A stretch of DNA of 64,000 bases from Clostridia bacterium. Lineage in GTDB: Bacteria; Bacillota; Clostridia; Oscillospirales; Acutalibacteraceae. The position numbers and the translations under genes were made by a program. Shown piece after piece: positions 1 to 64,000 of this stretch (position 1 is its first letter; each line of letters opens with the position of its first letter). The stretch spans positions 305,806 through 369,805 of the forward strand of contig JAFRMR010000013.1 in the NCBI GenBank assembly GCA_017430535.1, written 5' to 3'. The notes below the pieces were generated by a model. That model was not told the origin of the DNA. It ran no database searches and saw nothing but the letters and a program-made list of their open reading frames with translations.

Positions 1-54
1 TTAAAAAATCTATCACTTTGTAACAGAAAAGTCAAGAGATGTATATAATTGATA

Positions 55-84
55 TTGAGTTAAAGTATAACTGTATGTTATAAT
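55..84 (+). promoter_or_regulatory. Sigma-A type promoter for the acetyltransferase gene
   Basis: TTGAGT at 55-60 and a perfect TATAAT at 79-84 are separated by 18 bases. They lie about 30 bases upstream of the ATG at 114, which has a GGAGGA ribosome-binding site at 102-107. Confidence 0.6.
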
Positions 85-113
85 CAATATATCATCAGCA
101 CGGAGGAATCTTA

Positions 114-713
114 ATGAGAATAATAAAACCCGGTGAAAAGCTCCCCAAAAAAGAGCTCAGGGAATATGCCGAAATCGCAGGCAGAGCTTATGTGAATGAC
201 CCGGTGCACACCTACGCCACAAAGAGTCCGGAAAGGCGCAAAAGGTTTGTTTACCACTTTATGATGGAGCGGCTCAACACCTCAAACGGCGAGGATTATA
301 TATTCATCGATGATGAAAACAAGGGTATGTGTGTGTGGCGCAAGGCCCATAATGAATACGGTGTTATTGACTTCCTCAAATGCCCGGACTGGCTCTATCT
401 TTACTGGTTCTGGCCCAATACCCTTCGCACCCTTAAGGCCTACAGCAGCCTTGATGTGAAAGTGTTTGACGAAAACACCTATATCATTTCCCCGGTGTTT
501 GTTGCCCCCGAGTGCCAGGGCAGGGGAACCGCCACAAATCTCATAAAGGCCGGTATGGATTACCTTGCCCCTCAGGGCTGCAAATTTGGCCTTGAGGCCC
601 AGGATGAAAAAAATGTGGAGTTTTACAGAAAACTGGGTTTCGAAGTGATTGATACCTGCAAATGCAAAGGGATTGATATAACCCATTACTATATGGTGTA
701 TAATCCGGAATAA
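114..713 (+). CDS. GNAT-family N-acetyltransferase
   Basis: A 199-residue protein of the GCN5-related acetyltransferase fold, which moves an acetyl group from acetyl-CoA to an amine. The acetyl-CoA-binding motif A is visible near residues 127-150: a beta strand ending VFVAP, then ECQGRGTATNLI, followed by the FYRKLGFEVID segment typical of the C-terminal half. The N-terminal half (DPVHTYA..., FMMERLN) matches the subgroup with a short helical insertion. The ATG at 114 has GGAGGA six bases upstream. The gene is monocistronic, with its own promoter and a possible hairpin downstream. The substrate cannot be told from the sequence; small-molecule amines are as likely as protein N termini. Confidence 0.85.
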   Translation: MRIIKPGEKLPKKELREYAEIAGRAYVNDPVHTYATKSPERRKRFVYHFMMERLNTSNGEDYIFIDDENKGMCVWRKAHNEYGVIDFLKCPDWLYLYWFWPNTLRTLKAYSSLDVKVFDENTYIISPVFVAPECQGRGTATNLIKAGMDYLAPQGCKFGLEAQDEKNVEFYRKLGFEVIDTCKCKGIDITHYYMVYNPE

Positions 714-787
714 TGTCAATTATTATTCTTTATAATGTTCTGCAAACTAATTGTTGAAAAATAAGTATAAATAAGTATAAATTAGAA

Positions 788-842
788 TATAATACAGAAA
801 ATGTATGAACTGCGTTCTGTATTGTATTCTTTTTATTTATAT
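788..842 (+). promoter_or_regulatory. Leader of the symporter gene: -10 box, inverted repeat and T-rich tract
   Basis: TATAAT at 788-793 overlaps the left arm of a 9-bp inverted repeat (AATACAGAA at 791-799, TTCTGTATT at 815-823). A T-rich tract, TCTTTTTATTTATAT, follows at 828-842. No convincing -35 box at 16-18 bases was seen. If transcripts start further upstream, the repeat plus T tract could act as a weak terminator or attenuator. If they start at this -10, the repeat can only act as DNA. A second palindrome, TGCGCC-CT-GGCGCA, sits at 861-874, just before the ribosome-binding site AAGGGG. Confidence 0.35.
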
Positions 843-893
843 GATAACCTACTACCATTATTGCGCCCTGGCGCAGAAAAGGGGAATTAATAT

Positions 894-2384
894 ATGGTTA
901 CAACCAAATTACTGGCATTTATCCTTTATTTCGCTTTCGTAGTCGGAATCGGAATATACTTCTTCATTAAGTCAAAAAGCGGCGGCGAAAAGGAATACTT
1001 CCTCGGCGGCCGTTCCATAGGCCCCTGGGTAGCGGCTATGAGCGCCCAGGCCTCTGATATGAGCGGCTGGCTTCTTATGGGCTTCCCGGGCAGCATTCTT
1101 GCCTTCGGTATGGGCAAGGTGTGGATCGGTCTCGGCCTTGCTCTGGGTACTGCAGCCAACTGGATTTTCGTTGCAAAGCGTCTTCGCAATTTTTCCATTG
1201 CCGCCAACGATTCCATCACACTGCCTCAGTATCTTTCAAACCGCTTCCTTTCCAAGGGCAAAGCTCTGCAGATAATCTGCGCAATCATTTTCCTTGTATG
1301 CTTTACCGTTTATGTTGCCTCCAGCTTCTCGGCAGGTGCAAAAGTTGTTACAAGCGTTCTGCCTCAGGTAAGCACATCAACCGCTCTTATTATCTTTGCG
1401 GTAATTATTATTGCTTACACCTTCCTCGGCGGTTTCAAGGCAGTTTGCTGGACTGACTTTTTCCAGGGTCTTATGATGCTTGTTGCAATCCTTGCTGTGC
1501 CCTTCATCATCCTCTTTGCAAAAGAGTATGACTGGTCCAAGGTTATCGCCGGCTACACCATGGCAGACGGCACCGTAAGCACCTTCAACGCAAATCCCTT
1601 CTCCGCAAGCTGGCAGGATATAGTTTCCGGCCTCGGCTGGGGTCTCGGCTACTTCGGTATGCCCCACATTCTTGTAAGGTTTATGTCCATCAAGGATTCA
1701 AAAGTTGTAAAGAAATCCGCAACCATCGGTATTATCTGGGTTGTTCTTTCACTGGGCGCAGCAATTGCCATCGGCATTCTCGGCAGGTCCCTTTATGCCG
1801 AAGAGCTTCTTGCAAACGGCGCACAGGAAAAGATATTCATCTTCTGCACAAATCTTTTCCCGCCCTTCATCGGCGGCCTGCTGCTCTCAGCAATTATAGC
1901 CGCGGCAATGAGCACTGCGGATTCACAGCTCCTTGTTGCTTCCTCATCCTTCACCAGCGATATTTACAAGCCTGTTATCAGAAAAGAAGCTTCCGATAAA
2001 GAAATGCTCTGGGTCGGCAGACTGCTTGTTTTCGTTATTGCCATAGTTGCTTATTTCATCGCCAGCAGCAAATCCGAAGCTGCCAGCGGTATTATGGATA
2101 TGGTTGAAAACGCCTGGGGCGGTTTCGGCGCCTCCTTCGGCCCAGTTATCATCCTCTCCCTTTTCTGGAAACGGCTCACTTACAAAGGCGCTGTTGCCGG
2201 TGTTCTGGGCGGAGCAATAGTTGATATTCTCTGGCTCCTTCTTCTCAGCGGCAAAACCGGTGTTTACGAAATCGTGCCCGGTTTCATCGCAGGCGTAATC
2301 TGCGCAGTTGCCGTAAGCCTTATTGATAAAGAGCCCTCGGACGAAGTCAAGGCAATGTTTGATAAAGCCTCATCCGCAGAGTAA
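894..2384 (+). CDS. putP: Sodium:solute symporter, PutP (sodium/proline) type
   Basis: A 496-residue integral membrane protein of the SSS family that couples sodium entry to solute uptake, proline in the best-known members. The N terminus has FFLGGRS-like sequence (EKEYFLGGRSIGPWVAAMSAQASDMSGW is typical of PutP, in particular the SAQASDMSGW stretch near residues 50-60). A long run of hydrophobic helices follows, with the conserved SxADSQLLVASS segment near residue 345 (MSTADSQLL), where PutP binds sodium. Length fits PutP (about 500 residues). The ATG at 894 follows an AAGGGG site. The next gene begins 22 bases after the stop, so the two are probably co-transcribed. Proline is the best substrate guess; other amino acids are possible. 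Confidence 0.9.
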   Translation: MVTTKLLAFILYFAFVVGIGIYFFIKSKSGGEKEYFLGGRSIGPWVAAMSAQASDMSGWLLMGFPGSILAFGMGKVWIGLGLALGTAANWIFVAKRLRNFSIAANDSITLPQYLSNRFLSKGKALQIICAIIFLVCFTVYVASSFSAGAKVVTSVLPQVSTSTALIIFAVIIIAYTFLGGFKAVCWTDFFQGLMMLVAILAVPFIILFAKEYDWSKVIAGYTMADGTVSTFNANPFSASWQDIVSGLGWGLGYFGMPHILVRFMSIKDSKVVKKSATIGIIWVVLSLGAAIAIGILGRSLYAEELLANGAQEKIFIFCTNLFPPFIGGLLLSAIIAAAMSTADSQLLVASSSFTSDIYKPVIRKEASDKEMLWVGRLLVFVIAIVAYFIASSKSEAASGIMDMVENAWGGFGASFGPVIILSLFWKRLTYKGAVAGVLGGAIVDILWLLLLSGKTGVYEIVPGFIAGVICAVAVSLIDKEPSDEVKAMFDKASSAE

Positions 2385-2405
2385 TAATACACAAGGAGTA
2401 ATACT

Positions 2406-3077
2406 ATGAAATACGAAATCAAAGGCGGAAATCTCCCCTATGTTGAGCTTACCCTTGAAAACGGCGAGGGTATCAAGTGCCAGAACGGCGCAATGAGCTG
2501 GAAAACCCCCAATATGCAGATGAAAACCTCCGGGGGCGGTCTGGGCAAGATTTTCAGCAAAGCCATCACAGGCGAAGCTATGTTTCACAATGAGTATTCC
2601 GCAGTGGGCGGTCAGGGCCTCATCGCTTTCTCCTCAAGCTTTCCCGGCAATATAATGGCTGTTGAGGTTACCCCCGGCAAAGAAATAGTTTGTCAGAAGT
2701 CCGCATTTCTTGCCGCCACAAGCGGAGTTGAAATCGGTATATTCTTCCATAAGAAACTGGGCGCCGGCTTTTTCGGCGGCGAGGGTTTCATTATGCAGAA
2801 GCTTTCCGGAACCGGCCTTGCTTTTCTTGAAATCGACGGCTCGGCAGAGACCAAAGTTCTCGGCCCCGGCGAGCAGCTTATTGTTGATACCGGATATCTT
2901 GCAATGATGGATTCCACCTGCTCCATGGATATCACAGCCGTAGGCGGAATCAAAAACAGCCTGCTGGGCGGCGAGGGCTTCTTCAATACCGTGGTAACAG
3001 GTCCGGGCAAAATAGTTCTTCAGTCAATGCCCGCCTCAAAGCTGGCAAGCCTTATTTCCATTCCGTCATCAAACTGA
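2406..3077 (+). CDS. AIM24/TIGR00266 family protein
   Basis: A 223-residue protein matching the AIM24-like family of bacterial proteins (TIGR00266), predicted to fold as a beta-roll. The pattern is characteristic: repeated glycine-rich beta strands (GGGLGKIF, GGEGFIMQKLSGTG, LLGGEGFFNTVVTGPG), an early MSWKTPNMQM stretch and a late QSMP motif. No signal peptide or membrane segment is seen. The biochemical role of this family is not established. The ATG at 2406 is preceded by AAGGAG. The gene lies 22 bases after the symporter gene and ends at a bidirectional hairpin, so it is the last gene of that short operon. The link to sodium/proline transport is only positional. Confidence 0.85.
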   Translation: MKYEIKGGNLPYVELTLENGEGIKCQNGAMSWKTPNMQMKTSGGGLGKIFSKAITGEAMFHNEYSAVGGQGLIAFSSSFPGNIMAVEVTPGKEIVCQKSAFLAATSGVEIGIFFHKKLGAGFFGGEGFIMQKLSGTGLAFLEIDGSAETKVLGPGEQLIVDTGYLAMMDSTCSMDITAVGGIKNSLLGGEGFFNTVVTGPGKIVLQSMPASKLASLISIPSSN

Positions 3078-3091
3078 AATCAATAAATAAA

Positions 3092-3120
3092 AATCCGCAG
3101 AGGTTTTGCCTCTGCGGATT
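3092..3120. terminator. Bidirectional intrinsic terminator
   Basis: AATCCGCAGAGG and CCTCTGCGGATT form a perfect stem around a short TTTTG loop, between the convergent AIM24 gene and the small lipoprotein gene. A-rich sequence on the left and T-rich sequence on the right allow it to work for both strands. Confidence 0.85.
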
Positions 3121-3132
3121 ATCTTTTTGCAA

Positions 3133-3534
3133 TTATTTTGCCACCGGTGTAAAGTTTCTTCCCTCCATCTGGGAAAGGCCGGTGATTTTGCCGTTTTCAT
3201 CTCTGGCAACGGTGAATTTATAGCTGTAATCGGCTCCGTCATAGGTGAGCTCAATCCTGTCGTTTTCTTCATCATAAGCCCAGGTGCCGGTGAATTTGTT
3301 GCCGGAGTAGGTTTCGGTAAAGGTTTTTCCGTCCTTGCTGAATACCAGAGTGTTTGTTTCATCCTCTTCCACAAACTTTGTGCCCTTGAAGGCCTTGCTG
3401 TAATCGTCGGTGGGCTTGTACTTTTCAAATTTTTCTGTTTCTTCCTTGGTATCAACCTTGCTGTCAATCTTTGAGCAGGCCGCAAAGCTGAATATCAGCA
3501 TTAAAGCAAGAAGTATGGATATTGTTTTTTTCAT
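3133..3534 (-). CDS. Small lipoprotein of unknown function
   Basis: A 133-residue protein with a lipoprotein signal peptide: MKKTISILLALMLIFSFAAC, the lipobox Cys being residue 20, followed by Ser. The mature part is hydrophilic. After a charged linker it shows a repeated pattern of beta strands (GTKFVEEDETNTLVFSKDGK, TFTETYSGNKFTGTWAYDEE, RIELTYDGADYSYKFTV), like the small lipocalin-like or META-like domains common in Clostridia. No specific family was recognised. The ATG has GGAGGAAAA upstream. It follows the 3550-3912 gene by 15 bases, so the two are co-transcribed. Anchoring to the outer face of the cytoplasmic membrane is inferred from the lipobox. Confidence 0.75.
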   Translation of the reverse strand: MKKTISILLALMLIFSFAACSKIDSKVDTKEETEKFEKYKPTDDYSKAFKGTKFVEEDETNTLVFSKDGKTFTETYSGNKFTGTWAYDEENDRIELTYDGADYSYKFTVARDENGKITGLSQMEGRNFTPVAK

Positions 3535-3549
3535 AAGTTTTCCTCCGTA

Positions 3550-3912
3550 TCACAGGGTAAAATTCAGGCCCGAGTTTTTTATGAGAGCGTAAAAGTCAAA
3601 ATCAAGGGGCCCGTAGCACTCAAGATCTTCGCCGGGGTGTATTATAAAGCTGTAGGGGCAGTATCCTGAACTCTCTCCGATTTCAATGGAGGTTAATTTC
3701 AGGTTGCCCAGGGTTTCTTCAAAAACAGCAAGGTCCGCGCACCTTGCGGCAGGCAGCCGGTGCTCACCGAAAGGTGAAACAGCCACAACAGATGCCTTGC
3801 TGAAGGCGGATATAAGAGCAAATGCAACTTCGCCGCTGCTAAGATCCTGAAGCGAAAAGGTGACTATCCGTCTGTTTTTGCCTTCCAGGCTTTTGTCACA
3901 TACCAGTTTCAT
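3550..3912 (-). CDS. Hypothetical protein, 120 residues
   Basis: An unrecognised soluble protein. The start was set at the internal ATG (3910-3912, MKLVCDK) because AGAGGG lies eight bases upstream; the longer reading frame adds ten residues without a better site. The sequence has no signal peptide or membrane helix. It contains mixed alpha/beta-looking stretches such as RRIVTFSLQDLSSGEVAFAL and SSGYCPYSFIIHPGEDLECY. It is the first gene of a two-gene minus-strand unit with the small lipoprotein. It is unusually rich in Ser and Glu and ends in a hydrophobic NSGLNFTL tail. Confidence 0.55.
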   Translation of the reverse strand: MKLVCDKSLEGKNRRIVTFSLQDLSSGEVAFALISAFSKASVVAVSPFGEHRLPAARCADLAVFEETLGNLKLTSIEIGESSGYCPYSFIIHPGEDLECYGPLDFDFYALIKNSGLNFTL

Positions 3913-3976
3913 AAAACATCCCTCTTTGATATTTAACCACAAAACCGTGAATTTATCAAGATGTATTTGCCGGCAC

Positions 3977-4005
3977 TTGAAAAAAACAGTCCCCTGTGAT
4001 ATTAT
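3977..4005 (+). promoter_or_regulatory. Promoter of the secreted hydrolase operon
   Basis: TTGAAA at 3977-3982, a 17-base spacer and TATTAT at 4000-4005, about 45 bases upstream of the ATG at 4051. Confidence 0.5.
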
Positions 4006-4050
4006 ATTATTTGTTACATTTATTAAAATCTGTTCACCGGAGGAGAGAAA

Positions 4051-5142
4051 ATGAAAAAGCTTTTATGTTTATTTATGGCAACAGTTATGCTTCTCGGCTG
4101 CTTCGGCATCAATGCCTTTGCCAAGGCGGAGCCGGACTGGATTCTTGAGCTTGCCGAAAAGTTTAAAGACGGTGTCGGCCCCGAAGTCAACGGCATTAAA
4201 ATTGACTATGTCAGCTATACCCCAGAAAAGCTGAAAAGCGGAGTAAAGTATCCTCTTGTCATCCTTATCCACGGTATGGGCCAGGGCGGCAAAGAGAGGG
4301 AACAGATTGTAAATAACAACTTCCCCGCCTTTGCAGGCAAAGAGATGCAGTCCCGCTTCACAAACGGCGGCGCCTATATATTTATCCCCAGGTCCGATGA
4401 ATCAAAAAACCCCACAGGCACCTGGAGCAACGATGAGGTTGAGCCCCTTTATGAGGCAATTCAGCAGTTCATTTTCGCCAACAGATCCCATATTGATACC
4501 ACCCGTATCTATATCGGCGGTTATTCAATGGGCGGCAAAATGACAATCAAGATGATATCCACTTATCGCAAAATGTTTGCGGCTGCTTTCCCCATGTGCC
4601 CCGCATATATCCCCAGCGATGCCCAGCTTGAAGAGGTTGCGGATATGCCTATCTGGCTCTCCTGCTCAAAGTATGATATTCTTGCGGGCTACTATGTTTA
4701 CGGCAAGGATATCTGGGAGCAGATATGCCGCATTACAAAGGTTCCCGGCAACTGCAGAATGTCCCTTTTAGGTAAGGTCTGCTTCCCGGACGGCACTAAA
4801 ACCGACAGCAACCATCATGTTTGGTTTGCTTCTTCAAATGATATGTTCGCTCAGGACGGCGGCGATTACCCCAATATGGTTACCACCGATGCAAAGGGCA
4901 ATGAGGTTAAGCTTGTTTACCCCAATGGCCTTATTTCCTGGCTTTGCAGTTTCACATCCTCGTACAGTGGCGGAGATGTTGAAAAGACAAATCTTGTTGA
5001 AGAAAACGATTCCACCGTACTGGATATGGGCAAAAGAATGATCAAGGCCATTAAGTTTATGCTCAGGGATACCCTTAAGGCCTTCAATGAATCCCATTTC
5101 GGCAATATTGATTTAAAAGCCGGCCTTGATTGGAGCAAATAA
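4051..5142 (+). CDS. Secreted alpha/beta-hydrolase, esterase/PHB-depolymerase type
   Basis: A 363-residue exported esterase-like enzyme. Residues 1-25 form a signal peptide (MKKLLCLFMATVMLLGCF...AFAKA). The alpha/beta-hydrolase core shows an oxyanion-hole motif LIHGMGQGG (residues 72-80), the nucleophile elbow GGYSMGG with Ser159, a candidate Asp209 (CSKYD) and His255/His256 (SNHHVW). This layout resembles the LpqC/feruloyl-esterase and polyhydroxybutyrate-depolymerase group that acts on ester bonds of polymers or plant cell walls. The ATG has GGAGGAG upstream. The stop codon abuts the flavodoxin start, so translation may be coupled. The substrate is unknown; an acetyl or feruloyl ester is a reasonable guess in a gut anaerobe. 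Confidence 0.8.
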   Translation: MKKLLCLFMATVMLLGCFGINAFAKAEPDWILELAEKFKDGVGPEVNGIKIDYVSYTPEKLKSGVKYPLVILIHGMGQGGKEREQIVNNNFPAFAGKEMQSRFTNGGAYIFIPRSDESKNPTGTWSNDEVEPLYEAIQQFIFANRSHIDTTRIYIGGYSMGGKMTIKMISTYRKMFAAAFPMCPAYIPSDAQLEEVADMPIWLSCSKYDILAGYYVYGKDIWEQICRITKVPGNCRMSLLGKVCFPDGTKTDSNHHVWFASSNDMFAQDGGDYPNMVTTDAKGNEVKLVYPNGLISWLCSFTSSYSGGDVEKTNLVEENDSTVLDMGKRMIKAIKFMLRDTLKAFNESHFGNIDLKAGLDWSK

Positions 5143-5619
5143 ATGAAACCCATTGTTGTTTATTTTTCCCAGTCCGGCAATACCGAAAGCCTTGCGTGCA
5201 GGATTTCGGATGACCTGGGCTGCGAAAGTTATAAAATTGAGGCGGTAAATGATTACGGCAGTTATGTAAAAGCCCTTTTTAAGTTTACCGCCGAAAAAAT
5301 CACCCGTGCTAAATCTTATTATGCCAATATACTGCCCGATTTAAGCGGATATGATATGATTATTCTCGGATTTCCTCTCTGGGCCTCTGCGCCCCCGCCT
5401 TTTGTAACGGAGTTTATAAGAAATTGCGGCGCCGACGGTAAAATGATTATTCCCTTCTCTACATCCGGTTCCTCATCAATAAGCGCCGCGGTGCCCAAAC
5501 TGAGGAAAGAGCTGGGCAATTCAAAAATACTTTATCCCTTTAATTTCAGCAGAGTGTCAAAGGATGACTATGACAGCTGGATGAGGGTTGTCAGAACAAT
5601 TATTTCTGAGGAGGAATAG
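5143..5619 (+). CDS. Flavodoxin family protein
   Basis: A 158-residue flavodoxin-like protein that should bind FMN and carry low-potential electrons. The phosphate-binding loop is visible at residues 8-15 (FSQSGNTES). A second flavin-contacting region, DMIILGFPLWASAPPPFVTEF, lies around residues 70-90, and a Ser-rich loop PFSTSGSSSIS near residue 105. This is the Flavodoxin_4 type found in many gut Clostridia. The ATG directly follows the TAA of the hydrolase gene, so ribosomes probably pass from one to the other. The redox partner is unknown and the pairing with a secreted esterase looks incidental. Confidence 0.85.
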   Translation: MKPIVVYFSQSGNTESLACRISDDLGCESYKIEAVNDYGSYVKALFKFTAEKITRAKSYYANILPDLSGYDMIILGFPLWASAPPPFVTEFIRNCGADGKMIIPFSTSGSSSISAAVPKLRKELGNSKILYPFNFSRVSKDDYDSWMRVVRTIISEEE

Positions 5620-5625
5620 GTTGTT

Positions 5626-6549
5626 ATGAAAAGAACAATCAGTATTTTGCTTGTGATTCTGCTGGCTTTCGGCTCATCGGGCATTATAGCACATGCTCTG
5701 GTTAACAGCGGAGATGAAGGCGATTTGAGCGAAGATGCAGGCGTAATTGCCGAAATTCCGGAGGAAAGAACCTTCGCTTACCGCGGCACAAACAGTGATA
5801 CCGATACCCCGAACCCGGATGATAATCCTGATCCCGATAATCCTGATCCCGATGCCCCGGATCCCGATGACCCGGACCCCGAAGACCCTACAGACCCGGA
5901 AAATCCCGAAAACCCCGAAAATCCGGAAGAACCCACAAAACCTGCCGAACCCGAAAAACCAACAGAACCGGAAGAACCCGCAGAGCCCGCGAAACCCGAT
6001 GATCCGAACAGGTATGCGCAGGTTTACCTTCTGTCCTACTGGAACGGCTTTTCACCTCATATCTGCATTTATGTTGAAAATCTTACAGAGCATGATATAA
6101 AAGTCGGCGCGTATACCTGCCCGAAGGGGCAGGGCGTATCAGTCGGTTCTTTAGGCTTCAGTGTGGCAGATGGCGACGGTGCCGGGGTTTATTACAATAT
6201 AGAAACCTGGCGCTTTGCTCACGGAGGAAAGAAACCTCTGGCTTTAACCATAAGCAGGGTTGCCACAAAAGCCCAGCTTGAAAATCTTACAAAGTTTATT
6301 CTCAACAATAACACATGGGAGTTTTTCATGCTGAACTGCGCCTGGTTTGCGGCAATGTGCTGGGACAGAGCCGGAGGATCATTTATTCTTCCTTATGTGA
6401 TGTTCCCGTCATTGATACGGCTTCAGATGCTGTTCCATCACCCGACAAGTACCCCGAAAACTTATGAGCCCACAAGGGATCAGGTAATGAGGCAGGTTGG
6501 TAAAGGCAAAAACGCCACTGTAAGAACAGTTGTGGATAAATCACTTTAA
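5626..6549 (+). CDS. Secreted protein with acidic Pro/Asp-rich linker and papain-like C-terminal domain (tentative)
   Basis: A 307-residue secreted protein of unknown function. Residues 1-25 form a signal peptide. Residues 58-128 are a low-complexity linker of NPDPD, then PEN and PEKPTEPEEP units, typical of wall-spanning spacers. The C-terminal 175 residues form a folded domain with a histidine in a SPHICIYVEN strand (His145) and a later NCAWFAAMCWD helix (Cys238). The order His then Asn-Cys-x-x-Phe-x-x-x-Cys is that of permuted papain-fold enzymes (LRAT/NlpC-like and DUF4105-like). A cysteine hydrolase acting on wall peptides or lipids is therefore possible, but this is inference. The ATG has GAGGAGG upstream. 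It follows the flavodoxin gene by six bases and ends at a strong terminator. Confidence 0.65.
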   Translation: MKRTISILLVILLAFGSSGIIAHALVNSGDEGDLSEDAGVIAEIPEERTFAYRGTNSDTDTPNPDDNPDPDNPDPDAPDPDDPDPEDPTDPENPENPENPEEPTKPAEPEKPTEPEEPAEPAKPDDPNRYAQVYLLSYWNGFSPHICIYVENLTEHDIKVGAYTCPKGQGVSVGSLGFSVADGDGAGVYYNIETWRFAHGGKKPLALTISRVATKAQLENLTKFILNNNTWEFFMLNCAWFAAMCWDRAGGSFILPYVMFPSLIRLQMLFHHPTSTPKTYEPTRDQVMRQVGKGKNATVRTVVDKSL

Positions 6550-6579
6550 AACTGTAGAACAAACTGTAATAATAATCAA

Positions 6580-6608
6580 AACCGCCGGACAGAATATGTC
6601 CGGCGGTT
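6580..6608. terminator. Intrinsic terminator between convergent operons
   Basis: An 11-bp perfect stem (AACCGCCGGAC / GTCCGGCGGTT) with loop AGAATAT. A T-rich tract follows on the right, and A-rich sequence on the left suits the minus-strand operon ending at 6627. Confidence 0.85.
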
Positions 6609-6626
6609 AATATATTTTTCTGTTTA

Positions 6627-8075
6627 TTATTCAGCTGTTTCCGCTTGAGCCTCGGCTTCTCTCATTGCAGCAAGTTCGCTGTGAACTCCCTCAAGCTTTT
6701 TCTTTGAAAGGTTGTAGCCGAAGAAGAGAATCACTGCCATAAGGGCAAGCATAATTGCGGGTACGATTGTTGAAATATCGTAGAGCTTTGCAAGCACATC
6801 ATTGCTTAAAGCTATGCCGTTCTTTGAAAGCTCGCCGTCGTAGTTTATCCAGGCAAGCAGAGCGTTAAGACCTACGCCCGCAAGGGTCTGCCCCAGTTTT
6901 CTTGTGAAGGAGAAAACGGCGTAAGCCATGCCCTCTTCTCTTTTGCCTGTTTTGTATTCGTAGTAATCAATGGTATCCATAACCAGGGCCCATACTTCAA
7001 GCACCAGGAAGGTCTGACCAAGGCCGGAGAGGAATGTAAAGGCAAGGAATACATAGGGGTTAAGGGCCAGGGGAGTGCCCCTGAGGGCAAAGAGCACAAT
7101 ATTTGCCACGGCGGCAAAGGCCATACCCACGGCGCAGAGCTCTTTTTTGCCGAATTTCTTTATCAGCTTGTTCATTACGGGTATGAATATTGCCATAGGT
7201 CCGTAGGTGCATATTGTTACAAAGGCATACATACCCGGTTTTCCGTAATAATCCGTGAAAAGGTATGTATAGGTTGACTGATAATAAAACTGGAAAGCAA
7301 TAAGCAGCATTGAGGCGATTGAAAGGGTTACGAAAGCCCTGTTGCCGAAAAGCTCTTTTATTGTGGTAACGGCGCTGTAGTCTTTGTCCTTGAGCTTTTT
7401 CTGGGGAGCTATGCGCTCTTTTGTCATCTTGTAGTGCAGGAAGTAAACGAATACGGAAAATACGGAAAGCGCAAGCACACACCAGAAAAGCTTGGTTTCG
7501 TCAAGGGCTTTTATATCGGTGCCGTTTTCATATTTACCGGTTACGGTGTAAACAATCATGGGCAGTATAATGGTGCCGGGCAGGCCGCCTACGCCTGCTC
7601 CTATGGAGCGCCACATTGAGAGGGAGGAGCGCTCAAGTTCATCATCCGTAACAACTGCGGCAAGAGAGCCGTAGGGAATATTTACAGCCGTATACATCAT
7701 ACCGTAAAGTATGTAAGTGATATATGCGTAAACAAGATATTTTGTTTCGGAAAGGCCGGGGATTTTGAAAAACATCAGGGCCGCCGAAATAGCCAGAGGG
7801 ATTGAAAATCCGAGAATCCAGGGTCTGAACTGTCCCTTTGGGTTTGGCTTTCTGGACTGAATGAATGCGCCCCAGAGGGGGTCGTTTATTGCGTCCCAGA
7901 TTCTTGCTATAAGAATAAGCACAACTATTTTTGCGGGGCTTATTCCGAGAGCGTCGGTGTAAAACTTATTCTGGAATGCGCCTATGAGGGAAAAGGTCAG
8001 CAGGCCGCCGGCATCGCCAAGAGCATAGCCGACCTTATCTTTGAACTTAATCCCGTGAGTCTGTAAGTTTTCCAT
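6627..8075 (-). CDS. GPH-family (MFS) sugar:cation symporter, probable sulfoquinovose or SQ-glycoside importer
   Basis: A 482-residue, twelve-helix transporter of the glycoside-pentoside-hexuronide:cation symporter family (MelB-like MFS). The N terminus KDKVGYALGDAGG and the early RIWDAINDPLWG motif (family consensus R-x-W-D-A-x-x-D-P-x-x-G) identify the family. Other GPH marks are the charged IQSRKPNPKGQFRPWIL loop and a mid-protein MTKERIAPQKK loop. E. coli YihO and YihP, in the sulfoquinovose locus, belong to the same family, so import of sulfoquinovose or sulfoquinovosyl glycerol is inferred from context. It is the last gene of the six-gene operon, 14 bases after the TSUP gene, with AGGAG upstream of the ATG. 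Sequence alone does not fix the substrate. Confidence 0.85.
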   Translation of the reverse strand: MENLQTHGIKFKDKVGYALGDAGGLLTFSLIGAFQNKFYTDALGISPAKIVVLILIARIWDAINDPLWGAFIQSRKPNPKGQFRPWILGFSIPLAISAALMFFKIPGLSETKYLVYAYITYILYGMMYTAVNIPYGSLAAVVTDDELERSSLSMWRSIGAGVGGLPGTIILPMIVYTVTGKYENGTDIKALDETKLFWCVLALSVFSVFVYFLHYKMTKERIAPQKKLKDKDYSAVTTIKELFGNRAFVTLSIASMLLIAFQFYYQSTYTYLFTDYYGKPGMYAFVTICTYGPMAIFIPVMNKLIKKFGKKELCAVGMAFAAVANIVLFALRGTPLALNPYVFLAFTFLSGLGQTFLVLEVWALVMDTIDYYEYKTGKREEGMAYAVFSFTRKLGQTLAGVGLNALLAWINYDGELSKNGIALSNDVLAKLYDISTIVPAIMLALMAVILFFGYNLSKKKLEGVHSELAAMREAEAQAETAE

Positions 8076-8089
8076 ACTGTTCTCCTGTC

Positions 8090-8833
8090 TTATTTTATGA
8101 TAAGTGATATTCCGCTTATTAGCATAAGTAGGTATGTAAGCTGAAGGAATACATTTCTGCTCATCTTTTTATATATCAGGTTGCCGGTGATAAGGGCCGC
8201 TGCAAGCACCGCAACGCTTATCAGCGTAAGCTTTATGGTGGGCGGCGTAAAGTATCCTCCCCTTATATCCGTAAAAGCTATTATGCCGTTAAGCAGAATC
8301 CAGCAGGCGGAAAGGGTGCCCCTGAATTCATCCTTATCTTTGAGCTTTGCGTTGGCGTAGGTCACAAGCAGGGGACCGCCGCACACAAACATCCCGTGCA
8401 CTATGCCGCTTATTACAAGCAGCAGAGCCGAAACGGCGGCAGGCAGCTCCTTATCCTCTTTCTTCCTGTAAAACTTCACGGCGTTCATTACCGCAAATAT
8501 TATCACGATAATGCCCAGGGTTTTATAAAGCAGAGAGGCGTTGTTTTCAACATAGGTTTTCAGGTAAAAACCCGCCAGCATGCCGGCAATCATAATCAGA
8601 ACTATCTTTACAAGCTCTTTCAGGTTGATTTTCTTAAAGGCAAATATTACCACCCACACCGAGGCCAGAAGCCCCAGCGCATTCAGTATGGGTTTTGCCA
8701 CATTGTAGCCCACCAGCATTATGGAGAAGGGCATTGCCAGCACCGTTCCCGCAAAGCCGGTTATGCACTGCACAATGTTGGTCAGGAAAACAACCGCAAG
8801 AAACAGCAGCTCTTTCAGCGTCAGAAACTGCAT
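8090..8833 (-). CDS. TSUP (TauE/SafE) family permease, probable C3-sulfonate exporter
   Basis: A 247-residue membrane protein with about eight hydrophobic helices of the TauE/SafE sulfite/organosulfonate exporter family. Typical marks are two repeated halves with glycine/proline-containing segments: TNIVQCITGFAGTVLAMPF near residue 25 and VISGIVHGMFVCGGPLLVTY near residue 150. The start ATG lies inside the end of the isomerase gene (13-base overlap), implying translational coupling. TSUP proteins accompany sulfoglycolysis genes in several bacteria, where they are thought to export the C3 sulfonate end product. Here that would be dihydroxypropanesulfonate if the reductase acts on sulfolactaldehyde. 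This role is contextual inference. Confidence 0.8.
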   Translation of the reverse strand: MQFLTLKELLFLAVVFLTNIVQCITGFAGTVLAMPFSIMLVGYNVAKPILNALGLLASVWVVIFAFKKINLKELVKIVLIMIAGMLAGFYLKTYVENNASLLYKTLGIIVIIFAVMNAVKFYRKKEDKELPAAVSALLLVISGIVHGMFVCGGPLLVTYANAKLKDKDEFRGTLSACWILLNGIIAFTDIRGGYFTPPTIKLTLISVAVLAAALITGNLIYKKMSRNVFLQLTYLLMLISGISLIIK

Positions 8834-10155
8834 ACTTCTATACCCAGCAGATTACCGAGAATCTTTATTTCCTCCGAAATACCGCCCATTGCCACCACAA
8901 AATGGGGCTCCCAGCCGTCTTTCACAGCTTTATTGATAATACCGGAGCAGGGGTTAAGGGTTTCAACAACAATGCTGGTGCCGAAAAACTGGCGGGGCTT
9001 GTCAAGGGCTTTTCCCTCGGCGCAGAACAGGCGGTAAGTGCCGTCCGGTTTTCTGCCTATTCTGAATATGGTTACTTTCGGTTCCTCTTTGCAGCCGAAT
9101 TCAAGGGTGGGCCCTATTTTACGGTTGCAGTGAACCCCGGCGCAGGCGCCGGTATCCTCCCTTGCAAGGGAACAGGGGGCCATACCGCAGTGCCAGAAGG
9201 TTATTGTGTTTTCGCTTTCGTCAAGGGAAACAGGGTCGCCGAAAAAGGCGCTCTTTTTTGTAAGCTTTGCGGCAATATACATTGAAAGGGCTCCGTAGGC
9301 GTCCGCCTCGCAGGCGCATTCAACGCCCAGGTCATTGAGTATGCCCAGAACCGAGCAAACAGGCGTGCCGAAGGCGGTGAAGAAATCCGGCCAGCATCTG
9401 CTGGCAAGGGCTTCTATTCCGTTCTGTTCGGTATATTCTTTATACGCCTTATACAGCCTTGCAAAGTCTTCAACATTCTTTTCTTCTATCTTTTCAAGGC
9501 CGCAGATTCTTTCTTTTGCATCCTCAAGATAAGGGGCAATTTCATCTGCTGTGTAGGATTTTGCATTTTCAATAAGTTCTCTTGCCTCTATGGAGCTTAA
9601 AGTTACGCCGAAAGTTTTCAGCATATCCGCATCAAGCGCTCTGCCGAAACCGAAGCCCTGTGGTGTGTGACCCACCTGAAGTAGCTTCAGTGAGCGCATC
9701 TGCTTCATAACCTTAACGCAGGCAAAAACTGCCTTTATCTTTCTCTGTACCTGCTTTTCATCGGGGGAGCCGAAAACATATTCAAATTTTCTGCCGAATT
9801 CATTTATGATGTTCCCTGCGGAGAAAGCCCCTGTAAGGGAGTTAAGGCGAAGCCTTGTGCCGTCAATTACGGGCTCTCTCAGGGTCCAGAGAAGTACCGG
9901 GCGGTCAAACCGCCTGAGCACCTCGCTCATATATGCCGCATTTGCAAAGGTAAGGTTCTGCACTATAAGCAGATCCGGCTCAATGCCCTCAAGGTAAGCT
10001 GAGAGCTTATCGATTGTAAGGAGCATTTCATCGGGAACATAAGTATTCTCGTCAATATTTTTCAGCAGGTTTATGCTTTTTCTGAATTCGGCCTCAGCGC
10101 TTTCAAGGTGAAATGTGCCTACGCCTATGGGGATATATGCTGCTCTGAAGTTCAT
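8821..10155 (-). CDS. sftI: L-fucose-isomerase-like protein, probable sulfoquinovose isomerase
   Basis: A 444-residue cytosolic protein related to the C-terminal half of the L-fucose/L-arabinose isomerase family. The family metal site is suggested by CACEADAYGALSMY (Glu283, Asp285) and a later TFWHCGMAPCSL (His322). The N-terminal half has the Rossmann-like strands LLIVQNLTFANAAYM and PVLLWTLREP. In the transaldolase sulfoglycolysis pathway of Firmicutes an isomerase converts sulfoquinovose to 6-deoxy-6-sulfofructose. This is the only isomerase-like gene in the operon, so that role is inferred. The ATG at 10155 follows the reductase stop by three bases, with GAGGAC upstream. The symbol follows the Bacillus sft naming and is tentative. 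Confidence 0.7.
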   Translation of the reverse strand: MNFRAAYIPIGVGTFHLESAEAEFRKSINLLKNIDENTYVPDEMLLTIDKLSAYLEGIEPDLLIVQNLTFANAAYMSEVLRRFDRPVLLWTLREPVIDGTRLRLNSLTGAFSAGNIINEFGRKFEYVFGSPDEKQVQRKIKAVFACVKVMKQMRSLKLLQVGHTPQGFGFGRALDADMLKTFGVTLSSIEARELIENAKSYTADEIAPYLEDAKERICGLEKIEEKNVEDFARLYKAYKEYTEQNGIEALASRCWPDFFTAFGTPVCSVLGILNDLGVECACEADAYGALSMYIAAKLTKKSAFFGDPVSLDESENTITFWHCGMAPCSLAREDTGACAGVHCNRKIGPTLEFGCKEEPKVTIFRIGRKPDGTYRLFCAEGKALDKPRQFFGTSIVVETLNPCSGIINKAVKDGWEPHFVVAMGGISEEIKILGNLLGIEVCSF

Positions 10156-10158
10156 TTG

Positions 10159-11022
10159 TCAGTCCTCTATGTTGTTTACTATTTTGTAAGTGGCGCGGAA
10201 ATCGCCCTTGCCCATACCCATTTCCATTCCTTTGTCAAAAACAGCTTTGCAGTTCTGAAGCCCGGGCATTGCAAGGCCGGCTTCTTTTGCAAGGCGCTGG
10301 GCTATGCCCAGGTCCTTGTGCTCGTTTTCAAGTGAAAATGCAGTATTCCAGTTGTTGTTTTTCAGGTTTTCCTTCTGGGACTCCAGGTAGAAATTGCCTG
10401 CTCCGCCGTAGGAAACGGCAGTCGCAAAATCATCTATGGATATGCCCAGTTTCCTGGCAAGGCCCAGGGTTTCGTTTACGCCGTTCTGTATCTCCGCAAC
10501 AAGGGTGTTGTGGCATATTTTCATCGTGATGCCCATGCCGTTGTTGCCCATGCGTATAACATTGCAGCCCATATATTTCAGTATGGGCTCTATCACGGGG
10601 TAAAGCTCCTCATCGCAGCCCACAAGCACGCCCAGTGTGCCGTCAATGGCGGCGGGCTTTGATTTCACAACCGGAGCATCCGCCCACTGCGCGCCTTTTG
10701 CTTTAATCATTTCGGCGCACTCAAGGGATACGGAAGGGTCGATTGTGCTCATATCAATGCAGATTTTTGATGAGTCAATGTAAGGCAGAAGCTCGGTGTA
10801 AACACCCTTTACGTGCTCGGATTTCGGCACCATGGTTATAATTACATCCGCGTTCTTTGCCACTTCAATATTGTTTTCGCAGGGAACCGCTCCCAGAGAA
10901 GCCAGCTTTTCCACCTGAGATTTGTTAAGGTCGGAAACATAAACCGGCTCATTGTGCTTTTTAACTATGTTGGCGCTCATGGATTCTCCCATGATGCCGA
11001 GACCTATAAAACCTATTTTCAT
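10159..11022 (-). CDS. sftF: Beta-hydroxyacid dehydrogenase family reductase, probable 3-sulfolactaldehyde reductase
   Basis: A 287-residue NAD(P)-dependent dehydrogenase. The dinucleotide-binding motif GLGIMG is at residues 7-12, the substrate-loop consensus MSTIDPS near 91-97, and the catalytic lysine in GMGITMKICHNTL is Lys168 with Asn172. E. coli YihU, which reduces sulfolactaldehyde to dihydroxypropanesulfonate, is in the same family. YihU's sulfonate-contacting VGRTSANA segment is VVKSKPAAIDGT here, keeping a basic residue (Lys for Arg). The start at 11022 was chosen over a GTG at 11031 because GGAG lies eight bases upstream and the protein then begins at the usual MKIGFIG. The gene overlaps the operon flow just after the transaldolase stop. 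Regenerating NAD+ is its likely benefit in fermentation. Confidence 0.75.
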   Translation of the reverse strand: MKIGFIGLGIMGESMSANIVKKHNEPVYVSDLNKSQVEKLASLGAVPCENNIEVAKNADVIITMVPKSEHVKGVYTELLPYIDSSKICIDMSTIDPSVSLECAEMIKAKGAQWADAPVVKSKPAAIDGTLGVLVGCDEELYPVIEPILKYMGCNVIRMGNNGMGITMKICHNTLVAEIQNGVNETLGLARKLGISIDDFATAVSYGGAGNFYLESQKENLKNNNWNTAFSLENEHKDLGIAQRLAKEAGLAMPGLQNCKAVFDKGMEMGMGKGDFRATYKIVNNIED

Positions 11023-11027
11023 AATTC

Positions 11028-11714
11028 TCACTCCGTTATTGTATTATCCCAGGCGCTCTGGAATTTAGCAAGGCCGAAATCGGTGTAGGGGTGGTAGAAA
11101 CTGTCTTTGAACACCTGAAGGCCGGCAGTTACTATATCCGCACCGGCTACGGCGCAGTCAACTATCTGCTTGCCGTTTCTTACTGCGGCGCAGATAATCT
11201 GTGTTTCTCCCAGGAAACCGTAATTTGCGTAGGATTCAACTATATCGCTTATATACTGCACGCAGTCCTCGCCGCTGTTCTCTTTCCAGCCGATGAAGGG
11301 GGAAACAAACAGTGAGCCGTTCTTTGCGGCTATAAGGGCCTGGGAAGCGGAGAAAACAAGGGTAAGGTTAGTTCTTATGCCCTCTTTTTCAAGGCGTCTT
11401 GCGGCAGTGATACCGGGAAGAGTGCAGGGGATTTTGATTACAAAGTTTTTGCACATGCCCGCAATTTTGCGTGCCATTTCAACCATTTCATCCGCATCGT
11501 CAAGGTGGGGGTTGATTTCAACAGAAATGGGGAAAACACCCCAGCCTTCAATGCCTTTTTCCTTAACAAAATCCGCAAGCTCTGCTATTACGGTGAAGAA
11601 GGGCTTGCCGCTGTTCATAATATGGTTGGGGTTTGTAGTGATACCGTCTATGCCGAAAGTATCATAGGCCTCTCTGATTTCATCGATTTTTGCGCTGTCA
11701 AGAAAATATTTCAT
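11028..11714 (-). CDS. sftT: Small transaldolase/fructose-6-phosphate-aldolase family protein, probable sulfofructose transaldolase
   Basis: A 228-residue protein of the short transaldolase (FSA/TalC) class, a TIM barrel using a Schiff-base lysine. Visible marks are MKYFLDSAKIDEI at the N terminus, the ITTNPN motif at residues 25-30 and the active-site segment FVIKIPCT with Lys94. In the sulfo-transaldolase pathway described in Bacillus and in gut Clostridia such as Eubacterium rectale, this class transfers the C3 unit of 6-deoxy-6-sulfofructose to glyceraldehyde-3-phosphate. That yields fructose-6-phosphate and sulfolactaldehyde. The start ATG overlaps the glycosidase stop by four bases (ATGA). 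The role is inferred from neighbours; a generic fructose-6-phosphate aldolase is the alternative. Confidence 0.75.
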   Translation of the reverse strand: MKYFLDSAKIDEIREAYDTFGIDGITTNPNHIMNSGKPFFTVIAELADFVKEKGIEGWGVFPISVEINPHLDDADEMVEMARKIAGMCKNFVIKIPCTLPGITAARRLEKEGIRTNLTLVFSASQALIAAKNGSLFVSPFIGWKENSGEDCVQYISDIVESYANYGFLGETQIICAAVRNGKQIVDCAVAGADIVTAGLQVFKDSFYHPYTDFGLAKFQSAWDNTITE

Positions 11715-13720
11715 ATTCTTTTTACCTCCATGGCTTTTTTGATTATTTCAAGCACCTCCGGTGAGGCGTTTTTTCTGTAAAATACTGCGGGCTGACCGAC
11801 GGGGGCTGCAACCCTGTGTGTGCCGCCGGCATATTCCTCGCCGGTTGCAAGCCTTACCCATTCATCCTCCGGCAGGTAAACCTCCCGCATAACCGCGCCC
11901 GGTCTTATTACCGGGGCTACCAGTATATCCCTGCCCAGCAGATATTCGTAGCATTCCCTGTAGGCTTGTTCCTCATCATAGTAGAAAAACAGCGGCCTTA
12001 CAACCCCTACGCCTTTTTTTGCATTGTATTTAACCGCATCTTTGATGTAGGGCTTAAGGGCGGTATGTATTCCTGCCATAAGAGTCTGATGGTTCAGCAC
12101 CTCTTCATTTGCGTCAAACTGAGCATTCAGGTCCGGGTTGTTGCCTTCGTGGCTTCTCATAACGGGAGAAAAGGCCGCAAGCTCGCACCAGCGCATATAG
12201 AGCTCCGTATCTCTGCAGAGTTTTCCGAAGGTGGTATAGCCGCCTATATCGGAATGTGAAAGGCCGAAACCGCTGCAGGTAAGTGAAAGCATTGCCGGTA
12301 TAACCGAGGGCAGGCCGTTATCGTATGAAAAGTCCACATGGTTGTCGCCGTTCCACATCATTGTTGAGTAGAGGGGAGTTTTTGTGTGGCCCGCTCTTGT
12401 GAAGAACATTATTTCGCCAAGCTTGCCGCTTTCCTCTATGGCTTCTCTGTTCAGCTTTGCCCAGAGCCCCGGCCAGGTGTTGTGCACCAGCTCAGCGCTT
12501 TCTCCGCTGTAAAGCACCGCATCTGTGGGCAGGTATTCGGCAAAGTCCGCCATCCAGCCCGCAAGGCCGAAATCAATCATGTTTTTCTTTATTATTCCCT
12601 TGAGCCACTCGTAGGCTTCCGGGTTTGTAAGGTCAACCATAGCGGCGGGGAAGGTGGTAATGGTTACATAGTAATCCTCACCTTTTTTATTCTTTACGCA
12701 GTACCCCTTTGCCGTGGCTTCCTTATACAGGGGCTTTTCAATGGCAAGGAAGGGGTTGCAGTAGCCCAGAACCTTTATATCCGCTTCGGCAAGGTCTTTT
12801 ATCGCTGTGTCAAGGCCGGGGTACAGCTCGCTGTCCCACTCCCAGTTCCACATAAGCTGTTTTCCGAAAGTTGTGATTCTTCTGCCTTCCCAGTCCTGAA
12901 TCCATATACCGGTAACATCCATACCGTGGTCAAGGCATTTCTGCAGCTTTTCAAACATAATATCCGTGCCGCCCTGAATACCCAGGATTGCGCCGTTATA
13001 AACCCAGTCCGGCAGCTCAGGCTGGCGGCCCAGAACCGATGAAAGGTTTTCAAGCACCTCTTCAAAATCGTTTCCGAAGCCCATGGTGAACCCGGCTACG
13101 CTGTCAAATTTAAGCGTGTGCCTGTCCGGGGCGGTAAAATCAAATTCGCACCTTGCGTTGCAGTCTGAGTGGAAAAAGTATTTTCTGCTGCTGATAAATG
13201 TGGGCTGAGCGTAATAGGTTTCGTAATCCGAGAACTTATCTTTATGGGTGCTGTGCTTCATACCCAGAGTAACCCTTGCAATTTTTTTGGAAATCACCCG
13301 GCTGTTCTGGTGCTCCGCAACCCACACATTAACCTTCTGTCCTCTCAGGTCAAATTCAGTAAAGGTTTCCCCGGTGCCGTAAACATGCTCGTTTGAAAGG
13401 GCGGGTATGCTGAAAACAAGCCGGTTGTAGTTCTGCAGCCCGGTGAGCTTCACATTAAGCAGGTTCTTTTTTACCTCAATAAGGGCTTTTCCTTCAGTCA
13501 GGGTTATTTCGGCTTTGCTCCCGGAGGCTTTTATATCCTTTACGGATATGGCCTTATCCGAAAAAATCTTTTCGCTGATTTTGAAACTGCCCCGGTCCAT
13601 TTTGAATTTGTTTTCTCCGTAGCCGGTGTGCAGTATTTCATTGCCTTTGATAATACTGAAGATAACTGCATCATCCTTCAGTATCTGCAGTTCTGTTCCG
13701 TTCAGGTTTAATTTAAGCAT
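11711..13720 (-). CDS. yihQ: GH31 sulfoquinovosidase, YihQ-like
   Basis: A 669-residue GH31 glycosidase that closely resembles E. coli YihQ (678 residues), which releases sulfoquinovose from sulfoquinovosyl glycerol. Aligned by eye to YihQ from memory, the nucleophile is Asp392 (WMADFAEYLPTD) and the acid/base Asp459 (MMWNGDN), 67 residues apart as in YihQ (405/472). YihQ's recognition residues Q262, Q288, R301, W304 and Y508 correspond to Gln249, Gln275, Gln288, Trp291 and Tyr495, so the arginine is replaced by glutamine. The start at 13720 is preceded by GGAGG; a GTG four codons upstream overlaps that site. It is the first gene of the operon, 30-40 bases after a consensus promoter. No signal peptide is seen, so it acts in the cytosol. 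Confidence 0.88.
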   Translation of the reverse strand: MLKLNLNGTELQILKDDAVIFSIIKGNEILHTGYGENKFKMDRGSFKISEKIFSDKAISVKDIKASGSKAEITLTEGKALIEVKKNLLNVKLTGLQNYNRLVFSIPALSNEHVYGTGETFTEFDLRGQKVNVWVAEHQNSRVISKKIARVTLGMKHSTHKDKFSDYETYYAQPTFISSRKYFFHSDCNARCEFDFTAPDRHTLKFDSVAGFTMGFGNDFEEVLENLSSVLGRQPELPDWVYNGAILGIQGGTDIMFEKLQKCLDHGMDVTGIWIQDWEGRRITTFGKQLMWNWEWDSELYPGLDTAIKDLAEADIKVLGYCNPFLAIEKPLYKEATAKGYCVKNKKGEDYYVTITTFPAAMVDLTNPEAYEWLKGIIKKNMIDFGLAGWMADFAEYLPTDAVLYSGESAELVHNTWPGLWAKLNREAIEESGKLGEIMFFTRAGHTKTPLYSTMMWNGDNHVDFSYDNGLPSVIPAMLSLTCSGFGLSHSDIGGYTTFGKLCRDTELYMRWCELAAFSPVMRSHEGNNPDLNAQFDANEEVLNHQTLMAGIHTALKPYIKDAVKYNAKKGVGVVRPLFFYYDEEQAYRECYEYLLGRDILVAPVIRPGAVMREVYLPEDEWVRLATGEEYAGGTHRVAAPVGQPAVFYRKNASPEVLEIIKKAMEVKRI

Positions 13721-13756
13721 GGCCGCCTCCACAGATTATATTAGGTCATCCTTTTA

Positions 13757-13785
13757 ATTATAATATAGACTCCGCTTTTATTCAA
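13757..13785 (-). promoter_or_regulatory. Promoter of the sulfoquinovose operon
   Basis: On the minus strand, TTGAAT (13785-13780) is followed by a 17-base spacer and a perfect TATAAT (13762-13757). The predicted start of transcription is near 13750, about 30 bases before the ATG. This lets the six genes be expressed separately from the upstream glycosidase. Confidence 0.7.
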
Positions 13786-13799
13786 GGAGAAAGTTACAA

Positions 13800-16469
13800 T
13801 TATAATGCCTTTGCAACAATCCGTCCCTCTTTCACACTGCCCGGTATTGTGATTTCAACAGCTCCGCCGGTGCGCTTTATGTAATCCGCAGGTTTACTGT
13901 CAAGTGTAACGCTGAAACCGGCCGCTTCGTTAAGAGCAATGATAACGGTATATTTTTCGCTGTTTCCGAAGTATCTGAATTTAACATCCGCGCAATCCCC
14001 GCTGTTTTTCTGCTCATCAATTCTCAGGTCCAGCCCTCCGGTAACCGTGCCCGGTCTGTAATAGGCGTTTGCCCAGATACATATGGGCGCGGAAAGGCCG
14101 CCGAAGTTGTGGAACCATCCGCCTCTCATTGTCTTTATGCCGAAGCACTCGTATGTATTGTAGGAAAAATCGGTTTCCGCCTTCCACATATCAAGGGCGC
14201 GGTTGGCTATTTCAAAGGCAAAATCGCCCTCGCCGTTATCCAGCATTGTTTTCCACATAAACCACTGGTGGCTCATCCACACATTGCCGTTCCAGTATCC
14301 GTCATCAAAGTAGTATGAGGCGGAAATATCCACGGCGCTCAGGCCTGCCGGTGTCCACAATTCATCCGGATTTTTGAGGTGGGATATCAGCTTCTGCTTT
14401 CTCTCACCGCTTACGGCGCCGGCCACAAGAGGATACACTCCGTCAAAGCCCTTGTTATAGTTTTCGCCTTCAACGGTCCTCATAATGCCGCATTTCCCGT
14501 CTTTGTCATAGACGGTGTACCCGAAGTAGCCGCTTTCCTCATCCCAGGCAAGGCGGTTCAGTGCCTCTTCCGACTGTCTGATATCTTCATCGTAAATCTT
14601 TATATCTTCCGCTTTGCCCAGATAGTCCGCCGCCATTTTCATTATTTTTCCGCACCTTATTACCTGGGCGGTGGTAAGGCAGGGGCAGGAATATTCCTGA
14701 GCACCCCGCCTGATCATTTCAACCTGAGCAGGGTAATCATCCATGCCGGAGCAGGAGTACCAGTAATCATAGGCCGTAAGCAGGCCGTTGCCGAATTTTG
14801 CGAAGGTGGAGCCGTATGCTCTGCCCCTGAGGAATTCATAATACCTGCGCATTTTATCATAGAGCCCGTCAAGGCTGTGCTTATCCGCGCAGCGGTTAAA
14901 CAGCTCCAGGTATTCATAAAACTGCGTGGGCACAAGGGAGCCGTGAAGCAGGAAGCAAAAGTCCTTGTTATCCTCTTCGCACAGGTATGTTTCAAGGGCA
15001 TATCTGCAAAGTTCTTTTGAGTATTCCAGCAGTCCCAGGCCTATAAAGCCGCTGTCCCAGGTATAGAAGCTGTCCCACCTCTTGCCCGGGGCGTGGTGCA
15101 CAATGTTTTCCCCTCTGCGGTAAACAGGGTAAACCGCATTTGTAAGCAGGGTGGATTTAAGCACATTTACGGAGAATTCGTATTTCTTTCCGTCTTTGTT
15201 CAGCGGAATTCCCGCAGCTTTTTCTTTGGCCGCCGAGTATATTTTTTCACACTCATCCTGCGAAAGGGGAGCATATGCTTCGCTTGCAACCAGAGCGTAC
15301 TCAATATGGCTCTGACCGGGCTCAATAAAAATTGATTTTATAATGGGGTTCACATAGAAGCCCGTATCGCTGTGCTTTCTTTCAAAGGAGCGTGAGAATG
15401 TTTCGCTCAGGCCATCATAGGTAGGGTCTCCGTTTGAAAGCCGGTTTACAAGGGCATCCTCAAGGCACCCGCTTTCAAGCTTCCTGAGCCGTGTATTTTT
15501 ATTGAATGTTTCTATGGTGTATTTGCACCCGTTTTTATAGTCAAGGCCGAAAACGAAGCCGCCCTCCTGTTTTTCACGGGAGGTGATTTCGGGTATGTAA
15601 TCTCTCTGTACGGTTTTAACGTTTATTTTGCTGCCTTTTTCAATCACGGCAATAAAGTCAAGCTCAATGCCCCCTTTGCCGCAGCTTATGAATTCCGGAT
15701 TATCGCAATAAGGCAGGCGTGTTATGCTGAGTTCAGTGCTTGAGGGGAAGGTTACCTCTCTTCCGTTCATAAGGAAAAGGGCGTCCCCTTCGGTTACTGT
15801 TCTGTACCTTACGGCAAGTTCCGGGTCTGCAATACCCGAAGAGGTGAGCTTATATGAAACCCTGTCTCCCTTTTCACAGCCGAAGGGCTTAAGGTTAAGG
15901 AAAGGCACATGGGAATTATCGCATCTGTCACCCAGGCCGCAGTCCATATAAAAGCTGCTGTCCCTGAACATTCCCTTATACATTCCGTCCGGGTTTTCCA
16001 TATCCCAGGGCCTCGGCACGGCGTATTCATAGCATTCGTAATCGTTGGCGTTCAGGATTATCGCATTTTTATCCGCGCATATTTCTGTTTTGCTGAAAAA
16101 CGGATACTCCAGAGCCCCGAAAAGATTCATCAGGCAGTTCTGCGACAGCTCCGTATTGTTTACAAATTCGCAGCGCATAAGGCTTGCGTTTTCATTGATT
16201 TTTGAAAAGGATATATCGGCGTAAACCATATCCTTCCACATCAGCTCATACCTGTAGCGGTAGTATGAGTAATCCGGCGCGCACTCCATAAGGTGGTAAG
16301 ATGAGGGCACCGTTACATTTGGCACCGGCACGGATGAATTCCATATTGTGGGGTGCACAATAAAATCAAAACGGGCCCCTTCGCCGGAAAGAGCCGGAAT
16401 AATATGGGAAATACCCATATATTTTTTTGAGTAGGGACCCCAGAGAGGCATTTTCATTTTATTTTCCAT
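13800..16469 (-). CDS. (alpha/alpha)6-barrel glycosidase of the GH63/trehalase-like clan, substrate unknown
   Basis: An 889-residue protein with an N-terminal beta-rich region (about 1-430) and an (alpha/alpha)6-barrel catalytic region (about 430-810). Motifs fit the GH63/GH37/MGH-like clan: GKRWDSFYTWDSGF (463-475), SGMDDYP with Asp577/578 as candidate acid, DDGYWNGNVWMSHQW (722-736), and NTYECFG with Glu774 as candidate base followed by GGWFHNFGGLSAPI. No signal peptide is present, so it is cytosolic. It has its own promoter and ends about 80 bases before the sulfoquinovosidase gene. Known relatives cleave alpha-glucosides, mannosylglycerate or glucosylglycerate. An SQ-linked glycoside is an attractive but unproven substrate. 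The ATG follows GGGGAG. Confidence 0.75.
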   Translation of the reverse strand: MENKMKMPLWGPYSKKYMGISHIIPALSGEGARFDFIVHPTIWNSSVPVPNVTVPSSYHLMECAPDYSYYRYRYELMWKDMVYADISFSKINENASLMRCEFVNNTELSQNCLMNLFGALEYPFFSKTEICADKNAIILNANDYECYEYAVPRPWDMENPDGMYKGMFRDSSFYMDCGLGDRCDNSHVPFLNLKPFGCEKGDRVSYKLTSSGIADPELAVRYRTVTEGDALFLMNGREVTFPSSTELSITRLPYCDNPEFISCGKGGIELDFIAVIEKGSKINVKTVQRDYIPEITSREKQEGGFVFGLDYKNGCKYTIETFNKNTRLRKLESGCLEDALVNRLSNGDPTYDGLSETFSRSFERKHSDTGFYVNPIIKSIFIEPGQSHIEYALVASEAYAPLSQDECEKIYSAAKEKAAGIPLNKDGKKYEFSVNVLKSTLLTNAVYPVYRRGENIVHHAPGKRWDSFYTWDSGFIGLGLLEYSKELCRYALETYLCEEDNKDFCFLLHGSLVPTQFYEYLELFNRCADKHSLDGLYDKMRRYYEFLRGRAYGSTFAKFGNGLLTAYDYWYSCSGMDDYPAQVEMIRRGAQEYSCPCLTTAQVIRCGKIMKMAADYLGKAEDIKIYDEDIRQSEEALNRLAWDEESGYFGYTVYDKDGKCGIMRTVEGENYNKGFDGVYPLVAGAVSGERKQKLISHLKNPDELWTPAGLSAVDISASYYFDDGYWNGNVWMSHQWFMWKTMLDNGEGDFAFEIANRALDMWKAETDFSYNTYECFGIKTMRGGWFHNFGGLSAPICIWANAYYRPGTVTGGLDLRIDEQKNSGDCADVKFRYFGNSEKYTVIIALNEAAGFSVTLDSKPADYIKRTGGAVEITIPGSVKEGRIVAKAL

Positions 16470-16503
16470 AACAGTATCTCCCCGTATACAGTAATATAGA
16501 TAA

Positions 16504-16570
16504 AGTATATATTATTTATTTTATTTGTCAATAAATCTTTATTGACTGTAAGCTCCGGGCGCATTATAAT
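16504..16570. promoter_or_regulatory. Divergent promoters sharing a perfect 20-bp palindrome
   Basis: The palindrome GTCAATAAATCTTTATTGAC at 16527-16546 contains the -35 box of each strand. Minus strand: TTGACA (16531-16526), 16-base spacer, TATACT (16509-16504), serving the 889-residue glycosidase. Plus strand: TTGACT (16542-16547), 17-base spacer, TATAAT (16565-16570), serving the kinase-like gene. A protein bound to the palindrome would cover both -35 boxes, so joint repression is likely. Confidence 0.7.
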
Positions 16571-16633
16571 CACTGTATAGATATATCCTGCCGTAATCGA
16601 ACGAAACAGAGAGAATAAAAAGGAAGTGAAACC

Positions 16634-17140
16634 GTGAAAAATATTGTGCTTATCGGTATGCCGGGCAGCGGCAAAAGCACCTGCGGAGTGCTTGCCGCAA
16701 AGGCAATGTGTATGGATTTTACAGATACCGATCTTCTTATACAGTCGGCTGAAAAGTGCACCCTTCAGCAGACCATAAACGAAAAAGGCAACGGCTATTT
16801 TGCCGCGGCAGAAGAAGCCGCCCTGCTTGCCTGTAATTATGATAATACCCTTATCGCTACCGGAGGCAGCGCCGTTTACAGCGAAAAAGGTATGCTTCAT
16901 CTCAAAGAGACGGGCACAGTTATTTATCTTAAAGTCAGCCTTGATGAAATGACCTCCCGTATAAAGAATATCAGAACCAGAGGCATTGTGCTGAAAGAGG
17001 GCGAAACCCTTGAGGATATGTTTCACCGCCGTGAAAAGCTCTATGAAAAATATGCGGATTATATAATCGATTGCACGGGAAGCACCGTGGAGCAGACTGT
17101 TGAAAAAATCTGCAGCATTAAAACAGAACAGAAAGCGTAA
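16634..17140 (+). CDS. Shikimate-kinase-like P-loop kinase with altered substrate pocket
   Basis: A 168-residue P-loop kinase of the shikimate-kinase fold. The Walker A motif is GMPGSGKST (residues 8-16), the DTD motif is at 31-33, and the lid and C-terminal arginines are present (Arg114, Arg116, Arg132, Arg133). Two shikimate-contacting features are changed. The conserved FR-x-x-E segment reads YFAAAEE (Ala57 where the arginine normally sits). The GGG loop reads GGS (77-79). Annotation pipelines would likely call it AroK, but the natural substrate may differ. It starts with GTG at 16634 behind AGGAAGTG. Transcription is divergent from the unassigned glycosidase and shares its regulatory palindrome, hinting at a sugar-related substrate. 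A terminator follows directly. Confidence 0.75.
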   Translation: MKNIVLIGMPGSGKSTCGVLAAKAMCMDFTDTDLLIQSAEKCTLQQTINEKGNGYFAAAEEAALLACNYDNTLIATGGSAVYSEKGMLHLKETGTVIYLKVSLDEMTSRIKNIRTRGIVLKEGETLEDMFHRREKLYEKYADYIIDCTGSTVEQTVEKICSIKTEQKA

Positions 17141-17171
17141 AAAAACAGAGGGCAGAACCCTCTGTTTTTTT
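17140..17171. terminator. Bidirectional intrinsic terminator
   Basis: ACAGAGGG / CCCTCTGT stem (17145-17152 and 17158-17165) with loop CAGAA, flanked by A6 and T7 runs. It lies between the convergent kinase-like and lysozyme genes. Confidence 0.9.
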
Positions 17172-17181
17172 CAGCAAATTA

Positions 17182-18228
17182 TTATGCGCTTATCATTGAA
17201 ATCAGCTTGGGCAGGAACTGCATAAACTTTTCAAACAGTTGCAGCAGCATTGTGAAAAACGATGCCATTGAGGATGAATCCCCCTGAGAGGCATCACCGG
17301 TTGAGGCGGAGTCCTCAGATACGGGCTCGGGCCTTGTTTCCGGCTCGGTCTGTGTTACCGTGGTGTCCTGCTCATCGGTTGCATCTTCTCCCGTTTCATC
17401 CGGGTTTTCGGCCTCGGGGTCTGTTGTTTCCGGAGCAGCGGGCTCGGTATAGCGCACCGAAACATCCACATTTCCGCTTATTCCGTCCACTGTACCCTTG
17501 CTGGTGTACTGCCACATTTCATAATTGCAGGAGTAATCAACATAGGAGTTATACCTTGCAAGCCATATGGGGTATGAAATAAAGCTCTGAAGCAGGTGTG
17601 ACGAGAGCAGGCTCACATTCACATAAAGCATTGTGTCATATCCTGCGGCCTCAATTTTTGAGCAGAAGTTGTTGCATATTGCGGTCAGGGTTATGCTGCT
17701 GAGCCTTGCCTCATAAAGTCTTCCCGTAAATGAGCCGTTTTTGGAGGCATACTCCACATCGTAAGCAACGGGCAGCTCAAAGGTCTTGCCGGCTATAAGC
17801 CCCAGAGTGTAGTTTGCCTCTGCGGTTGAGTCGTCCACCGAAACGGGCTGGCCGTAGAAGTAGGCGCCCACCTTAAGGCCTGCGGCTTTTGCTCCCGCAT
17901 AAAAGGTTTCAAAGCTTGTGTCCTGATTGAATGCGGCGGTTTTGTAGCCTCTGTAGCCTACACGGAGCATAACTCCCTCTATGCCGGCTTCATATACTTT
18001 GTTCCAGTCCGTTACGGTGTTGTAACTGGAAACATCGATTATAAAAGTTTTGTCATAGCCGCTCATTTTGTCCTCGTGGTAGTAACCGTCGGAAACAAAA
18101 ACCTGCGAGTAATCGGCCCTCTCCGCCGAAGCGTCGGGGGACAGCAGGCGGATGCCCACTGTAAATGTAAGGGCAACAGCCAGCAGGCAGGAAACCGCGC
18201 TTATGATTTTTCTGTTGGAATTTGTCAT
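17182..18228 (-). CDS. GH25 family lysozyme (muramidase), secreted
   Basis: A 348-residue exported muramidase that should cut the beta-1,4 bond between N-acetylmuramic acid and N-acetylglucosamine. A signal-anchor or signal peptide occupies residues 1-35. The GH25 domain follows, with FIIDVSSYNTVTDW at its start, RVGYRGYK, the AYDVEYAS catalytic Asp-x-Glu motif and the closing MWQYTSKG...VDVSV segment. After it comes a Thr/Glu/Pro-rich linker and a hydrophobic C-terminal tail (SSMASFFTMLLQLFEKFMQFLPKL). The start at 18228 was preferred because GGAG lies seven bases upstream; a longer frame adds 21 residues without a good site. A self-lysis or cell-wall remodelling role is likely; competition with neighbours is possible. 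Confidence 0.85.
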   Translation of the reverse strand: MTNSNRKIISAVSCLLAVALTFTVGIRLLSPDASAERADYSQVFVSDGYYHEDKMSGYDKTFIIDVSSYNTVTDWNKVYEAGIEGVMLRVGYRGYKTAAFNQDTSFETFYAGAKAAGLKVGAYFYGQPVSVDDSTAEANYTLGLIAGKTFELPVAYDVEYASKNGSFTGRLYEARLSSITLTAICNNFCSKIEAAGYDTMLYVNVSLLSSHLLQSFISYPIWLARYNSYVDYSCNYEMWQYTSKGTVDGISGNVDVSVRYTEPAAPETTDPEAENPDETGEDATDEQDTTVTQTEPETRPEPVSEDSASTGDASQGDSSSMASFFTMLLQLFEKFMQFLPKLISMISA

Positions 18229-18375
18229 TGCATTTCTCCGTTTTTCAGGCATTATAATAATAAGTGTAAATAAGTGATATTTTTGTTGCATTATCTGCCA
18301 AAATAATGAGCCACAAGATATTGTGTAAACTTTATTATACCATACTATATATCAATAATCAAGCATTAAAATAAA

Positions 18376-18401
18376 CCGGCACGGTTGGGATACCGTGCCG
18401 G
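18376..18401 (-). terminator. Intrinsic terminator of rsmA
   Basis: CCGGCACGG / CCGTGCCGG perfect 9-bp stem with loop TTGGGATA. On the minus strand it is followed by TTTATTTTAAT. It sits just after the rsmA stop. Confidence 0.75.
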
Positions 18402-18415
18402 CGTTAAGTTTTAAA

Positions 18416-19273
18416 CTATGATATTGCTTTCAGTTCGGCAGTAAGGTTAATGAAATCCTCCATTGTCAGGGCCTCCGCCCTTATGTTGCAGTCAAGGCCG
18501 CAGGCAGTAACCGCCCCGGCAATCTTATCCTTCGGTATTCCCAGACCGGAGCTTAAAGAGTTTACCAGTGTTTTCCTCCTCTGGCCGAAGGCGGCTTTCA
18601 CCGCCGCAAAAAACATCTCTTCGTTTTCCGATTCCACGGGTTTTTTGTCTTTTATATTCAGCCGTATCACACAGCTGTCAACCTTCGGCGAGGGCATAAA
18701 TGAGCTTCTGGGCACATCAAAAAGCATTTCCGTTTCCGCATAGCAGTTTACGGCTACGGTCACCGCCCCGCCGTCACGGCTGCCCACCTTTGCGCATATC
18801 CTCTGGGCCGCCTCCTTCTGCACCATAACCGTAATAGATTTAAGGGGCAGTCCGCTTTCAAGCAGCTTCATAAGGATAGGTGTTGTAATGTAGTAAGGCA
18901 GGTTTGCGCAAACGCAGATTTTTTCTCCGGGGAATTCCTGCTCAATTATCTTTTTCAGGTCGCATTTAAGGGCGTCGTCGTTAATGATTTTAACATTGTC
19001 AAAATCCCTTAGAGTATCATCCAGCAGGGGGATAAGGCGGCTGTCAAGCTCAATGGAAACCACCTTTTCTGCAACCTTTGCAAGCTCTGCGGTCAGCACC
19101 CCTATACCGGGCCCTATTTCAAGTGCTCCGCCTCCTTCGGCTCCGCATTCGTAAGCCATGCGGGGGCAAACCTCCGGGTCAATCAGAAAATTCTGCCCAA
19201 GGGATTTTGAAAAGCGGAAATTATCCTTTGCCAGTATTGCTTTTATCACATTTACATCCGTAAGATTATACAT
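18416..19273 (-). CDS. rsmA: 16S rRNA (A1518/A1519) dimethyltransferase RsmA (KsgA)
   Basis: A 285-residue methyltransferase that dimethylates two adjacent adenines near the 3' end of 16S rRNA during small-subunit assembly, using S-adenosylmethionine. The KsgA marks are clear: KSLGQNFLIDPEVCPRM near residues 23-39, the SAM motif ALEIGPGIGVLT near 50-61, and the NLPYYITTP catalytic motif near 122-130, followed by MVQKEAAQRI. The length fits the family (about 270-290). The gene is single, with a terminator directly downstream. It is divergent from galE across a 120-base gap that holds the galE promoter. Confidence 0.95.
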   Translation of the reverse strand: MYNLTDVNVIKAILAKDNFRFSKSLGQNFLIDPEVCPRMAYECGAEGGGALEIGPGIGVLTAELAKVAEKVVSIELDSRLIPLLDDTLRDFDNVKIINDDALKCDLKKIIEQEFPGEKICVCANLPYYITTPILMKLLESGLPLKSITVMVQKEAAQRICAKVGSRDGGAVTVAVNCYAETEMLFDVPRSSFMPSPKVDSCVIRLNIKDKKPVESENEEMFFAAVKAAFGQRRKTLVNSLSSGLGIPKDKIAGAVTACGLDCNIRAEALTMEDFINLTAELKAIS

Positions 19274-19329
19274 ATTTTCCTCCGGGATTTATCGGCGCCT
19301 TTTTTTGAAAAAATCCTGTCTGCTCCGCC

Positions 19330-19358
19330 TTGATTTTTCCTTTAATACATAATATAAT
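19330..19358 (+). promoter_or_regulatory. Promoter of the galE operon
   Basis: TTGATT (19330-19335), 17-base spacer, TATAAT (19353-19358), about 35 bases upstream of the galE ATG, which has AAAGGAG upstream. Confidence 0.7.
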
Positions 19359-19393
19359 AAACTGGTAATATTATATCGTAAAGGAGCGTTTTT

Positions 19394-20407
19394 ATGTCAA
19401 TTCTTGTTACAGGCGGCGCCGGATTCATCGGCTCGCACACCTGCCTTGAGCTTCTCAGCGCAGGCTACGATACCATTATACTCGATAATTTCTGTAACAG
19501 CAAGAGAGAAAGTATAAACAGGGTTGAGGAAATCACCGGCAAAAAGGTAAAGGTTTATGACTGCGATATAAGAGACAAAGCCGGCCTTGATAAAGTTTTT
19601 GCCGAAAACAGCATTGATGCCGTTATCCATTTTGCGGGCCTCAAAGCCGTGGGCGAAAGCGTTTCCAAGCCCCTTGAGTATTATGATAACAATATCGGCG
19701 GCACCGTAAAGCTTTGCGAGGCAATGCGTGACGCCGGCTGCAAAAAGATTGTTTTCAGTTCCTCCGCCACGGTTTACGGGGCAGAGAACCAGTCCCCATT
19801 AAGGGAGGATATGCCCGAGGGCAAAACCACAAACCCCTATGGTACCACCAAGCTTTATATTGAGCGGGTGCTTAAGGATACCTTCGCCTCCGATAATGAG
19901 TGGAGCATCTGCCTGCTCAGGTATTTCAACCCAATCGGCGCCCACAAGAGCGGCCGCATAGGCGAGGACCCAAAGGGCATCCCCAACAACCTTGTGCCCT
20001 ATATTGCTCAGGTTGCCGTAGGTAAAAGAGACCACCTGAATATTTACGGCAATGACTATAACACCCCCGACGGCACCGGAGTAAGGGACTATATACATGT
20101 TGTCGACCTGGCTCTCGGCCACATCAAGGCCGTTGAAAAAATTATGGGCGAAAAGGGCTGCTTCATTTATAACCTGGGCACCGGTGTGGGATACAGCGTG
20201 CTGGATGTTGTAAAGGCCTTTGAAAAAGCCTGCGGCCACAGTATAAAATACGAGTTTGCTCCCCGCAGGGCAGGGGACCTTGACACCTGCTATTCCGACC
20301 CCTCCAAAGCTCTCCGTGAGCTCGGCTGGAAGGCGGAAAGAGGCATTGAAGAAATGTGTGAGGACAGCTGGCGCTGGCAGTCCTCCAACCCGGACGGCTA
20401 TTGCTGA
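19394..20407 (+). CDS. galE: UDP-glucose 4-epimerase
   Basis: A 337-residue NAD-dependent epimerase that interconverts UDP-glucose and UDP-galactose (Leloir pathway, cell-surface sugar supply). The short-chain dehydrogenase core shows GGAGFIG (residues 7-13), FSSSATVYG (121-129) and the catalytic pair Tyr149-x3-Lys153 (NPYGTTK). GalE-type RYFNPIGAHKSG and the C-terminal GYSVLDVV and RRAGDLDTCY segments follow. Length matches E. coli GalE (338). It heads an operon of closely spaced genes. Its TGA overlaps the ATG of the following phosphatase by one base (TGATG). Confidence 0.95.
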   Translation: MSILVTGGAGFIGSHTCLELLSAGYDTIILDNFCNSKRESINRVEEITGKKVKVYDCDIRDKAGLDKVFAENSIDAVIHFAGLKAVGESVSKPLEYYDNNIGGTVKLCEAMRDAGCKKIVFSSSATVYGAENQSPLREDMPEGKTTNPYGTTKLYIERVLKDTFASDNEWSICLLRYFNPIGAHKSGRIGEDPKGIPNNLVPYIAQVAVGKRDHLNIYGNDYNTPDGTGVRDYIHVVDLALGHIKAVEKIMGEKGCFIYNLGTGVGYSVLDVVKAFEKACGHSIKYEFAPRRAGDLDTCYSDPSKALRELGWKAERGIEEMCEDSWRWQSSNPDGYC

Positions 20408-21009
20408 TGAAAAATTACATCTGGGATTTTGACGGTATGCTTTTTGACAGCTACCCCCACATCACCGCCGCTTTTCTTAAGATGATGGCGGATTTCGGCA
20501 GGCAGGCGGATTATGATAAAGCAAAGGCACTTCTTGAGGTTTCCTTTGCCACCTGCTATGAGTATTACGGGGTAACGGAAGAAATGGGTGAAAGGCACCA
20601 TTTTTATGAGCGGCAGTTTGATTTTATGCCTCCCGTTGTGCCCTTACCCAATACCTATGAAACCCTTAAAGCCGTTTGCGATAAAGGCGGGCGCAATATC
20701 CTTTACACCCACAGGGGCAGAGAAACCTCTCGCTATTACCTTGAAAAATACGGAATGACCGGTTTCTTTTCCTTTTTCACCGATTCCTCCGACGGTTTTC
20801 CGTCAAAGCCCGCGCCGGATGCCATTGAGCATATATGCCTTACCTGCGGCCTTGATAAAAGCGAAACCGTAATGACCGGTGACCGTGAGATTGATGTGCT
20901 GGCAGGCAGAAACGCCGGCATATACTCCTGCCTTTTCACCCGGGGCGAAGCCCCTAAAACCGCCGCAGATTATGTGATTCACGATATAAAAGAGATTCTG
21001 AGTTTTTAA
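20407..21009 (+). CDS. HAD-family phosphatase, phosphoglycolate-phosphatase-like
   Basis: A 200-residue HAD hydrolase. Motif I is WDFDGMLFDSYP (Asp at positions 7 and 9). Motif II is probably YTHRGRET, and motif IV is the late GDREIDVLAGRNAG near residue 155. A small helical cap (C1 type) lies between motifs I and II. The start was placed at the ATG overlapping the galE stop rather than the TTG six bases upstream, since coupled TGATG junctions are common. The substrate is not predictable; sugar phosphates fit the galE neighbourhood. Confidence 0.85.
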   Translation: MKNYIWDFDGMLFDSYPHITAAFLKMMADFGRQADYDKAKALLEVSFATCYEYYGVTEEMGERHHFYERQFDFMPPVVPLPNTYETLKAVCDKGGRNILYTHRGRETSRYYLEKYGMTGFFSFFTDSSDGFPSKPAPDAIEHICLTCGLDKSETVMTGDREIDVLAGRNAGIYSCLFTRGEAPKTAADYVIHDIKEILSF

Positions 21010-21019
21010 GGAGATACTT

Positions 21020-21289
21020 ATGAGAGCAGTTATAACCGTTATCGGCAAGGATATGGTAGGTATTCTTGCAAAGGTTTCCGGCGAATGCGCCGAGCACAAT
21101 ATCAATGTAATTGAGGTTACCCAGTCCATCCTTCAGGATATGTTCGCAATGATTATGATGGTTGAGATTTCCAAAGCGGATATTCCTTTCACTCAGTTTG
21201 CCGAAAAGATAGAAAAAATGGGCTCCGAAATGGGCCTTTCAATCCACGCCATGCACGAAGATATCTTCAACGCAATGCACACAATCTGA
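21020..21289 (+). CDS. ACT-domain protein, UPF0237 family
   Basis: An 89-residue single ACT domain (beta-alpha-beta-beta-alpha-beta), a fold that commonly binds amino acids as a regulatory signal. The start MRAVITVIGKDMVGILAKVS is the family signature, followed by NINVIEVTQSILQDMFAM. In many Firmicutes the UPF0237 gene is directly followed by the UPF0210 gene, as here (11-base gap), so the two are thought to form a functional pair. GGAGATACTT precedes the ATG. The ligand is unknown. Confidence 0.9.
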   Translation: MRAVITVIGKDMVGILAKVSGECAEHNINVIEVTQSILQDMFAMIMMVEISKADIPFTQFAEKIEKMGSEMGLSIHAMHEDIFNAMHTI

Positions 21290-21300
21290 GGTGAAAAACT

Positions 21301-22662
21301 ATGCTTAACGCAAAAGATATACTTGAAACCATCACCATGATTCAGGATGAGCACCTGGATGTGCGCACTATCACCATGGGCATTTCCCTTCTGGATTGCT
21401 GCCACAGCGATGTTGATGTGATGTGCGCAAAGGTTTACGATAAAATCACCCGTTACGCAAAGGACCTTGTCATAACCGGTGAAAATATAGAAAAAGAGCT
21501 GGGTATTCCCATTATCAATAAAAGAATATCCATTACTCCTGCGGCGATGATTCTCGCCTCCTGCGATAATAAAGATGCCGTTAAGCTGGCCCTTACCCTT
21601 GACCGGGCGGCAAAAACCTGCGGCGTCAATTTCCTCGGCGGCTTTTCCGCCCTTGTTCACAAGGGCTTCGGCCCCGGTGATAAGGAACTTATAGAGGCAA
21701 TCCCCCAGGCACTGGCTCAGACTGATTTTGTCTGCTCCTCCGTCAATATCGGCTCCACAAAAACCGGTATCAATATGGATGCAGTGGGCCTTATGGGCAA
21801 AGTTGTCAGAAAGAGCGCCGAGCTTACGGCGGATAAGGGCTGCATAGGCCCCGCAAAGCTTGTCGTTTTCTGCAACGCTCCCGAGGATAACCCCTTTATG
21901 GCAGGTGCTTTTCACGGCGCCGGCGAGCCCGACTGCGTAATTAACGTGGGCGTTTCCGGCCCCGGTGTAGTAAGGGCCGCTCTTGCCAAGGCAGGGGATA
22001 AGCTTGATTTGACTCAGGTTGCTGATCTGGTCAAAAAAACCGCTTTCAAAATCACCCGTATGGGTCAGCTTGTTGCCACCGAGGCCTCCCGCCGGCTGGG
22101 TGTTCCCTTCGGTATTGTGGATTTATCCCTTGCCCCCACTCCTGCGGTAGGCGATTCTGTTGCCTATATCCTTGAGGAGATGGGCCTTGAGTGCTGCGGC
22201 TGCCACGGCACCACTGCCGCTCTCGCTCTTCTCAATGATGCGGTAAAAAAAGGCGGAGTAATGGCCTCCTCCCATGTAGGCGGCCTTTCCGGCGCTTTTA
22301 TCCCCGTTACCGAGGATGCGGGCATGATTCACGCCGCCCAGTGCGGAGCCCTTTCAATCACAAAGCTTGAGGCTATGACTGCGGTTTGCTCCGTAGGTCT
22401 TGATATGATAAATATTCCCGGAGATACCCCGGCGGATGTAATAGCCGCAATTATTGCGGATGAGGCCGCCATAGGTATGGTCAATTCCAAAACCACGGCG
22501 GTCAGGGTTATACCCGCCATCGGCAAAAAGGTAGGGGAGGAGCTTAACTTCGGCGGCCTTCTCGGCTCAGGCCCGGTTATGCCCGTTTCCCTTTACTCTC
22601 CTTCAAAATTCATTGCAAGAGGGGGCAGAATCCCCGCCCCCATGCAGTCCCTTAAAAACTGA
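21301..22662 (+). CDS. UPF0210/DUF711 (PFL) family protein
   Basis: A 453-residue protein of the conserved UPF0210 (DUF711) family, with structural similarity to pyruvate-formate-lyase-like barrels but no proven activity. Recognisable stretches are the N-terminal [32 protein letters not shown] and a C-terminal glycine-rich [13 protein letters not shown]. Two internal Cys-rich or His-containing loops ([35 protein letters not shown]) could form an active site. It sits between the ACT protein and a TetR regulator. GAGGTGAAAAACT precedes the ATG. Function is genuinely unknown. Confidence 0.9.
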
Positions 22663-22671
22663 GGTGGTTCC

Positions 22672-23259
22672 GTGCCCAAAAAAGATTCTCACAACACAAA
22701 AAACAAAATCATCAGCGCCGCCTGGTCTCTGTTTTATAAATACGGCTTTGAGCGCACCACCGTGGAGGATATAATTTTCCTTTCCTCCACCTCCCGTGGC
22801 TCGTTCTACCATTACTTCGGCGGCAAGGATGATTTGCTCAATACCCTTTCCGATTTGTTTGACAGCCGCTATGAGCAGCTCAGCGAAAAGCTTACGGATG
22901 ATATGTCTGCTTTTGAAAAGCTGATGTTCCTCAACCGCGAGCAGTTCGCTATGGTTGAAAACAGCGTGCCCATGGATCTGCTGGCAAGGATGTATTCCTC
23001 CCAGCTCACTTCCTCCGGCAGCAGGAATCTGCTGGACCATAACCGGGTTTACTATAAAATGCTCAGGCAGATTGTTATTGAGGGCAAAGAAAAGGGCGAA
23101 TTTATCCCCGGGGCGTCCGTCAATGAGATTGTCAGGGCCTACGCTATGTGCGAAAGAGCCCTTATCAGCGACTGGTGCCTTTCAAACGGCGAATATTCCC
23201 TGTGCAGGGAAGGGGAGGTTATGCTTCCCCGTCTGTTCAGAGGATTCATAAATAAATAG
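22672..23259 (+). CDS. TetR/AcrR family transcriptional regulator
   Basis: A 195-residue DNA-binding repressor-type protein. The N-terminal TetR helix-turn-helix is clear: KNKIISAAWSLFYKYGFERTTVEDII followed by SRGSFYHYFGGKDDLL (residues 8-53). The C-terminal ligand domain is divergent, as usual. It starts with GTG at 22672 behind GAGGTGG. The gene lies nine bases after the UPF0210 gene and before the secreted beta-helix protein, so it may control this operon or the secreted gene. The ligand is unknown. Confidence 0.9.
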   Translation: MPKKDSHNTKNKIISAAWSLFYKYGFERTTVEDIIFLSSTSRGSFYHYFGGKDDLLNTLSDLFDSRYEQLSEKLTDDMSAFEKLMFLNREQFAMVENSVPMDLLARMYSSQLTSSGSRNLLDHNRVYYKMLRQIVIEGKEKGEFIPGASVNEIVRAYAMCERALISDWCLSNGEYSLCREGEVMLPRLFRGFINK

Positions 23260-23278
23260 TTTTTCAGGAGGTAATAAA

Positions 23279-23389
23279 ATGAAAAAGAAGATTATTTCTC
23301 TCATCCTGTCCTTTGCCCTTGTGCTGGGCGCGGTTTTAATCGGCGTTATGTGCGCATCCGCACAGGATGAAATCCCCCCAGATCGATGA
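23279..23389 (+). pseudogene. Detached signal-peptide fragment of the secreted beta-helix protein (frameshifted 5' end)
   Basis: An ATG at 23279 with a near-perfect AGGAGG site seven bases upstream opens a frame that encodes a textbook signal peptide (MKKKIISLILSFALVLGAV...CASA), then DEIPPDR and a TGA at 23387-23389. The large following frame lies one base ahead. Removing a single C from the run of six at 23374-23379 joins the two smoothly (...DEIPQIDESYS...). The fragment is therefore best read as the 5' end of the next gene, separated by a one-base insertion, a sequencing error or slippage. Confidence 0.8.
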
Positions 23390-25574
23390 ATCGTACAGCG
23401 GCGAAATAGAACCCATCACAATAAACGAGGATATCACGATCTTGCTGAGCAATGTAACTATCAGCACTGAAGGTACTACTTACGGCTCGCCCGTAAAAAT
23501 TACCGGCGGAGCAACAGCCAATATTGTTCTTGAAGGCGAAAATACACTTACTGCCAATTCGAACTCTGTGTCTGCAGGCGTTGAGGTTGAAAGCGGCAGC
23601 ACAGTTAATATTTATGCAAGAGAAGGCGGCAGCCTTACCGTTACAGGAGGTATGAACAGCGCCGGTATAGGCGGTATCGGGTACGGCAGTGTGAGTGCAA
23701 CCAATCCCAAAGCAGGCAATGTGAATATTTACAGCGGCACAATAACCGCAATCGGCGGCAGTAAAGGCGCGGCCATAGGCTCCGGTTATCATTCCTCTGC
23801 CTCCGAAATAACCATCAAAGGTGGGGATATCACCGCTCTCGGCACAGGAGGCGGAGCGGGTATCGGCTCAGGCTACGGCACCAGCGGCGGCGCTGCGGCT
23901 GCGGCAGGTACCGGATTTTATAACGGCGGCAATATCACCATAAGCGGCGGCAGAGTCCGCGCCGCTTCCTGCCATATAGATATGGATAATTTTGATGTTC
24001 TTAACAGCGATACCTATTACGGCGAAGGTTATTCCGATTCATTTGCGGCGGGCATAGGCGGCGGTTACGGTGCCTCCTCCGGCAATATAATAATTGAGGG
24101 CGATGCGGATGTTACCGCCTTCGGTTCCTGCGGCGGCGCAGGTATAGGCACCGGCAGGGGAACAAGTAAAGCGGCAAATTTTGACAATCAAAATTATGAC
24201 TGCAACATAATAATCAGAGGCAACGCCAAGGTTGCCGCAGCTGCCGGCGCAGACCGCAGATCAAGTATTGTCGGCGATGACGGCGGTGCAGGCATAGGCC
24301 TGGGCAGAGCATGCACCCTGGAGGGCAACCCCAAGGGAACTATATCTATAGAGGGTAATGCTCAGGTTACAGCGGTTGCCGAGGACCACGCAAGCGCTAT
24401 AGGCGCAGGCTACGCTGTCGGCAAATATACAAAAGATGCAGACGGCAATATTATCCGTCCCTCAAAGGCCTCCGTTAACAGCCTGGATATAGACAGTGGC
24501 TGTATTGTGATTGCCGTTAATGACGGCACCTTAGGCGCCCTTGAACCGGCGGACAGCCTTACAAATGTTATTGAGCTGAATTCAGGCGAAGAATTCAAGA
24601 GCAAATACCCCGAAGTTTTCAGCGAAACCGAAAATCTTATAAGCTTTAAGGCTTTTGACCGCAAAACCGGCAAAGCACTTTCACCCGAAATCGAAATACT
24701 GCTCAGTACAGACCCGGCAGAGGAAATTGTAAGCTGTGTTATTCCCGGTTCCGCCGATACCGTGTATTTCAGTAACGGAGAGTATTGCCTTGGCAACAGC
24801 GTTGAGGAAAGGCTTACGGATTTCATAAAGGATGAAAACGGAATTAAAACCTATGACCTTACCTGTCTCTGCTTTACGGCAACTTTTGTATCTTACGATA
24901 ATTCCGAGGAATATGTTGATTATCCCATTGAAAGCACAGAAATAACTGAGCCCGATGTTAAGCAAAAGGATTATTACACCGGCGTATGGGAAGAATATGA
25001 ACTCGGTGGCAATATTACCGTAAACGCAGTTTATACACCCATAGAGTATAAAGCCGCCTTCACGGCAGACGGCAAAACAGTGGGCACCGTTCCCTACACC
25101 GTAGAAACAAAGAGCATTGAAGCCCCCGCCGTGCCCGCAAAAGAGGGTTACACCGGAGCGTGGGAAAAATATGAGCTTACCCCCGGCGGCATCACCGTAA
25201 AAGCGGTTTATACAGAAATTAAAACGGAAGAGCCAGCTGTGGAAATCAAGGGCGATGATACTGTCGCCGTAGGCTATCAGCAGAATAAAACCTTCTCCGT
25301 AAACGCAAGCGCCGTGCCTCAGGGCGGCAAAATAGTATGGTATGTTGACGGCAAAAAAGTCGGTGAGGGCAAGACCTTCAAAGTGGAAAACCCCGAAAAG
25401 GACTACACCATTCAGGCAAAAATAGTTGATAAGAGCGGCAAAACCGTTGCCGAGAGCGAAACCGTAAAGGTTACCGTGAAAAACGGATTCTTTGATAAAC
25501 TAAAAGCCTGGCTTATGGATTATATCCTGGGCATCTTCGCCCCCCTGTTCGCAAAATTTGAAAGCGTATGCTGA
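23367..25574 (+). CDS. Large secreted glycine-rich beta-helix protein with InlB-type repeats (main part, frameshifted from its signal peptide)
   Basis: A 735-residue frame without its own ribosome-binding site; the true start is most likely the ATG at 23279 in another frame. Residues 1-360 contain repeated GIGxGxG turns (AGIGGIGYGS, AAIGSGYHSS, AGIGSGYGTS, AGIGGGYGAS, AGIGTGRGTS) separated by short beta strands such as NITISGG and NIIIEGD. This fits a parallel beta-helix of the carbohydrate-binding Cthe_2159-like type. Residues 500-615 hold two Listeria-Bacteroides (InlB B-type) repeats ending in TVNAVYT and TVKAVYT. An Ig-like segment and a hydrophobic tail (WLMDYILGIFAPLF) close the protein. 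Surface or carbohydrate binding is inferred. It ends at a strong terminator. Confidence 0.75.
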   Translation: MKSPQIDESYSGEIEPITINEDITILLSNVTISTEGTTYGSPVKITGGATANIVLEGENTLTANSNSVSAGVEVESGSTVNIYAREGGSLTVTGGMNSAGIGGIGYGSVSATNPKAGNVNIYSGTITAIGGSKGAAIGSGYHSSASEITIKGGDITALGTGGGAGIGSGYGTSGGAAAAAGTGFYNGGNITISGGRVRAASCHIDMDNFDVLNSDTYYGEGYSDSFAAGIGGGYGASSGNIIIEGDADVTAFGSCGGAGIGTGRGTSKAANFDNQNYDCNIIIRGNAKVAAAAGADRRSSIVGDDGGAGIGLGRACTLEGNPKGTISIEGNAQVTAVAEDHASAIGAGYAVGKYTKDADGNIIRPSKASVNSLDIDSGCIVIAVNDGTLGALEPADSLTNVIELNSGEEFKSKYPEVFSETENLISFKAFDRKTGKALSPEIEILLSTDPAEEIVSCVIPGSADTVYFSNGEYCLGNSVEERLTDFIKDENGIKTYDLTCLCFTATFVSYDNSEEYVDYPIESTEITEPDVKQKDYYTGVWEEYELGGNITVNAVYTPIEYKAAFTADGKTVGTVPYTVETKSIEAPAVPAKEGYTGAWEKYELTPGGITVKAVYTEIKTEEPAVEIKGDDTVAVGYQQNKTFSVNASAVPQGGKIVWYVDGKKVGEGKTFKVENPEKDYTIQAKIVDKSGKTVAESETVKVTVKNGFFDKLKAWLMDYILGIFAPLFAKFESVC

Positions 25575-25580
25575 AAAAAA

Positions 25581-25604
25581 GAGCCTGCACTGCAGGCTCT
25601 TTTT
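25581..25604 (+). terminator. Intrinsic terminator of the galE operon
   Basis: GAGCCTG / CAGGCTC stem with a CACTG loop, flanked by A7 and T6, directly after the beta-helix gene stop. Confidence 0.85.
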
Positions 25605-25640
25605 TAGGCCTTAGGAGTTAGGATTTAGGAAATAGGATTC
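25605..25640. repeat. Degenerate TTAGGA tandem repeat
   Basis: Four imperfect 6-7 base units (TTAGGAG, TTAGGAT, TTAGGAA, ATAGGAT) follow the terminator directly. No coding potential is seen. Confidence 0.5.
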
Positions 25641-25840
25641 GCCTAGGGGCGGATATCATTCGCCCGCCTCAAGGATATGCGTGAGCATAATACAAAATGC
25701 GCAAGCATCCTTCTCATTTTGCAGCGCAAAATATATCGCATTGCGTCGGCAATATATCGCATCGGCTGTGCCGATATATCGCGCCGTAAGGCATATAGTA
25801 AAACAAGCTTGCAAAACTGCAAGCTTGTTTTCTTTGTTTA
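25641..25840. repeat. Non-coding repeat block with ATATATCGC units and a long hairpin
   Basis: The block begins with a GGGCG/CGCCC hairpin. It then has three ATATATCGC units about 20 bases apart (25732-25739, 25752-25760 and 25774-25782 approximately), each next to short inverted segments (GTCGGC, GGCTGTGCC). It ends with a perfect 12-bp stem, AACAAGCTTGCA / TGCAAGCTTGTT, around AAAC, followed by a T-rich tract. No open frame with a ribosome-binding site was found. It looks like an interspersed intergenic element rather than a gene. Confidence 0.5.
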
Positions 25841-25861
25841 TTTTTCGCCCGAATGAGTATT

Positions 25862-25950
25862 GGGCCGCTGCAGTCGGGATGAAAACGGCGTTTTCTTCGG
25901 CGGGAGACAGTACTGAAGTACGGCAGAGCCGAAAAAACGCCGAAAACAGA
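25862..25950. repeat. Interspersed intergenic element, copy 1
   Basis: About 88 bases, starting at GCCGCTGCAGTCGGGATG and ending at GCCGAAAACA, recur at 57131-57218 with roughly 90% identity. An inverted repeat (GGCGTTTTCTTCGGC near the start, GCCGAAAAAACGCC near the end) means the RNA or single strand can fold into a long hairpin. The GTACTGAAGTAC centre is itself palindromic. Around 90 bases further on, TCTGTTTGTTTTTCGCC (from 26040) is also shared with copy 2 (57300). Confidence 0.75.
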
Positions 25951-25987
25951 AAACACAAAAATACCTCCTTAATAAAGCGGTACCAAA

Positions 25988-26018
25988 CAAAAACCCGCAG
26001 GTTTTATGAACCTGCGGG
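25988..26018 (-). terminator. Intrinsic terminator of ackA
   Basis: CCCGCAGGTT (25994-26003) pairs with AACCTGCGGG (26009-26018). On the minus strand it is followed by TTTTTGTTTGG. It lies about 57 bases after the ackA stop. Confidence 0.8.
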
Positions 26019-26074
26019 CTTAATCATTATATTCATTTTCTGTTTGTTTTTCGCCCGAATGCAGAGGCCGGAAA

Positions 26075-27277
26075 TCAGAGTTTTTCAACTATTTCCTTGG
26101 TATCTCTTGCAATCACAAGCTCCTCATTTGTGGGTATCACATACATCTTAACTTTTGAGCCGGGCACGGAAATCTCAATTTCCTTGCCTCTTACATGGTT
26201 CTTTTCTTCATCGATATCCGTGCCGAGGAACTTGATTTTATCGGCAACTCTTGTGCGGTACTGGGGGTTGTTTTCACCTATGCCGCCGGTGAATACAACA
26301 GCGTCAAGCCCGCCCATTGCCGCGGCAAAGCCGCCTATGTATTTAACGAGCTGGTGGCACAGCATGCTTTCAACAAGCTGAGCTCTTTCATCGCCCTCTT
26401 TTGCTCTGTTTTCGATTGTGCGGTTGTCGCTGGTGCCGGCAAGGCCCAGCATACCGCTCTTTTTATTCATAAGTGTATCCATCTCATCGGGGGTAAGGTT
26501 GTGCTCTTTCATAATTGTAGGTACAATTGCCGGGTCAATGGAGCCGCAGCGGGTGCCCATAAGTATGCCCTCAAGAGGGGTAAGGCCCATAGTGGTGTCA
26601 AGGCACTTGCCGTCCTTAACAGCGGTTATTGAGGAGCCGTTGCCCAGGTGGCAGGTAACAATCTTTGTGCCCTCTGCCTTGCCGCCAAGCAGCTCAATGC
26701 ATCTGCCGGCAACAAATCTGTGGCTGGTACCGTGGAAGCCATATCTGCGTATGCCGTCCTTTTCATAGTATTCATAGGGCAGGGCATACATATATGCGTA
26801 ATCAGGCATGCTCTGGTGGAATCCCGTATCAAAAACGGCAACCTGAGGCACGCTCATAATCTTTTCGCAGGCTTCAATGCCCTTGAGGTTTGCGGGGTTA
26901 TGAAGGGGGCCGAATTTGAAGCACTTTCTTATTGCCGCTTTAACTGCGTCTGTAACAAGCACGGAATCGCTGAATTCCTCGGCTCCGTGAAGAACTCTGT
27001 GGCCTACTGCGCCTATTTCATCCATAGATTCAATAACGCCGTTTTCTTTGCTTACAAGGGTGCTGAGCACAAGCTTTATTGCGGCACCGTGGTCTGCCAT
27101 TTCATAGGGCATATCCTTGATGTTTTTGCTCTCATCCGAGGGAACCTTGTGGGTGAAAGCCGCATTGGTGTCGCCTATCTGCTCGCAGATACCCTTGGCA
27201 AGGAGAACCTCGCCCTCCATATCTATAAGCTGGTATTTAAGGGATGAACTGCCGCAGTTGATAACAAGAATTTTCAT
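26075..27277 (-). CDS. ackA: Acetate kinase
   Basis: A 400-residue enzyme that makes ATP from acetyl phosphate and ADP, the last step of fermentative acetate production. The ASKHA-fold marks are present: ILVINCGSSSLKYQ at the N terminus, AVFDTGFHQSMPDYAYMYALP with the catalytic Asp, HGTSHRF, CHLGNGSS and a C-terminal FTGGIGEN. The start is the ATG at 27277 (MKILVINCG); the longer frame upstream has no support and would run over the promoter. No phosphotransacetylase gene lies next to it. A consensus promoter lies about 55 bases upstream. Confidence 0.97.
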   Translation of the reverse strand: MKILVINCGSSSLKYQLIDMEGEVLLAKGICEQIGDTNAAFTHKVPSDESKNIKDMPYEMADHGAAIKLVLSTLVSKENGVIESMDEIGAVGHRVLHGAEEFSDSVLVTDAVKAAIRKCFKFGPLHNPANLKGIEACEKIMSVPQVAVFDTGFHQSMPDYAYMYALPYEYYEKDGIRRYGFHGTSHRFVAGRCIELLGGKAEGTKIVTCHLGNGSSITAVKDGKCLDTTMGLTPLEGILMGTRCGSIDPAIVPTIMKEHNLTPDEMDTLMNKKSGMLGLAGTSDNRTIENRAKEGDERAQLVESMLCHQLVKYIGGFAAAMGGLDAVVFTGGIGENNPQYRTRVADKIKFLGTDIDEEKNHVRGKEIEISVPGSKVKMYVIPTNEELVIARDTKEIVEKL

Positions 27278-27329
27278 AACGCACACTCCAGATTTAAAAT
27301 TTAACTTGAAGAATTTTACTAACTGTTTT

Positions 27330-27358
27330 ATTATATACCTATAGTAAACAATTTTCAA
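27330..27358 (-). promoter_or_regulatory. Promoter of ackA
   Basis: On the minus strand TTGAAA (27358-27353), a 17-base spacer and TATAAT (27335-27330). This gives a leader of about 45 bases. The gap is shared with the plus-strand tmcAL gene. Confidence 0.7.
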
Positions 27359-27389
27359 GTACAAAATCACGCGGAAAGGAGGCCCGGTT

Positions 27390-28586
27390 ATGCAGGCAGC
27401 AGGTGTGGTTGTGGAATTCAATCCCTTCCATTACGGTCATAAATATCTTACGGATGAGCTGAGAAAATCCGGCATTACCCATATTATGGCGGCAATGAGC
27501 GGCAACTTTACCCAGAGAGGGGAGCCCGCTGTTGCGGAAACACCCCTGCGGGTGCGGGCCGCCCTTGAGAGCGGGGTTGATCTTGTGCTCCAGCTTCCGG
27601 TTCCTTTTGCCGTTTCCGGCGCCGCCGCCTTTGCAGGTGCGGGGGTAAATCTACTGGGAGCCACCGGTATTGCAAATTATATTGCCTTCGGCAGCGAAAG
27701 CGGAGATGTTGATTCCCTTAAAGAAATATCCTCCCTGCTTTTAAGCGGGCAGGCGGATGAAGCAATAAGAAAAGAGCTTGAAACCGGCATAACCTACGCC
27801 GCCGCCAGAGAAAACGCCGTCAGGATCTTCCTGGGCGCCAAGGCGGATTTGCTCAGAAACCCCAATGATATACTGGGTGTTGAGTATATAAACGGCATTA
27901 CCCTTGCGGGCTTATCCGCAAAACCCCTTGCAGTCAGAAGAAGGGGAGCTCCCCACGATTCAGCCGAAAAAAGCGGCAGTATCGCCTCCGCTTCCGAAAT
28001 CAGAAAAATGATTTTCTCCGGCAGTGATGAGTGGAAAAATTATGTGCCAAATCCGGAGATTTATAATATTAAAGGCCCGGAATTCCTTGTTGATTTAGCT
28101 AAATATGAAACCCTTATTTTGTATAAACTGCGCACAATGAGCCCGGCTGAAACAGCCCTTCTTCCGGATATTTCCGAGGGTATCGAAAACCGCATTGCCA
28201 AAGCTGCCGCCGGGGCAAAATCCCTTGATGAACTGTGCAGCGGCATCAAAACCAAGCGGTACACTATGGCAAGAATCCGCAGAATTCTGTGCTGCGCTCT
28301 GCTGGGTATTACAGCTGAGGATCTGAAAAAGCCTTTGCCGTATATAAGAGTTCTTGGCTTTAACGAAAGAGGGGCGGAGATGCTCGGCGTTATGAAAGAA
28401 ACCGCCTCCCTTCCCGTCATTTCGCGGCTGGCGGATCTTGAAAAATCCGGAGAAACAGGGGAGGAGCTTTTTGCCAAAGAATGCGCCGCAACGGATGTTT
28501 ATTCCCTTCTTTGCGGTAATGTGAGCCCCTGCGGCAGAGAAAAAGCCTACAAAACCATTGTGAAAAACGATGAAATTTCGCGGTAG
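27390..28586 (+). CDS. tmcAL: tRNA(Met) cytidine acetate ligase TmcAL
   Basis: A 398-residue enzyme of the YlbM family that installs N4-acetylcytidine at the wobble position of elongator tRNA(Met). It activates acetate with ATP to acetyl-AMP. The nucleotidyltransferase-like N terminus is diagnostic: AAGVVVEFNPFHYGHKYL (the HxGH-type motif) and AAMSGNFTQRGEPAV. SESGD at about residue 105 and SASEIRKM near 205 are also conserved. It stands divergent from ackA, which uses acetate chemistry, a common Firmicute neighbourhood. GGAAAGGAGG precedes the ATG. Confidence 0.93.
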   Translation: MQAAGVVVEFNPFHYGHKYLTDELRKSGITHIMAAMSGNFTQRGEPAVAETPLRVRAALESGVDLVLQLPVPFAVSGAAAFAGAGVNLLGATGIANYIAFGSESGDVDSLKEISSLLLSGQADEAIRKELETGITYAAARENAVRIFLGAKADLLRNPNDILGVEYINGITLAGLSAKPLAVRRRGAPHDSAEKSGSIASASEIRKMIFSGSDEWKNYVPNPEIYNIKGPEFLVDLAKYETLILYKLRTMSPAETALLPDISEGIENRIAKAAAGAKSLDELCSGIKTKRYTMARIRRILCCALLGITAEDLKKPLPYIRVLGFNERGAEMLGVMKETASLPVISRLADLEKSGETGEELFAKECAATDVYSLLCGNVSPCGREKAYKTIVKNDEISR

Positions 28587-28651
28587 TTTCACGTTTTGTT
28601 TGTTCATTTATACAAATATCAAAAAAATCGGTAAACCTTGAAAAATTTATA

Positions 28652-28726
28652 TTGACTTTTAATATTAAGAGCGGTTATAATCTTGTTCCACGTCGTCTTT
28701 AGATTATAACCTCTTTTTATTTATAT
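28652..28726 (+). promoter_or_regulatory. rpoB promoter and leader with inverted repeat
   Basis: TTGACT (28652-28657), 18-base spacer, TATAAT (28676-28681). The -10 box lies in the left arm of an 11-bp perfect inverted repeat (GGTTATAATCT at 28673-28683, AGATTATAACC at 28701-28711). The right arm is followed by TCTTTTTATTTATAT (28712-28726), the same 15 bases found in the symporter leader at 828-842. The start codon is another 45 bases downstream, with CGGAGGA upstream. Confidence 0.65.
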
Positions 28727-28771
28727 CTAAAAGATGTGTTCCCAGCAAATTATTGAACGGAGGATTATCAG

Positions 28772-32638
<3,867 letters not shown>

Positions 32639-32678
32639 TCTCCGCACCGAATAAAATTTACGGAAGGGGCATTGTCTA

Positions 32679-35600
32679 ATGGAAAATTTTGAACATAACG
32701 ACAATCTCGTATTTGAATCCATAAAAATCGGTCTTGCTTCCCCGGATACCATCAGAGCCTGGTCTTACGGCGAAGTCAAGAAACCCGAAACCATAAACTA
32801 CAGAACCCTCAAACCCGAAGCAAACGGCCTTTTCTGCGAAAGGATTTTCGGGCCTACCAAGGACTGGGAATGCCACTGCGGAAAGTATAAGAAGGTCAGA
32901 TACAAGGGTAAGGTCTGCGAGCGCTGCGGCGTTGAAATCACAAGGGCTAAAGTCCGCCGTGAAAGAATGGGCCACATTGAGCTTGCCACACCCGTTTCCC
33001 ATATCTGGTATTTCAAGGGTATCCCCTCAAGAATGAGCATTATCCTTGATATATCCCCCAAGGATCTTGAGAGAGTTCTCTATTTTGCAAAGCACATAGT
33101 TATCGATCCCGGCGATACTCCCCTTGAAAAGGGCCAGACTCTTGATGAAAAAGACTATGACGAGTACCGCCTGAGATATGAGGATGACTTCAAAGCCGGC
33201 ATGGGCGCAGAAGCCGTAAAAGAGCTTCTTGCCGATATCGACCTTGAAGAGCTTTCCGCCTCTCTTAAGGAAGAGCTTGAAACCGCTTCCTCCCAGAAGA
33301 GAATGAAGCTCCTCAAGAGGCTTGAAGTTGTTGAATCCTTCAGGCTTTCCGGCAACAGACCCGAGTGGATGATTCTGGATGTTATTCCCGTAATTCCTCC
33401 CGAGCTCAGGCCTATGGTTCAGCTTGAAGGCGGCCGTTTCGCCACCTCAGACCTCAACGACCTTTACAGGCGTGTTATCAACAGAAACAACCGCCTTGCA
33501 AAGCTCATTGAGCTTGGTTCCCCCGATATAATTATAAGGAATGAAAAGAGAATGCTTCAGGAAGCCGTTGATGCTCTCATCGATAACGGCAGAAGAGGCA
33601 GGCCCGTAACCGGCCCCAGCAACAGGGCCCTGAAATCCCTGTCCGATATGCTTAAAGGTAAGCAGGGCCGTTTCAGGCAGAACCTTCTGGGTAAGCGTGT
33701 TGACTACTCAGGCCGTTCCGTTATCGTTGTAGGCCCCGAGCTCAAGCTCTACCAGTGCGGTCTTCCCAAGGAAATGGCCCTTGAGCTCTTCAAGCCCTTC
33801 ATTATGAAGCGCCTTGTTGAAACCGAGGTAGCCGGCAACGTTAAATCCGCCCGTAAGATGGTTGAAAGATCCAACCCCGCCGTATGGGACGCTCTTGAAA
33901 TAGTAATCAAAGACCATCCCGTAATGCTCAACCGTGCTCCCACCCTTCACAGGCTCGGCATTCAGGCCTTTGAGCCGGTGCTGGTTGAGGGCAGAGCCAT
34001 CAAGCTTCATCCCCTTGTATGTACCGCTTTCAATGCGGACTTCGACGGCGACCAGATGGCCGTTCATGTTCCTCTGTCCGCTGAGGCCCAGGCCGAGGCC
34101 AGGTTCCTTATGCTTGCCGCCAACAACCTGCTTAAACCCTCAGACGGCAAACCCGTTACCGTTCCCACTCAGGATATGATTCTGGGCTCCTATTACCTTA
34201 CTATGGTTAATGATAATAATCCTCTTAATTCGGATTATAATCCCGCCAATCCCTGCGAGCCCGGCGCACCCACCGAGGTCAAGGATGAGGACGGCAACGT
34301 TCACCTTGTATATAAAACCTTCAGGTCTGTTGAAGAGGCAATGATGGCCTATGACGAGGGCGATATCGGCCTTCATGTTCATATCAACATCCGCCTTACC
34401 AAAGAGTGGAACGGCAAGCCCATCACCAGCCTTGTGTGCACCACTCTGGGCAAGATTATCTTCAACGATCCCATTCCTCAGGATCTCGGGTTCATTGACA
34501 GAACCGATCCTCAGAATATATTTACCCCCGAAATCAACGAACTTGTTGATAAAAAGATGCTGGGCAAGCTCATTGACCGCTGCATCAAGGTTCACGGCAT
34601 GTCCCTTTCCGCTCAGGTGCTTGATAAAATCAAGGCTCAGGGTTACAAATACTCCACCTTCAGCGGCCTGACCGTTGCCGTTTGCGATGCCACCATTCCC
34701 CCCACAAAGTGGGATATCCTCAAAGAAGCCGATGCTATGGTTGAATCCATCAAGAGGAAGTATGACAGAGGCTTCATCACCGAGGAAGGCCGCTCCAAAG
34801 AGGTTATCAAGGCCTGGGAAGATGCCACAAACTGCGTTTCAGATGAACTTATCCCCAACTTCAATGAGTTCAACCCCATCAGAATCATGCTTAAATCCGG
34901 CGCCCGCGGCAACCTGTCACAGCTTCGTCAGCTTGCCGGTATGCGCGGACTTATCGCCAACACTTCCGGTAAGGTTATCGAGGTTCCCATCAGAGCCAAT
35001 TACCGTGAAGGTCTTAATATACTTGAATACTTCATCTCCGCCCGCGGCGCCCGTAAAGGTCTTGCGGATACCGCCCTTCGTACTGCGGACTCCGGTTATC
35101 TTACCCGTCGTCTTGTTGACGTTTCCCAGGATGTTATCATCCGTGAGGAAGATTGTCACTGTGAAGAAGGCGCCTATGTTTACGAGATACTGGATGATGA
35201 AAAGAAGAAAGATTCAAGAAAGATCGTTACCCTTGAAGAAAGGCTTACCGGCAGATACCTTCTTGAGGATTATTATGATCCCGAAACCGGCGCTCTCATA
35301 GCCAGCAAAGATGAGATGATGAGCGACAGCACCGCAAAGAAGGTTGCCGAATCTCTCCAGAAGGAGCATGACAGAAAAGTTGCGGCAGGCGAAATACCCG
35401 AAACCGAAAAAGCCAAGATCAAGATCCGCTCCCTTCTGTCCTGTAAATCCAACCACGGCGTATGTATCAAGTGCTACGGCAAAAACCTTGCTACCGGCAG
35501 GCCGGTTACCGTAGGTGAGGCAGTAGGTATTATTGCGGCTCAGTCCATAGGTGAGCCCGGTACCCAGCTTACCATGAGAACCTTCCACACCGGCGGCGCC

Positions 35601-36386
35601 GCCGACCAGTCCGATATTACCACCGGTCTTCCCAGAGTTGAGGAACTCTTTGAGGCCCGCAAGCCCAAGGTTCTCGCCATTATGAGCGAAATCGACGGCG
35701 TGGTAAGCATCAGGAAGATTAAGAACGCCGACCATATAGTTGTTACCGCCGATGACGGCACCGAAAAGGCCTATCTTATCCCCTACGGCTTCAAAAAGAA
35801 GGTTATGGACGGTGACAGAGTCAAGGTTGGCGAGCAGCTTACCGAAGGTGCGCAGAACCCTCACGATATTCTTGCAATCCTCGGTGTTGAGGCCGTTCAC
35901 GATTACCTCATCAGAGAGGTTCAGAAAACCTACCGTCTCCAGGGCGTTGATATCAACGATAAGCACATCGAGGTTATCGTTCGCCAGATGATGAGAGAGG
36001 TTAAGATTACCAACCCCGGCAGCAGCAGATTCCTGCCCGATGCCATTGTTGAAAAGCTTGAGTTCAATGCCGAAAACGAAAGAATAGCCGCCGAAGCGGC
36101 CGAAAAAGGCGTTGAGCCCGTATTTGCCGAAGCAGTACCCACCCTTATGGGTATCACCAAGGCATCCCTTGCCACAGAGTCATTCCTTTCCGCCGCCTCC
36201 TTCCAGGAGACCACCAAGGTTCTCACCGAGGCCGCAATCAAAGGAAAGGTGGATCACCTTATCGGTCTTAAAGAAAACGTTATCATCGGTAAACTTCTGC
36301 CTTCAGGTACGGGCATGAAGTGCTACAGTAATGTTAAAGTTTATCCCACAGGCCAGTCTGTGATAAATGACGAAAATATCGATTGA
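32679..36386 (+). CDS. rpoC: DNA-directed RNA polymerase beta' subunit
   Basis: A 1235-residue beta' subunit carrying the catalytic magnesium site. Visible are the N-terminal zinc site [20 protein letters not shown], the absolutely conserved [12 protein letters not shown] (three Asp bind magnesium), the bridge-helix region [25 protein letters not shown] and the second zinc cluster (CHCEEG ... [13 protein letters not shown]). Trigger-loop sequence [16 protein letters not shown] is normal. It lies 40 bases after rpoB, with GGAAGGGG upstream of the ATG. The protein is short and undecorated, as in low-complexity Firmicute beta' subunits. Confidence 0.98.
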
Positions 36387-36401
36387 TTCTTGTTAAAAGT
36401 G

Positions 36402-36474
36402 TTGACAAATCAAGAGATTTTGTGGTAAAATACCAATCCGTAGCGTATCCGGGTTCCGCCTCCCGGCGGAGCCC
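36402..36474 (+). promoter_or_regulatory. rpsL promoter and leader hairpin
   Basis: A perfect TTGACA (36402-36407), 18-base spacer and TAAAAT (36426-36431). The transcript would then carry a 10-bp hairpin, GGGTTCCGCC / GGCGGAGCCC with a TCCC loop (36451-36474, one G-T wobble). This lies about 36 bases before the TTG start. No T-run follows, so it is a leader structure rather than a terminator. Confidence 0.65.
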
Positions 36475-36510
36475 TGTACAATAAAATTTTCAAAGAAAGG
36501 AGAGAAAACA

Positions 36511-36930
36511 TTGCCTACCTTTAATCAGCTTGTTCGTAACGGCAGACAGACACTTGAAAGAAAGCCCAAGGCACCTGCTCTTTTAAAGGGACTGAACTCC
36601 AAGAAGAATATTCTTACAGATCAGAATTCCCCTCAGAAGCGCGGCGTTTGCACCGCTGTTAAAACTGCTACCCCCAAAAAGCCCAACTCTGCACTTCGTA
36701 AAATCGCCAGAGTTCGTCTTACCAACGGCATTGAGGTATCAGCTTATATCCCCGGTGTAGGCCACAACCTTCAGGAGCACTCCGTTGTTCTTATTCGCGG
36801 CGGTCGTGTTAAGGATCTTCCCGGTGTGCGTTACCACATAATCCGCGGTACCCTTGATACTCAGGGTGTTAACGGCAGAATGCAGGCCCGCTCAAAGTAC
36901 GGTGCAAAGCGTCCCAAAGTTAAGAAGTAA
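36511..36930 (+). CDS. rpsL: 30S ribosomal protein S12
   Basis: A 139-residue S12, part of the decoding site. The start is a TTG (36511) behind AAAGGAGAG, giving M-P-T-F-N-Q. Conserved blocks are [21 protein letters not shown] and [27 protein letters not shown]. Lysines at the streptomycin-resistance positions (TPKKPN) are wild type. Firmicutes usually have an L7Ae-like ribosomal protein gene between rpoC and rpsL; here there is only 124 bases of leader. Confidence 0.97.
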
Positions 36931-36979
36931 TACCGCAGTTCAATCCTGACAAATAATCTTGCAGGCTGAATTTATTCAA

Positions 36980-37018
36980 CCAATGCAGTACATATATAAT
37001 GTAATGTCTCTGCATTGG
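36980..37018 (+). promoter_or_regulatory. Inverted repeat enclosing a -10 box upstream of rpsG
   Basis: CCAATGCAG (36980-36988) and CTGCATTGG (37010-37018) are a perfect 9-bp inverted repeat around a 21-base centre that contains TATAAT (36995-37000). No good -35 is seen at 16-18 bases. It may be an RNA hairpin between rpsL and rpsG or a DNA site over a weak promoter. Confidence 0.4.
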
Positions 37019-37079
37019 CGCCACGAGAATTTGTCACTCGAGTACCTATGATATCATTATTATGAAGGAGGGAAGCGTT

Positions 37080-37550
37080 GTGCCAAGAAGAGGCAATATA
37101 GCCAAACGTGAAGTTCTGGCTGATCCGCTTTACAACTCAATCCTTGTTACCCGTCTTATCAACAACATAATGCTTGACGGTAAGAAGGGCGTAGCTCAGA
37201 AGATCGTTTACGATGCTTTTGACATTATCAGAGAAAAAACAGGCAAAGAGCCCCTTGAGGTTTTTGAAGAGGCCATGGAAAATGTAATGCCCGTTCTCGA
37301 AGTCAAGGCCCGCCGTGTAGGCGGCGCAACCTACCAGGTTCCCATGGAGGTTCGCCCCGCAAGAAGGCAGACTTTAGGTCTTCGCTGGATTACATCTTAT
37401 GCCAGAGCCCGTTCCGAAAGAACCATGAAGGAAAGGCTTGCCAACGAAATTATGGACGCCGTTAATCAGACCGGCGGTTCATTCAAGAAGCGTGAAGATA
37501 CTCACAAGATGGCAGAGTCCAACAAGGCCTTTGCACACTTCAGGTGGTAA
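37080..37550 (+). CDS. rpsG: 30S ribosomal protein S7
   Basis: A 156-residue S7, the primary binder of the 3' domain of 16S rRNA. The start was set at GTG 37080 because the protein then begins [12 protein letters not shown] (read as M-P-R-R-G), has the family's usual length of 156, and AGGAGG lies about nine bases upstream. The ATG at 37062 would place this site inside the coding region. Conserved [24 protein letters not shown] and [20 protein letters not shown] are present. Confidence 0.96.
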
Positions 37551-37605
37551 TTTTCACCCCGTTCACTTTTTACTTTTTATGTGACAGCAGAAATCGGAGG
37601 TTGTT

Positions 37606-39672
37606 ATGCCAAGACAGGTTTCACTTGAAATGACAAGAAACATTGGTATTATGGCGCATATAGATGCGGGTAAGACCACTACAACTGAGCGTATTCTGTT
37701 CTATACGGGAAAAACTCATAAAATAGGTGAAACTCACGACGGTGCTGCTACCATGGACTTCATGGAGCAGGAGCAGGAGAGGGGAATTACCATCACCTCT
37801 GCGGCAACCACCTGTTTCTGGAAGAATCACCGTATAAACATCATCGACACCCCCGGCCACGTGGATTTCACCGTTGAGGTTGAGCGCTCTCTCAGAGTGC
37901 TTGACGGTTCGGTTACCGTGCTTTGCGCCAAGGGCGGTGTTGAGCCTCAGAGCGAAACCGTATGGAGGCAGGCCGATAAATATCACGTTCCCAGAATGGT
38001 TTATATCAATAAGATGGACATTATGGGCGCCGATTTTTATAAGGTTCTGGATATGATGAAGGACCGGCTCAAATGCAATGCCGTCCCCATCCAGCTCCCC
38101 ATCGGTTCCGAGGCGGATTTTGAGGGAATAATCGACCTTGTTACAATGAAGGCTTACTACTATCTTGACGATATGGGTAAGGAGATTGAGGTCAGGGATA
38201 TTCCCGCAGATATGCTCGAGTCCGCCAAAACTTACCGCGAAGAGATGCTTGAGCACGTTGCCGAACAGGATGACGCCCTGCTTGAAAAGTATTTCAACGG
38301 CGAAGAGCTTACCATTGAAGAAATAAAGGCCTGCATCAGGAAGTCCACAATAGCAAATGAAATGGTTCCCGTATGCTGCGGTACCTCTTACCGTAACAAG
38401 GGCGTTCAGCTCCTGCTTGACGCAGTGGTGGATTACATGCCTTCACCCCTTGATGTTCCCGCCATCACCGGCGTGAACCCCAAGAATGACCGTGAGGAAG
38501 TCAGGCATTCGTCCGATTCCGAGCCCTTCTCGGCTCTGGCATTCAAAATCACCACAGACCAGTTTGTGGGCAAGCTTTGTTTCTTCCGTGTTTACTCCGG
38601 CACCATCCAGGCCGGCAGCAGCGTATATAACTCAACCAAAGGTGTAAACGAAAGAATCGGCAGAATTCTTCAGATGCACGCCAACCACAGAGAAGATATT
38701 GAGTGCTGCTATGCAGGCGATATAGCCGCCTGTGTTGGAGTCAAGCAGACCACCACCGGTGATACCCTGTGCGATTCCAGGCACCCCATTATCCTTGAAT
38801 CTATGGAATTCCCCGAGCCGGTTATCAGGGTTGCAATAGAGCCCAAAACCAAGGCCGGTCAGGAAAAGATGAGCATTGCCCTTGCAAAGCTCGCTGAGGA
38901 AGACCCCACTTTCAAGTGCTACACCGATGAAGAAACAGGCCAGACCATCATCGCAGGTATGGGCGAGCTTCACCTTGAAATAATCGTTGACAGAATGCTC
39001 CGCGAATTTCATGTTGAAGCAAACGTGGGCCAGCCCCAGGTTGCCTTCCGCGAAACCATCACAAAGCCGGCGGATTCGGATACCAAGTATTCCCGTCAGT
39101 CCGGCGGTAAAGGTCAGTACGGCCATGTTAAAATCAAAATTGAGCCCAACCCGGAAAAGGGTTTCGAGTTTATCAACAATATTGTGGGCGGTGCAATCCC
39201 CAAGGATTATTTCAACGCCATCGAGGCCGGTATCAAAGGGGCTATGCTTTCGGGCACCCTGGCCGGTTACAATGTTGTGGATGTAAAGGTCACCCTTTAT
39301 GACGGCTCTTATCACGAGGTTGACTCTTCCGAAATGGCCTTCAAGATTGCCGCGTCAATGGCTTTCAAGGATGCTATGAAGAAAGCGGCCCCCGTGCTTA
39401 TGGAGCCCATTATGAAAACCTCCGTTATCGTTCCCGATGAATATATCGGCGATGTTATAGGCGATTTGAATTCACGCCGCGGCATGATTCAGGGCCAGGA
39501 GGTAAGGTCCGGAGCCACTCAGATTGATGCTTTTGTTCCTCTTTCAAATATGTTCGGTTACGCTACCGCCCTTCGTTCCAGAACCCAGGGCAGAGGCCAG
39601 TATGTTATGGAGCCCAGCCACTACAGCGAGGTACCCAAAAACATAGCCGAAAAGATTGTGAATGAGAAATAA
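37606..39672 (+). CDS. fusA: Elongation factor G
   Basis: A 688-residue translational GTPase that drives translocation. The G motifs are complete: [13 protein letters not shown] (G1), the [10 protein letters not shown] effector region, DTPGHVDF (G3) and [10 protein letters not shown] (G4). The C-terminal half has the EF-G domain IV signature ([17 protein letters not shown]). ATG follows GGAGGTT. Length matches the family. It sits 55 bases after rpsG in the usual str operon order. Confidence 0.98.
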
Positions 39673-39704
39673 GCAATTAAATTTCAAAAAAAGCTAAAAA
39701 AAGC

Positions 39705-39733
39705 TTGAATTTTAAAGCTTTTACTGTTAAAAT
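39705..39733 (+). promoter_or_regulatory. Promoter of tuf within the fusA-tuf gap
   Basis: TTGAAT (39705-39710), 17-base spacer, TAAAAT (39728-39733). The -35 lies in a palindromic AAAAGCTT...AAGCTTTT segment, and a GCATGC-TTGT-GCATGC hairpin follows. This gives tuf a separate source of transcripts. Confidence 0.55.
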
Positions 39734-39802
39734 GAGAGCATGCTTGTGCATGCGGACAAGATTTTTATTTACTTAAGAATTTATTAAGGGAGGATAATCT
39801 CT

Positions 39803-41002
39803 ATGGCAAAAGAAAAATTTAACCGTAGTAAGCCCCATGTAAACATCGGTACCATCGGTCACGTTGACCATGGTAAAACCACTCTTACCGCTGCTATCAC
39901 CAAGACCCTTGCTATGAAGGGCGGCGCAGCATTCGTTGACTATGCAAACATCGATAAGGCTCCCGAAGAGAGAGAGCGTGGTATCACCATTAACACCGCT
40001 CACGTTGAGTATGAGACCGAAGCCCGTCACTATGCTCACGTTGACTGCCCGGGCCATGCCGACTATATCAAAAACATGATTACCGGTGCTGCTCAGATGG
40101 ACGGTTCCATTCTTGTTATCGCTGCTACCGACGGCCCCATGGCTCAGACCAAGGAGCACCTTCTCCTTGCCCGTCAGGTTGGCGTTCCCAAGATCATCGT
40201 TTTCCTTAACAAAGTTGACCAGGTAGACGATCCCGAACTCCTCGAGCTCGTTGAAATGGAAGTCAGAGAAACCCTCGCTGAGTACGGTTTCGATGAGGAT
40301 GCTCCCATCATCAAGGGTTCCGCTCTTAAGGCTCTTGAATATGATGGCGGCGACGTTAACGCTCCCGAAATCGCTTGCATCTGGGAACTCATGGATGCTG
40401 TTGATAACTACATCCCCACTCCCGAGCGTAAAGCTGACCTTCCCTTCCTTATGCCTGTTGAAGACGTATTCACCATCACCGGCCGCGGCACCGTTGCCAC
40501 CGGCAGAGTTGAGCGTGGACAGCTTAAGACCGGCGAAGAAGTTGAAATCGTTGGCCTTATGGATGAGAAGAAAAAGACCGTTGTTACCGGTATCGAAATG
40601 TTCAGAAAGATTCTTGATTACGCAGAAGCAGGCGACAATATCGGCGCTCTTCTTCGTGGTATTCAGAGAACTGAAATTGAACGCGGCCAGGTTCTTTCCA
40701 AGCCCGGTTCAATTCATCCCCACACCAAGTTCACCGGCCAGGTTTACGTTCTGACCAAGGAAGAGGGCGGCCGTCATACTCCCTTCTTCAATAACTATCG
40801 TCCTCAGTTCTATTTCAGAACCACCGACGTTACCGGTGTTATCACCCTTCCCGAAGGCACTGAAATGTGCATGCCCGGCGATAACGTTGATATGAACGTT
40901 GAGCTTATCACCCCCATCGCTATCGAAAAGGGTCTTCGTTTCGCTATCCGTGAAGGCGGCAGAACCGTTGGTTCAGGCGTTGTTATCGATATCGAAGAAT
41001 AA
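39803..41002 (+). CDS. tuf: Elongation factor Tu
   Basis: A 399-residue GTPase that brings aminoacyl-tRNA to the ribosome. The G motifs are [50 protein letters not shown] and [10 protein letters not shown], and the SALKALE (G5) segment is normal. The codon choice is noticeably tidier than in neighbours, as expected for a highly expressed gene. Only this tuf copy is seen in the window. A strong terminator follows. Confidence 0.99.
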
Positions 41003-41018
41003 TTAAATTTTACACAAA

Positions 41019-41050
41019 AAGGCACCCGCTCATCTGAGCGGGTGTTTTTA
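41019..41050 (+). terminator. Intrinsic terminator of tuf
   Basis: CACCCGCTCA / TGAGCGGGTG with a TC turn (41023-41044), then TTTTTA. It ends the RNA polymerase/str gene block. Confidence 0.9.
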
Positions 41051-41068
41051 TTATTGTATATGATTATT

Positions 41069-41944
41069 TCAGGAGTTATAGTATCTTACTATATCGCTGT
41101 AAACCGAGGCCTTGTCAAGCTCGTTAATTATTTCGTGCTTCATCCCGGGGTATGTAATGGTCTGCACATGTATATAGCCCACCTTGTTCAGGGCTTTCAC
41201 CGTGCGGTGCAGCCCTTTGTAAGTCCCCCTGAATACATCCTTTTCGCCGTTTGCGGTAAGTATGCGCAGCTCCTTGTTTTTGCAGCTGAATTTCTTGTAT
41301 TTTGTCAAGTTCGCTTCCGCCGCCGCTATGGCGTTTATTGCCCCGTTTGTGTAGTTGCAGTTCTGCACCAGCGGGTCGTTATGGTATTCCCTCATGGTGT
41401 AGGGGTTGCCGCATACCCAGCTGTCCGGCCCGGAGTTCACCATCCTTGCAATCAGGCCCTTTAAGGTGTTTGTGCCGTGGGTTCTTTTTGCAAGGGCCGT
41501 AATGCCCCTTGCTATGCCTGCCGTGTGCATGGGCAGCACCGTGCCCGTCATCACCAGTTTTTCAATTTCATCATCATAATTCTGCAGGTACATTCTGGCA
41601 ATTATTGAGCCGAAGGAATGGCCGAAAAGGTAAAGCTCCCTGCCCGGGTACATCTGCTTTATATATAAGGATATTTCGTGCTGGTCCTCAACTATCCTTT
41701 CGGCGCTCTCAAAATGGCCCAGGAAGTATTTTTCGTTCACGGATTTTCCGTGGCCCCTGTTATCTGAGGTTATTACCGCATAGCCCATTTCCTGCAGAAA
41801 ACCGCAAAAGTGGTAATACCTGCCCTTGTGCTCCTTTGCCCCGTGAATAACCTGAATAAGCGCCTTGGGGTTCTCGTTTTCAAACAGGGCGCAGGAAAGT
41901 TCAAATCCGTCCGACGCTTTAAGGGTAAATTCTTTCATATTCAT
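41069..41944 (-). CDS. Alpha/beta-hydrolase, monoacylglycerol-lipase/lysophospholipase type
   Basis: A 291-residue soluble serine hydrolase of the Hydrolase_4 group. It shows VIHGAKEHKGRY (the HG oxyanion region, with Ala where Met is common), the SDNRGHGKS block, the nucleophile elbow LFGHSFGSIIARMYL, and a C-terminal catalytic His in TYPGMKHEIINE. Such enzymes release fatty acids from monoacylglycerols or lysophospholipids. It is adjacent to, but separated by a terminator from, the acyl-CoA synthetase, so both may handle fatty acids. No signal peptide is seen. Confidence 0.85.
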   Translation of the reverse strand: MNMKEFTLKASDGFELSCALFENENPKALIQVIHGAKEHKGRYYHFCGFLQEMGYAVITSDNRGHGKSVNEKYFLGHFESAERIVEDQHEISLYIKQMYPGRELYLFGHSFGSIIARMYLQNYDDEIEKLVMTGTVLPMHTAGIARGITALAKRTHGTNTLKGLIARMVNSGPDSWVCGNPYTMREYHNDPLVQNCNYTNGAINAIAAAEANLTKYKKFSCKNKELRILTANGEKDVFRGTYKGLHRTVKALNKVGYIHVQTITYPGMKHEIINELDKASVYSDIVRYYNS

Positions 41945-42010
41945 CCCTCCGCTTGTTATAAAATAATTTTAACACAGGGAGTGTGAAAAATAAAGTAATA
42001 TTTTTGTCTG

Positions 42011-42034
42011 AAAAAAAACGGGCCGCGGCCCGTT
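42011..42034 (-). terminator. Intrinsic terminator of the acyl-CoA synthetase gene
   Basis: AACGGGCC-GC-GGCCCGTT is a near-perfect palindrome, followed on the minus strand by T8. Confidence 0.85.
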
Positions 42035-42040
42035 TCAGGT

Positions 42041-43738
42041 TTATTTATTCTTTTCTTTTGATTTTTTTGGCTTGCGGGATGTTCTGGCGGAGTTTCTCTT
42101 TATCTTGTTGGATGAAGTTTTTTCAAATTCCTCATCCCTTATTTCAACCCTGCTTATCTGCTTGTATACAGGCAGATTCCGGCAGGCTTTCTTAATTGCC
42201 TTCATTACCTCTGCGGAGGTCTTAACTTCGTTCAGGTAAACCTCGGCTACCAGTGAATCCTCTTCACCGTATTCGTTGAAGTCGCCGTTTACAACAACCT
42301 CGCTTATGTAGTCAATACCCTGTATGTAGCTCTCAATCTCTTCGGGGTAAATATTCTTGCCGTTGTTGAGCACTATTATATTCTTCTTCCTGCCGGATAT
42401 AACAATCTGGCCCCTCTTGTTCACATAGCCGTAGTCACCGGTGCGGAACCAGCCGTCTTCAAGCACCTTGGCGGTCTCCTCCGGCTGCTTGTAGTAGCCC
42501 AGCATAACCACATCGCCTTTAACGCATATTTCGCCTATGCCTTCGCTGTTGGGCTCGTCAATCTTAACCCGCAGGCAGGGCAGGGGGAAGCCCACCGTGG
42601 CCGGGTCGTTGAAATAATCCGGGCAGTTTACGCTTACAAGGGGCGAGCACTCCGTAATGCCGTAGCCGTTCAGGCAGGTAATGCCTATGTTGTTAAAAAA
42701 TTCGCCTATTTCGCTTCTTAAGGGCGCGCCGCCGCATATAATCAGCTTAAGGTTTCCGCCCATCATTTCGTGAATTGCTTTAAAGGCCTCTGCCCTTATA
42801 TCTATGCCGACTTTCAGCATCTTTTTGCTCTTGTTTATCAGCTTTGCAAGCTCTTCACCCATGCCTTTTTCCTCAAAGGAGCGCATAATTCTGTTATACA
42901 TAATCTCCATGATTGCGGGCACAACAAATATGTAATCCGGTCTGTAAAGGTGCATGTTGCGCAGCACGGAAGTCATGCTGTCATTTATGCAAAGGGTGGA
43001 GTGGTTGTGGAATGCGGCAAATATGCCCGTAACCGCCTCGTAAGTATGGTGCCAGGGCAGCACCGAAAGGCAGCATTCCCCTGTATGTGTAAGCTGAAGG
43101 CCGTAATAAACATCGCTTATCAGGTTCTTTTCGCTGAGCATAACGCCCTTTGAGGCTCCAGTGGTTCCGGAGGTGTAAACAATCATCTTAAGGCTGTTTA
43201 CTCTGTCCGGGTGGTGCAGGTAGTCCGCGGTGCTCATCTTTCTGCCGGCTTCAAGGGCTTTGTCAAAGGAATAAAAAATGCCGTCATCCTTTTCCCTGTC
43301 AAAGCAGATAACCGCCTTTATGCCCGGCAACTTTTCAATATTGGCTTTTATTATTTCCTCTTCTTTGCCTGTGCAGAAAACCGCCTGAGCCATGCAGTCA
43401 TTCAGCAGGTAAATCATATCGTTTTCCGGCAGCTCTTTATCAAGGGGCACAAACACACCCTTGCTTCTGAGCATTGTGAAATAGGTCAGAATCCACTTGA
43501 AGCTGTTTTTGCCCACACAGCTCACGGTTTTGTCATCCAGCTCCAGGCTGTTGAGGAAGGCGCCCAATGCCGCAATTTTGCCTGCAAAGGCGGCGTAGGT
43601 AACCTCTTCAACTTCACTGCCGTTTTTGTATTTATACGCAATTTTATCGCCGGCTTCGTAAACAGCCAGCTCAATCATTTCCCTTATTGAAGTAATCTTT
43701 TCAACATCTGTTCTGAGATATTCTTTGTTTCTTGCCAT
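42041..43738 (-). CDS. AMP-forming acyl-CoA synthetase (long-chain fatty acid ligase type)
   Basis: A 565-residue ANL-family adenylating enzyme that activates a carboxylic acid with ATP and CoA. The signature loop is MIVYTSGTTGASKGVMLSEKN (within residues 190-215). NGYGITECSP and GWFRTGDYGYVNKRGQIVISGRKKNIIVLNNGKNIYPEEIE follow, with the catalytic lysine expected near the poorly conserved basic C terminus. A Lys/Arg-rich tail (RTSRKPKKSKEKNK) is unusual. The start at 43738 has GGGAG six bases upstream; an upstream ATG adds ten residues. Long-chain fatty acids fit best, but other acids are possible. Confidence 0.87.
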   Translation of the reverse strand: MARNKEYLRTDVEKITSIREMIELAVYEAGDKIAYKYKNGSEVEEVTYAAFAGKIAALGAFLNSLELDDKTVSCVGKNSFKWILTYFTMLRSKGVFVPLDKELPENDMIYLLNDCMAQAVFCTGKEEEIIKANIEKLPGIKAVICFDREKDDGIFYSFDKALEAGRKMSTADYLHHPDRVNSLKMIVYTSGTTGASKGVMLSEKNLISDVYYGLQLTHTGECCLSVLPWHHTYEAVTGIFAAFHNHSTLCINDSMTSVLRNMHLYRPDYIFVVPAIMEIMYNRIMRSFEEKGMGEELAKLINKSKKMLKVGIDIRAEAFKAIHEMMGGNLKLIICGGAPLRSEIGEFFNNIGITCLNGYGITECSPLVSVNCPDYFNDPATVGFPLPCLRVKIDEPNSEGIGEICVKGDVVMLGYYKQPEETAKVLEDGWFRTGDYGYVNKRGQIVISGRKKNIIVLNNGKNIYPEEIESYIQGIDYISEVVVNGDFNEYGEEDSLVAEVYLNEVKTSAEVMKAIKKACRNLPVYKQISRVEIRDEEFEKTSSNKIKRNSARTSRKPKKSKEKNK

Positions 43739-43835
43739 AATTATCTCCCGTTTTTTAAAGGTCGCCATATTTTATTATATAGCAGCCTCCCGGTCAACAC
43801 ATATTTTATAAAATTCAGTCAGATTTAAAAATTGC

Positions 43836-43867
43836 ATAAAAAATCTGCAGGGCAAAACCCCTGCAGA
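43836..43867 (-). terminator. Intrinsic terminator of the thiN operon
   Basis: TCTGCAGGG (43844-43852) / CCCTGCAGA (43859-43867), followed on the minus strand by a run of T residues (A6 at 43836-43843 on the plus strand). Confidence 0.8.
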
Positions 43868-43884
43868 CAGTGATATAACATAAT

Positions 43885-43930
43885 CGGAGCCCTGCGACCC
43901 TTAATTGCGCATTGCGAATTGCGCATTGAA
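43885..43930. repeat. CGGAGC-box plus AATTGCGCATTG tandem repeat
   Basis: CGGAGCCCTGCGACCC (43885-43900) matches 52845-52860 at 14 of 16 bases. It is followed by two copies of AATTGCGCATTG (43903, 43917). It lies between a terminator and a minus-strand stop codon, as does the second copy. Confidence 0.5.
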
Positions 43931-43931
43931 T

Positions 43932-44552
43932 TCACCTGTCTTTCACCAGCAGCAGCGAGCCCTCTTTAACGGTAATCTCCGCCCTTTTTCCGGGCAGCAC
44001 CTCGTTGCTGAAGCCGTACTGGTAGCCGGGCTTTATTTCCCCGTCCGTCAAGGGGAATTTTGCGTTTTCAATGGTTATCCCTCTTGCGGTACCCGCAATA
44101 TTCACAAGGGAAAAATAGGGGTAGCTGTCATCCACATAAACCTTTTCGCTACCGGCAATTTCCATTTCGGAAAAGTCGTTAATCATCACGGCTTTTTTAT
44201 TTCTTTCATAGAGGAAATAAAGCAGGTAAATGTTTGCAAGGGTGTGGTCCGCCCTTGCGCCCACGCCGCCTGTGATAAGGAAATATTCAAACCCTCTTCT
44301 TATGCCCTCTTTTGCGGCAAAGTAGGTATCCGTATCATCCTTTTCACGGGGCAGGGTAATTGTTTCAATATCCGTTTCCGGCTTTTCGTGTGAGTCAAAA
44401 TCACCCACAATAAGGTCCGGCGTAATTCCCAGCCCTTCGGCGTGGTCAAGGCCGCAGTCACAGCAGATGTAAAAATCATCTGCCCTTAAATATTCTTTTA
44501 TTTTTTCATAATCGGCTATGGGAGCGCCGCCTATGATAACGCATCTTTTCAT
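43932..44552 (-). CDS. thiN: Thiamine diphosphokinase
   Basis: A 206-residue kinase that makes thiamine diphosphate from thiamine and ATP. The family pattern is clear: CVIIGGAPIADY at the N terminus, DFYICCDCGLDHAEGLGITPDLIVGDFDS (catalytic Asp residues, 25-55), LPREKDDTDTYFAAKE and ITGGVGARADHTLANI. The C-terminal half forms the thiamine-binding beta sandwich. It is four bases after the HAD phosphatase gene, suggesting one transcript. No TPP riboswitch could be recognised upstream. Confidence 0.93.
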   Translation of the reverse strand: MKRCVIIGGAPIADYEKIKEYLRADDFYICCDCGLDHAEGLGITPDLIVGDFDSHEKPETDIETITLPREKDDTDTYFAAKEGIRRGFEYFLITGGVGARADHTLANIYLLYFLYERNKKAVMINDFSEMEIAGSEKVYVDDSYPYFSLVNIAGTARGITIENAKFPLTDGEIKPGYQYGFSNEVLPGKRAEITVKEGSLLLVKDR

Positions 44553-44556
44553 TTTT

Positions 44557-45213
44557 TCACCTTATGTATTTTTCAAAGAATTCTTCCGCTCTGCCGTAAT
44601 CCTCAATGTAAAAATCGGCAATGCTTTTAAGCTTATCCTGTTCTTTTTCGGATTCATCGTAAACTGCCGCAACCCTGAAGCCGTCTTTCACGGCGGTTTC
44701 TGCGCAGTAAAGGGCATCTTCAAGCACAATAACCTCATCTTTATCAAGCCCCAGCATTTCAAGGGCAGCCCTGTAAATATCCGGCTCGTTTTTTCTTGCC
44801 CCTATATCGGCGCAGGAAATAACCTTTATAAAATACTCAAGCAGTCCGCACCGCTCAAGCCCTGCCGAAACAAGGGGAGTATCCGTGCCGGTTGCCACAA
44901 TCATTTTTATACCCGCATCCCTGAGCTTTTTGAGGAATGCCTCAGCCCCCGGCTTTGCCTGCACTTTATTCCCGTAAAAATCCTTTATTGTTCCCGCCAT
45001 TTCCGCAAGCATTTCATCGGCGGTTATTTTCAGACCGAGCCGCTTTGCCGTGTAGTCACAGGCCTCGTATGGGCTCATATATTCAATTTCGCCTATAAAA
45101 TCCGGGGTAAGATTCACGCCGTATTTTTTAAGCGTGTTGCCCATAAGCGACAGCCAGAAGTGCATTGAATCCAGCAGAGTTCCGTCTGCGTCAAATATAA
45201 TTCCCTTTATCAT
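44557..45213 (-). CDS. HAD-family phosphatase, beta-phosphoglucomutase-like
   Basis: A 219-residue HAD hydrolase. Motif I is IIFDADGTLLDSMHFW (Asp at 8 and 10 of MIKGIIFDADG). Motif II is VATGTDTPLVSAGLE, and motif III/IV is RKNEPDIYRAALEMLG plus VLEDALYCAETAVKDGF. The cap is the C1 helical type, as in beta-phosphoglucomutase and phosphatases such as YcjU and GPP. The start at 45213 has AGGTGATAAT upstream; a longer frame adds seven residues. The substrate is unknown. It is divergent from the potassium-transport genes. Confidence 0.87.
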   Translation of the reverse strand: MIKGIIFDADGTLLDSMHFWLSLMGNTLKKYGVNLTPDFIGEIEYMSPYEACDYTAKRLGLKITADEMLAEMAGTIKDFYGNKVQAKPGAEAFLKKLRDAGIKMIVATGTDTPLVSAGLERCGLLEYFIKVISCADIGARKNEPDIYRAALEMLGLDKDEVIVLEDALYCAETAVKDGFRVAAVYDESEKEQDKLKSIADFYIEDYGRAEEFFEKYIR

Positions 45214-45325
45214 ATTATCACCTGTAAAAATCATATCATATTAAGCCCTTTAATTCAATAATAAAACATTGATAACATCGGCCCGTTGTGTTATAATTTA
45301 TTAAATATATTCCGGAAGTGATTTT

Positions 45326-46654
45326 TTGAGAAAAGGAAAATTCCGGCTCTCCTCTGCAAAAATAATCGCATTGGGGTTCGCCGCTCTTATAATAACGGGC
45401 ACCGTGCTTCTTATGCTCCCCGTTTCCACTGCAGACGGGCAGGGGGCTTCCTTCATTGATGCCCTTTTCACCGCAGTTTCCGCCTCCTGCGTTACGGGCC
45501 TTGTGGTGCACGATACCGCCACCTACTGGTCCGTATTCGGCAAGCTGGTAATTATAACCCTTATTCAGATAGGCGGCATGGGCGTTGTAACCTTTGCCCT
45601 GGCAATTTTTAAGGCCTCCGGCAAAAAGATAAGCCTTAAGCAGCGCAGCGTTATGCAGGAATCCGTCTCAGGCACAGGGGTTGGTGGCATAGTCCGCCTT
45701 ACGGGCTTTATTGTTACAGGCACCTTCATTTTTGAGGCGGCAGGCGCAGCCCTCCTTGCCCCGGCTATGATAAAGGAATTCGGCGTGCTCAAAGGCATAC
45801 TTTACAGCCTGTTTCATTCGGTTTCCGCCTTCTGTAACGCCGGCTTTGACCTTATGGGTGTTAAGGGGCAGTATTCTTCCCTCACCTCATTTGCAGATAA
45901 TCATTTTGTGAATACCGCGGTTATCCTGCTTATTGTAATCGGCGGCCTCGGGTTTCTTACCTGGGATGATATCCGCACCCATAAATTCCGCGTCAAAAAG
46001 TACCGCCTTCAGAGCAAAATTTCCCTGTTTATGGCGGCTGTGCTCATTACAATACCCGCTCTGTTCTTTTTCTTTGCGGAGTTCGGCTCCCTGCCATTTA
46101 CCGAAAGGCTGCAGGCCTCTGTGTTCCAGTCCGTAACCTGCAGAACAGCCGGCTTCAATACTATGGATCTCGGCGCAATGAGCGAGAGCGGCCAGTTTAT
46201 TATGATAATGCTTATGCTTACAGGCGGTTCCCCCGGCTCCACTGCCGGCGGTATGAAAACCACCACAATTGCCGTGCTTGCCGCGGCGGCAGTTTCCGTT
46301 TTCAGGCGCAGGAGCGATCCCCACTTCTTCGGCAGAAGGGTGGATGATAATGTGGTGCGCAGGGCCGTAAGCCTGATTATGATGTATATCAGTCTGTTTG
46401 TTATCGGCGGAATCATAATCAGTATGGCAGAGAATCTGCCGCTGCTTACCTGCCTATTTGAGAGCGCCTCGGCGGTTGCCACCGTGGGCCTTACCCTCGG
46501 CATTACCCCTTCACTTTCTCTTGTGTCAAGAATTGTGCTTATTGCACTTATGTATTTCGGCAGGCTGGGCGGCCTTACCGTTGTGCTTGCCGCGGTAAAT
46601 AATAATAAAACAGCTGTTTCTAAAATGCCCCGCGCAGACCTTAATGTGGGGTGA
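45326..46654 (+). CDS. ktrB: TrkH/KtrB-family potassium channel subunit
   Basis: A 442-residue membrane protein with four repeats of a channel-like fold, mediating potassium uptake together with a regulatory RCK protein. The filter loops are visible: SASCVTGLVVHD, SVSAFCNAGFDLMG, VTCRTAGFNTMDLG and SAVATVGLTLGITP, each with the conserved central Gly. The translation start is a TTG at 45326 with GGAAGTG upstream. The gene lies 11 bases before the RCK gene, and the pair forms a KtrAB-like system. Sodium coupling is likely in this family. Confidence 0.92.
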   Translation: MRKGKFRLSSAKIIALGFAALIITGTVLLMLPVSTADGQGASFIDALFTAVSASCVTGLVVHDTATYWSVFGKLVIITLIQIGGMGVVTFALAIFKASGKKISLKQRSVMQESVSGTGVGGIVRLTGFIVTGTFIFEAAGAALLAPAMIKEFGVLKGILYSLFHSVSAFCNAGFDLMGVKGQYSSLTSFADNHFVNTAVILLIVIGGLGFLTWDDIRTHKFRVKKYRLQSKISLFMAAVLITIPALFFFFAEFGSLPFTERLQASVFQSVTCRTAGFNTMDLGAMSESGQFIMIMLMLTGGSPGSTAGGMKTTTIAVLAAAAVSVFRRRSDPHFFGRRVDDNVVRRAVSLIMMYISLFVIGGIIISMAENLPLLTCLFESASAVATVGLTLGITPSLSLVSRIVLIALMYFGRLGGLTVVLAAVNNNKTAVSKMPRADLNVG

Positions 46655-46665
46655 AAGGAGTTAAT

Positions 46666-47316
46666 ATGGCAAAATCGGTTTTACTTATCGGTCTGGGAGA
46701 GTTCGGCCTTCACATGGCAAAAAAGCTCAACGAGATGAATATTGAGGTTATGGGCGTGGATTTCAATGAGGAAAAGGTAAATGAAGCCCTTCCCTTTGTA
46801 ACCGAAGCTCAGATAGGTGACAGCACCAACCCCGAATTCCTTGAAACCCTCGGTGTCAGGAATTATGACTGCTGTGTTGTTACCATAGGCGCAAATTTCC
46901 AGAATTCCCTTGAAACCACCTCCCTTCTTTCCGAAATGGGGGCAAAGCGGGTTATATCAAGGGCTAATACCGAAATTCACGAAAAATTCCTCAAGCGCAA
47001 CGGCGCCGATATGGTTGTTTACCCGGAGAGGCAGATGGCTAACTGGACCGCCATACGCTGCTCCTTTGAGAATATAATCGATTACATCACCGTGGATGAG
47101 GATTACTCCATAGTTGAGGTAAATATTCCCGATGACTGGCACGGCAAAACCCTTTCCCAGCTCAATATCCGCAATAAACACGGTATAAATGTGCTGGGTG
47201 TCAGGAATGACGGCCGCCTTGATATGGATATCGGCTTTGATACCCTGCTTACAAAAGAAAAAACAATTATGGTGCTCGGCAGCCGCAAAAATATTGCCAA
47301 GTGCTTCAGAGTATAA
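46666..47316 (+). CDS. ktrA: TrkA/KtrA-type RCK regulator of potassium uptake
   Basis: A 216-residue cytosolic RCK protein. The N-terminal Rossmann domain starts VLLIGLGEFGLHMAKKL with the nucleotide-binding Gly residues (8-13), followed by MGVDFNEEKV. The TrkA_C-like C-terminal domain has IVEVNIPDDWHGKTLSQLNIR and a closing VLGSRKNIAKC. The start is the ATG at 46666 with AAAGGAG; an upstream GTG overlaps the stop of the channel gene. Binding of ATP/ADP or c-di-AMP is known in the family and would gate the KtrB channel. Confidence 0.92.
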   Translation: MAKSVLLIGLGEFGLHMAKKLNEMNIEVMGVDFNEEKVNEALPFVTEAQIGDSTNPEFLETLGVRNYDCCVVTIGANFQNSLETTSLLSEMGAKRVISRANTEIHEKFLKRNGADMVVYPERQMANWTAIRCSFENIIDYITVDEDYSIVEVNIPDDWHGKTLSQLNIRNKHGINVLGVRNDGRLDMDIGFDTLLTKEKTIMVLGSRKNIAKCFRV

Positions 47317-47327
47317 TAATATAAACT

Positions 47328-47355
47328 TAAGCTGAGCTCATAAGGGCTCAGCTTA
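47328..47355 (+). terminator. Weak terminator-like hairpin
   Basis: TAAGCTGAGC / GCTCAGCTTA stem (9-10 bp) with loop TCATAAGG. It is followed by ATTATACC, a poor T tract. It separates the potassium genes from the signalling cassette. Confidence 0.5.
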
Positions 47356-47381
47356 TTATACCGTGAAAGGGGGAAAAGATA

Positions 47382-48959
47382 ATGTATATATCAAGAAGTA
47401 CGCGTATAAATACTCTTGTGTTTATCTTTTTCCTCATTCTTATACCCGCCGCAAAGCAGCTGCTTGGCAGCTCCGGGGCGGTTTTCAATAACGACAGCTT
47501 TGAGTACAGCTGCCTTATTGTTATCTGGATCCTTACCCTGCAGTGGAGGATTACGGATAAGAGAACAAGAAGAATGCTTGTGGGTATCTCCCTGTTTATG
47601 CTCCTGTTTATGGCTCTCAGGATGGCAAGGAATGACCTTGTGGCGGATTATGAAGAGCTTGCAAGGCAGATGTGGTATGTTTACTATGTCCCCATGCTTT
47701 TCATTTCATATGAATCCTTCCGCCTTACCTTCAATTACGGTATGGGCAGAGGCGAAAGGGCAAAATTTGTTAAGCCCGTTTTCCTTGCGGTTACGGCAAT
47801 TCTCAGCGTGTTTATTATTACCAATGATTTTCACGGCCTGTTTTTCCGCGTGGGAGCTGATACGGATTCCGTTTACAGCTACGGCATTGTTTATTACCTT
47901 GCCGTGGTATGGATGATACTGCTCTTTGCCGGCGTATGCTTTATTATCAAAAGATACTTTTACGATTATTCCTCCGGCGAAGGCATATTCACCGTGGTAT
48001 TTGCCGCCACTGCTGTTTTTTCCGTAGGCTTAGTTACCCGCCTTCTTTTCCCCTCTCTTTTAATTCTGCAGACCCCTGAGATTTTCTGCTTCACGGTTAT
48101 GGCTTTCTGGGAGGCGGCGATTCAGAGCGGAATCATCATATCAAACTCCGGCTACGGCGATGTATTCCGCAACTCCGGCTTCAGCGCGGTTATTTATGAT
48201 TCAAAGGGCAGGGCGGTTTATTCCGCCGGCGGTGCCGAACTGCCTGAGAAGGACCGCATAGTTCACCCGGTTTTTATCCGGGGCGGCTGCCTTGTTTATA
48301 ACGAGGATATTTCGGAGCTCAACAGGGTAAACGAAGCCCTTGAGGAAACATCCGGCAGCCTTGAAGAGGAGCAGGCGGCCCTTATAGCCTCCAACCGCCT
48401 TCGTGAGGAAGAGGAGCAGATAAAAGCCAAAAACCTTATTTATGATGCCATTGCAGGCGCCGTGATTTCCCAGTCCGCTGAAATTGCGGACCTTGCCCGT
48501 CAGGCGGAGGAAAACCCGGAGCAGTTCAATAAAAACCTTTCCCTTATCTGTTTTTACGGCTCCTATATAAAAAGAAGGGCAAATCTTGCCCTTTCCGGGC
48601 AGGAAAACGGCGAAATTTCATCGGCGGAGATTCTGCTTGCCTTTGATGAAATATTCTATCATCTTTCCCTTTGCGGGGTGCATGTTTCCGTTTCCGGCAG
48701 CGCTACGGGCAGTGCGGATGCTGCCGCTGTTATAGCCGCCGTGGATTCTGTTCAGCATATCACGGAATCTGTTGTTGATTCCCTTAAAGGCGTAATCATC
48801 AATGTTTTTGAAACCGGGGATAAAATCAGGATAAGGGCGGCTTTTGAGGCGGACGGAAAACCCTCCCTGCCTTCGGAGCCGGGTATAACCGCACGGTCCT
48901 TCCGCGAGGATGATGCGGAGTATATCAATATTGAGGTAGAAAAGAGGTGCAGCCTATGA
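47382..48959 (+). CDS. Seven-transmembrane sensor protein with degenerate kinase-like C terminus
   Basis: A 525-residue protein. The N-terminal 250 residues hold seven to eight hydrophobic helices (10-30, 45-60, 70-85, 100-115, 137-155, 170-190, 205-225, 238-255), typical of the histidine-kinase N-terminal 7TM region. A PAS-like stretch (GFSAVIYDSKGRAVYSAGG) and a coiled-coil-like acidic helix (LNRVNEALEETSGSLEEEQAAL) follow, then a region resembling the dimerisation part of a kinase. No N-box, DNG or G-box for ATP is visible. It may therefore sense but not phosphorylate, working with the kinase encoded next. ATGA overlap with that gene supports coupling. Confidence 0.75.
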   Translation: MYISRSTRINTLVFIFFLILIPAAKQLLGSSGAVFNNDSFEYSCLIVIWILTLQWRITDKRTRRMLVGISLFMLLFMALRMARNDLVADYEELARQMWYVYYVPMLFISYESFRLTFNYGMGRGERAKFVKPVFLAVTAILSVFIITNDFHGLFFRVGADTDSVYSYGIVYYLAVVWMILLFAGVCFIIKRYFYDYSSGEGIFTVVFAATAVFSVGLVTRLLFPSLLILQTPEIFCFTVMAFWEAAIQSGIIISNSGYGDVFRNSGFSAVIYDSKGRAVYSAGGAELPEKDRIVHPVFIRGGCLVYNEDISELNRVNEALEETSGSLEEEQAALIASNRLREEEEQIKAKNLIYDAIAGAVISQSAEIADLARQAEENPEQFNKNLSLICFYGSYIKRRANLALSGQENGEISSAEILLAFDEIFYHLSLCGVHVSVSGSATGSADAAAVIAAVDSVQHITESVVDSLKGVIINVFETGDKIRIRAAFEADGKPSLPSEPGITARSFREDDAEYINIEVEKRCSL

Positions 48960-50239
48960 CCTCTTACAATATCTCAAATGTTGTGTTCCACAACCTTATC
49001 TTTATATGGTATTATGCGGTGCTTCTTTTCCTTTTCTATATCACTGTGCAGTATATAAGGCAGAAGCGTATTGTAAATATCATTATGAGCATACTGTTTG
49101 TTGCCGCCAATTATTCGGTATTCCAGATGGCGGTTAACACGGATATAAGCGATAGTTTAATCAGTTTCCTGGGTCTGTCATTGAAGGTCGGTCTTTTAGT
49201 GTATATGATTGTTCAGACCCTTGCGGTTATTATCCTTCTTTTCAGCGTAAATAAATGGGAGGGCAGGAATATTTCCCAGATGTCCGTCAAAGAGAGCGTT
49301 GATCTGCTTCCCACCGCAATCTGCGTTTATTACCCAAGCGGCAAAATAATCCTTGTTAATGAAAGCATGAATAACCTTTCCCGCCTGCTTACGGGTATGG
49401 GCGTTCTCAACGGCAACGAGCTTTACTCCGCCGTGGAGGAGGGACGCCTCCTTCCGGGGTGCGAAACCGCAGGCAGGCACGGCGATGGCTATGTGCTCCG
49501 TGTGCCCGGGGGCAAGTACTTCAGCTTTATGCGTAAGGAAAGGCGCCAGGGCGGCAGGCAGCTTTTTGAGATAACCTCAAACGATATTACCGAGATTTAC
49601 CGCAAAACCGCACAGCTTGATAAAAACAACCGCCTGCTTGAGCAGGCAAACGAAAAAATCAGGGAGTACAGCCGCCGCATTATTGATATAACCAGGCAAA
49701 AAGAAATTGTAAAAACCAAAACGGAAATTCACGACGGTATGAACCTTGTGCTGCTCAGGTCCAGAAGAATTATGAAAGGCGGCACCCCGGCTGAAAAGGC
49801 GGAGATTCTCTTCCGCTGGAAGGCAAACGCCCTTATGCTCTGCCGTGAGGCGGATACCGCCGGCAGGGGAGTATGGGAAAAGCTCCGGGCCAGAGCCGCC
49901 GAAATCGGGATGACCGCAGAAATAAAGGGCAGTATTCCGCCGGGCTGTGAAAAATATGAGGAGCTCATTTATTCAGCCGGCTCCGAAGCCGCCGCAAACG
50001 CCAAAAAGCACGCGGACGCTTCCGTCCTTTATGCCGAAATATCATCAGCAGGCGATGAGCTTATAATCAGGTTCAGCGATAACGGCTCACCCAAAAGGCC
50101 CTTCAGGGGCGAAGGGGGCGGCCTTAAAGATTTACGAAGCAGGGCAGAAAGCCAGGGTGGCCGTATGGAAACCGAAACCGCGCAGGGCTTTGCCGTAACA
50201 CTTTATCTTAAAATACCGGGGGAAACAGCCAATGTATAA
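48956..50239 (+). CDS. Membrane sensor histidine kinase
   Basis: A 427-residue kinase with two to four N-terminal membrane helices (10-33, 40-60, 70-97), then a PAS-like domain (residues 110-215, PTAICVYYPSGKIILVN). A HisKA_3-like helix follows with candidate phospho-acceptor His259 (KTEIHDGM). A GHKL ATPase has its N-box around Glu344-Asn348 (SEAAANAKKHA), DNG at 375-377 and a GGGL loop near 387. The start at 48956 (ATGA overlap) was preferred over a GTG nine bases upstream because AGAGG lies eight bases ahead. It would phosphorylate the NarL-type regulator encoded next. The signal is unknown. Confidence 0.88.
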   Translation: MTSYNISNVVFHNLIFIWYYAVLLFLFYITVQYIRQKRIVNIIMSILFVAANYSVFQMAVNTDISDSLISFLGLSLKVGLLVYMIVQTLAVIILLFSVNKWEGRNISQMSVKESVDLLPTAICVYYPSGKIILVNESMNNLSRLLTGMGVLNGNELYSAVEEGRLLPGCETAGRHGDGYVLRVPGGKYFSFMRKERRQGGRQLFEITSNDITEIYRKTAQLDKNNRLLEQANEKIREYSRRIIDITRQKEIVKTKTEIHDGMNLVLLRSRRIMKGGTPAEKAEILFRWKANALMLCREADTAGRGVWEKLRARAAEIGMTAEIKGSIPPGCEKYEELIYSAGSEAAANAKKHADASVLYAEISSAGDELIIRFSDNGSPKRPFRGEGGGLKDLRSRAESQGGRMETETAQGFAVTLYLKIPGETANV

Positions 50240-50861
50240 TGTATTGATAGTTGAAGATCAGGAAATGCCCCGCCAGCTTTTTGAGATTTTTGTAAAATCA
50301 TCCGAGAATTTTCAGCTGGCCGGCTCTGTTTCCGACGCCGCATCCGCGGCCTATTTCTGCAAAAACAACAAGGTTGACCTTGTGCTTATGGATGTAATAA
50401 CCAACGGGGGCAACAACGGCCTTAACGCCGCCGAGGAGATAAAGAAAACCATGCCGGAAATCAAGGTTATTATCGTTACCTCCATGCCGGAATATTCCTG
50501 GATAAAAAGAGCCAAGGAAATCGGCGTTGATTCATTCTGGTATAAGGAATCCTCCGGCGAGCCCATAATTGCACTTATGGACAGAACCATGGCAGGAGAA
50601 AATATTTACCCCGATTCCACCCCCGAGGTTACCATAGGCCTATCCACAAACCACGATTTTACCTCAAGAGAAATGGAAATCCTCAGGGAGCTTACCACCG
50701 GGGACAGCAATGCGGAAATTGCCGAGCGGCTCAATCTTTCAGCTAAAACCGTAAAGAATCATGTGCAGAATCTGCTTGAAAAAACCGGCTTCCACACCAG
50801 GGCAGAACTGGCTGTTGAGGCCGCCCGCACGGGTATTGTAATAAAAAATACCGAAAAATGA
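50232..50861 (+). CDS. NarL/FixJ-family response regulator
   Basis: A 209-residue response regulator. The receiver domain has NVLIVEDQE (acidic pocket), the phospho-acceptor Asp54 in LVLMDV, VIIVTSMPE and the conserved Lys in FWYKESS. The LuxR-type helix-turn-helix at about 145-200 (TSREMEILRELTTGDSNAEIAERLNLSAKTVKNHV) is intact. It overlaps the kinase gene by eight bases. Together with the two upstream proteins it forms a phosphorelay. The target genes are unknown; no obvious binding sites were identified. Confidence 0.93.
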   Translation: MYNVLIVEDQEMPRQLFEIFVKSSENFQLAGSVSDAASAAYFCKNNKVDLVLMDVITNGGNNGLNAAEEIKKTMPEIKVIIVTSMPEYSWIKRAKEIGVDSFWYKESSGEPIIALMDRTMAGENIYPDSTPEVTIGLSTNHDFTSREMEILRELTTGDSNAEIAERLNLSAKTVKNHVQNLLEKTGFHTRAELAVEAARTGIVIKNTEK

Positions 50862-50924
50862 GCCGTTTGGCCCTGTTTTTTCGGAGCAAAACCCTTTACA
50901 ATGTGACCATGCGGTTGAATTATA

Positions 50925-51017
50925 TTCTTCCCCGGAAGGGAAGAAGCAGTTGATGTGCCGGATACACATCAGCTGTGTCTGAAATCTCGGCGTGACAACA
51001 GTCACGCCGATTTTTTT
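50925..51017 (+). ncRNA. Structured 3' RNA with two GGA-loop hairpins and a terminator
   Basis: Three consecutive hairpins follow the regulator gene. The first is TTCTTCCC-CGGAA-GGGAAGAA (50925-50945). The second is CAGTTGATGTG with loop CCGGATA and partner CACATCAGCTG (50947-50975, one G-U pair). The third is a strong terminator, TCGGCGTGAC-AACA-GTCACGCCGA (50987-51010), with T7. Both first loops contain GGA, as in CsrA-type RNA-binding sites. A separate small RNA is possible, although only a weak promoter (TTTACA at 50895, with no good -10 at 16-18 bases) was seen. The simplest reading is a structured 3' end of the operon. Confidence 0.45.
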
Positions 51018-51101
51018 GTTTTCTTCGCACTTATTTAAGCAAAAATTTATTTTTTTCGTTAGATTTGCGGTTTTTGCTGACTACTTATTGAAGGGAAAAT
51101 T

Positions 51102-51128
51102 TATCCGCAGAACTCAGTTCCGCGGATA
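51102..51128 (-). terminator. Probable terminator of the XRE regulator gene
   Basis: TATCCGCAGAAC and GTTCCGCGGATA are 12-base arms (one mismatch) around TCA. On the minus strand they are followed by AAATTTTCCC. It lies 18 bases beyond the XRE stop codon. Confidence 0.55.
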
Positions 51129-51145
51129 GCTTGAAAATGGTATTT

Positions 51146-51403
51146 TTATTTGTTATCGGTTAAATAATCTTTCAGCAAGTCTGCAGGGGAAATATGCAGG
51201 CTCAGGCAGAAACACAGCAGCTCATAATCAGTAACCTGCCGGGTGTTTTTTTCTATTTTACTTATCATTTGCTGGTCAATATTGCAGCCGAATGTTTGCA
51301 TACGGGCGGCAAGGGCGTTTTGTGACAGCTTAAGAGTTTGCCTGTAATGTTTTAAAGAATCAGAGATAACGTTTTTTCTGCCGTTAAATATAATCTGCTT
51401 CAT
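51146..51403 (-). CDS. XRE-family helix-turn-helix regulator
   Basis: An 85-residue DNA-binding protein consisting almost only of one lambda-repressor-type helix-turn-helix. The core reads LKHYRQTLKLSQNALAARMQ...QQMISKIEKNTRQVTDYELL (residues 13-60). It is divergent from two secreted-protein genes. Two near-identical 19-bp inverted repeats lie in the shared gap, as expected for a repressor of its own neighbours. No effector domain is present, so it probably responds to protein interaction or acts constitutively. Confidence 0.85.
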   Translation of the reverse strand: MKQIIFNGRKNVISDSLKHYRQTLKLSQNALAARMQTFGCNIDQQMISKIEKNTRQVTDYELLCFCLSLHISPADLLKDYLTDNK

Positions 51404-51416
51404 GATATATCCTCTG

Positions 51417-51481
51417 TTACGTTATAATGACGTATTGACGATATCACGTTTTTGTAATATAATTACGTTACATTAACGTAA
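51417..51481 (+). promoter_or_regulatory. Paired operator sites bracketing a consensus promoter
   Basis: Site 1, TTACGTTATAATGACGTAT (51417-51435), and site 2, TTACGTTACATTAACGTAA (51463-51481), are both 8-3-8 inverted repeats; site 2 is perfect. Between them lies TTGACG (51435-51440), a 17-base spacer and TATAAT (51458-51463). Site 1 touches the -35 box, and site 2 begins at the last base of the -10 and covers the start of transcription. The layout fits repression by the divergent XRE protein. Confidence 0.75.
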
Positions 51482-51609
51482 ACGGGTGGTACAATCACAG
51501 ATTAAGAAACAGCACTCAATTTGACTGCTTGTTATAAGGGTGATATACTGATTTTAATAAGGTAAAGAATTCAAGTAATGATTTGTTTATTTATAATGGG
51601 GGGTTAATT

Positions 51610-51942
51610 ATGAAAAAGATTATTGCTTTAATACTATGCTTTTTAATGATTCTTTCAGTTTGCTCAATTCCTGCATTTGCCGAAAACGAGGTTGTTCAGC
51701 CATCTGATTCATCTGTTTTTTTTGAACAAGCCAAAGATTTTTTCGGAACACCGATTGACTTGAGCTCGGTCAAAAGTATTTTCCGGCCTATAATGAATTT
51801 GTTCGTTTGGATAAACCTTCCGTTCCTTTATGTATCGGCTGTGCTTATGGGAGCTATCCTTCCTAAAGATATAGCAGTAAGTTTATTTAATACCTATTTT
51901 AATGCAATGTCATTAATATATGACGGGAGGACAATTGTATGA
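51610..51942 (+). CDS. Small secreted protein of unknown function
   Basis: A 110-residue protein with a clear signal peptide (MKKIIALILCFLMILSVCSIPAFA, cleavage near residue 24). The remaining 86 residues have one hydrophobic stretch (FVWINLPFLYVSAVLMGAIL) that could anchor it. No family was recognised. The ATG at 51610 has a G-rich site (GGGGGG); a TTG upstream gives 9 more residues without support. ATGA overlap with the following gene makes co-translation likely. It is controlled by the bracketed promoter and probably by the divergent XRE regulator. Confidence 0.7.
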   Translation: MKKIIALILCFLMILSVCSIPAFAENEVVQPSDSSVFFEQAKDFFGTPIDLSSVKSIFRPIMNLFVWINLPFLYVSAVLMGAILPKDIAVSLFNTYFNAMSLIYDGRTIV

Positions 51943-52733
51943 AAAGAATTATCTGCATTATTTCTGCAGTTGCATTACTGCTTGCCTGTTTTAACTTATT
52001 CGCTTTTGCCGCGGATGATTCGTATAAACAGGTATATTTCAACAAGCTTGTTGAAATCCGTGAAAGACCGGGCCTTTTCAGAATAATACTGACAGGCAAA
52101 GACAATAACGGCTACAGCACAGATACAATATGCTATGCTCTTAATGACTATAATCAGGACGGCACTCCGGAGCTTATTGTTTACGGCACAAATATTGCAA
52201 ACGAAGCGGGAGAGAATTATAGGGTATTCACCTGCAAAAACGGTTCATTGAAAGAGTTTGATATTATACCGCACAAAGGGCCGGAAGGCGAAAAAGCCGA
52301 TTATGCAAGCCAGCCCTATTGGCCCTGTTATACTGGATTCTTTGCTCTGCCCGAGGGATATACATCTGCAAATTCCGCCTCTCTGCTCTGGATTATAAAA
52401 AATGATCCGCAGAAGGAAAACTTCTGGGCTGAAGCTTCTATGCACGACATAAAAGAAACCGTGCTGGAAGTAAAGTTTGATTTTGATAAAATGACTGCGG
52501 AGGTTATTCCCGTTATATATTTTGAAGGTGTTGATGCGGAAAAATATGCGGCTGACCTACAGAGCTGGAAAGAAAACCACACTCTTTCTGTAAGATGCGA
52601 TGAATACGGCAGAAAGATACCGGAAGATAATGAAGCGCTGTGGAAGCAACTTTCCGGCAGTGAAGCCGATGCCCCGCAGCTCACCTTCGCAAACAGACTA
52701 CTGATTTTTATAAACAGTATTTTGGGAAGATAA
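51939..52733 (+). CDS. Secreted protein with a calcium-loop-like motif
   Basis: A 264-residue exported protein. Residues 1-24 are a signal peptide (MKRIICIISAVALLLACFNLFAFA). The mature region has a DYNQDGTPELIVYG segment near residue 75, which fits the D-x-N-x-D-G-x-x-E calcium-binding loop of dockerin or VCBS-like repeats, but only one copy is present. The rest is rich in aromatic and charged residues without recognised domains. It starts inside the previous gene and ends before a strong terminator. It belongs to the XRE-linked two-gene unit. Confidence 0.7.
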   Translation: MKRIICIISAVALLLACFNLFAFAADDSYKQVYFNKLVEIRERPGLFRIILTGKDNNGYSTDTICYALNDYNQDGTPELIVYGTNIANEAGENYRVFTCKNGSLKEFDIIPHKGPEGEKADYASQPYWPCYTGFFALPEGYTSANSASLLWIIKNDPQKENFWAEASMHDIKETVLEVKFDFDKMTAEVIPVIYFEGVDAEKYAADLQSWKENHTLSVRCDEYGRKIPEDNEALWKQLSGSEADAPQLTFANRLLIFINSILGR

Positions 52734-52792
52734 AAAATGAAATCCTTTTGTTTTAAATGAAAACAAATCAGCTCATTTGATTTTAAAAAAAT

Positions 52793-52817
52793 CCCCGGTG
52801 GCTTAAAACCACCGGGG
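52793..52817 (+). terminator. Intrinsic terminator of the secreted-protein pair
   Basis: CCCCGGTGG / CCACCGGGG with loop CTTAAAA, preceded by A7 and followed by TTATTGTTTTATT. Confidence 0.85.
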
Positions 52818-52844
52818 TTATTGTTTTATTCGATTAAATACAAA

Positions 52845-52897
52845 CGGAGCTTTGCGACCCGACATCCGATATCAAGTGGCCGAAATCCGAAATCCGG
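52845..52897. repeat. CGGAGC-box plus CCGAAATC tandem repeat, second copy
   Basis: CGGAGCTTTGCGACCC (52845-52860) is the second copy of the box at 43885. Short tandem units (CCGATATC, CCGAAATC, CCGAAATC) follow. The box again sits between a terminator and a minus-strand stop codon. Confidence 0.45.
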
Positions 52898-52899
52898 CG

Positions 52900-55521
52900 T
52901 CACATCATTATTTTATACAGCACCCAGCAAACCGTATTCACAATATTTGACGCGCCGTATTTCAGTATTGATACAAAATAGGGCGATTCAAAATCCCATT
53001 TTGTTATGGGAATAATCCAGGTGCTCAGTTTCCCTGCATCGGGGAACTCGCGGGGCTTTGTGAAGGCTTTGGTAAACATCTTCATCCTGCAGGTGTTTCT
53101 GACGGATTCCCTCAGGGCTTTTCCGAATCCGATGGGGTCTCTGTTGTAGGCATTCCTCAGGGTAATCAGGCAGGATGGCTTTTCAAGCTCCCATATACCG
53201 TTCAGTATTGCATCGTTGCCGTTATATACGCCCACAGCCGCACTCATATAGCCGGAGAAGAAGAAATTGGAAGCATAGTCGGAAACAACGAAGCCGTCAA
53301 ATCCCCACTCTTTTCTGAGCAGTCCTTTAAGCAGTGAGGAGCATCCGCCGCACCAGTAAGGGCCCACTCTGTTGTATGCGGACATAACCCCTTTCGGCTG
53401 AGTTTCTTTTATGGCAATTTCAAAAGCTTTCAGGTATATTTCACGCAGGGCCTGTTCATCTGCCCAGGTGGTTATGCCGTTGCGGTTTGTTTCCTGCTCG
53501 TTAAGGGCAAAGTGTTTTATAGTGGTAACAAGGCCCACCTTGTTGCATCCCTTTATAACCGCCGAGGCCATTTTGCCGGAAACAAGGGGATCCTCGGAGT
53601 AATACTCATAGTTTCTGCCGCCTCTGGGGTTCCTGTGGATATTTACGCCGGGGGCATACCATACATCCGTGCCCATATTCTCCGCCTCTCTGGCGGCGCC
53701 TTCGCCCATTTTCTCGGCAAGCTCTGTGTTGAATGTGCAGGCAACGCAGGTTTCGCAGGGGTAGGCCGTGCCGCTGTCTGAGAATACCGTGCCGTTTCTG
53801 CCCTTTACGCTGGCAGGGCCGTCGTCATCCATGGTATGGGGCACTCCCAGACGGTCAACGCCGTAAGTCTGGTAGCCTCCGCAGGCAACCATATTGAACA
53901 TTTCATCAAGGGTGAACTGGTCAAGGAATTTATCCCAGAGCGATTCATCGTTATATACATCCCTGAGGGTTATGGTTTTATCATATTTAACGCTGTGCAG
54001 GGGAGCAGTGCCCTCTGTTACGGGCGCCGGCAGTTCATCCGCATTTTTGATTTCGTCGGTAACTTTTCTCTCCCTTGATTTCGGGTAGGTGCCTTTGGGG
54101 TCGCTTCTTGAGAGCACCGTATATCCGCTGTAGGCAAAATCAAACAGGTTTTTGATTTTTGTGCCCGTTACGGCGTCTTTATCATAAATAACATCGCTGC
54201 CCGTGCTGTAAGTAAAGCTGTCGTATGCTTCTCTTGCGTTTTTGCCGAGTATTATTTTATAATCACCTTTTTCAAGCACATAGGCCTGCCTGTTTTTATA
54301 ATCATAGGAGGCCATATCCCTTGTGCTGTAAGATATGTTCAGAGTCTGGCTCTGCCCGGGCTCAAGCAGTTTTGTTTTTGCAAATGCACCCAGCACTATT
54401 GCGCTTTTTTCTATGCCGCCTTTGTTGTAGGGTGCGCTGTAATAAACCTGCACCGTATCCTTGCCGGCGGTGTCGCCTGTGTTGGTTACCTTAACTTCAA
54501 GTGAAATCTTGTCTTTATCTGCAGAGCGGGAAACAATCTGCTGGCTGAAGGTTGTGTAGGAAAGCCCGTAGCCGAAGGGGAACTGCACTTCATCCTTTGC
54601 CATGGTTTCAAAATATCTGTAACCTACATAAATACCTTCCTGATATTCAACATAATGGCCGTCAGAACCCTTGAAGGAGTAATCGCCGAAGTTTTCGGAT
54701 GAGGGGCAGTCCGCTATTTTATAGGGAACGGTATCGTTCAGCCTGCCGGAGGGGTTTACCTTGCCCGTAAGCACATCAACAACTCCCTCAAAGCCGAATT
54801 CGCCGGGGATCCAAACCTCCAGCGCGGCCTTTATGCTCCTGTATTCTTCAAGCCAGCCCATTTCCATAATATTGCCGGTGTTGAATATTACAATAACATC
54901 TTTGAAAGCGGCGCAGACTTTTTCTGCCATTGCTTTTTCATTATCGCTCAGGGCAAGGGTATCTTCACCCATATCCCCGCCTTCGGTGCCCGTGCGGCCT
55001 ATTACTATAACTGCGGTGTCCGAGTAAGCCATGGCATTTTTCATAATCTTATCCGTAAGCTTTCTCGGGTTCATTTCGTCAATTGTGTTTTTAAGCAGCG
55101 CAAGGTTCACAAGGTTGTTTATTATGGTGTGGTCCACATAGGGCAGGTCGCTTTTGCCGCCGTTTGCCTCATAAAGCTCTCGCAGCTCTTTGTTATACTC
55201 AACCCCCGCTTTGTCAAGAGCATCGTAAAGGTAAACCGGGTTATCCGATGTGGTGCAGCCGGAGCCGGTGCCTCCAATGTAGGGGAAGGCGGAGCCCACG
55301 CCGAAAATATTCAGCTTTTTGCCCTTTAAGGGCAGTGTACCGTCCTCGTTTTTCAGCAGAACTATGCCTTCTCTTTCAATATCCACTGCCACCCGGGAGG
55401 TGTCGGCAATTATGGCAGGGTCAATGTTTCCGCTGGTGGCGTTTGCAATAATACTTACGGTGCCGCAGAGCATAACGGTAGCCATCAGTATTGCCGCGGC
55501 GGATTTAAAAAACTTTTTCAT
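52900..55521 (-). CDS. GH3 beta-glucosidase with swapped domain order, secreted
   Basis: An 873-residue GH3 glycosidase in the order C-domain, fibronectin-like domain, then catalytic barrel. It has a signal peptide at residues 1-30 (KFFKSAAAILMATVMLCG). The alpha/beta GH3_C domain (VGSAFPYIGGTGSG...) spans about 45-330. An FnIII-like stretch is about 345-440 (VTNTGDTAGKDTVQVYY). The (beta/alpha)8 domain is about 500-830 and contains the nucleophile in GFDGFVVSDYAS. This reversed order is known in rumen beta-glucosidases such as those of Ruminococcus albus and Butyrivibrio. The start at 55521 is favoured by AGAGGA eight bases upstream. Substrate range is not predictable; cellobiose is typical. 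Confidence 0.9.
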   Translation of the reverse strand: MKKFFKSAAAILMATVMLCGTVSIIANATSGNIDPAIIADTSRVAVDIEREGIVLLKNEDGTLPLKGKKLNIFGVGSAFPYIGGTGSGCTTSDNPVYLYDALDKAGVEYNKELRELYEANGGKSDLPYVDHTIINNLVNLALLKNTIDEMNPRKLTDKIMKNAMAYSDTAVIVIGRTGTEGGDMGEDTLALSDNEKAMAEKVCAAFKDVIVIFNTGNIMEMGWLEEYRSIKAALEVWIPGEFGFEGVVDVLTGKVNPSGRLNDTVPYKIADCPSSENFGDYSFKGSDGHYVEYQEGIYVGYRYFETMAKDEVQFPFGYGLSYTTFSQQIVSRSADKDKISLEVKVTNTGDTAGKDTVQVYYSAPYNKGGIEKSAIVLGAFAKTKLLEPGQSQTLNISYSTRDMASYDYKNRQAYVLEKGDYKIILGKNAREAYDSFTYSTGSDVIYDKDAVTGTKIKNLFDFAYSGYTVLSRSDPKGTYPKSRERKVTDEIKNADELPAPVTEGTAPLHSVKYDKTITLRDVYNDESLWDKFLDQFTLDEMFNMVACGGYQTYGVDRLGVPHTMDDDGPASVKGRNGTVFSDSGTAYPCETCVACTFNTELAEKMGEGAAREAENMGTDVWYAPGVNIHRNPRGGRNYEYYSEDPLVSGKMASAVIKGCNKVGLVTTIKHFALNEQETNRNGITTWADEQALREIYLKAFEIAIKETQPKGVMSAYNRVGPYWCGGCSSLLKGLLRKEWGFDGFVVSDYASNFFFSGYMSAAVGVYNGNDAILNGIWELEKPSCLITLRNAYNRDPIGFGKALRESVRNTCRMKMFTKAFTKPREFPDAGKLSTWIIPITKWDFESPYFVSILKYGASNIVNTVCWVLYKIMM

Positions 55522-55562
55522 TTTCTTTTCCTCTTTTCCCATTATTATCTTATCCGTTTTCC

Positions 55563-55648
55563 ATTATACATTATTATTACAAATAATCAATATTGACTGT
55601 AATAAAATAAAAAAATGATGTTGAATATGAAAAATAAAGTGCTATAAT
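55563..55648. promoter_or_regulatory. Divergent promoters of the GH3 and MATE genes
   Basis: Minus strand: TTGATT (55590-55585), 16-base spacer, TATAAT (55568-55563). Plus strand: TTGAAT (55621-55626), 16-base spacer, TATAAT (55643-55648). A TATTGACTGTAA string near 55591 is shared with the palindrome region at 16541, suggesting a possible common half-site. Confidence 0.6.
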
Positions 55649-55690
55649 CTCAGTGGAAATACGGAAAGAGAAAATGAAAAGAGAAATGAA

Positions 55691-57061
55691 ATGAACGGCA
55701 AATACACCATTGATATGACTTCGGGACCCTTCCTGAAGAAAATACTGCGTTTTTCCGTGCCGCTTATGTTCACCGGCCTTCTACAGCTTGCCTATAACAC
55801 GGCGGATACCGCCATTGTGGGCAGGTTTGTGGGCAAGCAGGCTCTGGCAGCGGTGGGCTCCACCGGTTCTCTTGTGAACCTGTTTGTAAGCCTGTTTACG
55901 GGTATGTCCATAGGCGCAGGAATAGTGGCGGCAAGGCATATAGGCGAAAAGGATGCCCGGGCCCAATATGAGTGCGTGCACACCGCAATGCTCCTGAGCA
56001 TTGTCAGCGGCGTCGGCATAGGCATTATAGGTATGTCTGCCTGCAGCCTTATGCTCAGGCTTATGAACGCCCCGGCGGATGTTATGCCCCTTGCTGTAAG
56101 ATACCTTCGCATTTATTTCGCCGGTTCTCCCGCAATGATGGTCTATAACTTCGGCGCCTCAATCATAAGGTCCAACGGCGATACCAAAAGGCCCCTTATT
56201 ATTCTCGGTGTCAGCGGTTTTATAAATGTACTGCTGAATATTCTGTTTGTTATCGGCCTTCACATGGGTGTTGAGGGTGTTGCAATCCCTACCATAATAT
56301 CCCAGGTTCTCAGCGCCGCGGCGGTTGTAATTTACCTCTGCCGTTTCAAAGGGGACTGCCGCCTTTATATATCAAAGCTCAGATTTTATGCAGCAGAGCT
56401 TAAAGAAATACTGCGCCTGGGTGTGCCTGCAGGGCTGCAGAGCGCTCTGTTTTCCGTTTCAAATGTAATAATTCAGAGCAATGTCAATTCCTTCGGCTCT
56501 TCGGCTATGGCATCAATTTCCGCCGGCTCCAATTTTGACGGCTATATTTATGTTTGCTGCAATGCGGTTTCCCAGGCAACAATGACCTTTACCTCACAGA
56601 ATATCGGCGCAAAGAAATATGAGAATATCGGCAGGGTTTACCGGCTGTGCCTCACGGTGGCAATCTGTACCGGAGCGGTGCTCAGCACCGTAGGTTATAT
56701 TCTTGCCTACCGTATTACAGGCCTCTTCTCAAAGGATCCTCAGGTTATTGAGCTTGCGGTGCAGAGGATGAGATTTATTATGCCTTTCTTCACCTTCTGC
56801 CCTCTGCTTGATGTTGCCGCCTGCCAGCTCAGGGGTATGGGCCGCTCCTTTGAGCCCATGTTTGTTTCCCTGCTGGGGGCCTGCGGCATCCGCCTTTTCT
56901 GGGTGTTTTTTATCCTGCCCCTTAACCGTACGCTTATGTTCCTTTATATATCCTATCCGCTCTCCTGGGCGGTTACCTTCTTTGTTCAGTTCGCCCTCTA
57001 CTTTGTGTTCAGACGCAAGCTTATGAGAAAAGCGGAAAATGAACAAACAGCCGAAATATAA
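55691..57061 (+). CDS. MATE-family multidrug/toxin exporter
   Basis: A 456-residue, twelve-helix efflux protein driven by sodium or proton gradients. The N terminus ILRFSVPLMFTGLLQLAYNTADTAIVGRFVG and the following VGSTGSLVNL are typical of the DinF/NorM-like MATE branch. A second repeat starts IKEILRLGVPAGLQSALFSVSNVIIQS. The promoter lies about 42 bases upstream, and the ribosome-binding site is weak (AAGAGAA). The cargo is unknown. A strong terminator follows. Confidence 0.9.
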   Translation: MNGKYTIDMTSGPFLKKILRFSVPLMFTGLLQLAYNTADTAIVGRFVGKQALAAVGSTGSLVNLFVSLFTGMSIGAGIVAARHIGEKDARAQYECVHTAMLLSIVSGVGIGIIGMSACSLMLRLMNAPADVMPLAVRYLRIYFAGSPAMMVYNFGASIIRSNGDTKRPLIILGVSGFINVLLNILFVIGLHMGVEGVAIPTIISQVLSAAAVVIYLCRFKGDCRLYISKLRFYAAELKEILRLGVPAGLQSALFSVSNVIIQSNVNSFGSSAMASISAGSNFDGYIYVCCNAVSQATMTFTSQNIGAKKYENIGRVYRLCLTVAICTGAVLSTVGYILAYRITGLFSKDPQVIELAVQRMRFIMPFFTFCPLLDVAACQLRGMGRSFEPMFVSLLGACGIRLFWVFFILPLNRTLMFLYISYPLSWAVTFFVQFALYFVFRRKLMRKAENEQTAEI

Positions 57062-57096
57062 AAAATCCCCGCAGGTTCCGCCTGCGGGGATTTTTG
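57062..57096 (+). terminator. Intrinsic terminator of the MATE gene
   Basis: CCCCGCAGG / CCTGCGGGG with loop TTCCG, flanked by A6 and T5. Confidence 0.9.
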
Positions 57097-57130
57097 TTAC
57101 TGTTTTTTGCCTGTATACGGAACACAAAAA

Positions 57131-57324
57131 GAGGCTGCTGCAGTCAGGATGAAAACAGCATTTTCTTCGGCGGGAGACAGTACCAAGGTACGGCAGAGCC
57201 GAAAAAATGCCGAAAACATTATTCATTATAAAAAGGCAAAGGGTGAAAAATAAAAGCTCGCAGTTTTGTTTTACCGCGAGCTGATATCTTGTCAAACTTG
57301 TCTGTTTGTTTTTCGCCTGAATGC
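57131..57324. repeat. Interspersed intergenic element, copy 2
   Basis: 57131-57218 matches the 25862-25950 element (GCTGCAGTCAGGATGAAAAC...GCCGAAAACA). A separate AGCTCGC...GCGAGCT hairpin (57254-57281) follows, then TCTGTTTGTTTTTCGCC (57300-57316). In copy 1 the corresponding order is element, ackA terminator hairpin, then the same 17-base string. Each copy precedes a minus-strand stop codon by 7-11 bases. No transposase or open frame is inside. Confidence 0.7.
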
Positions 57325-57330
57325 ACAGCC

Positions 57331-59091
57331 TCAGATTTTTTCATCTTTGCCTACGGCATATATTTCTTCCTGGGTTGCTCCCGCTGCCGCAAGCCTCTCT
57401 CTTTCCTCAAGCACCTCAATCACCTTTGCGTGCTTTTCATCGGTGTAATCCCAGAAGAAAGCGTAGGGGATTATACACAGCAGGTGGCCCACAAGGTCAA
57501 AGGCCATACCTATCATCATACATTTGCTTCTAATATCATCAACAAACAGTATATCATAATCCGCCGTAAAGCCCACTCTGTAGAAAAGAATAGGAATTAT
57601 CAGGCTGATAATTGCAGAAAAAGGAGCGGTAAACCACCCTATAACTCCCGAGTAGCTTTCAAGCCTTTCGCCGGAAAGGTACATCTGGTAGTCCCTGAGC
57701 CTTACGCCCATATCCTGGTCCGCAAGCTCTATGGCACTGTTCAGCATATCGCCAATGCACAGGGCTATGAGCATTATAAGGCCGCTCATAAAGTAATTAT
57801 CCTTGAAGAAATAGAAGGCGCATATATAGCCGAAGCACTGGCCTGCAAATACAAGTCGCTTGAAAATGATAAGTGTTTTGTACTGGAATCTCTTCCTTAT
57901 CCAGGGGGCAAGGAAGGCGCCGGGGTTACCCACCATTGAAACCAGGTTCTGCACTATAACATATATTATTCCTCTTTCGCGCCAGGTGTAAATAAGGATA
58001 ATGTCTTTTACCGCCAGCGAGCCGTTACCGAGGGCGTCAATCAGGCCGGATATTGCGTTTATCCACAGGTATTTATTTTTGATAACGCCGTTTATGCCGT
58101 CCCAGAATGGGATATATTTTTTCTTTTCAACCGGGGGCTGAGGGATTCTCTCTTTTATTGAGCCGAGGCCGCCGAACATAAGCAGTGTGCAGAACATCAT
58201 CATTATGGGTATGATGTAGCGGTAGGTGTTTATGTTTGTGATATCGCCGGTCAGTGTTGATGCCAGCATTGGCAGCACCGAAACAATAACTATTGAGTTA
58301 AAAAGGTGGCTCAGCTTTTCCGGGTAGCACCTTACCAGCATTCTTTCGTGGGGGTCCGGGGAAATGGTGCTTGAAATTGCCGATGCTCCGCCTGTGTAAG
58401 CAAACATACCGTAAACCGAAAACAGCAGGTAAAGCACCCATATACGCTCGGTCAGGGGCTTTTCGTAAATGGGCAGCCAGCAGATAAGCAGCACCATTAT
58501 CATGCAGGGTATAACATTGGGGTAGGCAAAAAGCTTGTATCTGCCGAGCTTGGGCAGCCACTTTTTGCGTATGAATATGGCTCTGGCTCCGCCGTAGCCG
58601 GTTACAAGCCAGTGAACCGCAAAAATCTTAAGGGTGTTTCTGATATTGATTCCCGGGAATGAGGTCAGGTAATTCACCAGCCTTGCAGGGAAGGGGATAA
58701 TCTCGGAAAAATCCACCACAAGGAACAGCACCCCGAGAAATGCAAAGAAAAAGTACAGGGCGTAAAACAGCCGTTCCGTCTTTTTGGGCAGGAATCCCAG
58801 GTTATCGTTGATTATCATGCCGATAATTCCCCAGAAGTAGCCCTGAATCATAAAGAATGTGCCTATTACCGAGAAGGTGAGCACGGGTATCTCATAATAA
58901 AAGATTACAAGGAAACATCCTGTGCCGAAGGAAAGGTAGTTGAGCACCCTCTGCAGGGCGTAATCACCGCCTACCCCCAGAAATACCGAAAGGTATTCTT
59001 TATAGGGCACAAATCTGCCGGGCTGAGGAGTGTTCCAGTATTTTCCGAACTGGCCGATGAAGTTTTTAACTTTTGCGGCTTTTTCATTCAT
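57331..59091 (-). CDS. Large MFS-type membrane transporter, function unknown
   Basis: A 586-residue polytopic protein with about twelve hydrophobic helices. The FSVYGMFAYTGGASAISSTISPDPHERMLVRCYPEKL region and the later ERLESYSGVIGWFTAPFSAIISLIIP suggest a major-facilitator protein of the GPH-like (MFS_2) branch, although its N terminus is unusual. It starts at 59091 (GGAGGAGAAAACG upstream), overlapping the end of the leucine-rich-repeat gene by eight bases, so the two proteins are probably made together. Its cargo is unknown. A cytosolic acidic tail (EVLEERERLAAAGATQEEIYAVGKDEKI) is present. Confidence 0.75.
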   Translation of the reverse strand: MNEKAAKVKNFIGQFGKYWNTPQPGRFVPYKEYLSVFLGVGGDYALQRVLNYLSFGTGCFLVIFYYEIPVLTFSVIGTFFMIQGYFWGIIGMIINDNLGFLPKKTERLFYALYFFFAFLGVLFLVVDFSEIIPFPARLVNYLTSFPGINIRNTLKIFAVHWLVTGYGGARAIFIRKKWLPKLGRYKLFAYPNVIPCMIMVLLICWLPIYEKPLTERIWVLYLLFSVYGMFAYTGGASAISSTISPDPHERMLVRCYPEKLSHLFNSIVIVSVLPMLASTLTGDITNINTYRYIIPIMMMFCTLLMFGGLGSIKERIPQPPVEKKKYIPFWDGINGVIKNKYLWINAISGLIDALGNGSLAVKDIILIYTWRERGIIYVIVQNLVSMVGNPGAFLAPWIRKRFQYKTLIIFKRLVFAGQCFGYICAFYFFKDNYFMSGLIMLIALCIGDMLNSAIELADQDMGVRLRDYQMYLSGERLESYSGVIGWFTAPFSAIISLIIPILFYRVGFTADYDILFVDDIRSKCMMIGMAFDLVGHLLCIIPYAFFWDYTDEKHAKVIEVLEERERLAAAGATQEEIYAVGKDEKI

Positions 59092-60589
59092 CGTTTTCTC
59101 CTCCTTCCCCGTTTTCATCTGTTACACCGGGCTGCGCACCGCCGTCTGCAGCCTCAGCTCCGCCTTCAACATACATTCTGTGTATCATTTCCTGCTCTTC
59201 TTTTCTCTTTGCCAGCTTTTCTTTGCCTTTTTTAGTCATAAGGAAATCTTCCTTGAACAGTGCCCTTATAACCTGAAGGCCTATGAAGATAAAGCCGGGT
59301 ATAAAGAAGAATATCATTATAATCTTAACATAGGTGGTGTTTATTTCTCCCGCGGAGGCCGAGGAAGCCGAGGGCTGTGCGTTTGCCTGAGCTTTTTCCG
59401 CCTCTATGCGGTCTCTTTCATACAGCTCCTCATTATACTTGTTGCATTCCTCACGGGTTTTGCCCCACAGGGGTTTATCTGCCCTGAAGCTGTTATCGCT
59501 TCTTGCCTGCCATCTGCCCCCGAGGTCAATTTCGCTTTCATCTTTGTGCCCCATATAATAGAGCAGATCGTTGCTGCACTTATAAAATGCGTGGTGCCCT
59601 ATCTTTTTTACGGATTCGGGAATAAACACCGCGTATCTCATATTCTCGCAATAGCTGAAAGCATCGTTGCCTATGGTTTCAAGGCCGTCGGGCAGGGTTA
59701 GCAGTGAGGTGCCATAGCATTTGAAAAACGCCATATTGCCGATGCTCTTAACCGTTGAGGGTATGTTTATTTCCACAAGGCGGTCGCACTTGTAAAAAGC
59801 CTTTGCGGCTATCTTTTCAATTCCCTCGGGTATTGTGTACTTTTCATCGCAGCTCCAGGCTTTCTCAACTTTCAGGGAGCTGTCCGTTTTTTCTTTGATT
59901 ATGTAGTATGTGCCGATATAAGGGGCGGTAACGCCCTTTTCAAGCATTTCATCAAACAGTGGGCGGGTGAAGTCATCCCCGTTAGTCTGCCTTATCTGTG
60001 AGCGAAGGTCTGCAAAAAGCTCATCGGCGGAGCTTCCCGTTACCTCATATTCCTCTTTCACATCAAGGCCTATGTTTGTTATCTCTCCGCTTTTTTCCAT
60101 ATCCTCATAGATTATATGAGTGCAGCGGCAGATAGGGTAAAGGATAATCTCCTTCATATCCTTTGTGTAGAGTACACCGTCCACATCCGTAAAATAGGGG
60201 TTTGCCGCATCCACATAAACTGCCCTGAGCTGTTTGCAGTAAACAAAGGCCTCGTTCTTAATATGTTTTACTGTGGGACCAATATGGATGTATTTCACAT
60301 ACTCATCCGCAACAAAGGTGTAGCTGTCAACAGCAATTACATCCTTGCTCTTATCCTGCACCCATTCTCCGTTCACCTTTTCATACGGGTGGTCAATATA
60401 AACATCGGTTATGCTTGTGTTGCCGTTGAAGCCGTCAAAAACATAACCTTTTTCTCCTGTTCCGCCGTAATCCTCTGTGTATTTGAATTCATAAGTGGGC
60501 CTTGAAATCATATTGAATGACATATATACCGAGGCGCTTATGAATATGAGCAGAAACAGCACAAAGATAATCTTTTTACCTTTACTCAT
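59084..60589 (-). CDS. Membrane-anchored leucine-rich-repeat protein (BspA/LRR_5 type)
   Basis: A 501-residue protein with an N-terminal membrane helix (IIFVLFLLIFISASVYMSF). BspA-type LRR_5 repeats follow at about residues 90-160 (VKHIKNEAFVYCKQLRAVYV) and 245-340 (IEKIAAKAFYKCDRLVEINIPSTVKSIGNMAFFKC, then LETIGNDAFSYCENMRYAVF and VKKIGHHAFYKC). A second membrane helix (IIMIFFFIPGFIFIGLQVI) and a charged cytosolic tail end it. The repeats therefore face outside. Its close coupling to the MFS-like protein is striking; binding of a cargo or ligand to the extracellular repeats is one possibility. Confidence 0.8.
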   Translation of the reverse strand: MSKGKKIIFVLFLLIFISASVYMSFNMISRPTYEFKYTEDYGGTGEKGYVFDGFNGNTSITDVYIDHPYEKVNGEWVQDKSKDVIAVDSYTFVADEYVKYIHIGPTVKHIKNEAFVYCKQLRAVYVDAANPYFTDVDGVLYTKDMKEIILYPICRCTHIIYEDMEKSGEITNIGLDVKEEYEVTGSSADELFADLRSQIRQTNGDDFTRPLFDEMLEKGVTAPYIGTYYIIKEKTDSSLKVEKAWSCDEKYTIPEGIEKIAAKAFYKCDRLVEINIPSTVKSIGNMAFFKCYGTSLLTLPDGLETIGNDAFSYCENMRYAVFIPESVKKIGHHAFYKCSNDLLYYMGHKDESEIDLGGRWQARSDNSFRADKPLWGKTREECNKYNEELYERDRIEAEKAQANAQPSASSASAGEINTTYVKIIMIFFFIPGFIFIGLQVIRALFKEDFLMTKKGKEKLAKRKEEQEMIHRMYVEGGAEAADGGAQPGVTDENGEGGENDE

Positions 60590-60672
60590 ACAACCCTCCT
60601 GAAGGCAGATTTTCTTTCACATCGAATCCAGTATACTATTTTTTTATATCCGTTTCAACAGTATGATTAAGT

Positions 60673-60704
60673 AAAAAAAATCCGCACCGGTTTTCCGGCG
60701 CGGA
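60673..60704 (-). terminator. Intrinsic terminator of the uracil/xanthine permease gene
   Basis: TCCGCACCGG / CCGGCGCGGA (60681-60690 and 60695-60704, one A-C mismatch) with a TTTT loop, followed on the minus strand by T8. Confidence 0.8.
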
Positions 60705-60725
60705 AATATAAATTCGGGGTATATA

Positions 60726-62087
60726 TTATTCGGCTGCCTTTTTCTTTGAAACCATAAGGTTTACGATTATGCCCAGGATAAGTGCGCAGGCAACCTCGGT
60801 AAGGGTAACTTTGCCTATGGAAAGTGTCATGCCGCCTATGCCGCAGATAAGCACAACGGCCACAACAAAGAGGTTCTTGTTATCGCCCAGGTCAACATTC
60901 TGAATCATCTTAAGACCGCTTACGGCGATGAAACCGTAAAGAGTGATGCACACGCCGCCCATAACAAATCCGGGTATGGTGGAAAGGAACGTTACAAAGG
61001 GGGCGCAGAATGAAGCCAGGATTGCCATAATTGCAGTGGCAAGTATGGTTATTACGGAAGCGTTGCCGGTAATTGCAACACAGCCGATGGATTCGCCGTA
61101 AGTGGTGTTGGGGCATCCGCCGAAGAAAGCGCCTACCATTGAGCCGATACCGTCACCAAGAAGGGTTCTGTGAAGGCCGGGATCCTCAAGGAGTTCCTGA
61201 TTTACAATGGTGGAAAGGTTCTTGTGGTCTGCAATATGCTCTGCAAACACAACGAACGCTACGGGGATGTAAGCCACGGCGATTGTTACTATATAAGAGG
61301 GGGTAAGCGCGGAGAAACCGCCGTTGAATGCCTTAAGGAATGTGAAGGAGGGAACCATCTGCATATTTGCAAATGCGGACCAGTCCATAACCTGAAGGTT
61401 TTCATTGCCTATGCCTCTGCCTATAAGGGTAAAGGCCGCTGCAACTGCGTAGCCGGCAAGTATGCCGATAACAAAGGGGATAAGCTTTGTCATCTTTTTG
61501 CCGTAAACAGAGCAGAGAATAACGGTGAAAAGAGTGATAAGGGCGCAGATGAATCCGATCCAGCCCTTGGTGCTCATAACATAGCCTGCGTCGGTCTTTG
61601 CAAGGGCAAGTGCATCGCCAACGGCATTGCCTGCAAGTGAAAGTCCGATAATTGAAACCGTGGGGCCTATAACAACGGCAGGCATAAGCTTGCTGATCCA
61701 GGCAACCCCTGCAATTTTAACTATAATTGCAATTACAACATAAACGAGACCTGCGAAAACAGCGCCGAGAATAAGGCCTGCATAGCCTGCAGCGGCGGTA
61801 ACGGCGCCGGTGAAAGCTACCGTCATGGAGCCGAGAAACGCGAAGGATGAGCCCAGGAAAACGGGGCTTCTGAATTTGGTGAAGAGCAGATAAACAATTG
61901 TGCCTACGCCTGCGCCGAAAAGTGCGGCGGACTGGCTCATGGCGTCAGCACCTTCAAGCCCTGCGTTGCCGTTGATAATTACGGGCACAACGATTGTTGC
62001 GGCCAGTATCGCCAGCAGCTGCTGGAAGGCGAAAATGATTATCTGCCCGGCCTTGGGTTTGTCTTTGATACCATAGACAAGGTTCAT
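60726..62087 (-). CDS. uraA: Uracil/xanthine permease (NCS2 family)
   Basis: A 453-residue, fourteen-helix nucleobase transporter. Visible are the N-terminal [21 protein letters not shown] motif and [20 protein letters not shown]. Further on are the NCS2 signature segment around [20 protein letters not shown] and a later [17 protein letters not shown]. The GxFGxxPxTxxxE pattern is the substrate site. The start at 62087 has GGAGGTAG upstream; the longer frame adds 16 residues of unlikely sequence. Uracil is the usual cargo, xanthine less likely. A TATAAT-like box lies upstream, but no clear -35 at standard spacing and no riboswitch were found. Confidence 0.88.
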
Positions 62088-62222
62088 AATACTACCTCCA
62101 AAAATAATATGCCTTTTTTGTTTTTGCCTTACCAATTATAATACTCTAACCCACTGCTTTTGTAAAGTGGTTTTTGCCCGAAAACGGGCCCGGAATCAAA
62201 ATATTTTTCCACCCCGTAAAAA

Positions 62223-62291
62223 GTTACAATCGGTAACAATAGAGTTACAGAAATTTACGTTTATTGACTTTTTTCCCGTGAATGATATATT
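62223..62291 (+). promoter_or_regulatory. rfbA promoter with upstream GTTAC repeats
   Basis: TTGACT (62264-62269), 16-base spacer, TATATT (62286-62291), about 65 bases before the TTG start. Upstream, GTTACAATCGGTAAC (62223-62237) is a palindrome, and a third GTTAC lies at 62244. Spacing places them at about -50 to -75, where an activator could sit. Confidence 0.5.
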
Positions 62292-62355
62292 ATTATTGAG
62301 TGGAATTTCAGACAAAATCCGTCATCTATTTATAATCAGCGAGGATGTGTTTTAT

Positions 62356-63300
62356 TTGAAAGGTATTATTCTTGCCGGGGGTTCCGGTACACGGCTTTAC
62401 CCCCTCACTCTTGTAACCAGTAAACAGCTTCTGCCGGTTTATGATAAACCTATGATATATTATCCCCTGTCAACCCTTATGCTTGCAGGTATCAGAGATA
62501 TCCTTATTATTTCCACCCCGTCGGATACCCCCAAGTTTTCCCAGCTCCTCGGGGACGGCAGCCAGTTCGGCCTCAACCTCAGTTACGCCGTTCAGGAAAA
62601 GCCGGAGGGTCTTGCCCAGGCCTTTATCATAGGCGAAGAGTTTATCGGCGGTGACAGCGTGGCCATGGTTCTGGGTGACAATATCTTCTACGGCAGCGGT
62701 CTCGGCCATCTGCTGCGTCAGGCCGCCAAAAACGAAGGCAGGGCCACAATTTTCGGCTACTATGTTGATAATCCCCAGGCCTTCGGTGTTGTGGAATTTG
62801 ATAAAAACAATGTTCCCGTTTCCATAGTTGAAAAGCCCAAAAAACCGAAATCAAATTATGCGGTTACCGGCCTTTACTTCTATGATAACCGGGTTGTCGA
62901 GTACGCCAAATCCCTTAAACCCTCCGAAAGAGGAGAGCTTGAAATAACGGATATCAACCAGATTTATCTCAAGAATAACGAGCTGGATATCCGCCTTCTG
63001 GGCAGGGGCTACGCCTGGCTTGATACGGGAACGGTAGATTCCCTGCTTGATGCCACCAATTTCATCAGAACCATTGAACAGCTTCAGGGAATCCAGATTT
63101 CCGCCCCGGAAGAAATCGCATACAATATGAGGTGGATAAGCAAAGAGGCGCTTGTTGCATCCGCCCAGAAATACGGCAAATCATCCTACGGCGAGCATCT
63201 GCTAGCTGTTGCGGAAGGAAAAATCCTTTATTCCTCCGACAGGCCCGGCGAAAGGCCCTGCTGGGGTGTTGAGGACGGTCTGAATCATGAATCTTACTGA
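62356..63300 (+). CDS. rfbA: Glucose-1-phosphate thymidylyltransferase
   Basis: A 314-residue enzyme making dTDP-glucose, the first step of dTDP-rhamnose synthesis. The start was set at TTG 62356 ([18 protein letters not shown]), with GAGGATG about ten bases upstream; the longer upstream frame has no support. The motifs [35 protein letters not shown] and a C-terminal [10 protein letters not shown] are diagnostic. It overlaps rfbC by 14 bases. The cell-wall or surface polysaccharide role is inferred. Confidence 0.95.
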
Positions 63301-63832
63301 AACCGGCATTAAAGGCGCATATCTTATTGAGCCCGCAGTTTTCGGCGATAACAGGGGCTGGTTCTATGAGAGCTATTCCGCCCTTAAATTTGCGCAGCTG
63401 GGCATAGATACCGTATTTGTTCAGGATAACAGGTCCTTTTCCGAAAAGAAGGGCACCGTAAGAGGCCTTCACTGCCAGAAAGCCCCTGCAGCCCAGGCAA
63501 AGCTTGTTTCCTGCACCCGGGGCAGAATAATCGATGTTGCGGTTGATATACGCAAAAACTCTCCCACATATCTCAAACATGTGGCTGTTGAGCTTTCCGG
63601 GGAGAATAAAAATATGCTCTATATCCCCAAGGGCTGCCTTCACGGCTTTGTTACCCTTACGGATAATGTTGAGCTTTCCTATAAGGTGGATGATTACTAT
63701 TCGCCCGAAAATGACAGAAGCATCCGTTTTGACGATCCGATTTTCGGAATCGACTGGGGAACCGATAACCCGATTCTCTCCGAAAAAGACAGAAACGCCC
63801 CGCTCTTTTCACAGAGCGATGTAGAGTTCTGA
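63287..63832 (+). CDS. rfbC: dTDP-4-dehydrorhamnose 3,5-epimerase
   Basis: A 181-residue cupin-fold epimerase, the third step of dTDP-rhamnose synthesis. The active-site segments are [20 protein letters not shown] (catalytic His), and [10 protein letters not shown] with [11 protein letters not shown] (the Tyr and second His). Length matches the family (180-185). The next genes (rfbB, rfbD) are expected beyond the window. It overlaps rfbA by 14 bases. Confidence 0.95.
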
Positions 63833-63887
63833 ACAGGATAAAAAGAAAATCACTCCCGATTGGGCGGATGTTCGTAAATCAGTATTG

Positions 63888-63996
63888 GTTTTCGCGGAAA
63901 ACTAAAACCGCAGTACATCGTCAGATTTGTTCACCATACACAAAGTATGCTTCGCAAATCTTCCTTGTTCTGCGGCTTATTTTTCACGAGAAAACT
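63888..63996. repeat. Long imperfect inverted repeat downstream of rfbC
   Basis: GGTTTTCGCGGAAAAC... (63888-63914) pairs imperfectly with the reverse complement of CTGCGG...CGAGAAAAC (63970-63996). An inner CATAC-ACAAA-GTATG hairpin lies at about 63943-63957, and an AGATTTG/CAAATCT pair flanks it. It could fold as one hairpin of about 110 bases. No open frame with a ribosome-binding site was found. Confidence 0.5.
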
Positions 63997-64000
63997 GCTT

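Follow-up and report, generated by a model that had tools for sequence, protein, structure and literature searches.

The window, a 64-kb stretch of DNA from a gut-type Clostridia genome (G000), carries on its minus strand a six-gene operon (13720-6627) with a promoter at one end and a strong terminator at the other. Its genes, in the order G-T-R-I-TSUP-GPH, encode the predicted four core enzymes of the sulfo-transaldolase (sulfo-TAL) pathway and two transporters, TSUP and GPH. The features are as follows.

13757-13785, minus strand: near-consensus promoter, TTGAAT-17-TATAAT
11711-13720, minus strand: SftG, GH31 YihQ-type sulfoquinovosidase homologue (PRK10426, 780.5 bits, cut-off 553)
11028-11714, minus strand: SftT, transaldolase, Schiff-base Lys94 by family (BmSF-TAL, 8bc3, 307 bits; next generic enzyme 159)
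10159-11022 (open reading frame to 11031), minus strand: SftR, predicted 3-sulfolactaldehyde reductase of the beta-hydroxyacid dehydrogenase family (motif DAPVVKSKPAA)
10156-10158: SftR/SftI junction of 3 bases, site of sftX (DUF4867) in relatives; gene missing here
8821-10155, minus strand: SftI, predicted sulfoquinovose isomerase, fucose-isomerase-like (NF048012, 410 bits, below the cut-off of 700)
8090-8833, minus strand: TSUP (TauE/SafE) permease, predicted DHPS exporter (PF01925, 74.6 bits, cut-off 32.6)
8076-8089: TSUP/GPH junction of 14 bases, site of the ROK gene in relatives; gene missing here
6627-8075, minus strand: cation symporter of the GPH family, predicted to take up sulfoquinovose or its glycerol glycoside (TIGR00792, 299 bits, cut-off 231)
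6580-6608, minus strand: intrinsic-terminator-like hairpin after GPH, stem of 12 pairs, 8 of them GC (scored on both strands)

An initial annotation of this DNA had described six minus-strand open reading frames behind one consensus promoter. All six were found at the positions claimed, the promoter is present (13785-13757), and Lys94 of the transaldolase lies in the context FVIKIP. The gene identities proposed there (YihQ-like, transaldolase, reductase, fucose-isomerase-like, TSUP and GPH) agreed with the Pfam and NCBIfam assignments to GH31 YihQ-type, TAL/FSA, beta-hydroxyacid dehydrogenase, SftI, TauE/SafE and MFS_2/GPH families. The arrangement of overlaps and gaps also stood, except that the ATG at 11022 is a more likely start for SftR than the GTG at 11031, so that SftT and SftR are separated by a gap of 5 bases instead of overlapping by 4. 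SftG starts at the ATG at 13720, with GGAGG ahead of it; the open reading frame listing has a GTG at 13732. Neither a perfect inverted repeat (arms of at least 6, gap of at most 9) nor an exact cre-type box was detected within 200 bases upstream of SftG. A GH63/YgjK-like gene of 889 residues just upstream (13800-16469) was rejected as a member of the operon; it has a promoter-like site of its own, gave no match at 1e-5 in the best 80 of 541 related loci, and was found in all three same-genus genomes searched, one of which has no SftI match.

Comparison of the transaldolase and the isomerase with known proteins supported the pathway that had been assigned to these genes. Among solved transaldolases, SftT was far nearer to BmSF-TAL of Bacillus megaterium (307 bits) than to generic enzymes (159 bits at most). 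For SftI, the sole match in NCBIfam was the SftI model NF048012, and the protein shared 63-77% identity with the isomerases of the best 80 of 541 related loci (63-64% with those of L003 and L004). Its score lies below the equivalog cut-off and SftI is not filed under NF048012 here; four comparator isomerases from sulfo-TAL loci scored only 388-414 bits and none of 245 genomes of the order passed the cut-off, so this model seems too narrow for Clostridia. SftR falls in the right family, but scored 152 bits with the specific NCBIfam model for sulfolactaldehyde reductase, for a cut-off of 348; its best solved match was a hydroxymethylglutarate dehydrogenase, and its motif was conserved in 56 of 60 SftR sequences. 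The TauE/SafE match of the TSUP permease, above its cut-off, makes this protein a candidate DHPS exporter. The genome is 96.9% complete. The one PFL-like glycyl-radical enzyme found in it is a pyruvate formate-lyase (1128 bits for a cut-off of 994), and the absence of any visible DHPS lyase or dehydratase from that class fits DHPS excretion. No SqwGH transketolase lies within the six-gene operon.

Together, these data indicate that the operon is very probably a sulfo-TAL set, expressed as one transcription unit, of a variant lineage lacking the ROK regulator, its operator and SftX. The pathway itself is already known, and what we describe is a variant of it, whose substrate, individual enzyme activities and flux we infer. 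Counting against the assignment are Gln288 in SftG, the best solved match of SftR and the scores of SftR and SftI below the reductase and equivalog cut-offs. The operon had been called complete; all four core enzymes are indeed encoded, but there is no SftX, and an Arg of SftG is replaced by Gln.

SftG shares 47% identity with YihQ (5aed) over aligned positions and keeps Asp392 and Asp459, the nucleophile and acid/base by alignment. Gln288, however, aligns with YihQ Arg301, which we take to be the sulfonate-contacting Arg. An Arg occupies this position in YihQ, in E. rectale SftG (6pnr), in the Agrobacterium enzyme (5ohy) and in 8r56, the first three being characterised sulfoquinovosidases and the last a solved homologue labelled only GH31; the catalytic Asp pair, the Trp and the Tyr are common to SftG and all four. 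Because of this replacement we call SftG a homologue and not a proven sulfoquinovosidase. Gln was present in 46 of 53 related SftG sequences; these 46 form one side of a branch with a support of 100 (FastTree, with a long-branch warning). Other differences from YihQ fixed in this clade are Arg541 to Asn, Glu369 to Thr and Tyr371 to Pro, and it carries an Arg at position 293, where YihQ has Ile and the Arg-type Clostridia have Lys. The size of the clade, its branch and these additional differences would be expected if the replacement marked a GH31 group of altered specificity, acting on a different sulfosugar or glycoside, but we consider such a change of substrate improbable: operons of the Gln and Arg types encode one and the same sulfo-TAL set of partners (transaldolase, isomerase and reductase), and none of the 53 sequences has lost Trp304, Tyr508, Gln262 or Gln288 of YihQ or either of its catalytic Asp residues.

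Of 80 related Clostridia loci (the best 80 of 541 relatives found by the scan), 15 show the six-gene order, with a single additional gene in two cases, and therefore the operon is not a chance arrangement. An eight-gene order that includes sftX and, between TSUP and GPH, a ROK gene was found in 21 of these 80. Two SftX-less operons contain an extra gene that by eye resembles peptidase E. Four loci with only SftI, TSUP and GPH (L044, L050, L051 and L059) were rejected as a new pathway; their genomes encode SftT (82-83% identity) and SftG (65-66%) elsewhere, implying that the operon is split there. At one opened site (L157) no SftR was found; SftG is present, with other genes past the place of SftT. 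For comparisons among loci, proteins shorter than 85% of the window protein were dropped, leaving 82 SftI, 55 SftT, 60 SftR and 53 SftG sequences from 82 rows.

That no regulator gene lies within the operon had been stated initially; this was correct and proved the most informative statement about the locus. ROK was scored as absent on the basis of gene spacing and of tblastn searches that used three ROK queries. ROK was absent in 23 of 23 SftX-less rows and kept in 38 of 43 scorable SftX-bearing rows, so that, in the 66 rows scorable for both, ROK never occurred without SftX and SftX occurred without ROK five times (L056, L072, L079, L089 and L107). L093 (ROK present and no visible SftX, but just 3 kb available upstream of its SftI) and likewise L086, L091 and L108 were left out of the scoring, and L112, on the same contig as L109, was excluded from the counts. 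The trees need at least 3-4 changes to account for the pattern, and these are best read as losses. Fisher's test for SftX against ROK gave 2.8e-13 over 66 rows that are related to one another, and the AU test for a single clade gave p 1e-6 for a group defined after the tree was seen. The supported pairs (n = 3) comprised about two changing in the same direction, none in opposite directions and about one without difference, and with only 3-4 pairs the paired test falls short of significance. Given so few independent events, we do not regard the link between ROK and SftX as statistically proven. In the concatenated tree, L089, which has SftX and lacks ROK, is sister to a pair lacking both, as predicted if ROK was lost first and SftX second; no such intermediate accompanies the other SftX losses.

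A probable ROK operator, TTRATTAAC-N3-GTTAATYAA, was inferred. It lies upstream in 24 of 34 loci with ROK, the other 10 being without it, versus 1 of 22 loci without ROK, and was not found in simple shuffles of 60 sequences. L107 lacks ROK and bears the operator. At up to 2 mismatches the operator occurs nowhere in G000, whereas the same-family genome G145 has one exact place genome-wide, upstream of the operon. One 2-mismatch place was found in the ROK-less genome G247, away from the operon; as the reversed pattern also has one place in G000, lone places of this kind can be chance. The ROK-less promoters of the window and seven clade members were examined for an operator or cre site that might serve as a replacement, an idea that was rejected. 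All eight of these promoters lack an exact cre box; no perfect palindrome lies upstream in the window or L065, and the other six carry short, unshared ones. In the palindrome of L074, at position -152, the arms resemble the operator half-sites but are set further apart; it could be a relic.

It is possible, although we do not favour it, that an unlinked regulator controls the operon and that the linked ROK gene has merely been relocated. The ROK search covered the 64-kb window, there is a TetR gene at a distance of 9 kb (22672-23259), and the operon itself appears split in the same-genus genome G283, all of which leave room for such a regulator; on the other hand, the window holds no ROK gene by tblastn with the three queries, no ROK-type operator occurs anywhere in the genome even when 2 mismatches are allowed, and there is no perfect palindrome (arms of at least 6) upstream of SftG in the window. 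SftX, the usual accessory protein, lies outside the four core sulfo-TAL genes (PMC8397734) and has been proposed to be a sulfoquinovose mutarotase. The structure of an SftX homologue has been solved, but assays in PMC11968277 detected no activity, and the mutarotase or ring-opening role is only proposed; Eubacterium rectale carries SftX (PMC11968277). DUF4867 had no match in G000, and was detected in the positive control G145. It was likewise absent from 21 further genomes (those of 17 of the 22 SftX-less loci and of four SftI-only loci), and detected in all three controls, taken from 50 SftX-bearing rows. In SftI, two columns, 271 and 327, weakly track the loss of SftX.

Opening or anomerising sulfoquinovose (SQ) or sulfofructose might still be needed and be done by an unlinked non-homologous enzyme, e.g. 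a GalM-type aldose epimerase, in which case nothing functional was lost. This is plausible to a degree but falls short of our expectation: there are two aldose-epimerase family genes elsewhere in the genome, uncatalysed mutarotation of alpha-SQ is slow (half-life of 50 min in 50 mM phosphate buffer; PMC5902678), and some sulfo-EMP and sulfo-EMP2 clusters are described as having YihR instead of SqvB/SftX (PMC9594981), yet the two epimerase loci show no match to YihR (E 0.12 at best), both are on contigs other than that of the operon, and SftX-less operons show no consistent extra gene. A more speculative idea, which we hold to be rather unlikely, is that SftX is regulatory and not catalytic, making or removing the sugar form sensed by ROK, so that it became useless and was repeatedly lost after ROK and the operator.

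In the sulfo-TAL variant that we favour, the GPH symporter would import SQ or sulfoquinovosyl glycerol, SftG would release alpha-SQ, and SftI would convert SQ to sulfofructose. SftT would then transfer the dihydroxyacetone unit from sulfofructose to glyceraldehyde-3-phosphate; the products would be fructose-6-phosphate, which would enter fermentation, and sulfolactaldehyde, which SftR would reduce to DHPS for export by TSUP. This apparently derived lineage would have lost the cupin SftX as well as the local ROK regulator and the probable ROK operator, so that transcription of the operon probably starts at the near-consensus promoter with no local switch to control it. The direction of these changes, the binding of ROK to the operator and the lack of induction are likewise presumed.

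The four core enzymes (SftG, SftI, SftT and SftR) and the exporter are shared with the sulfo-TAL/SFT systems of Bacillus (Priestia) and Eubacterium rectale, from which the present operon differs in lacking SftX/DUF4867, the ROK gene and the operator. The eight-gene Clostridia operons (L063, L109 and 19 others) have the same order but for two extra genes, sftX between sftR and sftI and ROK between TSUP and GPH, and bear the operator upstream; identities to L063 and L109 are 65-68% for SftI and 86% for SftT. In contrast, L100 ([Clostridium] aminophilum) and L113 have the order T-R-X-G-TSUP...I-ROK. The present operon and the E. coli yih sulfo-EMP operon both encode a YihU-family reductase (31% identity) and a glycosidase of the YihQ type, but here cleavage would be by a transaldolase and not by a kinase and aldolase, the isomerase is of the fucose-isomerase type, and no yihR- or csqR-type gene is present.

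The repeated losses of SftX (SqvB, DUF4867), each without ROK, represent natural knock-outs that make its proposed role in sulfoglycolysis testable with purified enzymes. If SftX does serve regulation, the operon would be a natural double knock-out running without its local switch. For the many gut enzymes represented by the Gln clade of SftG, the rule for sulfonate binding deduced from solved sulfoquinovosidases may fail, and the probable ROK operator offers a concrete site of regulation in a pathway that supplies the production of hydrogen sulfide in the gut.

The operon comprises six genes on the minus strand, with a promoter-like site at one end and a hairpin terminator at the other. The six genes had been correctly observed in the initial annotation, and family searches bore out its names for their products:

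13785-13757, minus strand: promoter-like site (TTGAAT-17-TATAAT)
13720-11711, minus strand: SftG, YihQ-type glycosidase, first gene from the 5' end
11714-11028, minus strand: SftT, transaldolase, second gene
11022-10159, minus strand: SftR, predicted sulfolactaldehyde reductase, third gene
10155-8821, minus strand: SftI, predicted sulfoquinovose (SQ) isomerase, fourth gene
8833-8090, minus strand: TSUP, predicted dihydroxypropanesulfonate (DHPS) exporter, fifth gene
8075-6627, minus strand: GPH, predicted importer, sixth gene
6608-6580, minus strand: strong hairpin terminator, 3' of GPH

The window lies in contig G000:C10 of a 2.41-Mb genome (G000; 27 contigs, 96.9% complete). An 889-residue GH63/YgjK/trehalase-like glycosidase (13800-16469, minus strand) has its own promoter-like site (TTGACA-16-TATACT), is present in all three genomes of the genus searched and has only distant solved relatives.

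The assignment of the operon to the sulfo-transaldolase (sulfo-TAL) pathway, proposed earlier from sequence, was right, as the family scores of SftT, SftI and SftG agree with it. SftT, whose catalytic lysine is Lys94, scored 307 bits against the crystallised B. megaterium sulfofructose transaldolase vs 159 bits against the best generic transaldolase. The sole NCBIfam match of SftI was sulfoquinovose isomerase, at 410 bits, below the curated cut-off of 700, which was reached in none of 245 genomes of the order; four comparators from sulfo-TAL loci scored 388-414 bits on the same model. SftG passed the YihQ-family cut-off (780 bits, cut-off 553). SftR belongs to the beta-hydroxyacid dehydrogenase family, is 31% identical to YihU and carries the motif DAPVVKSKPAA, present in 56 of 60 sequences; its specific substrate would be sulfolactaldehyde. 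DHPS export is the likely end of the pathway, since the search of the genome for PFL-like glycyl-radical enzymes found a single one, pyruvate formate-lyase (1128 bits against a cut-off of 994), and models of the DHPS-dehydratase type reached 148 and 133 bits, far under their cut-off of 1000. Excerpts of PMC8397734 describe the sulfo-TAL pathway with four core genes, DHPS as product and H2S cross-feeding.

We sought SftI relatives in one genome per species, found 541 and analysed the best 80 loci. Among these 80, the order of the window operon occurred in 15, two of them with one additional gene, and the order SftG-SftT-SftR-SftX-SftI-TSUP-ROK-GPH in 21. These eight-gene operons (e.g. L063 and L109) have sftX and a ROK gene, whereas the window operon lacks both, with 3 bases at the expected place of sftX and 14 at that of ROK. 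By Pfam, the SftX of relatives is DUF4867 and their regulator a ROK domain plus a winged-helix region. No ROK gene was found within the 64-kb window, and no DUF4867 in the whole genome G000; the same search was positive in G145, apparently the genome of L109. Extended to 24 other genomes (those of 17 of 22 SftX-less loci, four SftI-only loci and 3 of 50 SftX+ rows), it found DUF4867 in 0/21 SftX-less or SftI-only genomes vs 3/3 SftX+ genomes. The L109 record is titled Bacteroides sp., though G145 falls in the window's family, and is probably a mislabelled MAG.

SftI matched at 1e-60 or better in 7 of 200 sampled genomes of this family, the window's own counted. Among the three genomes of its genus in that sample, the window's carries an unbroken operon, G283 carries SftI-TSUP-GPH with the other operon genes absent within 19 kb, and G398 gave no SftI match at 1e-60. 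Several loci come from records whose titles mention gut sites of goat, sheep, deer, reindeer, buffalo or horse. The available part of PMC13219744 reports a high richness of yihQ in the rumen, where a long branch containing a Mariniplasma sequence accounted for 64% of the rumen variants in one assay and 47.5% in another.

Other arrangements were also seen. The operon is split in L044, L050, L051, L059 and L157, with SftI-TSUP-GPH in one place and SftG-SftT in another; in the L050 genome SftG and SftT are located away from the SftI-TSUP-GPH locus, and in L157 SftR does not follow SftG-SftT. In two operons an additional gene between SftG and SftT (L042:7727-8419 and L039:5302-6003) is peptidase-E-like (S51) by eye. 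L090, L092, L097 and L105 carry SftG-SftX-SftI with SftT and SftR absent within the locus, and are possibly sulfo-transketolase clusters. Matches broken into two pieces, in L062:2026-4050 (SftG) and in L079 and L104 (GPH), possibly reflect frameshifts or assembly errors.

Over 82 rows (the window, the 80 loci and L113), sftX was missing from 23 and found in 50, and 9 were unscorable. ROK was absent in all 23 SftX-less rows; of the 50 SftX+ rows, 38 have it, 5 do not and 7 were unscorable. The SftX-less rows require four changes on the SftI tree, where a single clade of them was rejected (AU p 1e-6, for a group named after the fact). The concatenated SftT-SftR-SftI tree (55 rows) requires three, and there the window's group of 13 rows has support 100. 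Loss would be the simpler direction of change because of presence in the tree's other main branches. In a paired test about two of the three pairs went in the same direction and none in the opposite one, so that the SftX-ROK link is suggestive, not proven.

SftX is a member of DUF4867 with a structurally solved homologue, and assays for mutarotase and kinase activity were negative; the portions of this source available to us (PMC11968277) record SftX-less sulfo-EMP and sulfo-TK clusters and make no mention of an SftX-less sulfo-TAL cluster. According to part of PMC9594981, SqvB (SftX) is proposed to open SQ and is present in the majority of clusters, and an extract of PMC5902678 gives a half-life of 50 min for uncatalysed alpha-SQ mutarotation in 50 mM phosphate. 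No title in the open-licence literature, as partly covered, concerned the window's variant of the operon, which may have been published elsewhere.

A palindrome, TTRATTAAC-N3-GTTAATYAA, lies upstream of the first gene in most ROK+ operons, directly after the -10 box in several loci, and this pattern suggests that ROK would bind there. Scored at up to two mismatches in loci with visible upstream DNA, this putative operator occurred in 24/34 ROK+ loci vs 1/22 ROK- loci (L107, which keeps SftX), and in none of the simple shuffles of 60 sequences. Ten ROK+ loci missed it, five of which have 3-mismatch sites; the misses have another gene order (L083, L096, L099, L100, L101, L110, L111) or SftI as first visible gene (L086, L091, L093). 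We scanned nine genomes, four ROK+ and five ROK-less. Each ROK+ genome (G145, G266, G267, G268) had an exact operator on the operon's contig; four of the five ROK-less genomes, G000 among them, had none at up to two mismatches, and G247 had one 2-mismatch place, beyond its 21-kb locus. The reversed pattern matched once in each of G000, G145 and G266. Eight ROK-less promoters showed neither a shared replacement palindrome nor an exact cre box; six contained short, unshared palindromes. At the ROK place of its sister L103, L107 (SftX+, 2-mismatch operator) has a gene that is TetR-like by eye. A repressor candidate appears in the Faecalicatena and Clostridium MSTE9 SQ clusters described in the accessible part of PMC11659671.

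The window's SftG has Gln288 at the position of YihQ Arg301, whereas the sulfoquinovosidases of E. coli, E. rectale and Agrobacterium, and the solved homologue 8r56 (labelled GH31 only), have Arg. We take Arg301 to be a sulfonate contact. Over 53 SftG sequences this position is Gln in 46 and Arg in 7, and the Trp, the Tyr and both catalytic Asp are conserved in all 53. One branch with support 100 separates the two types (FastTree, with a long-branch warning). The Gln type is not tied to SftX loss, because its clade holds both SftX+ (32) and SftX-less (14) operons.

In summary, the sulfo-TAL pathway itself is already known; the apparently new points are the joint and repeated absence of SftX and the ROK switch, the probable ROK operator and the Gln-type glycosidase.
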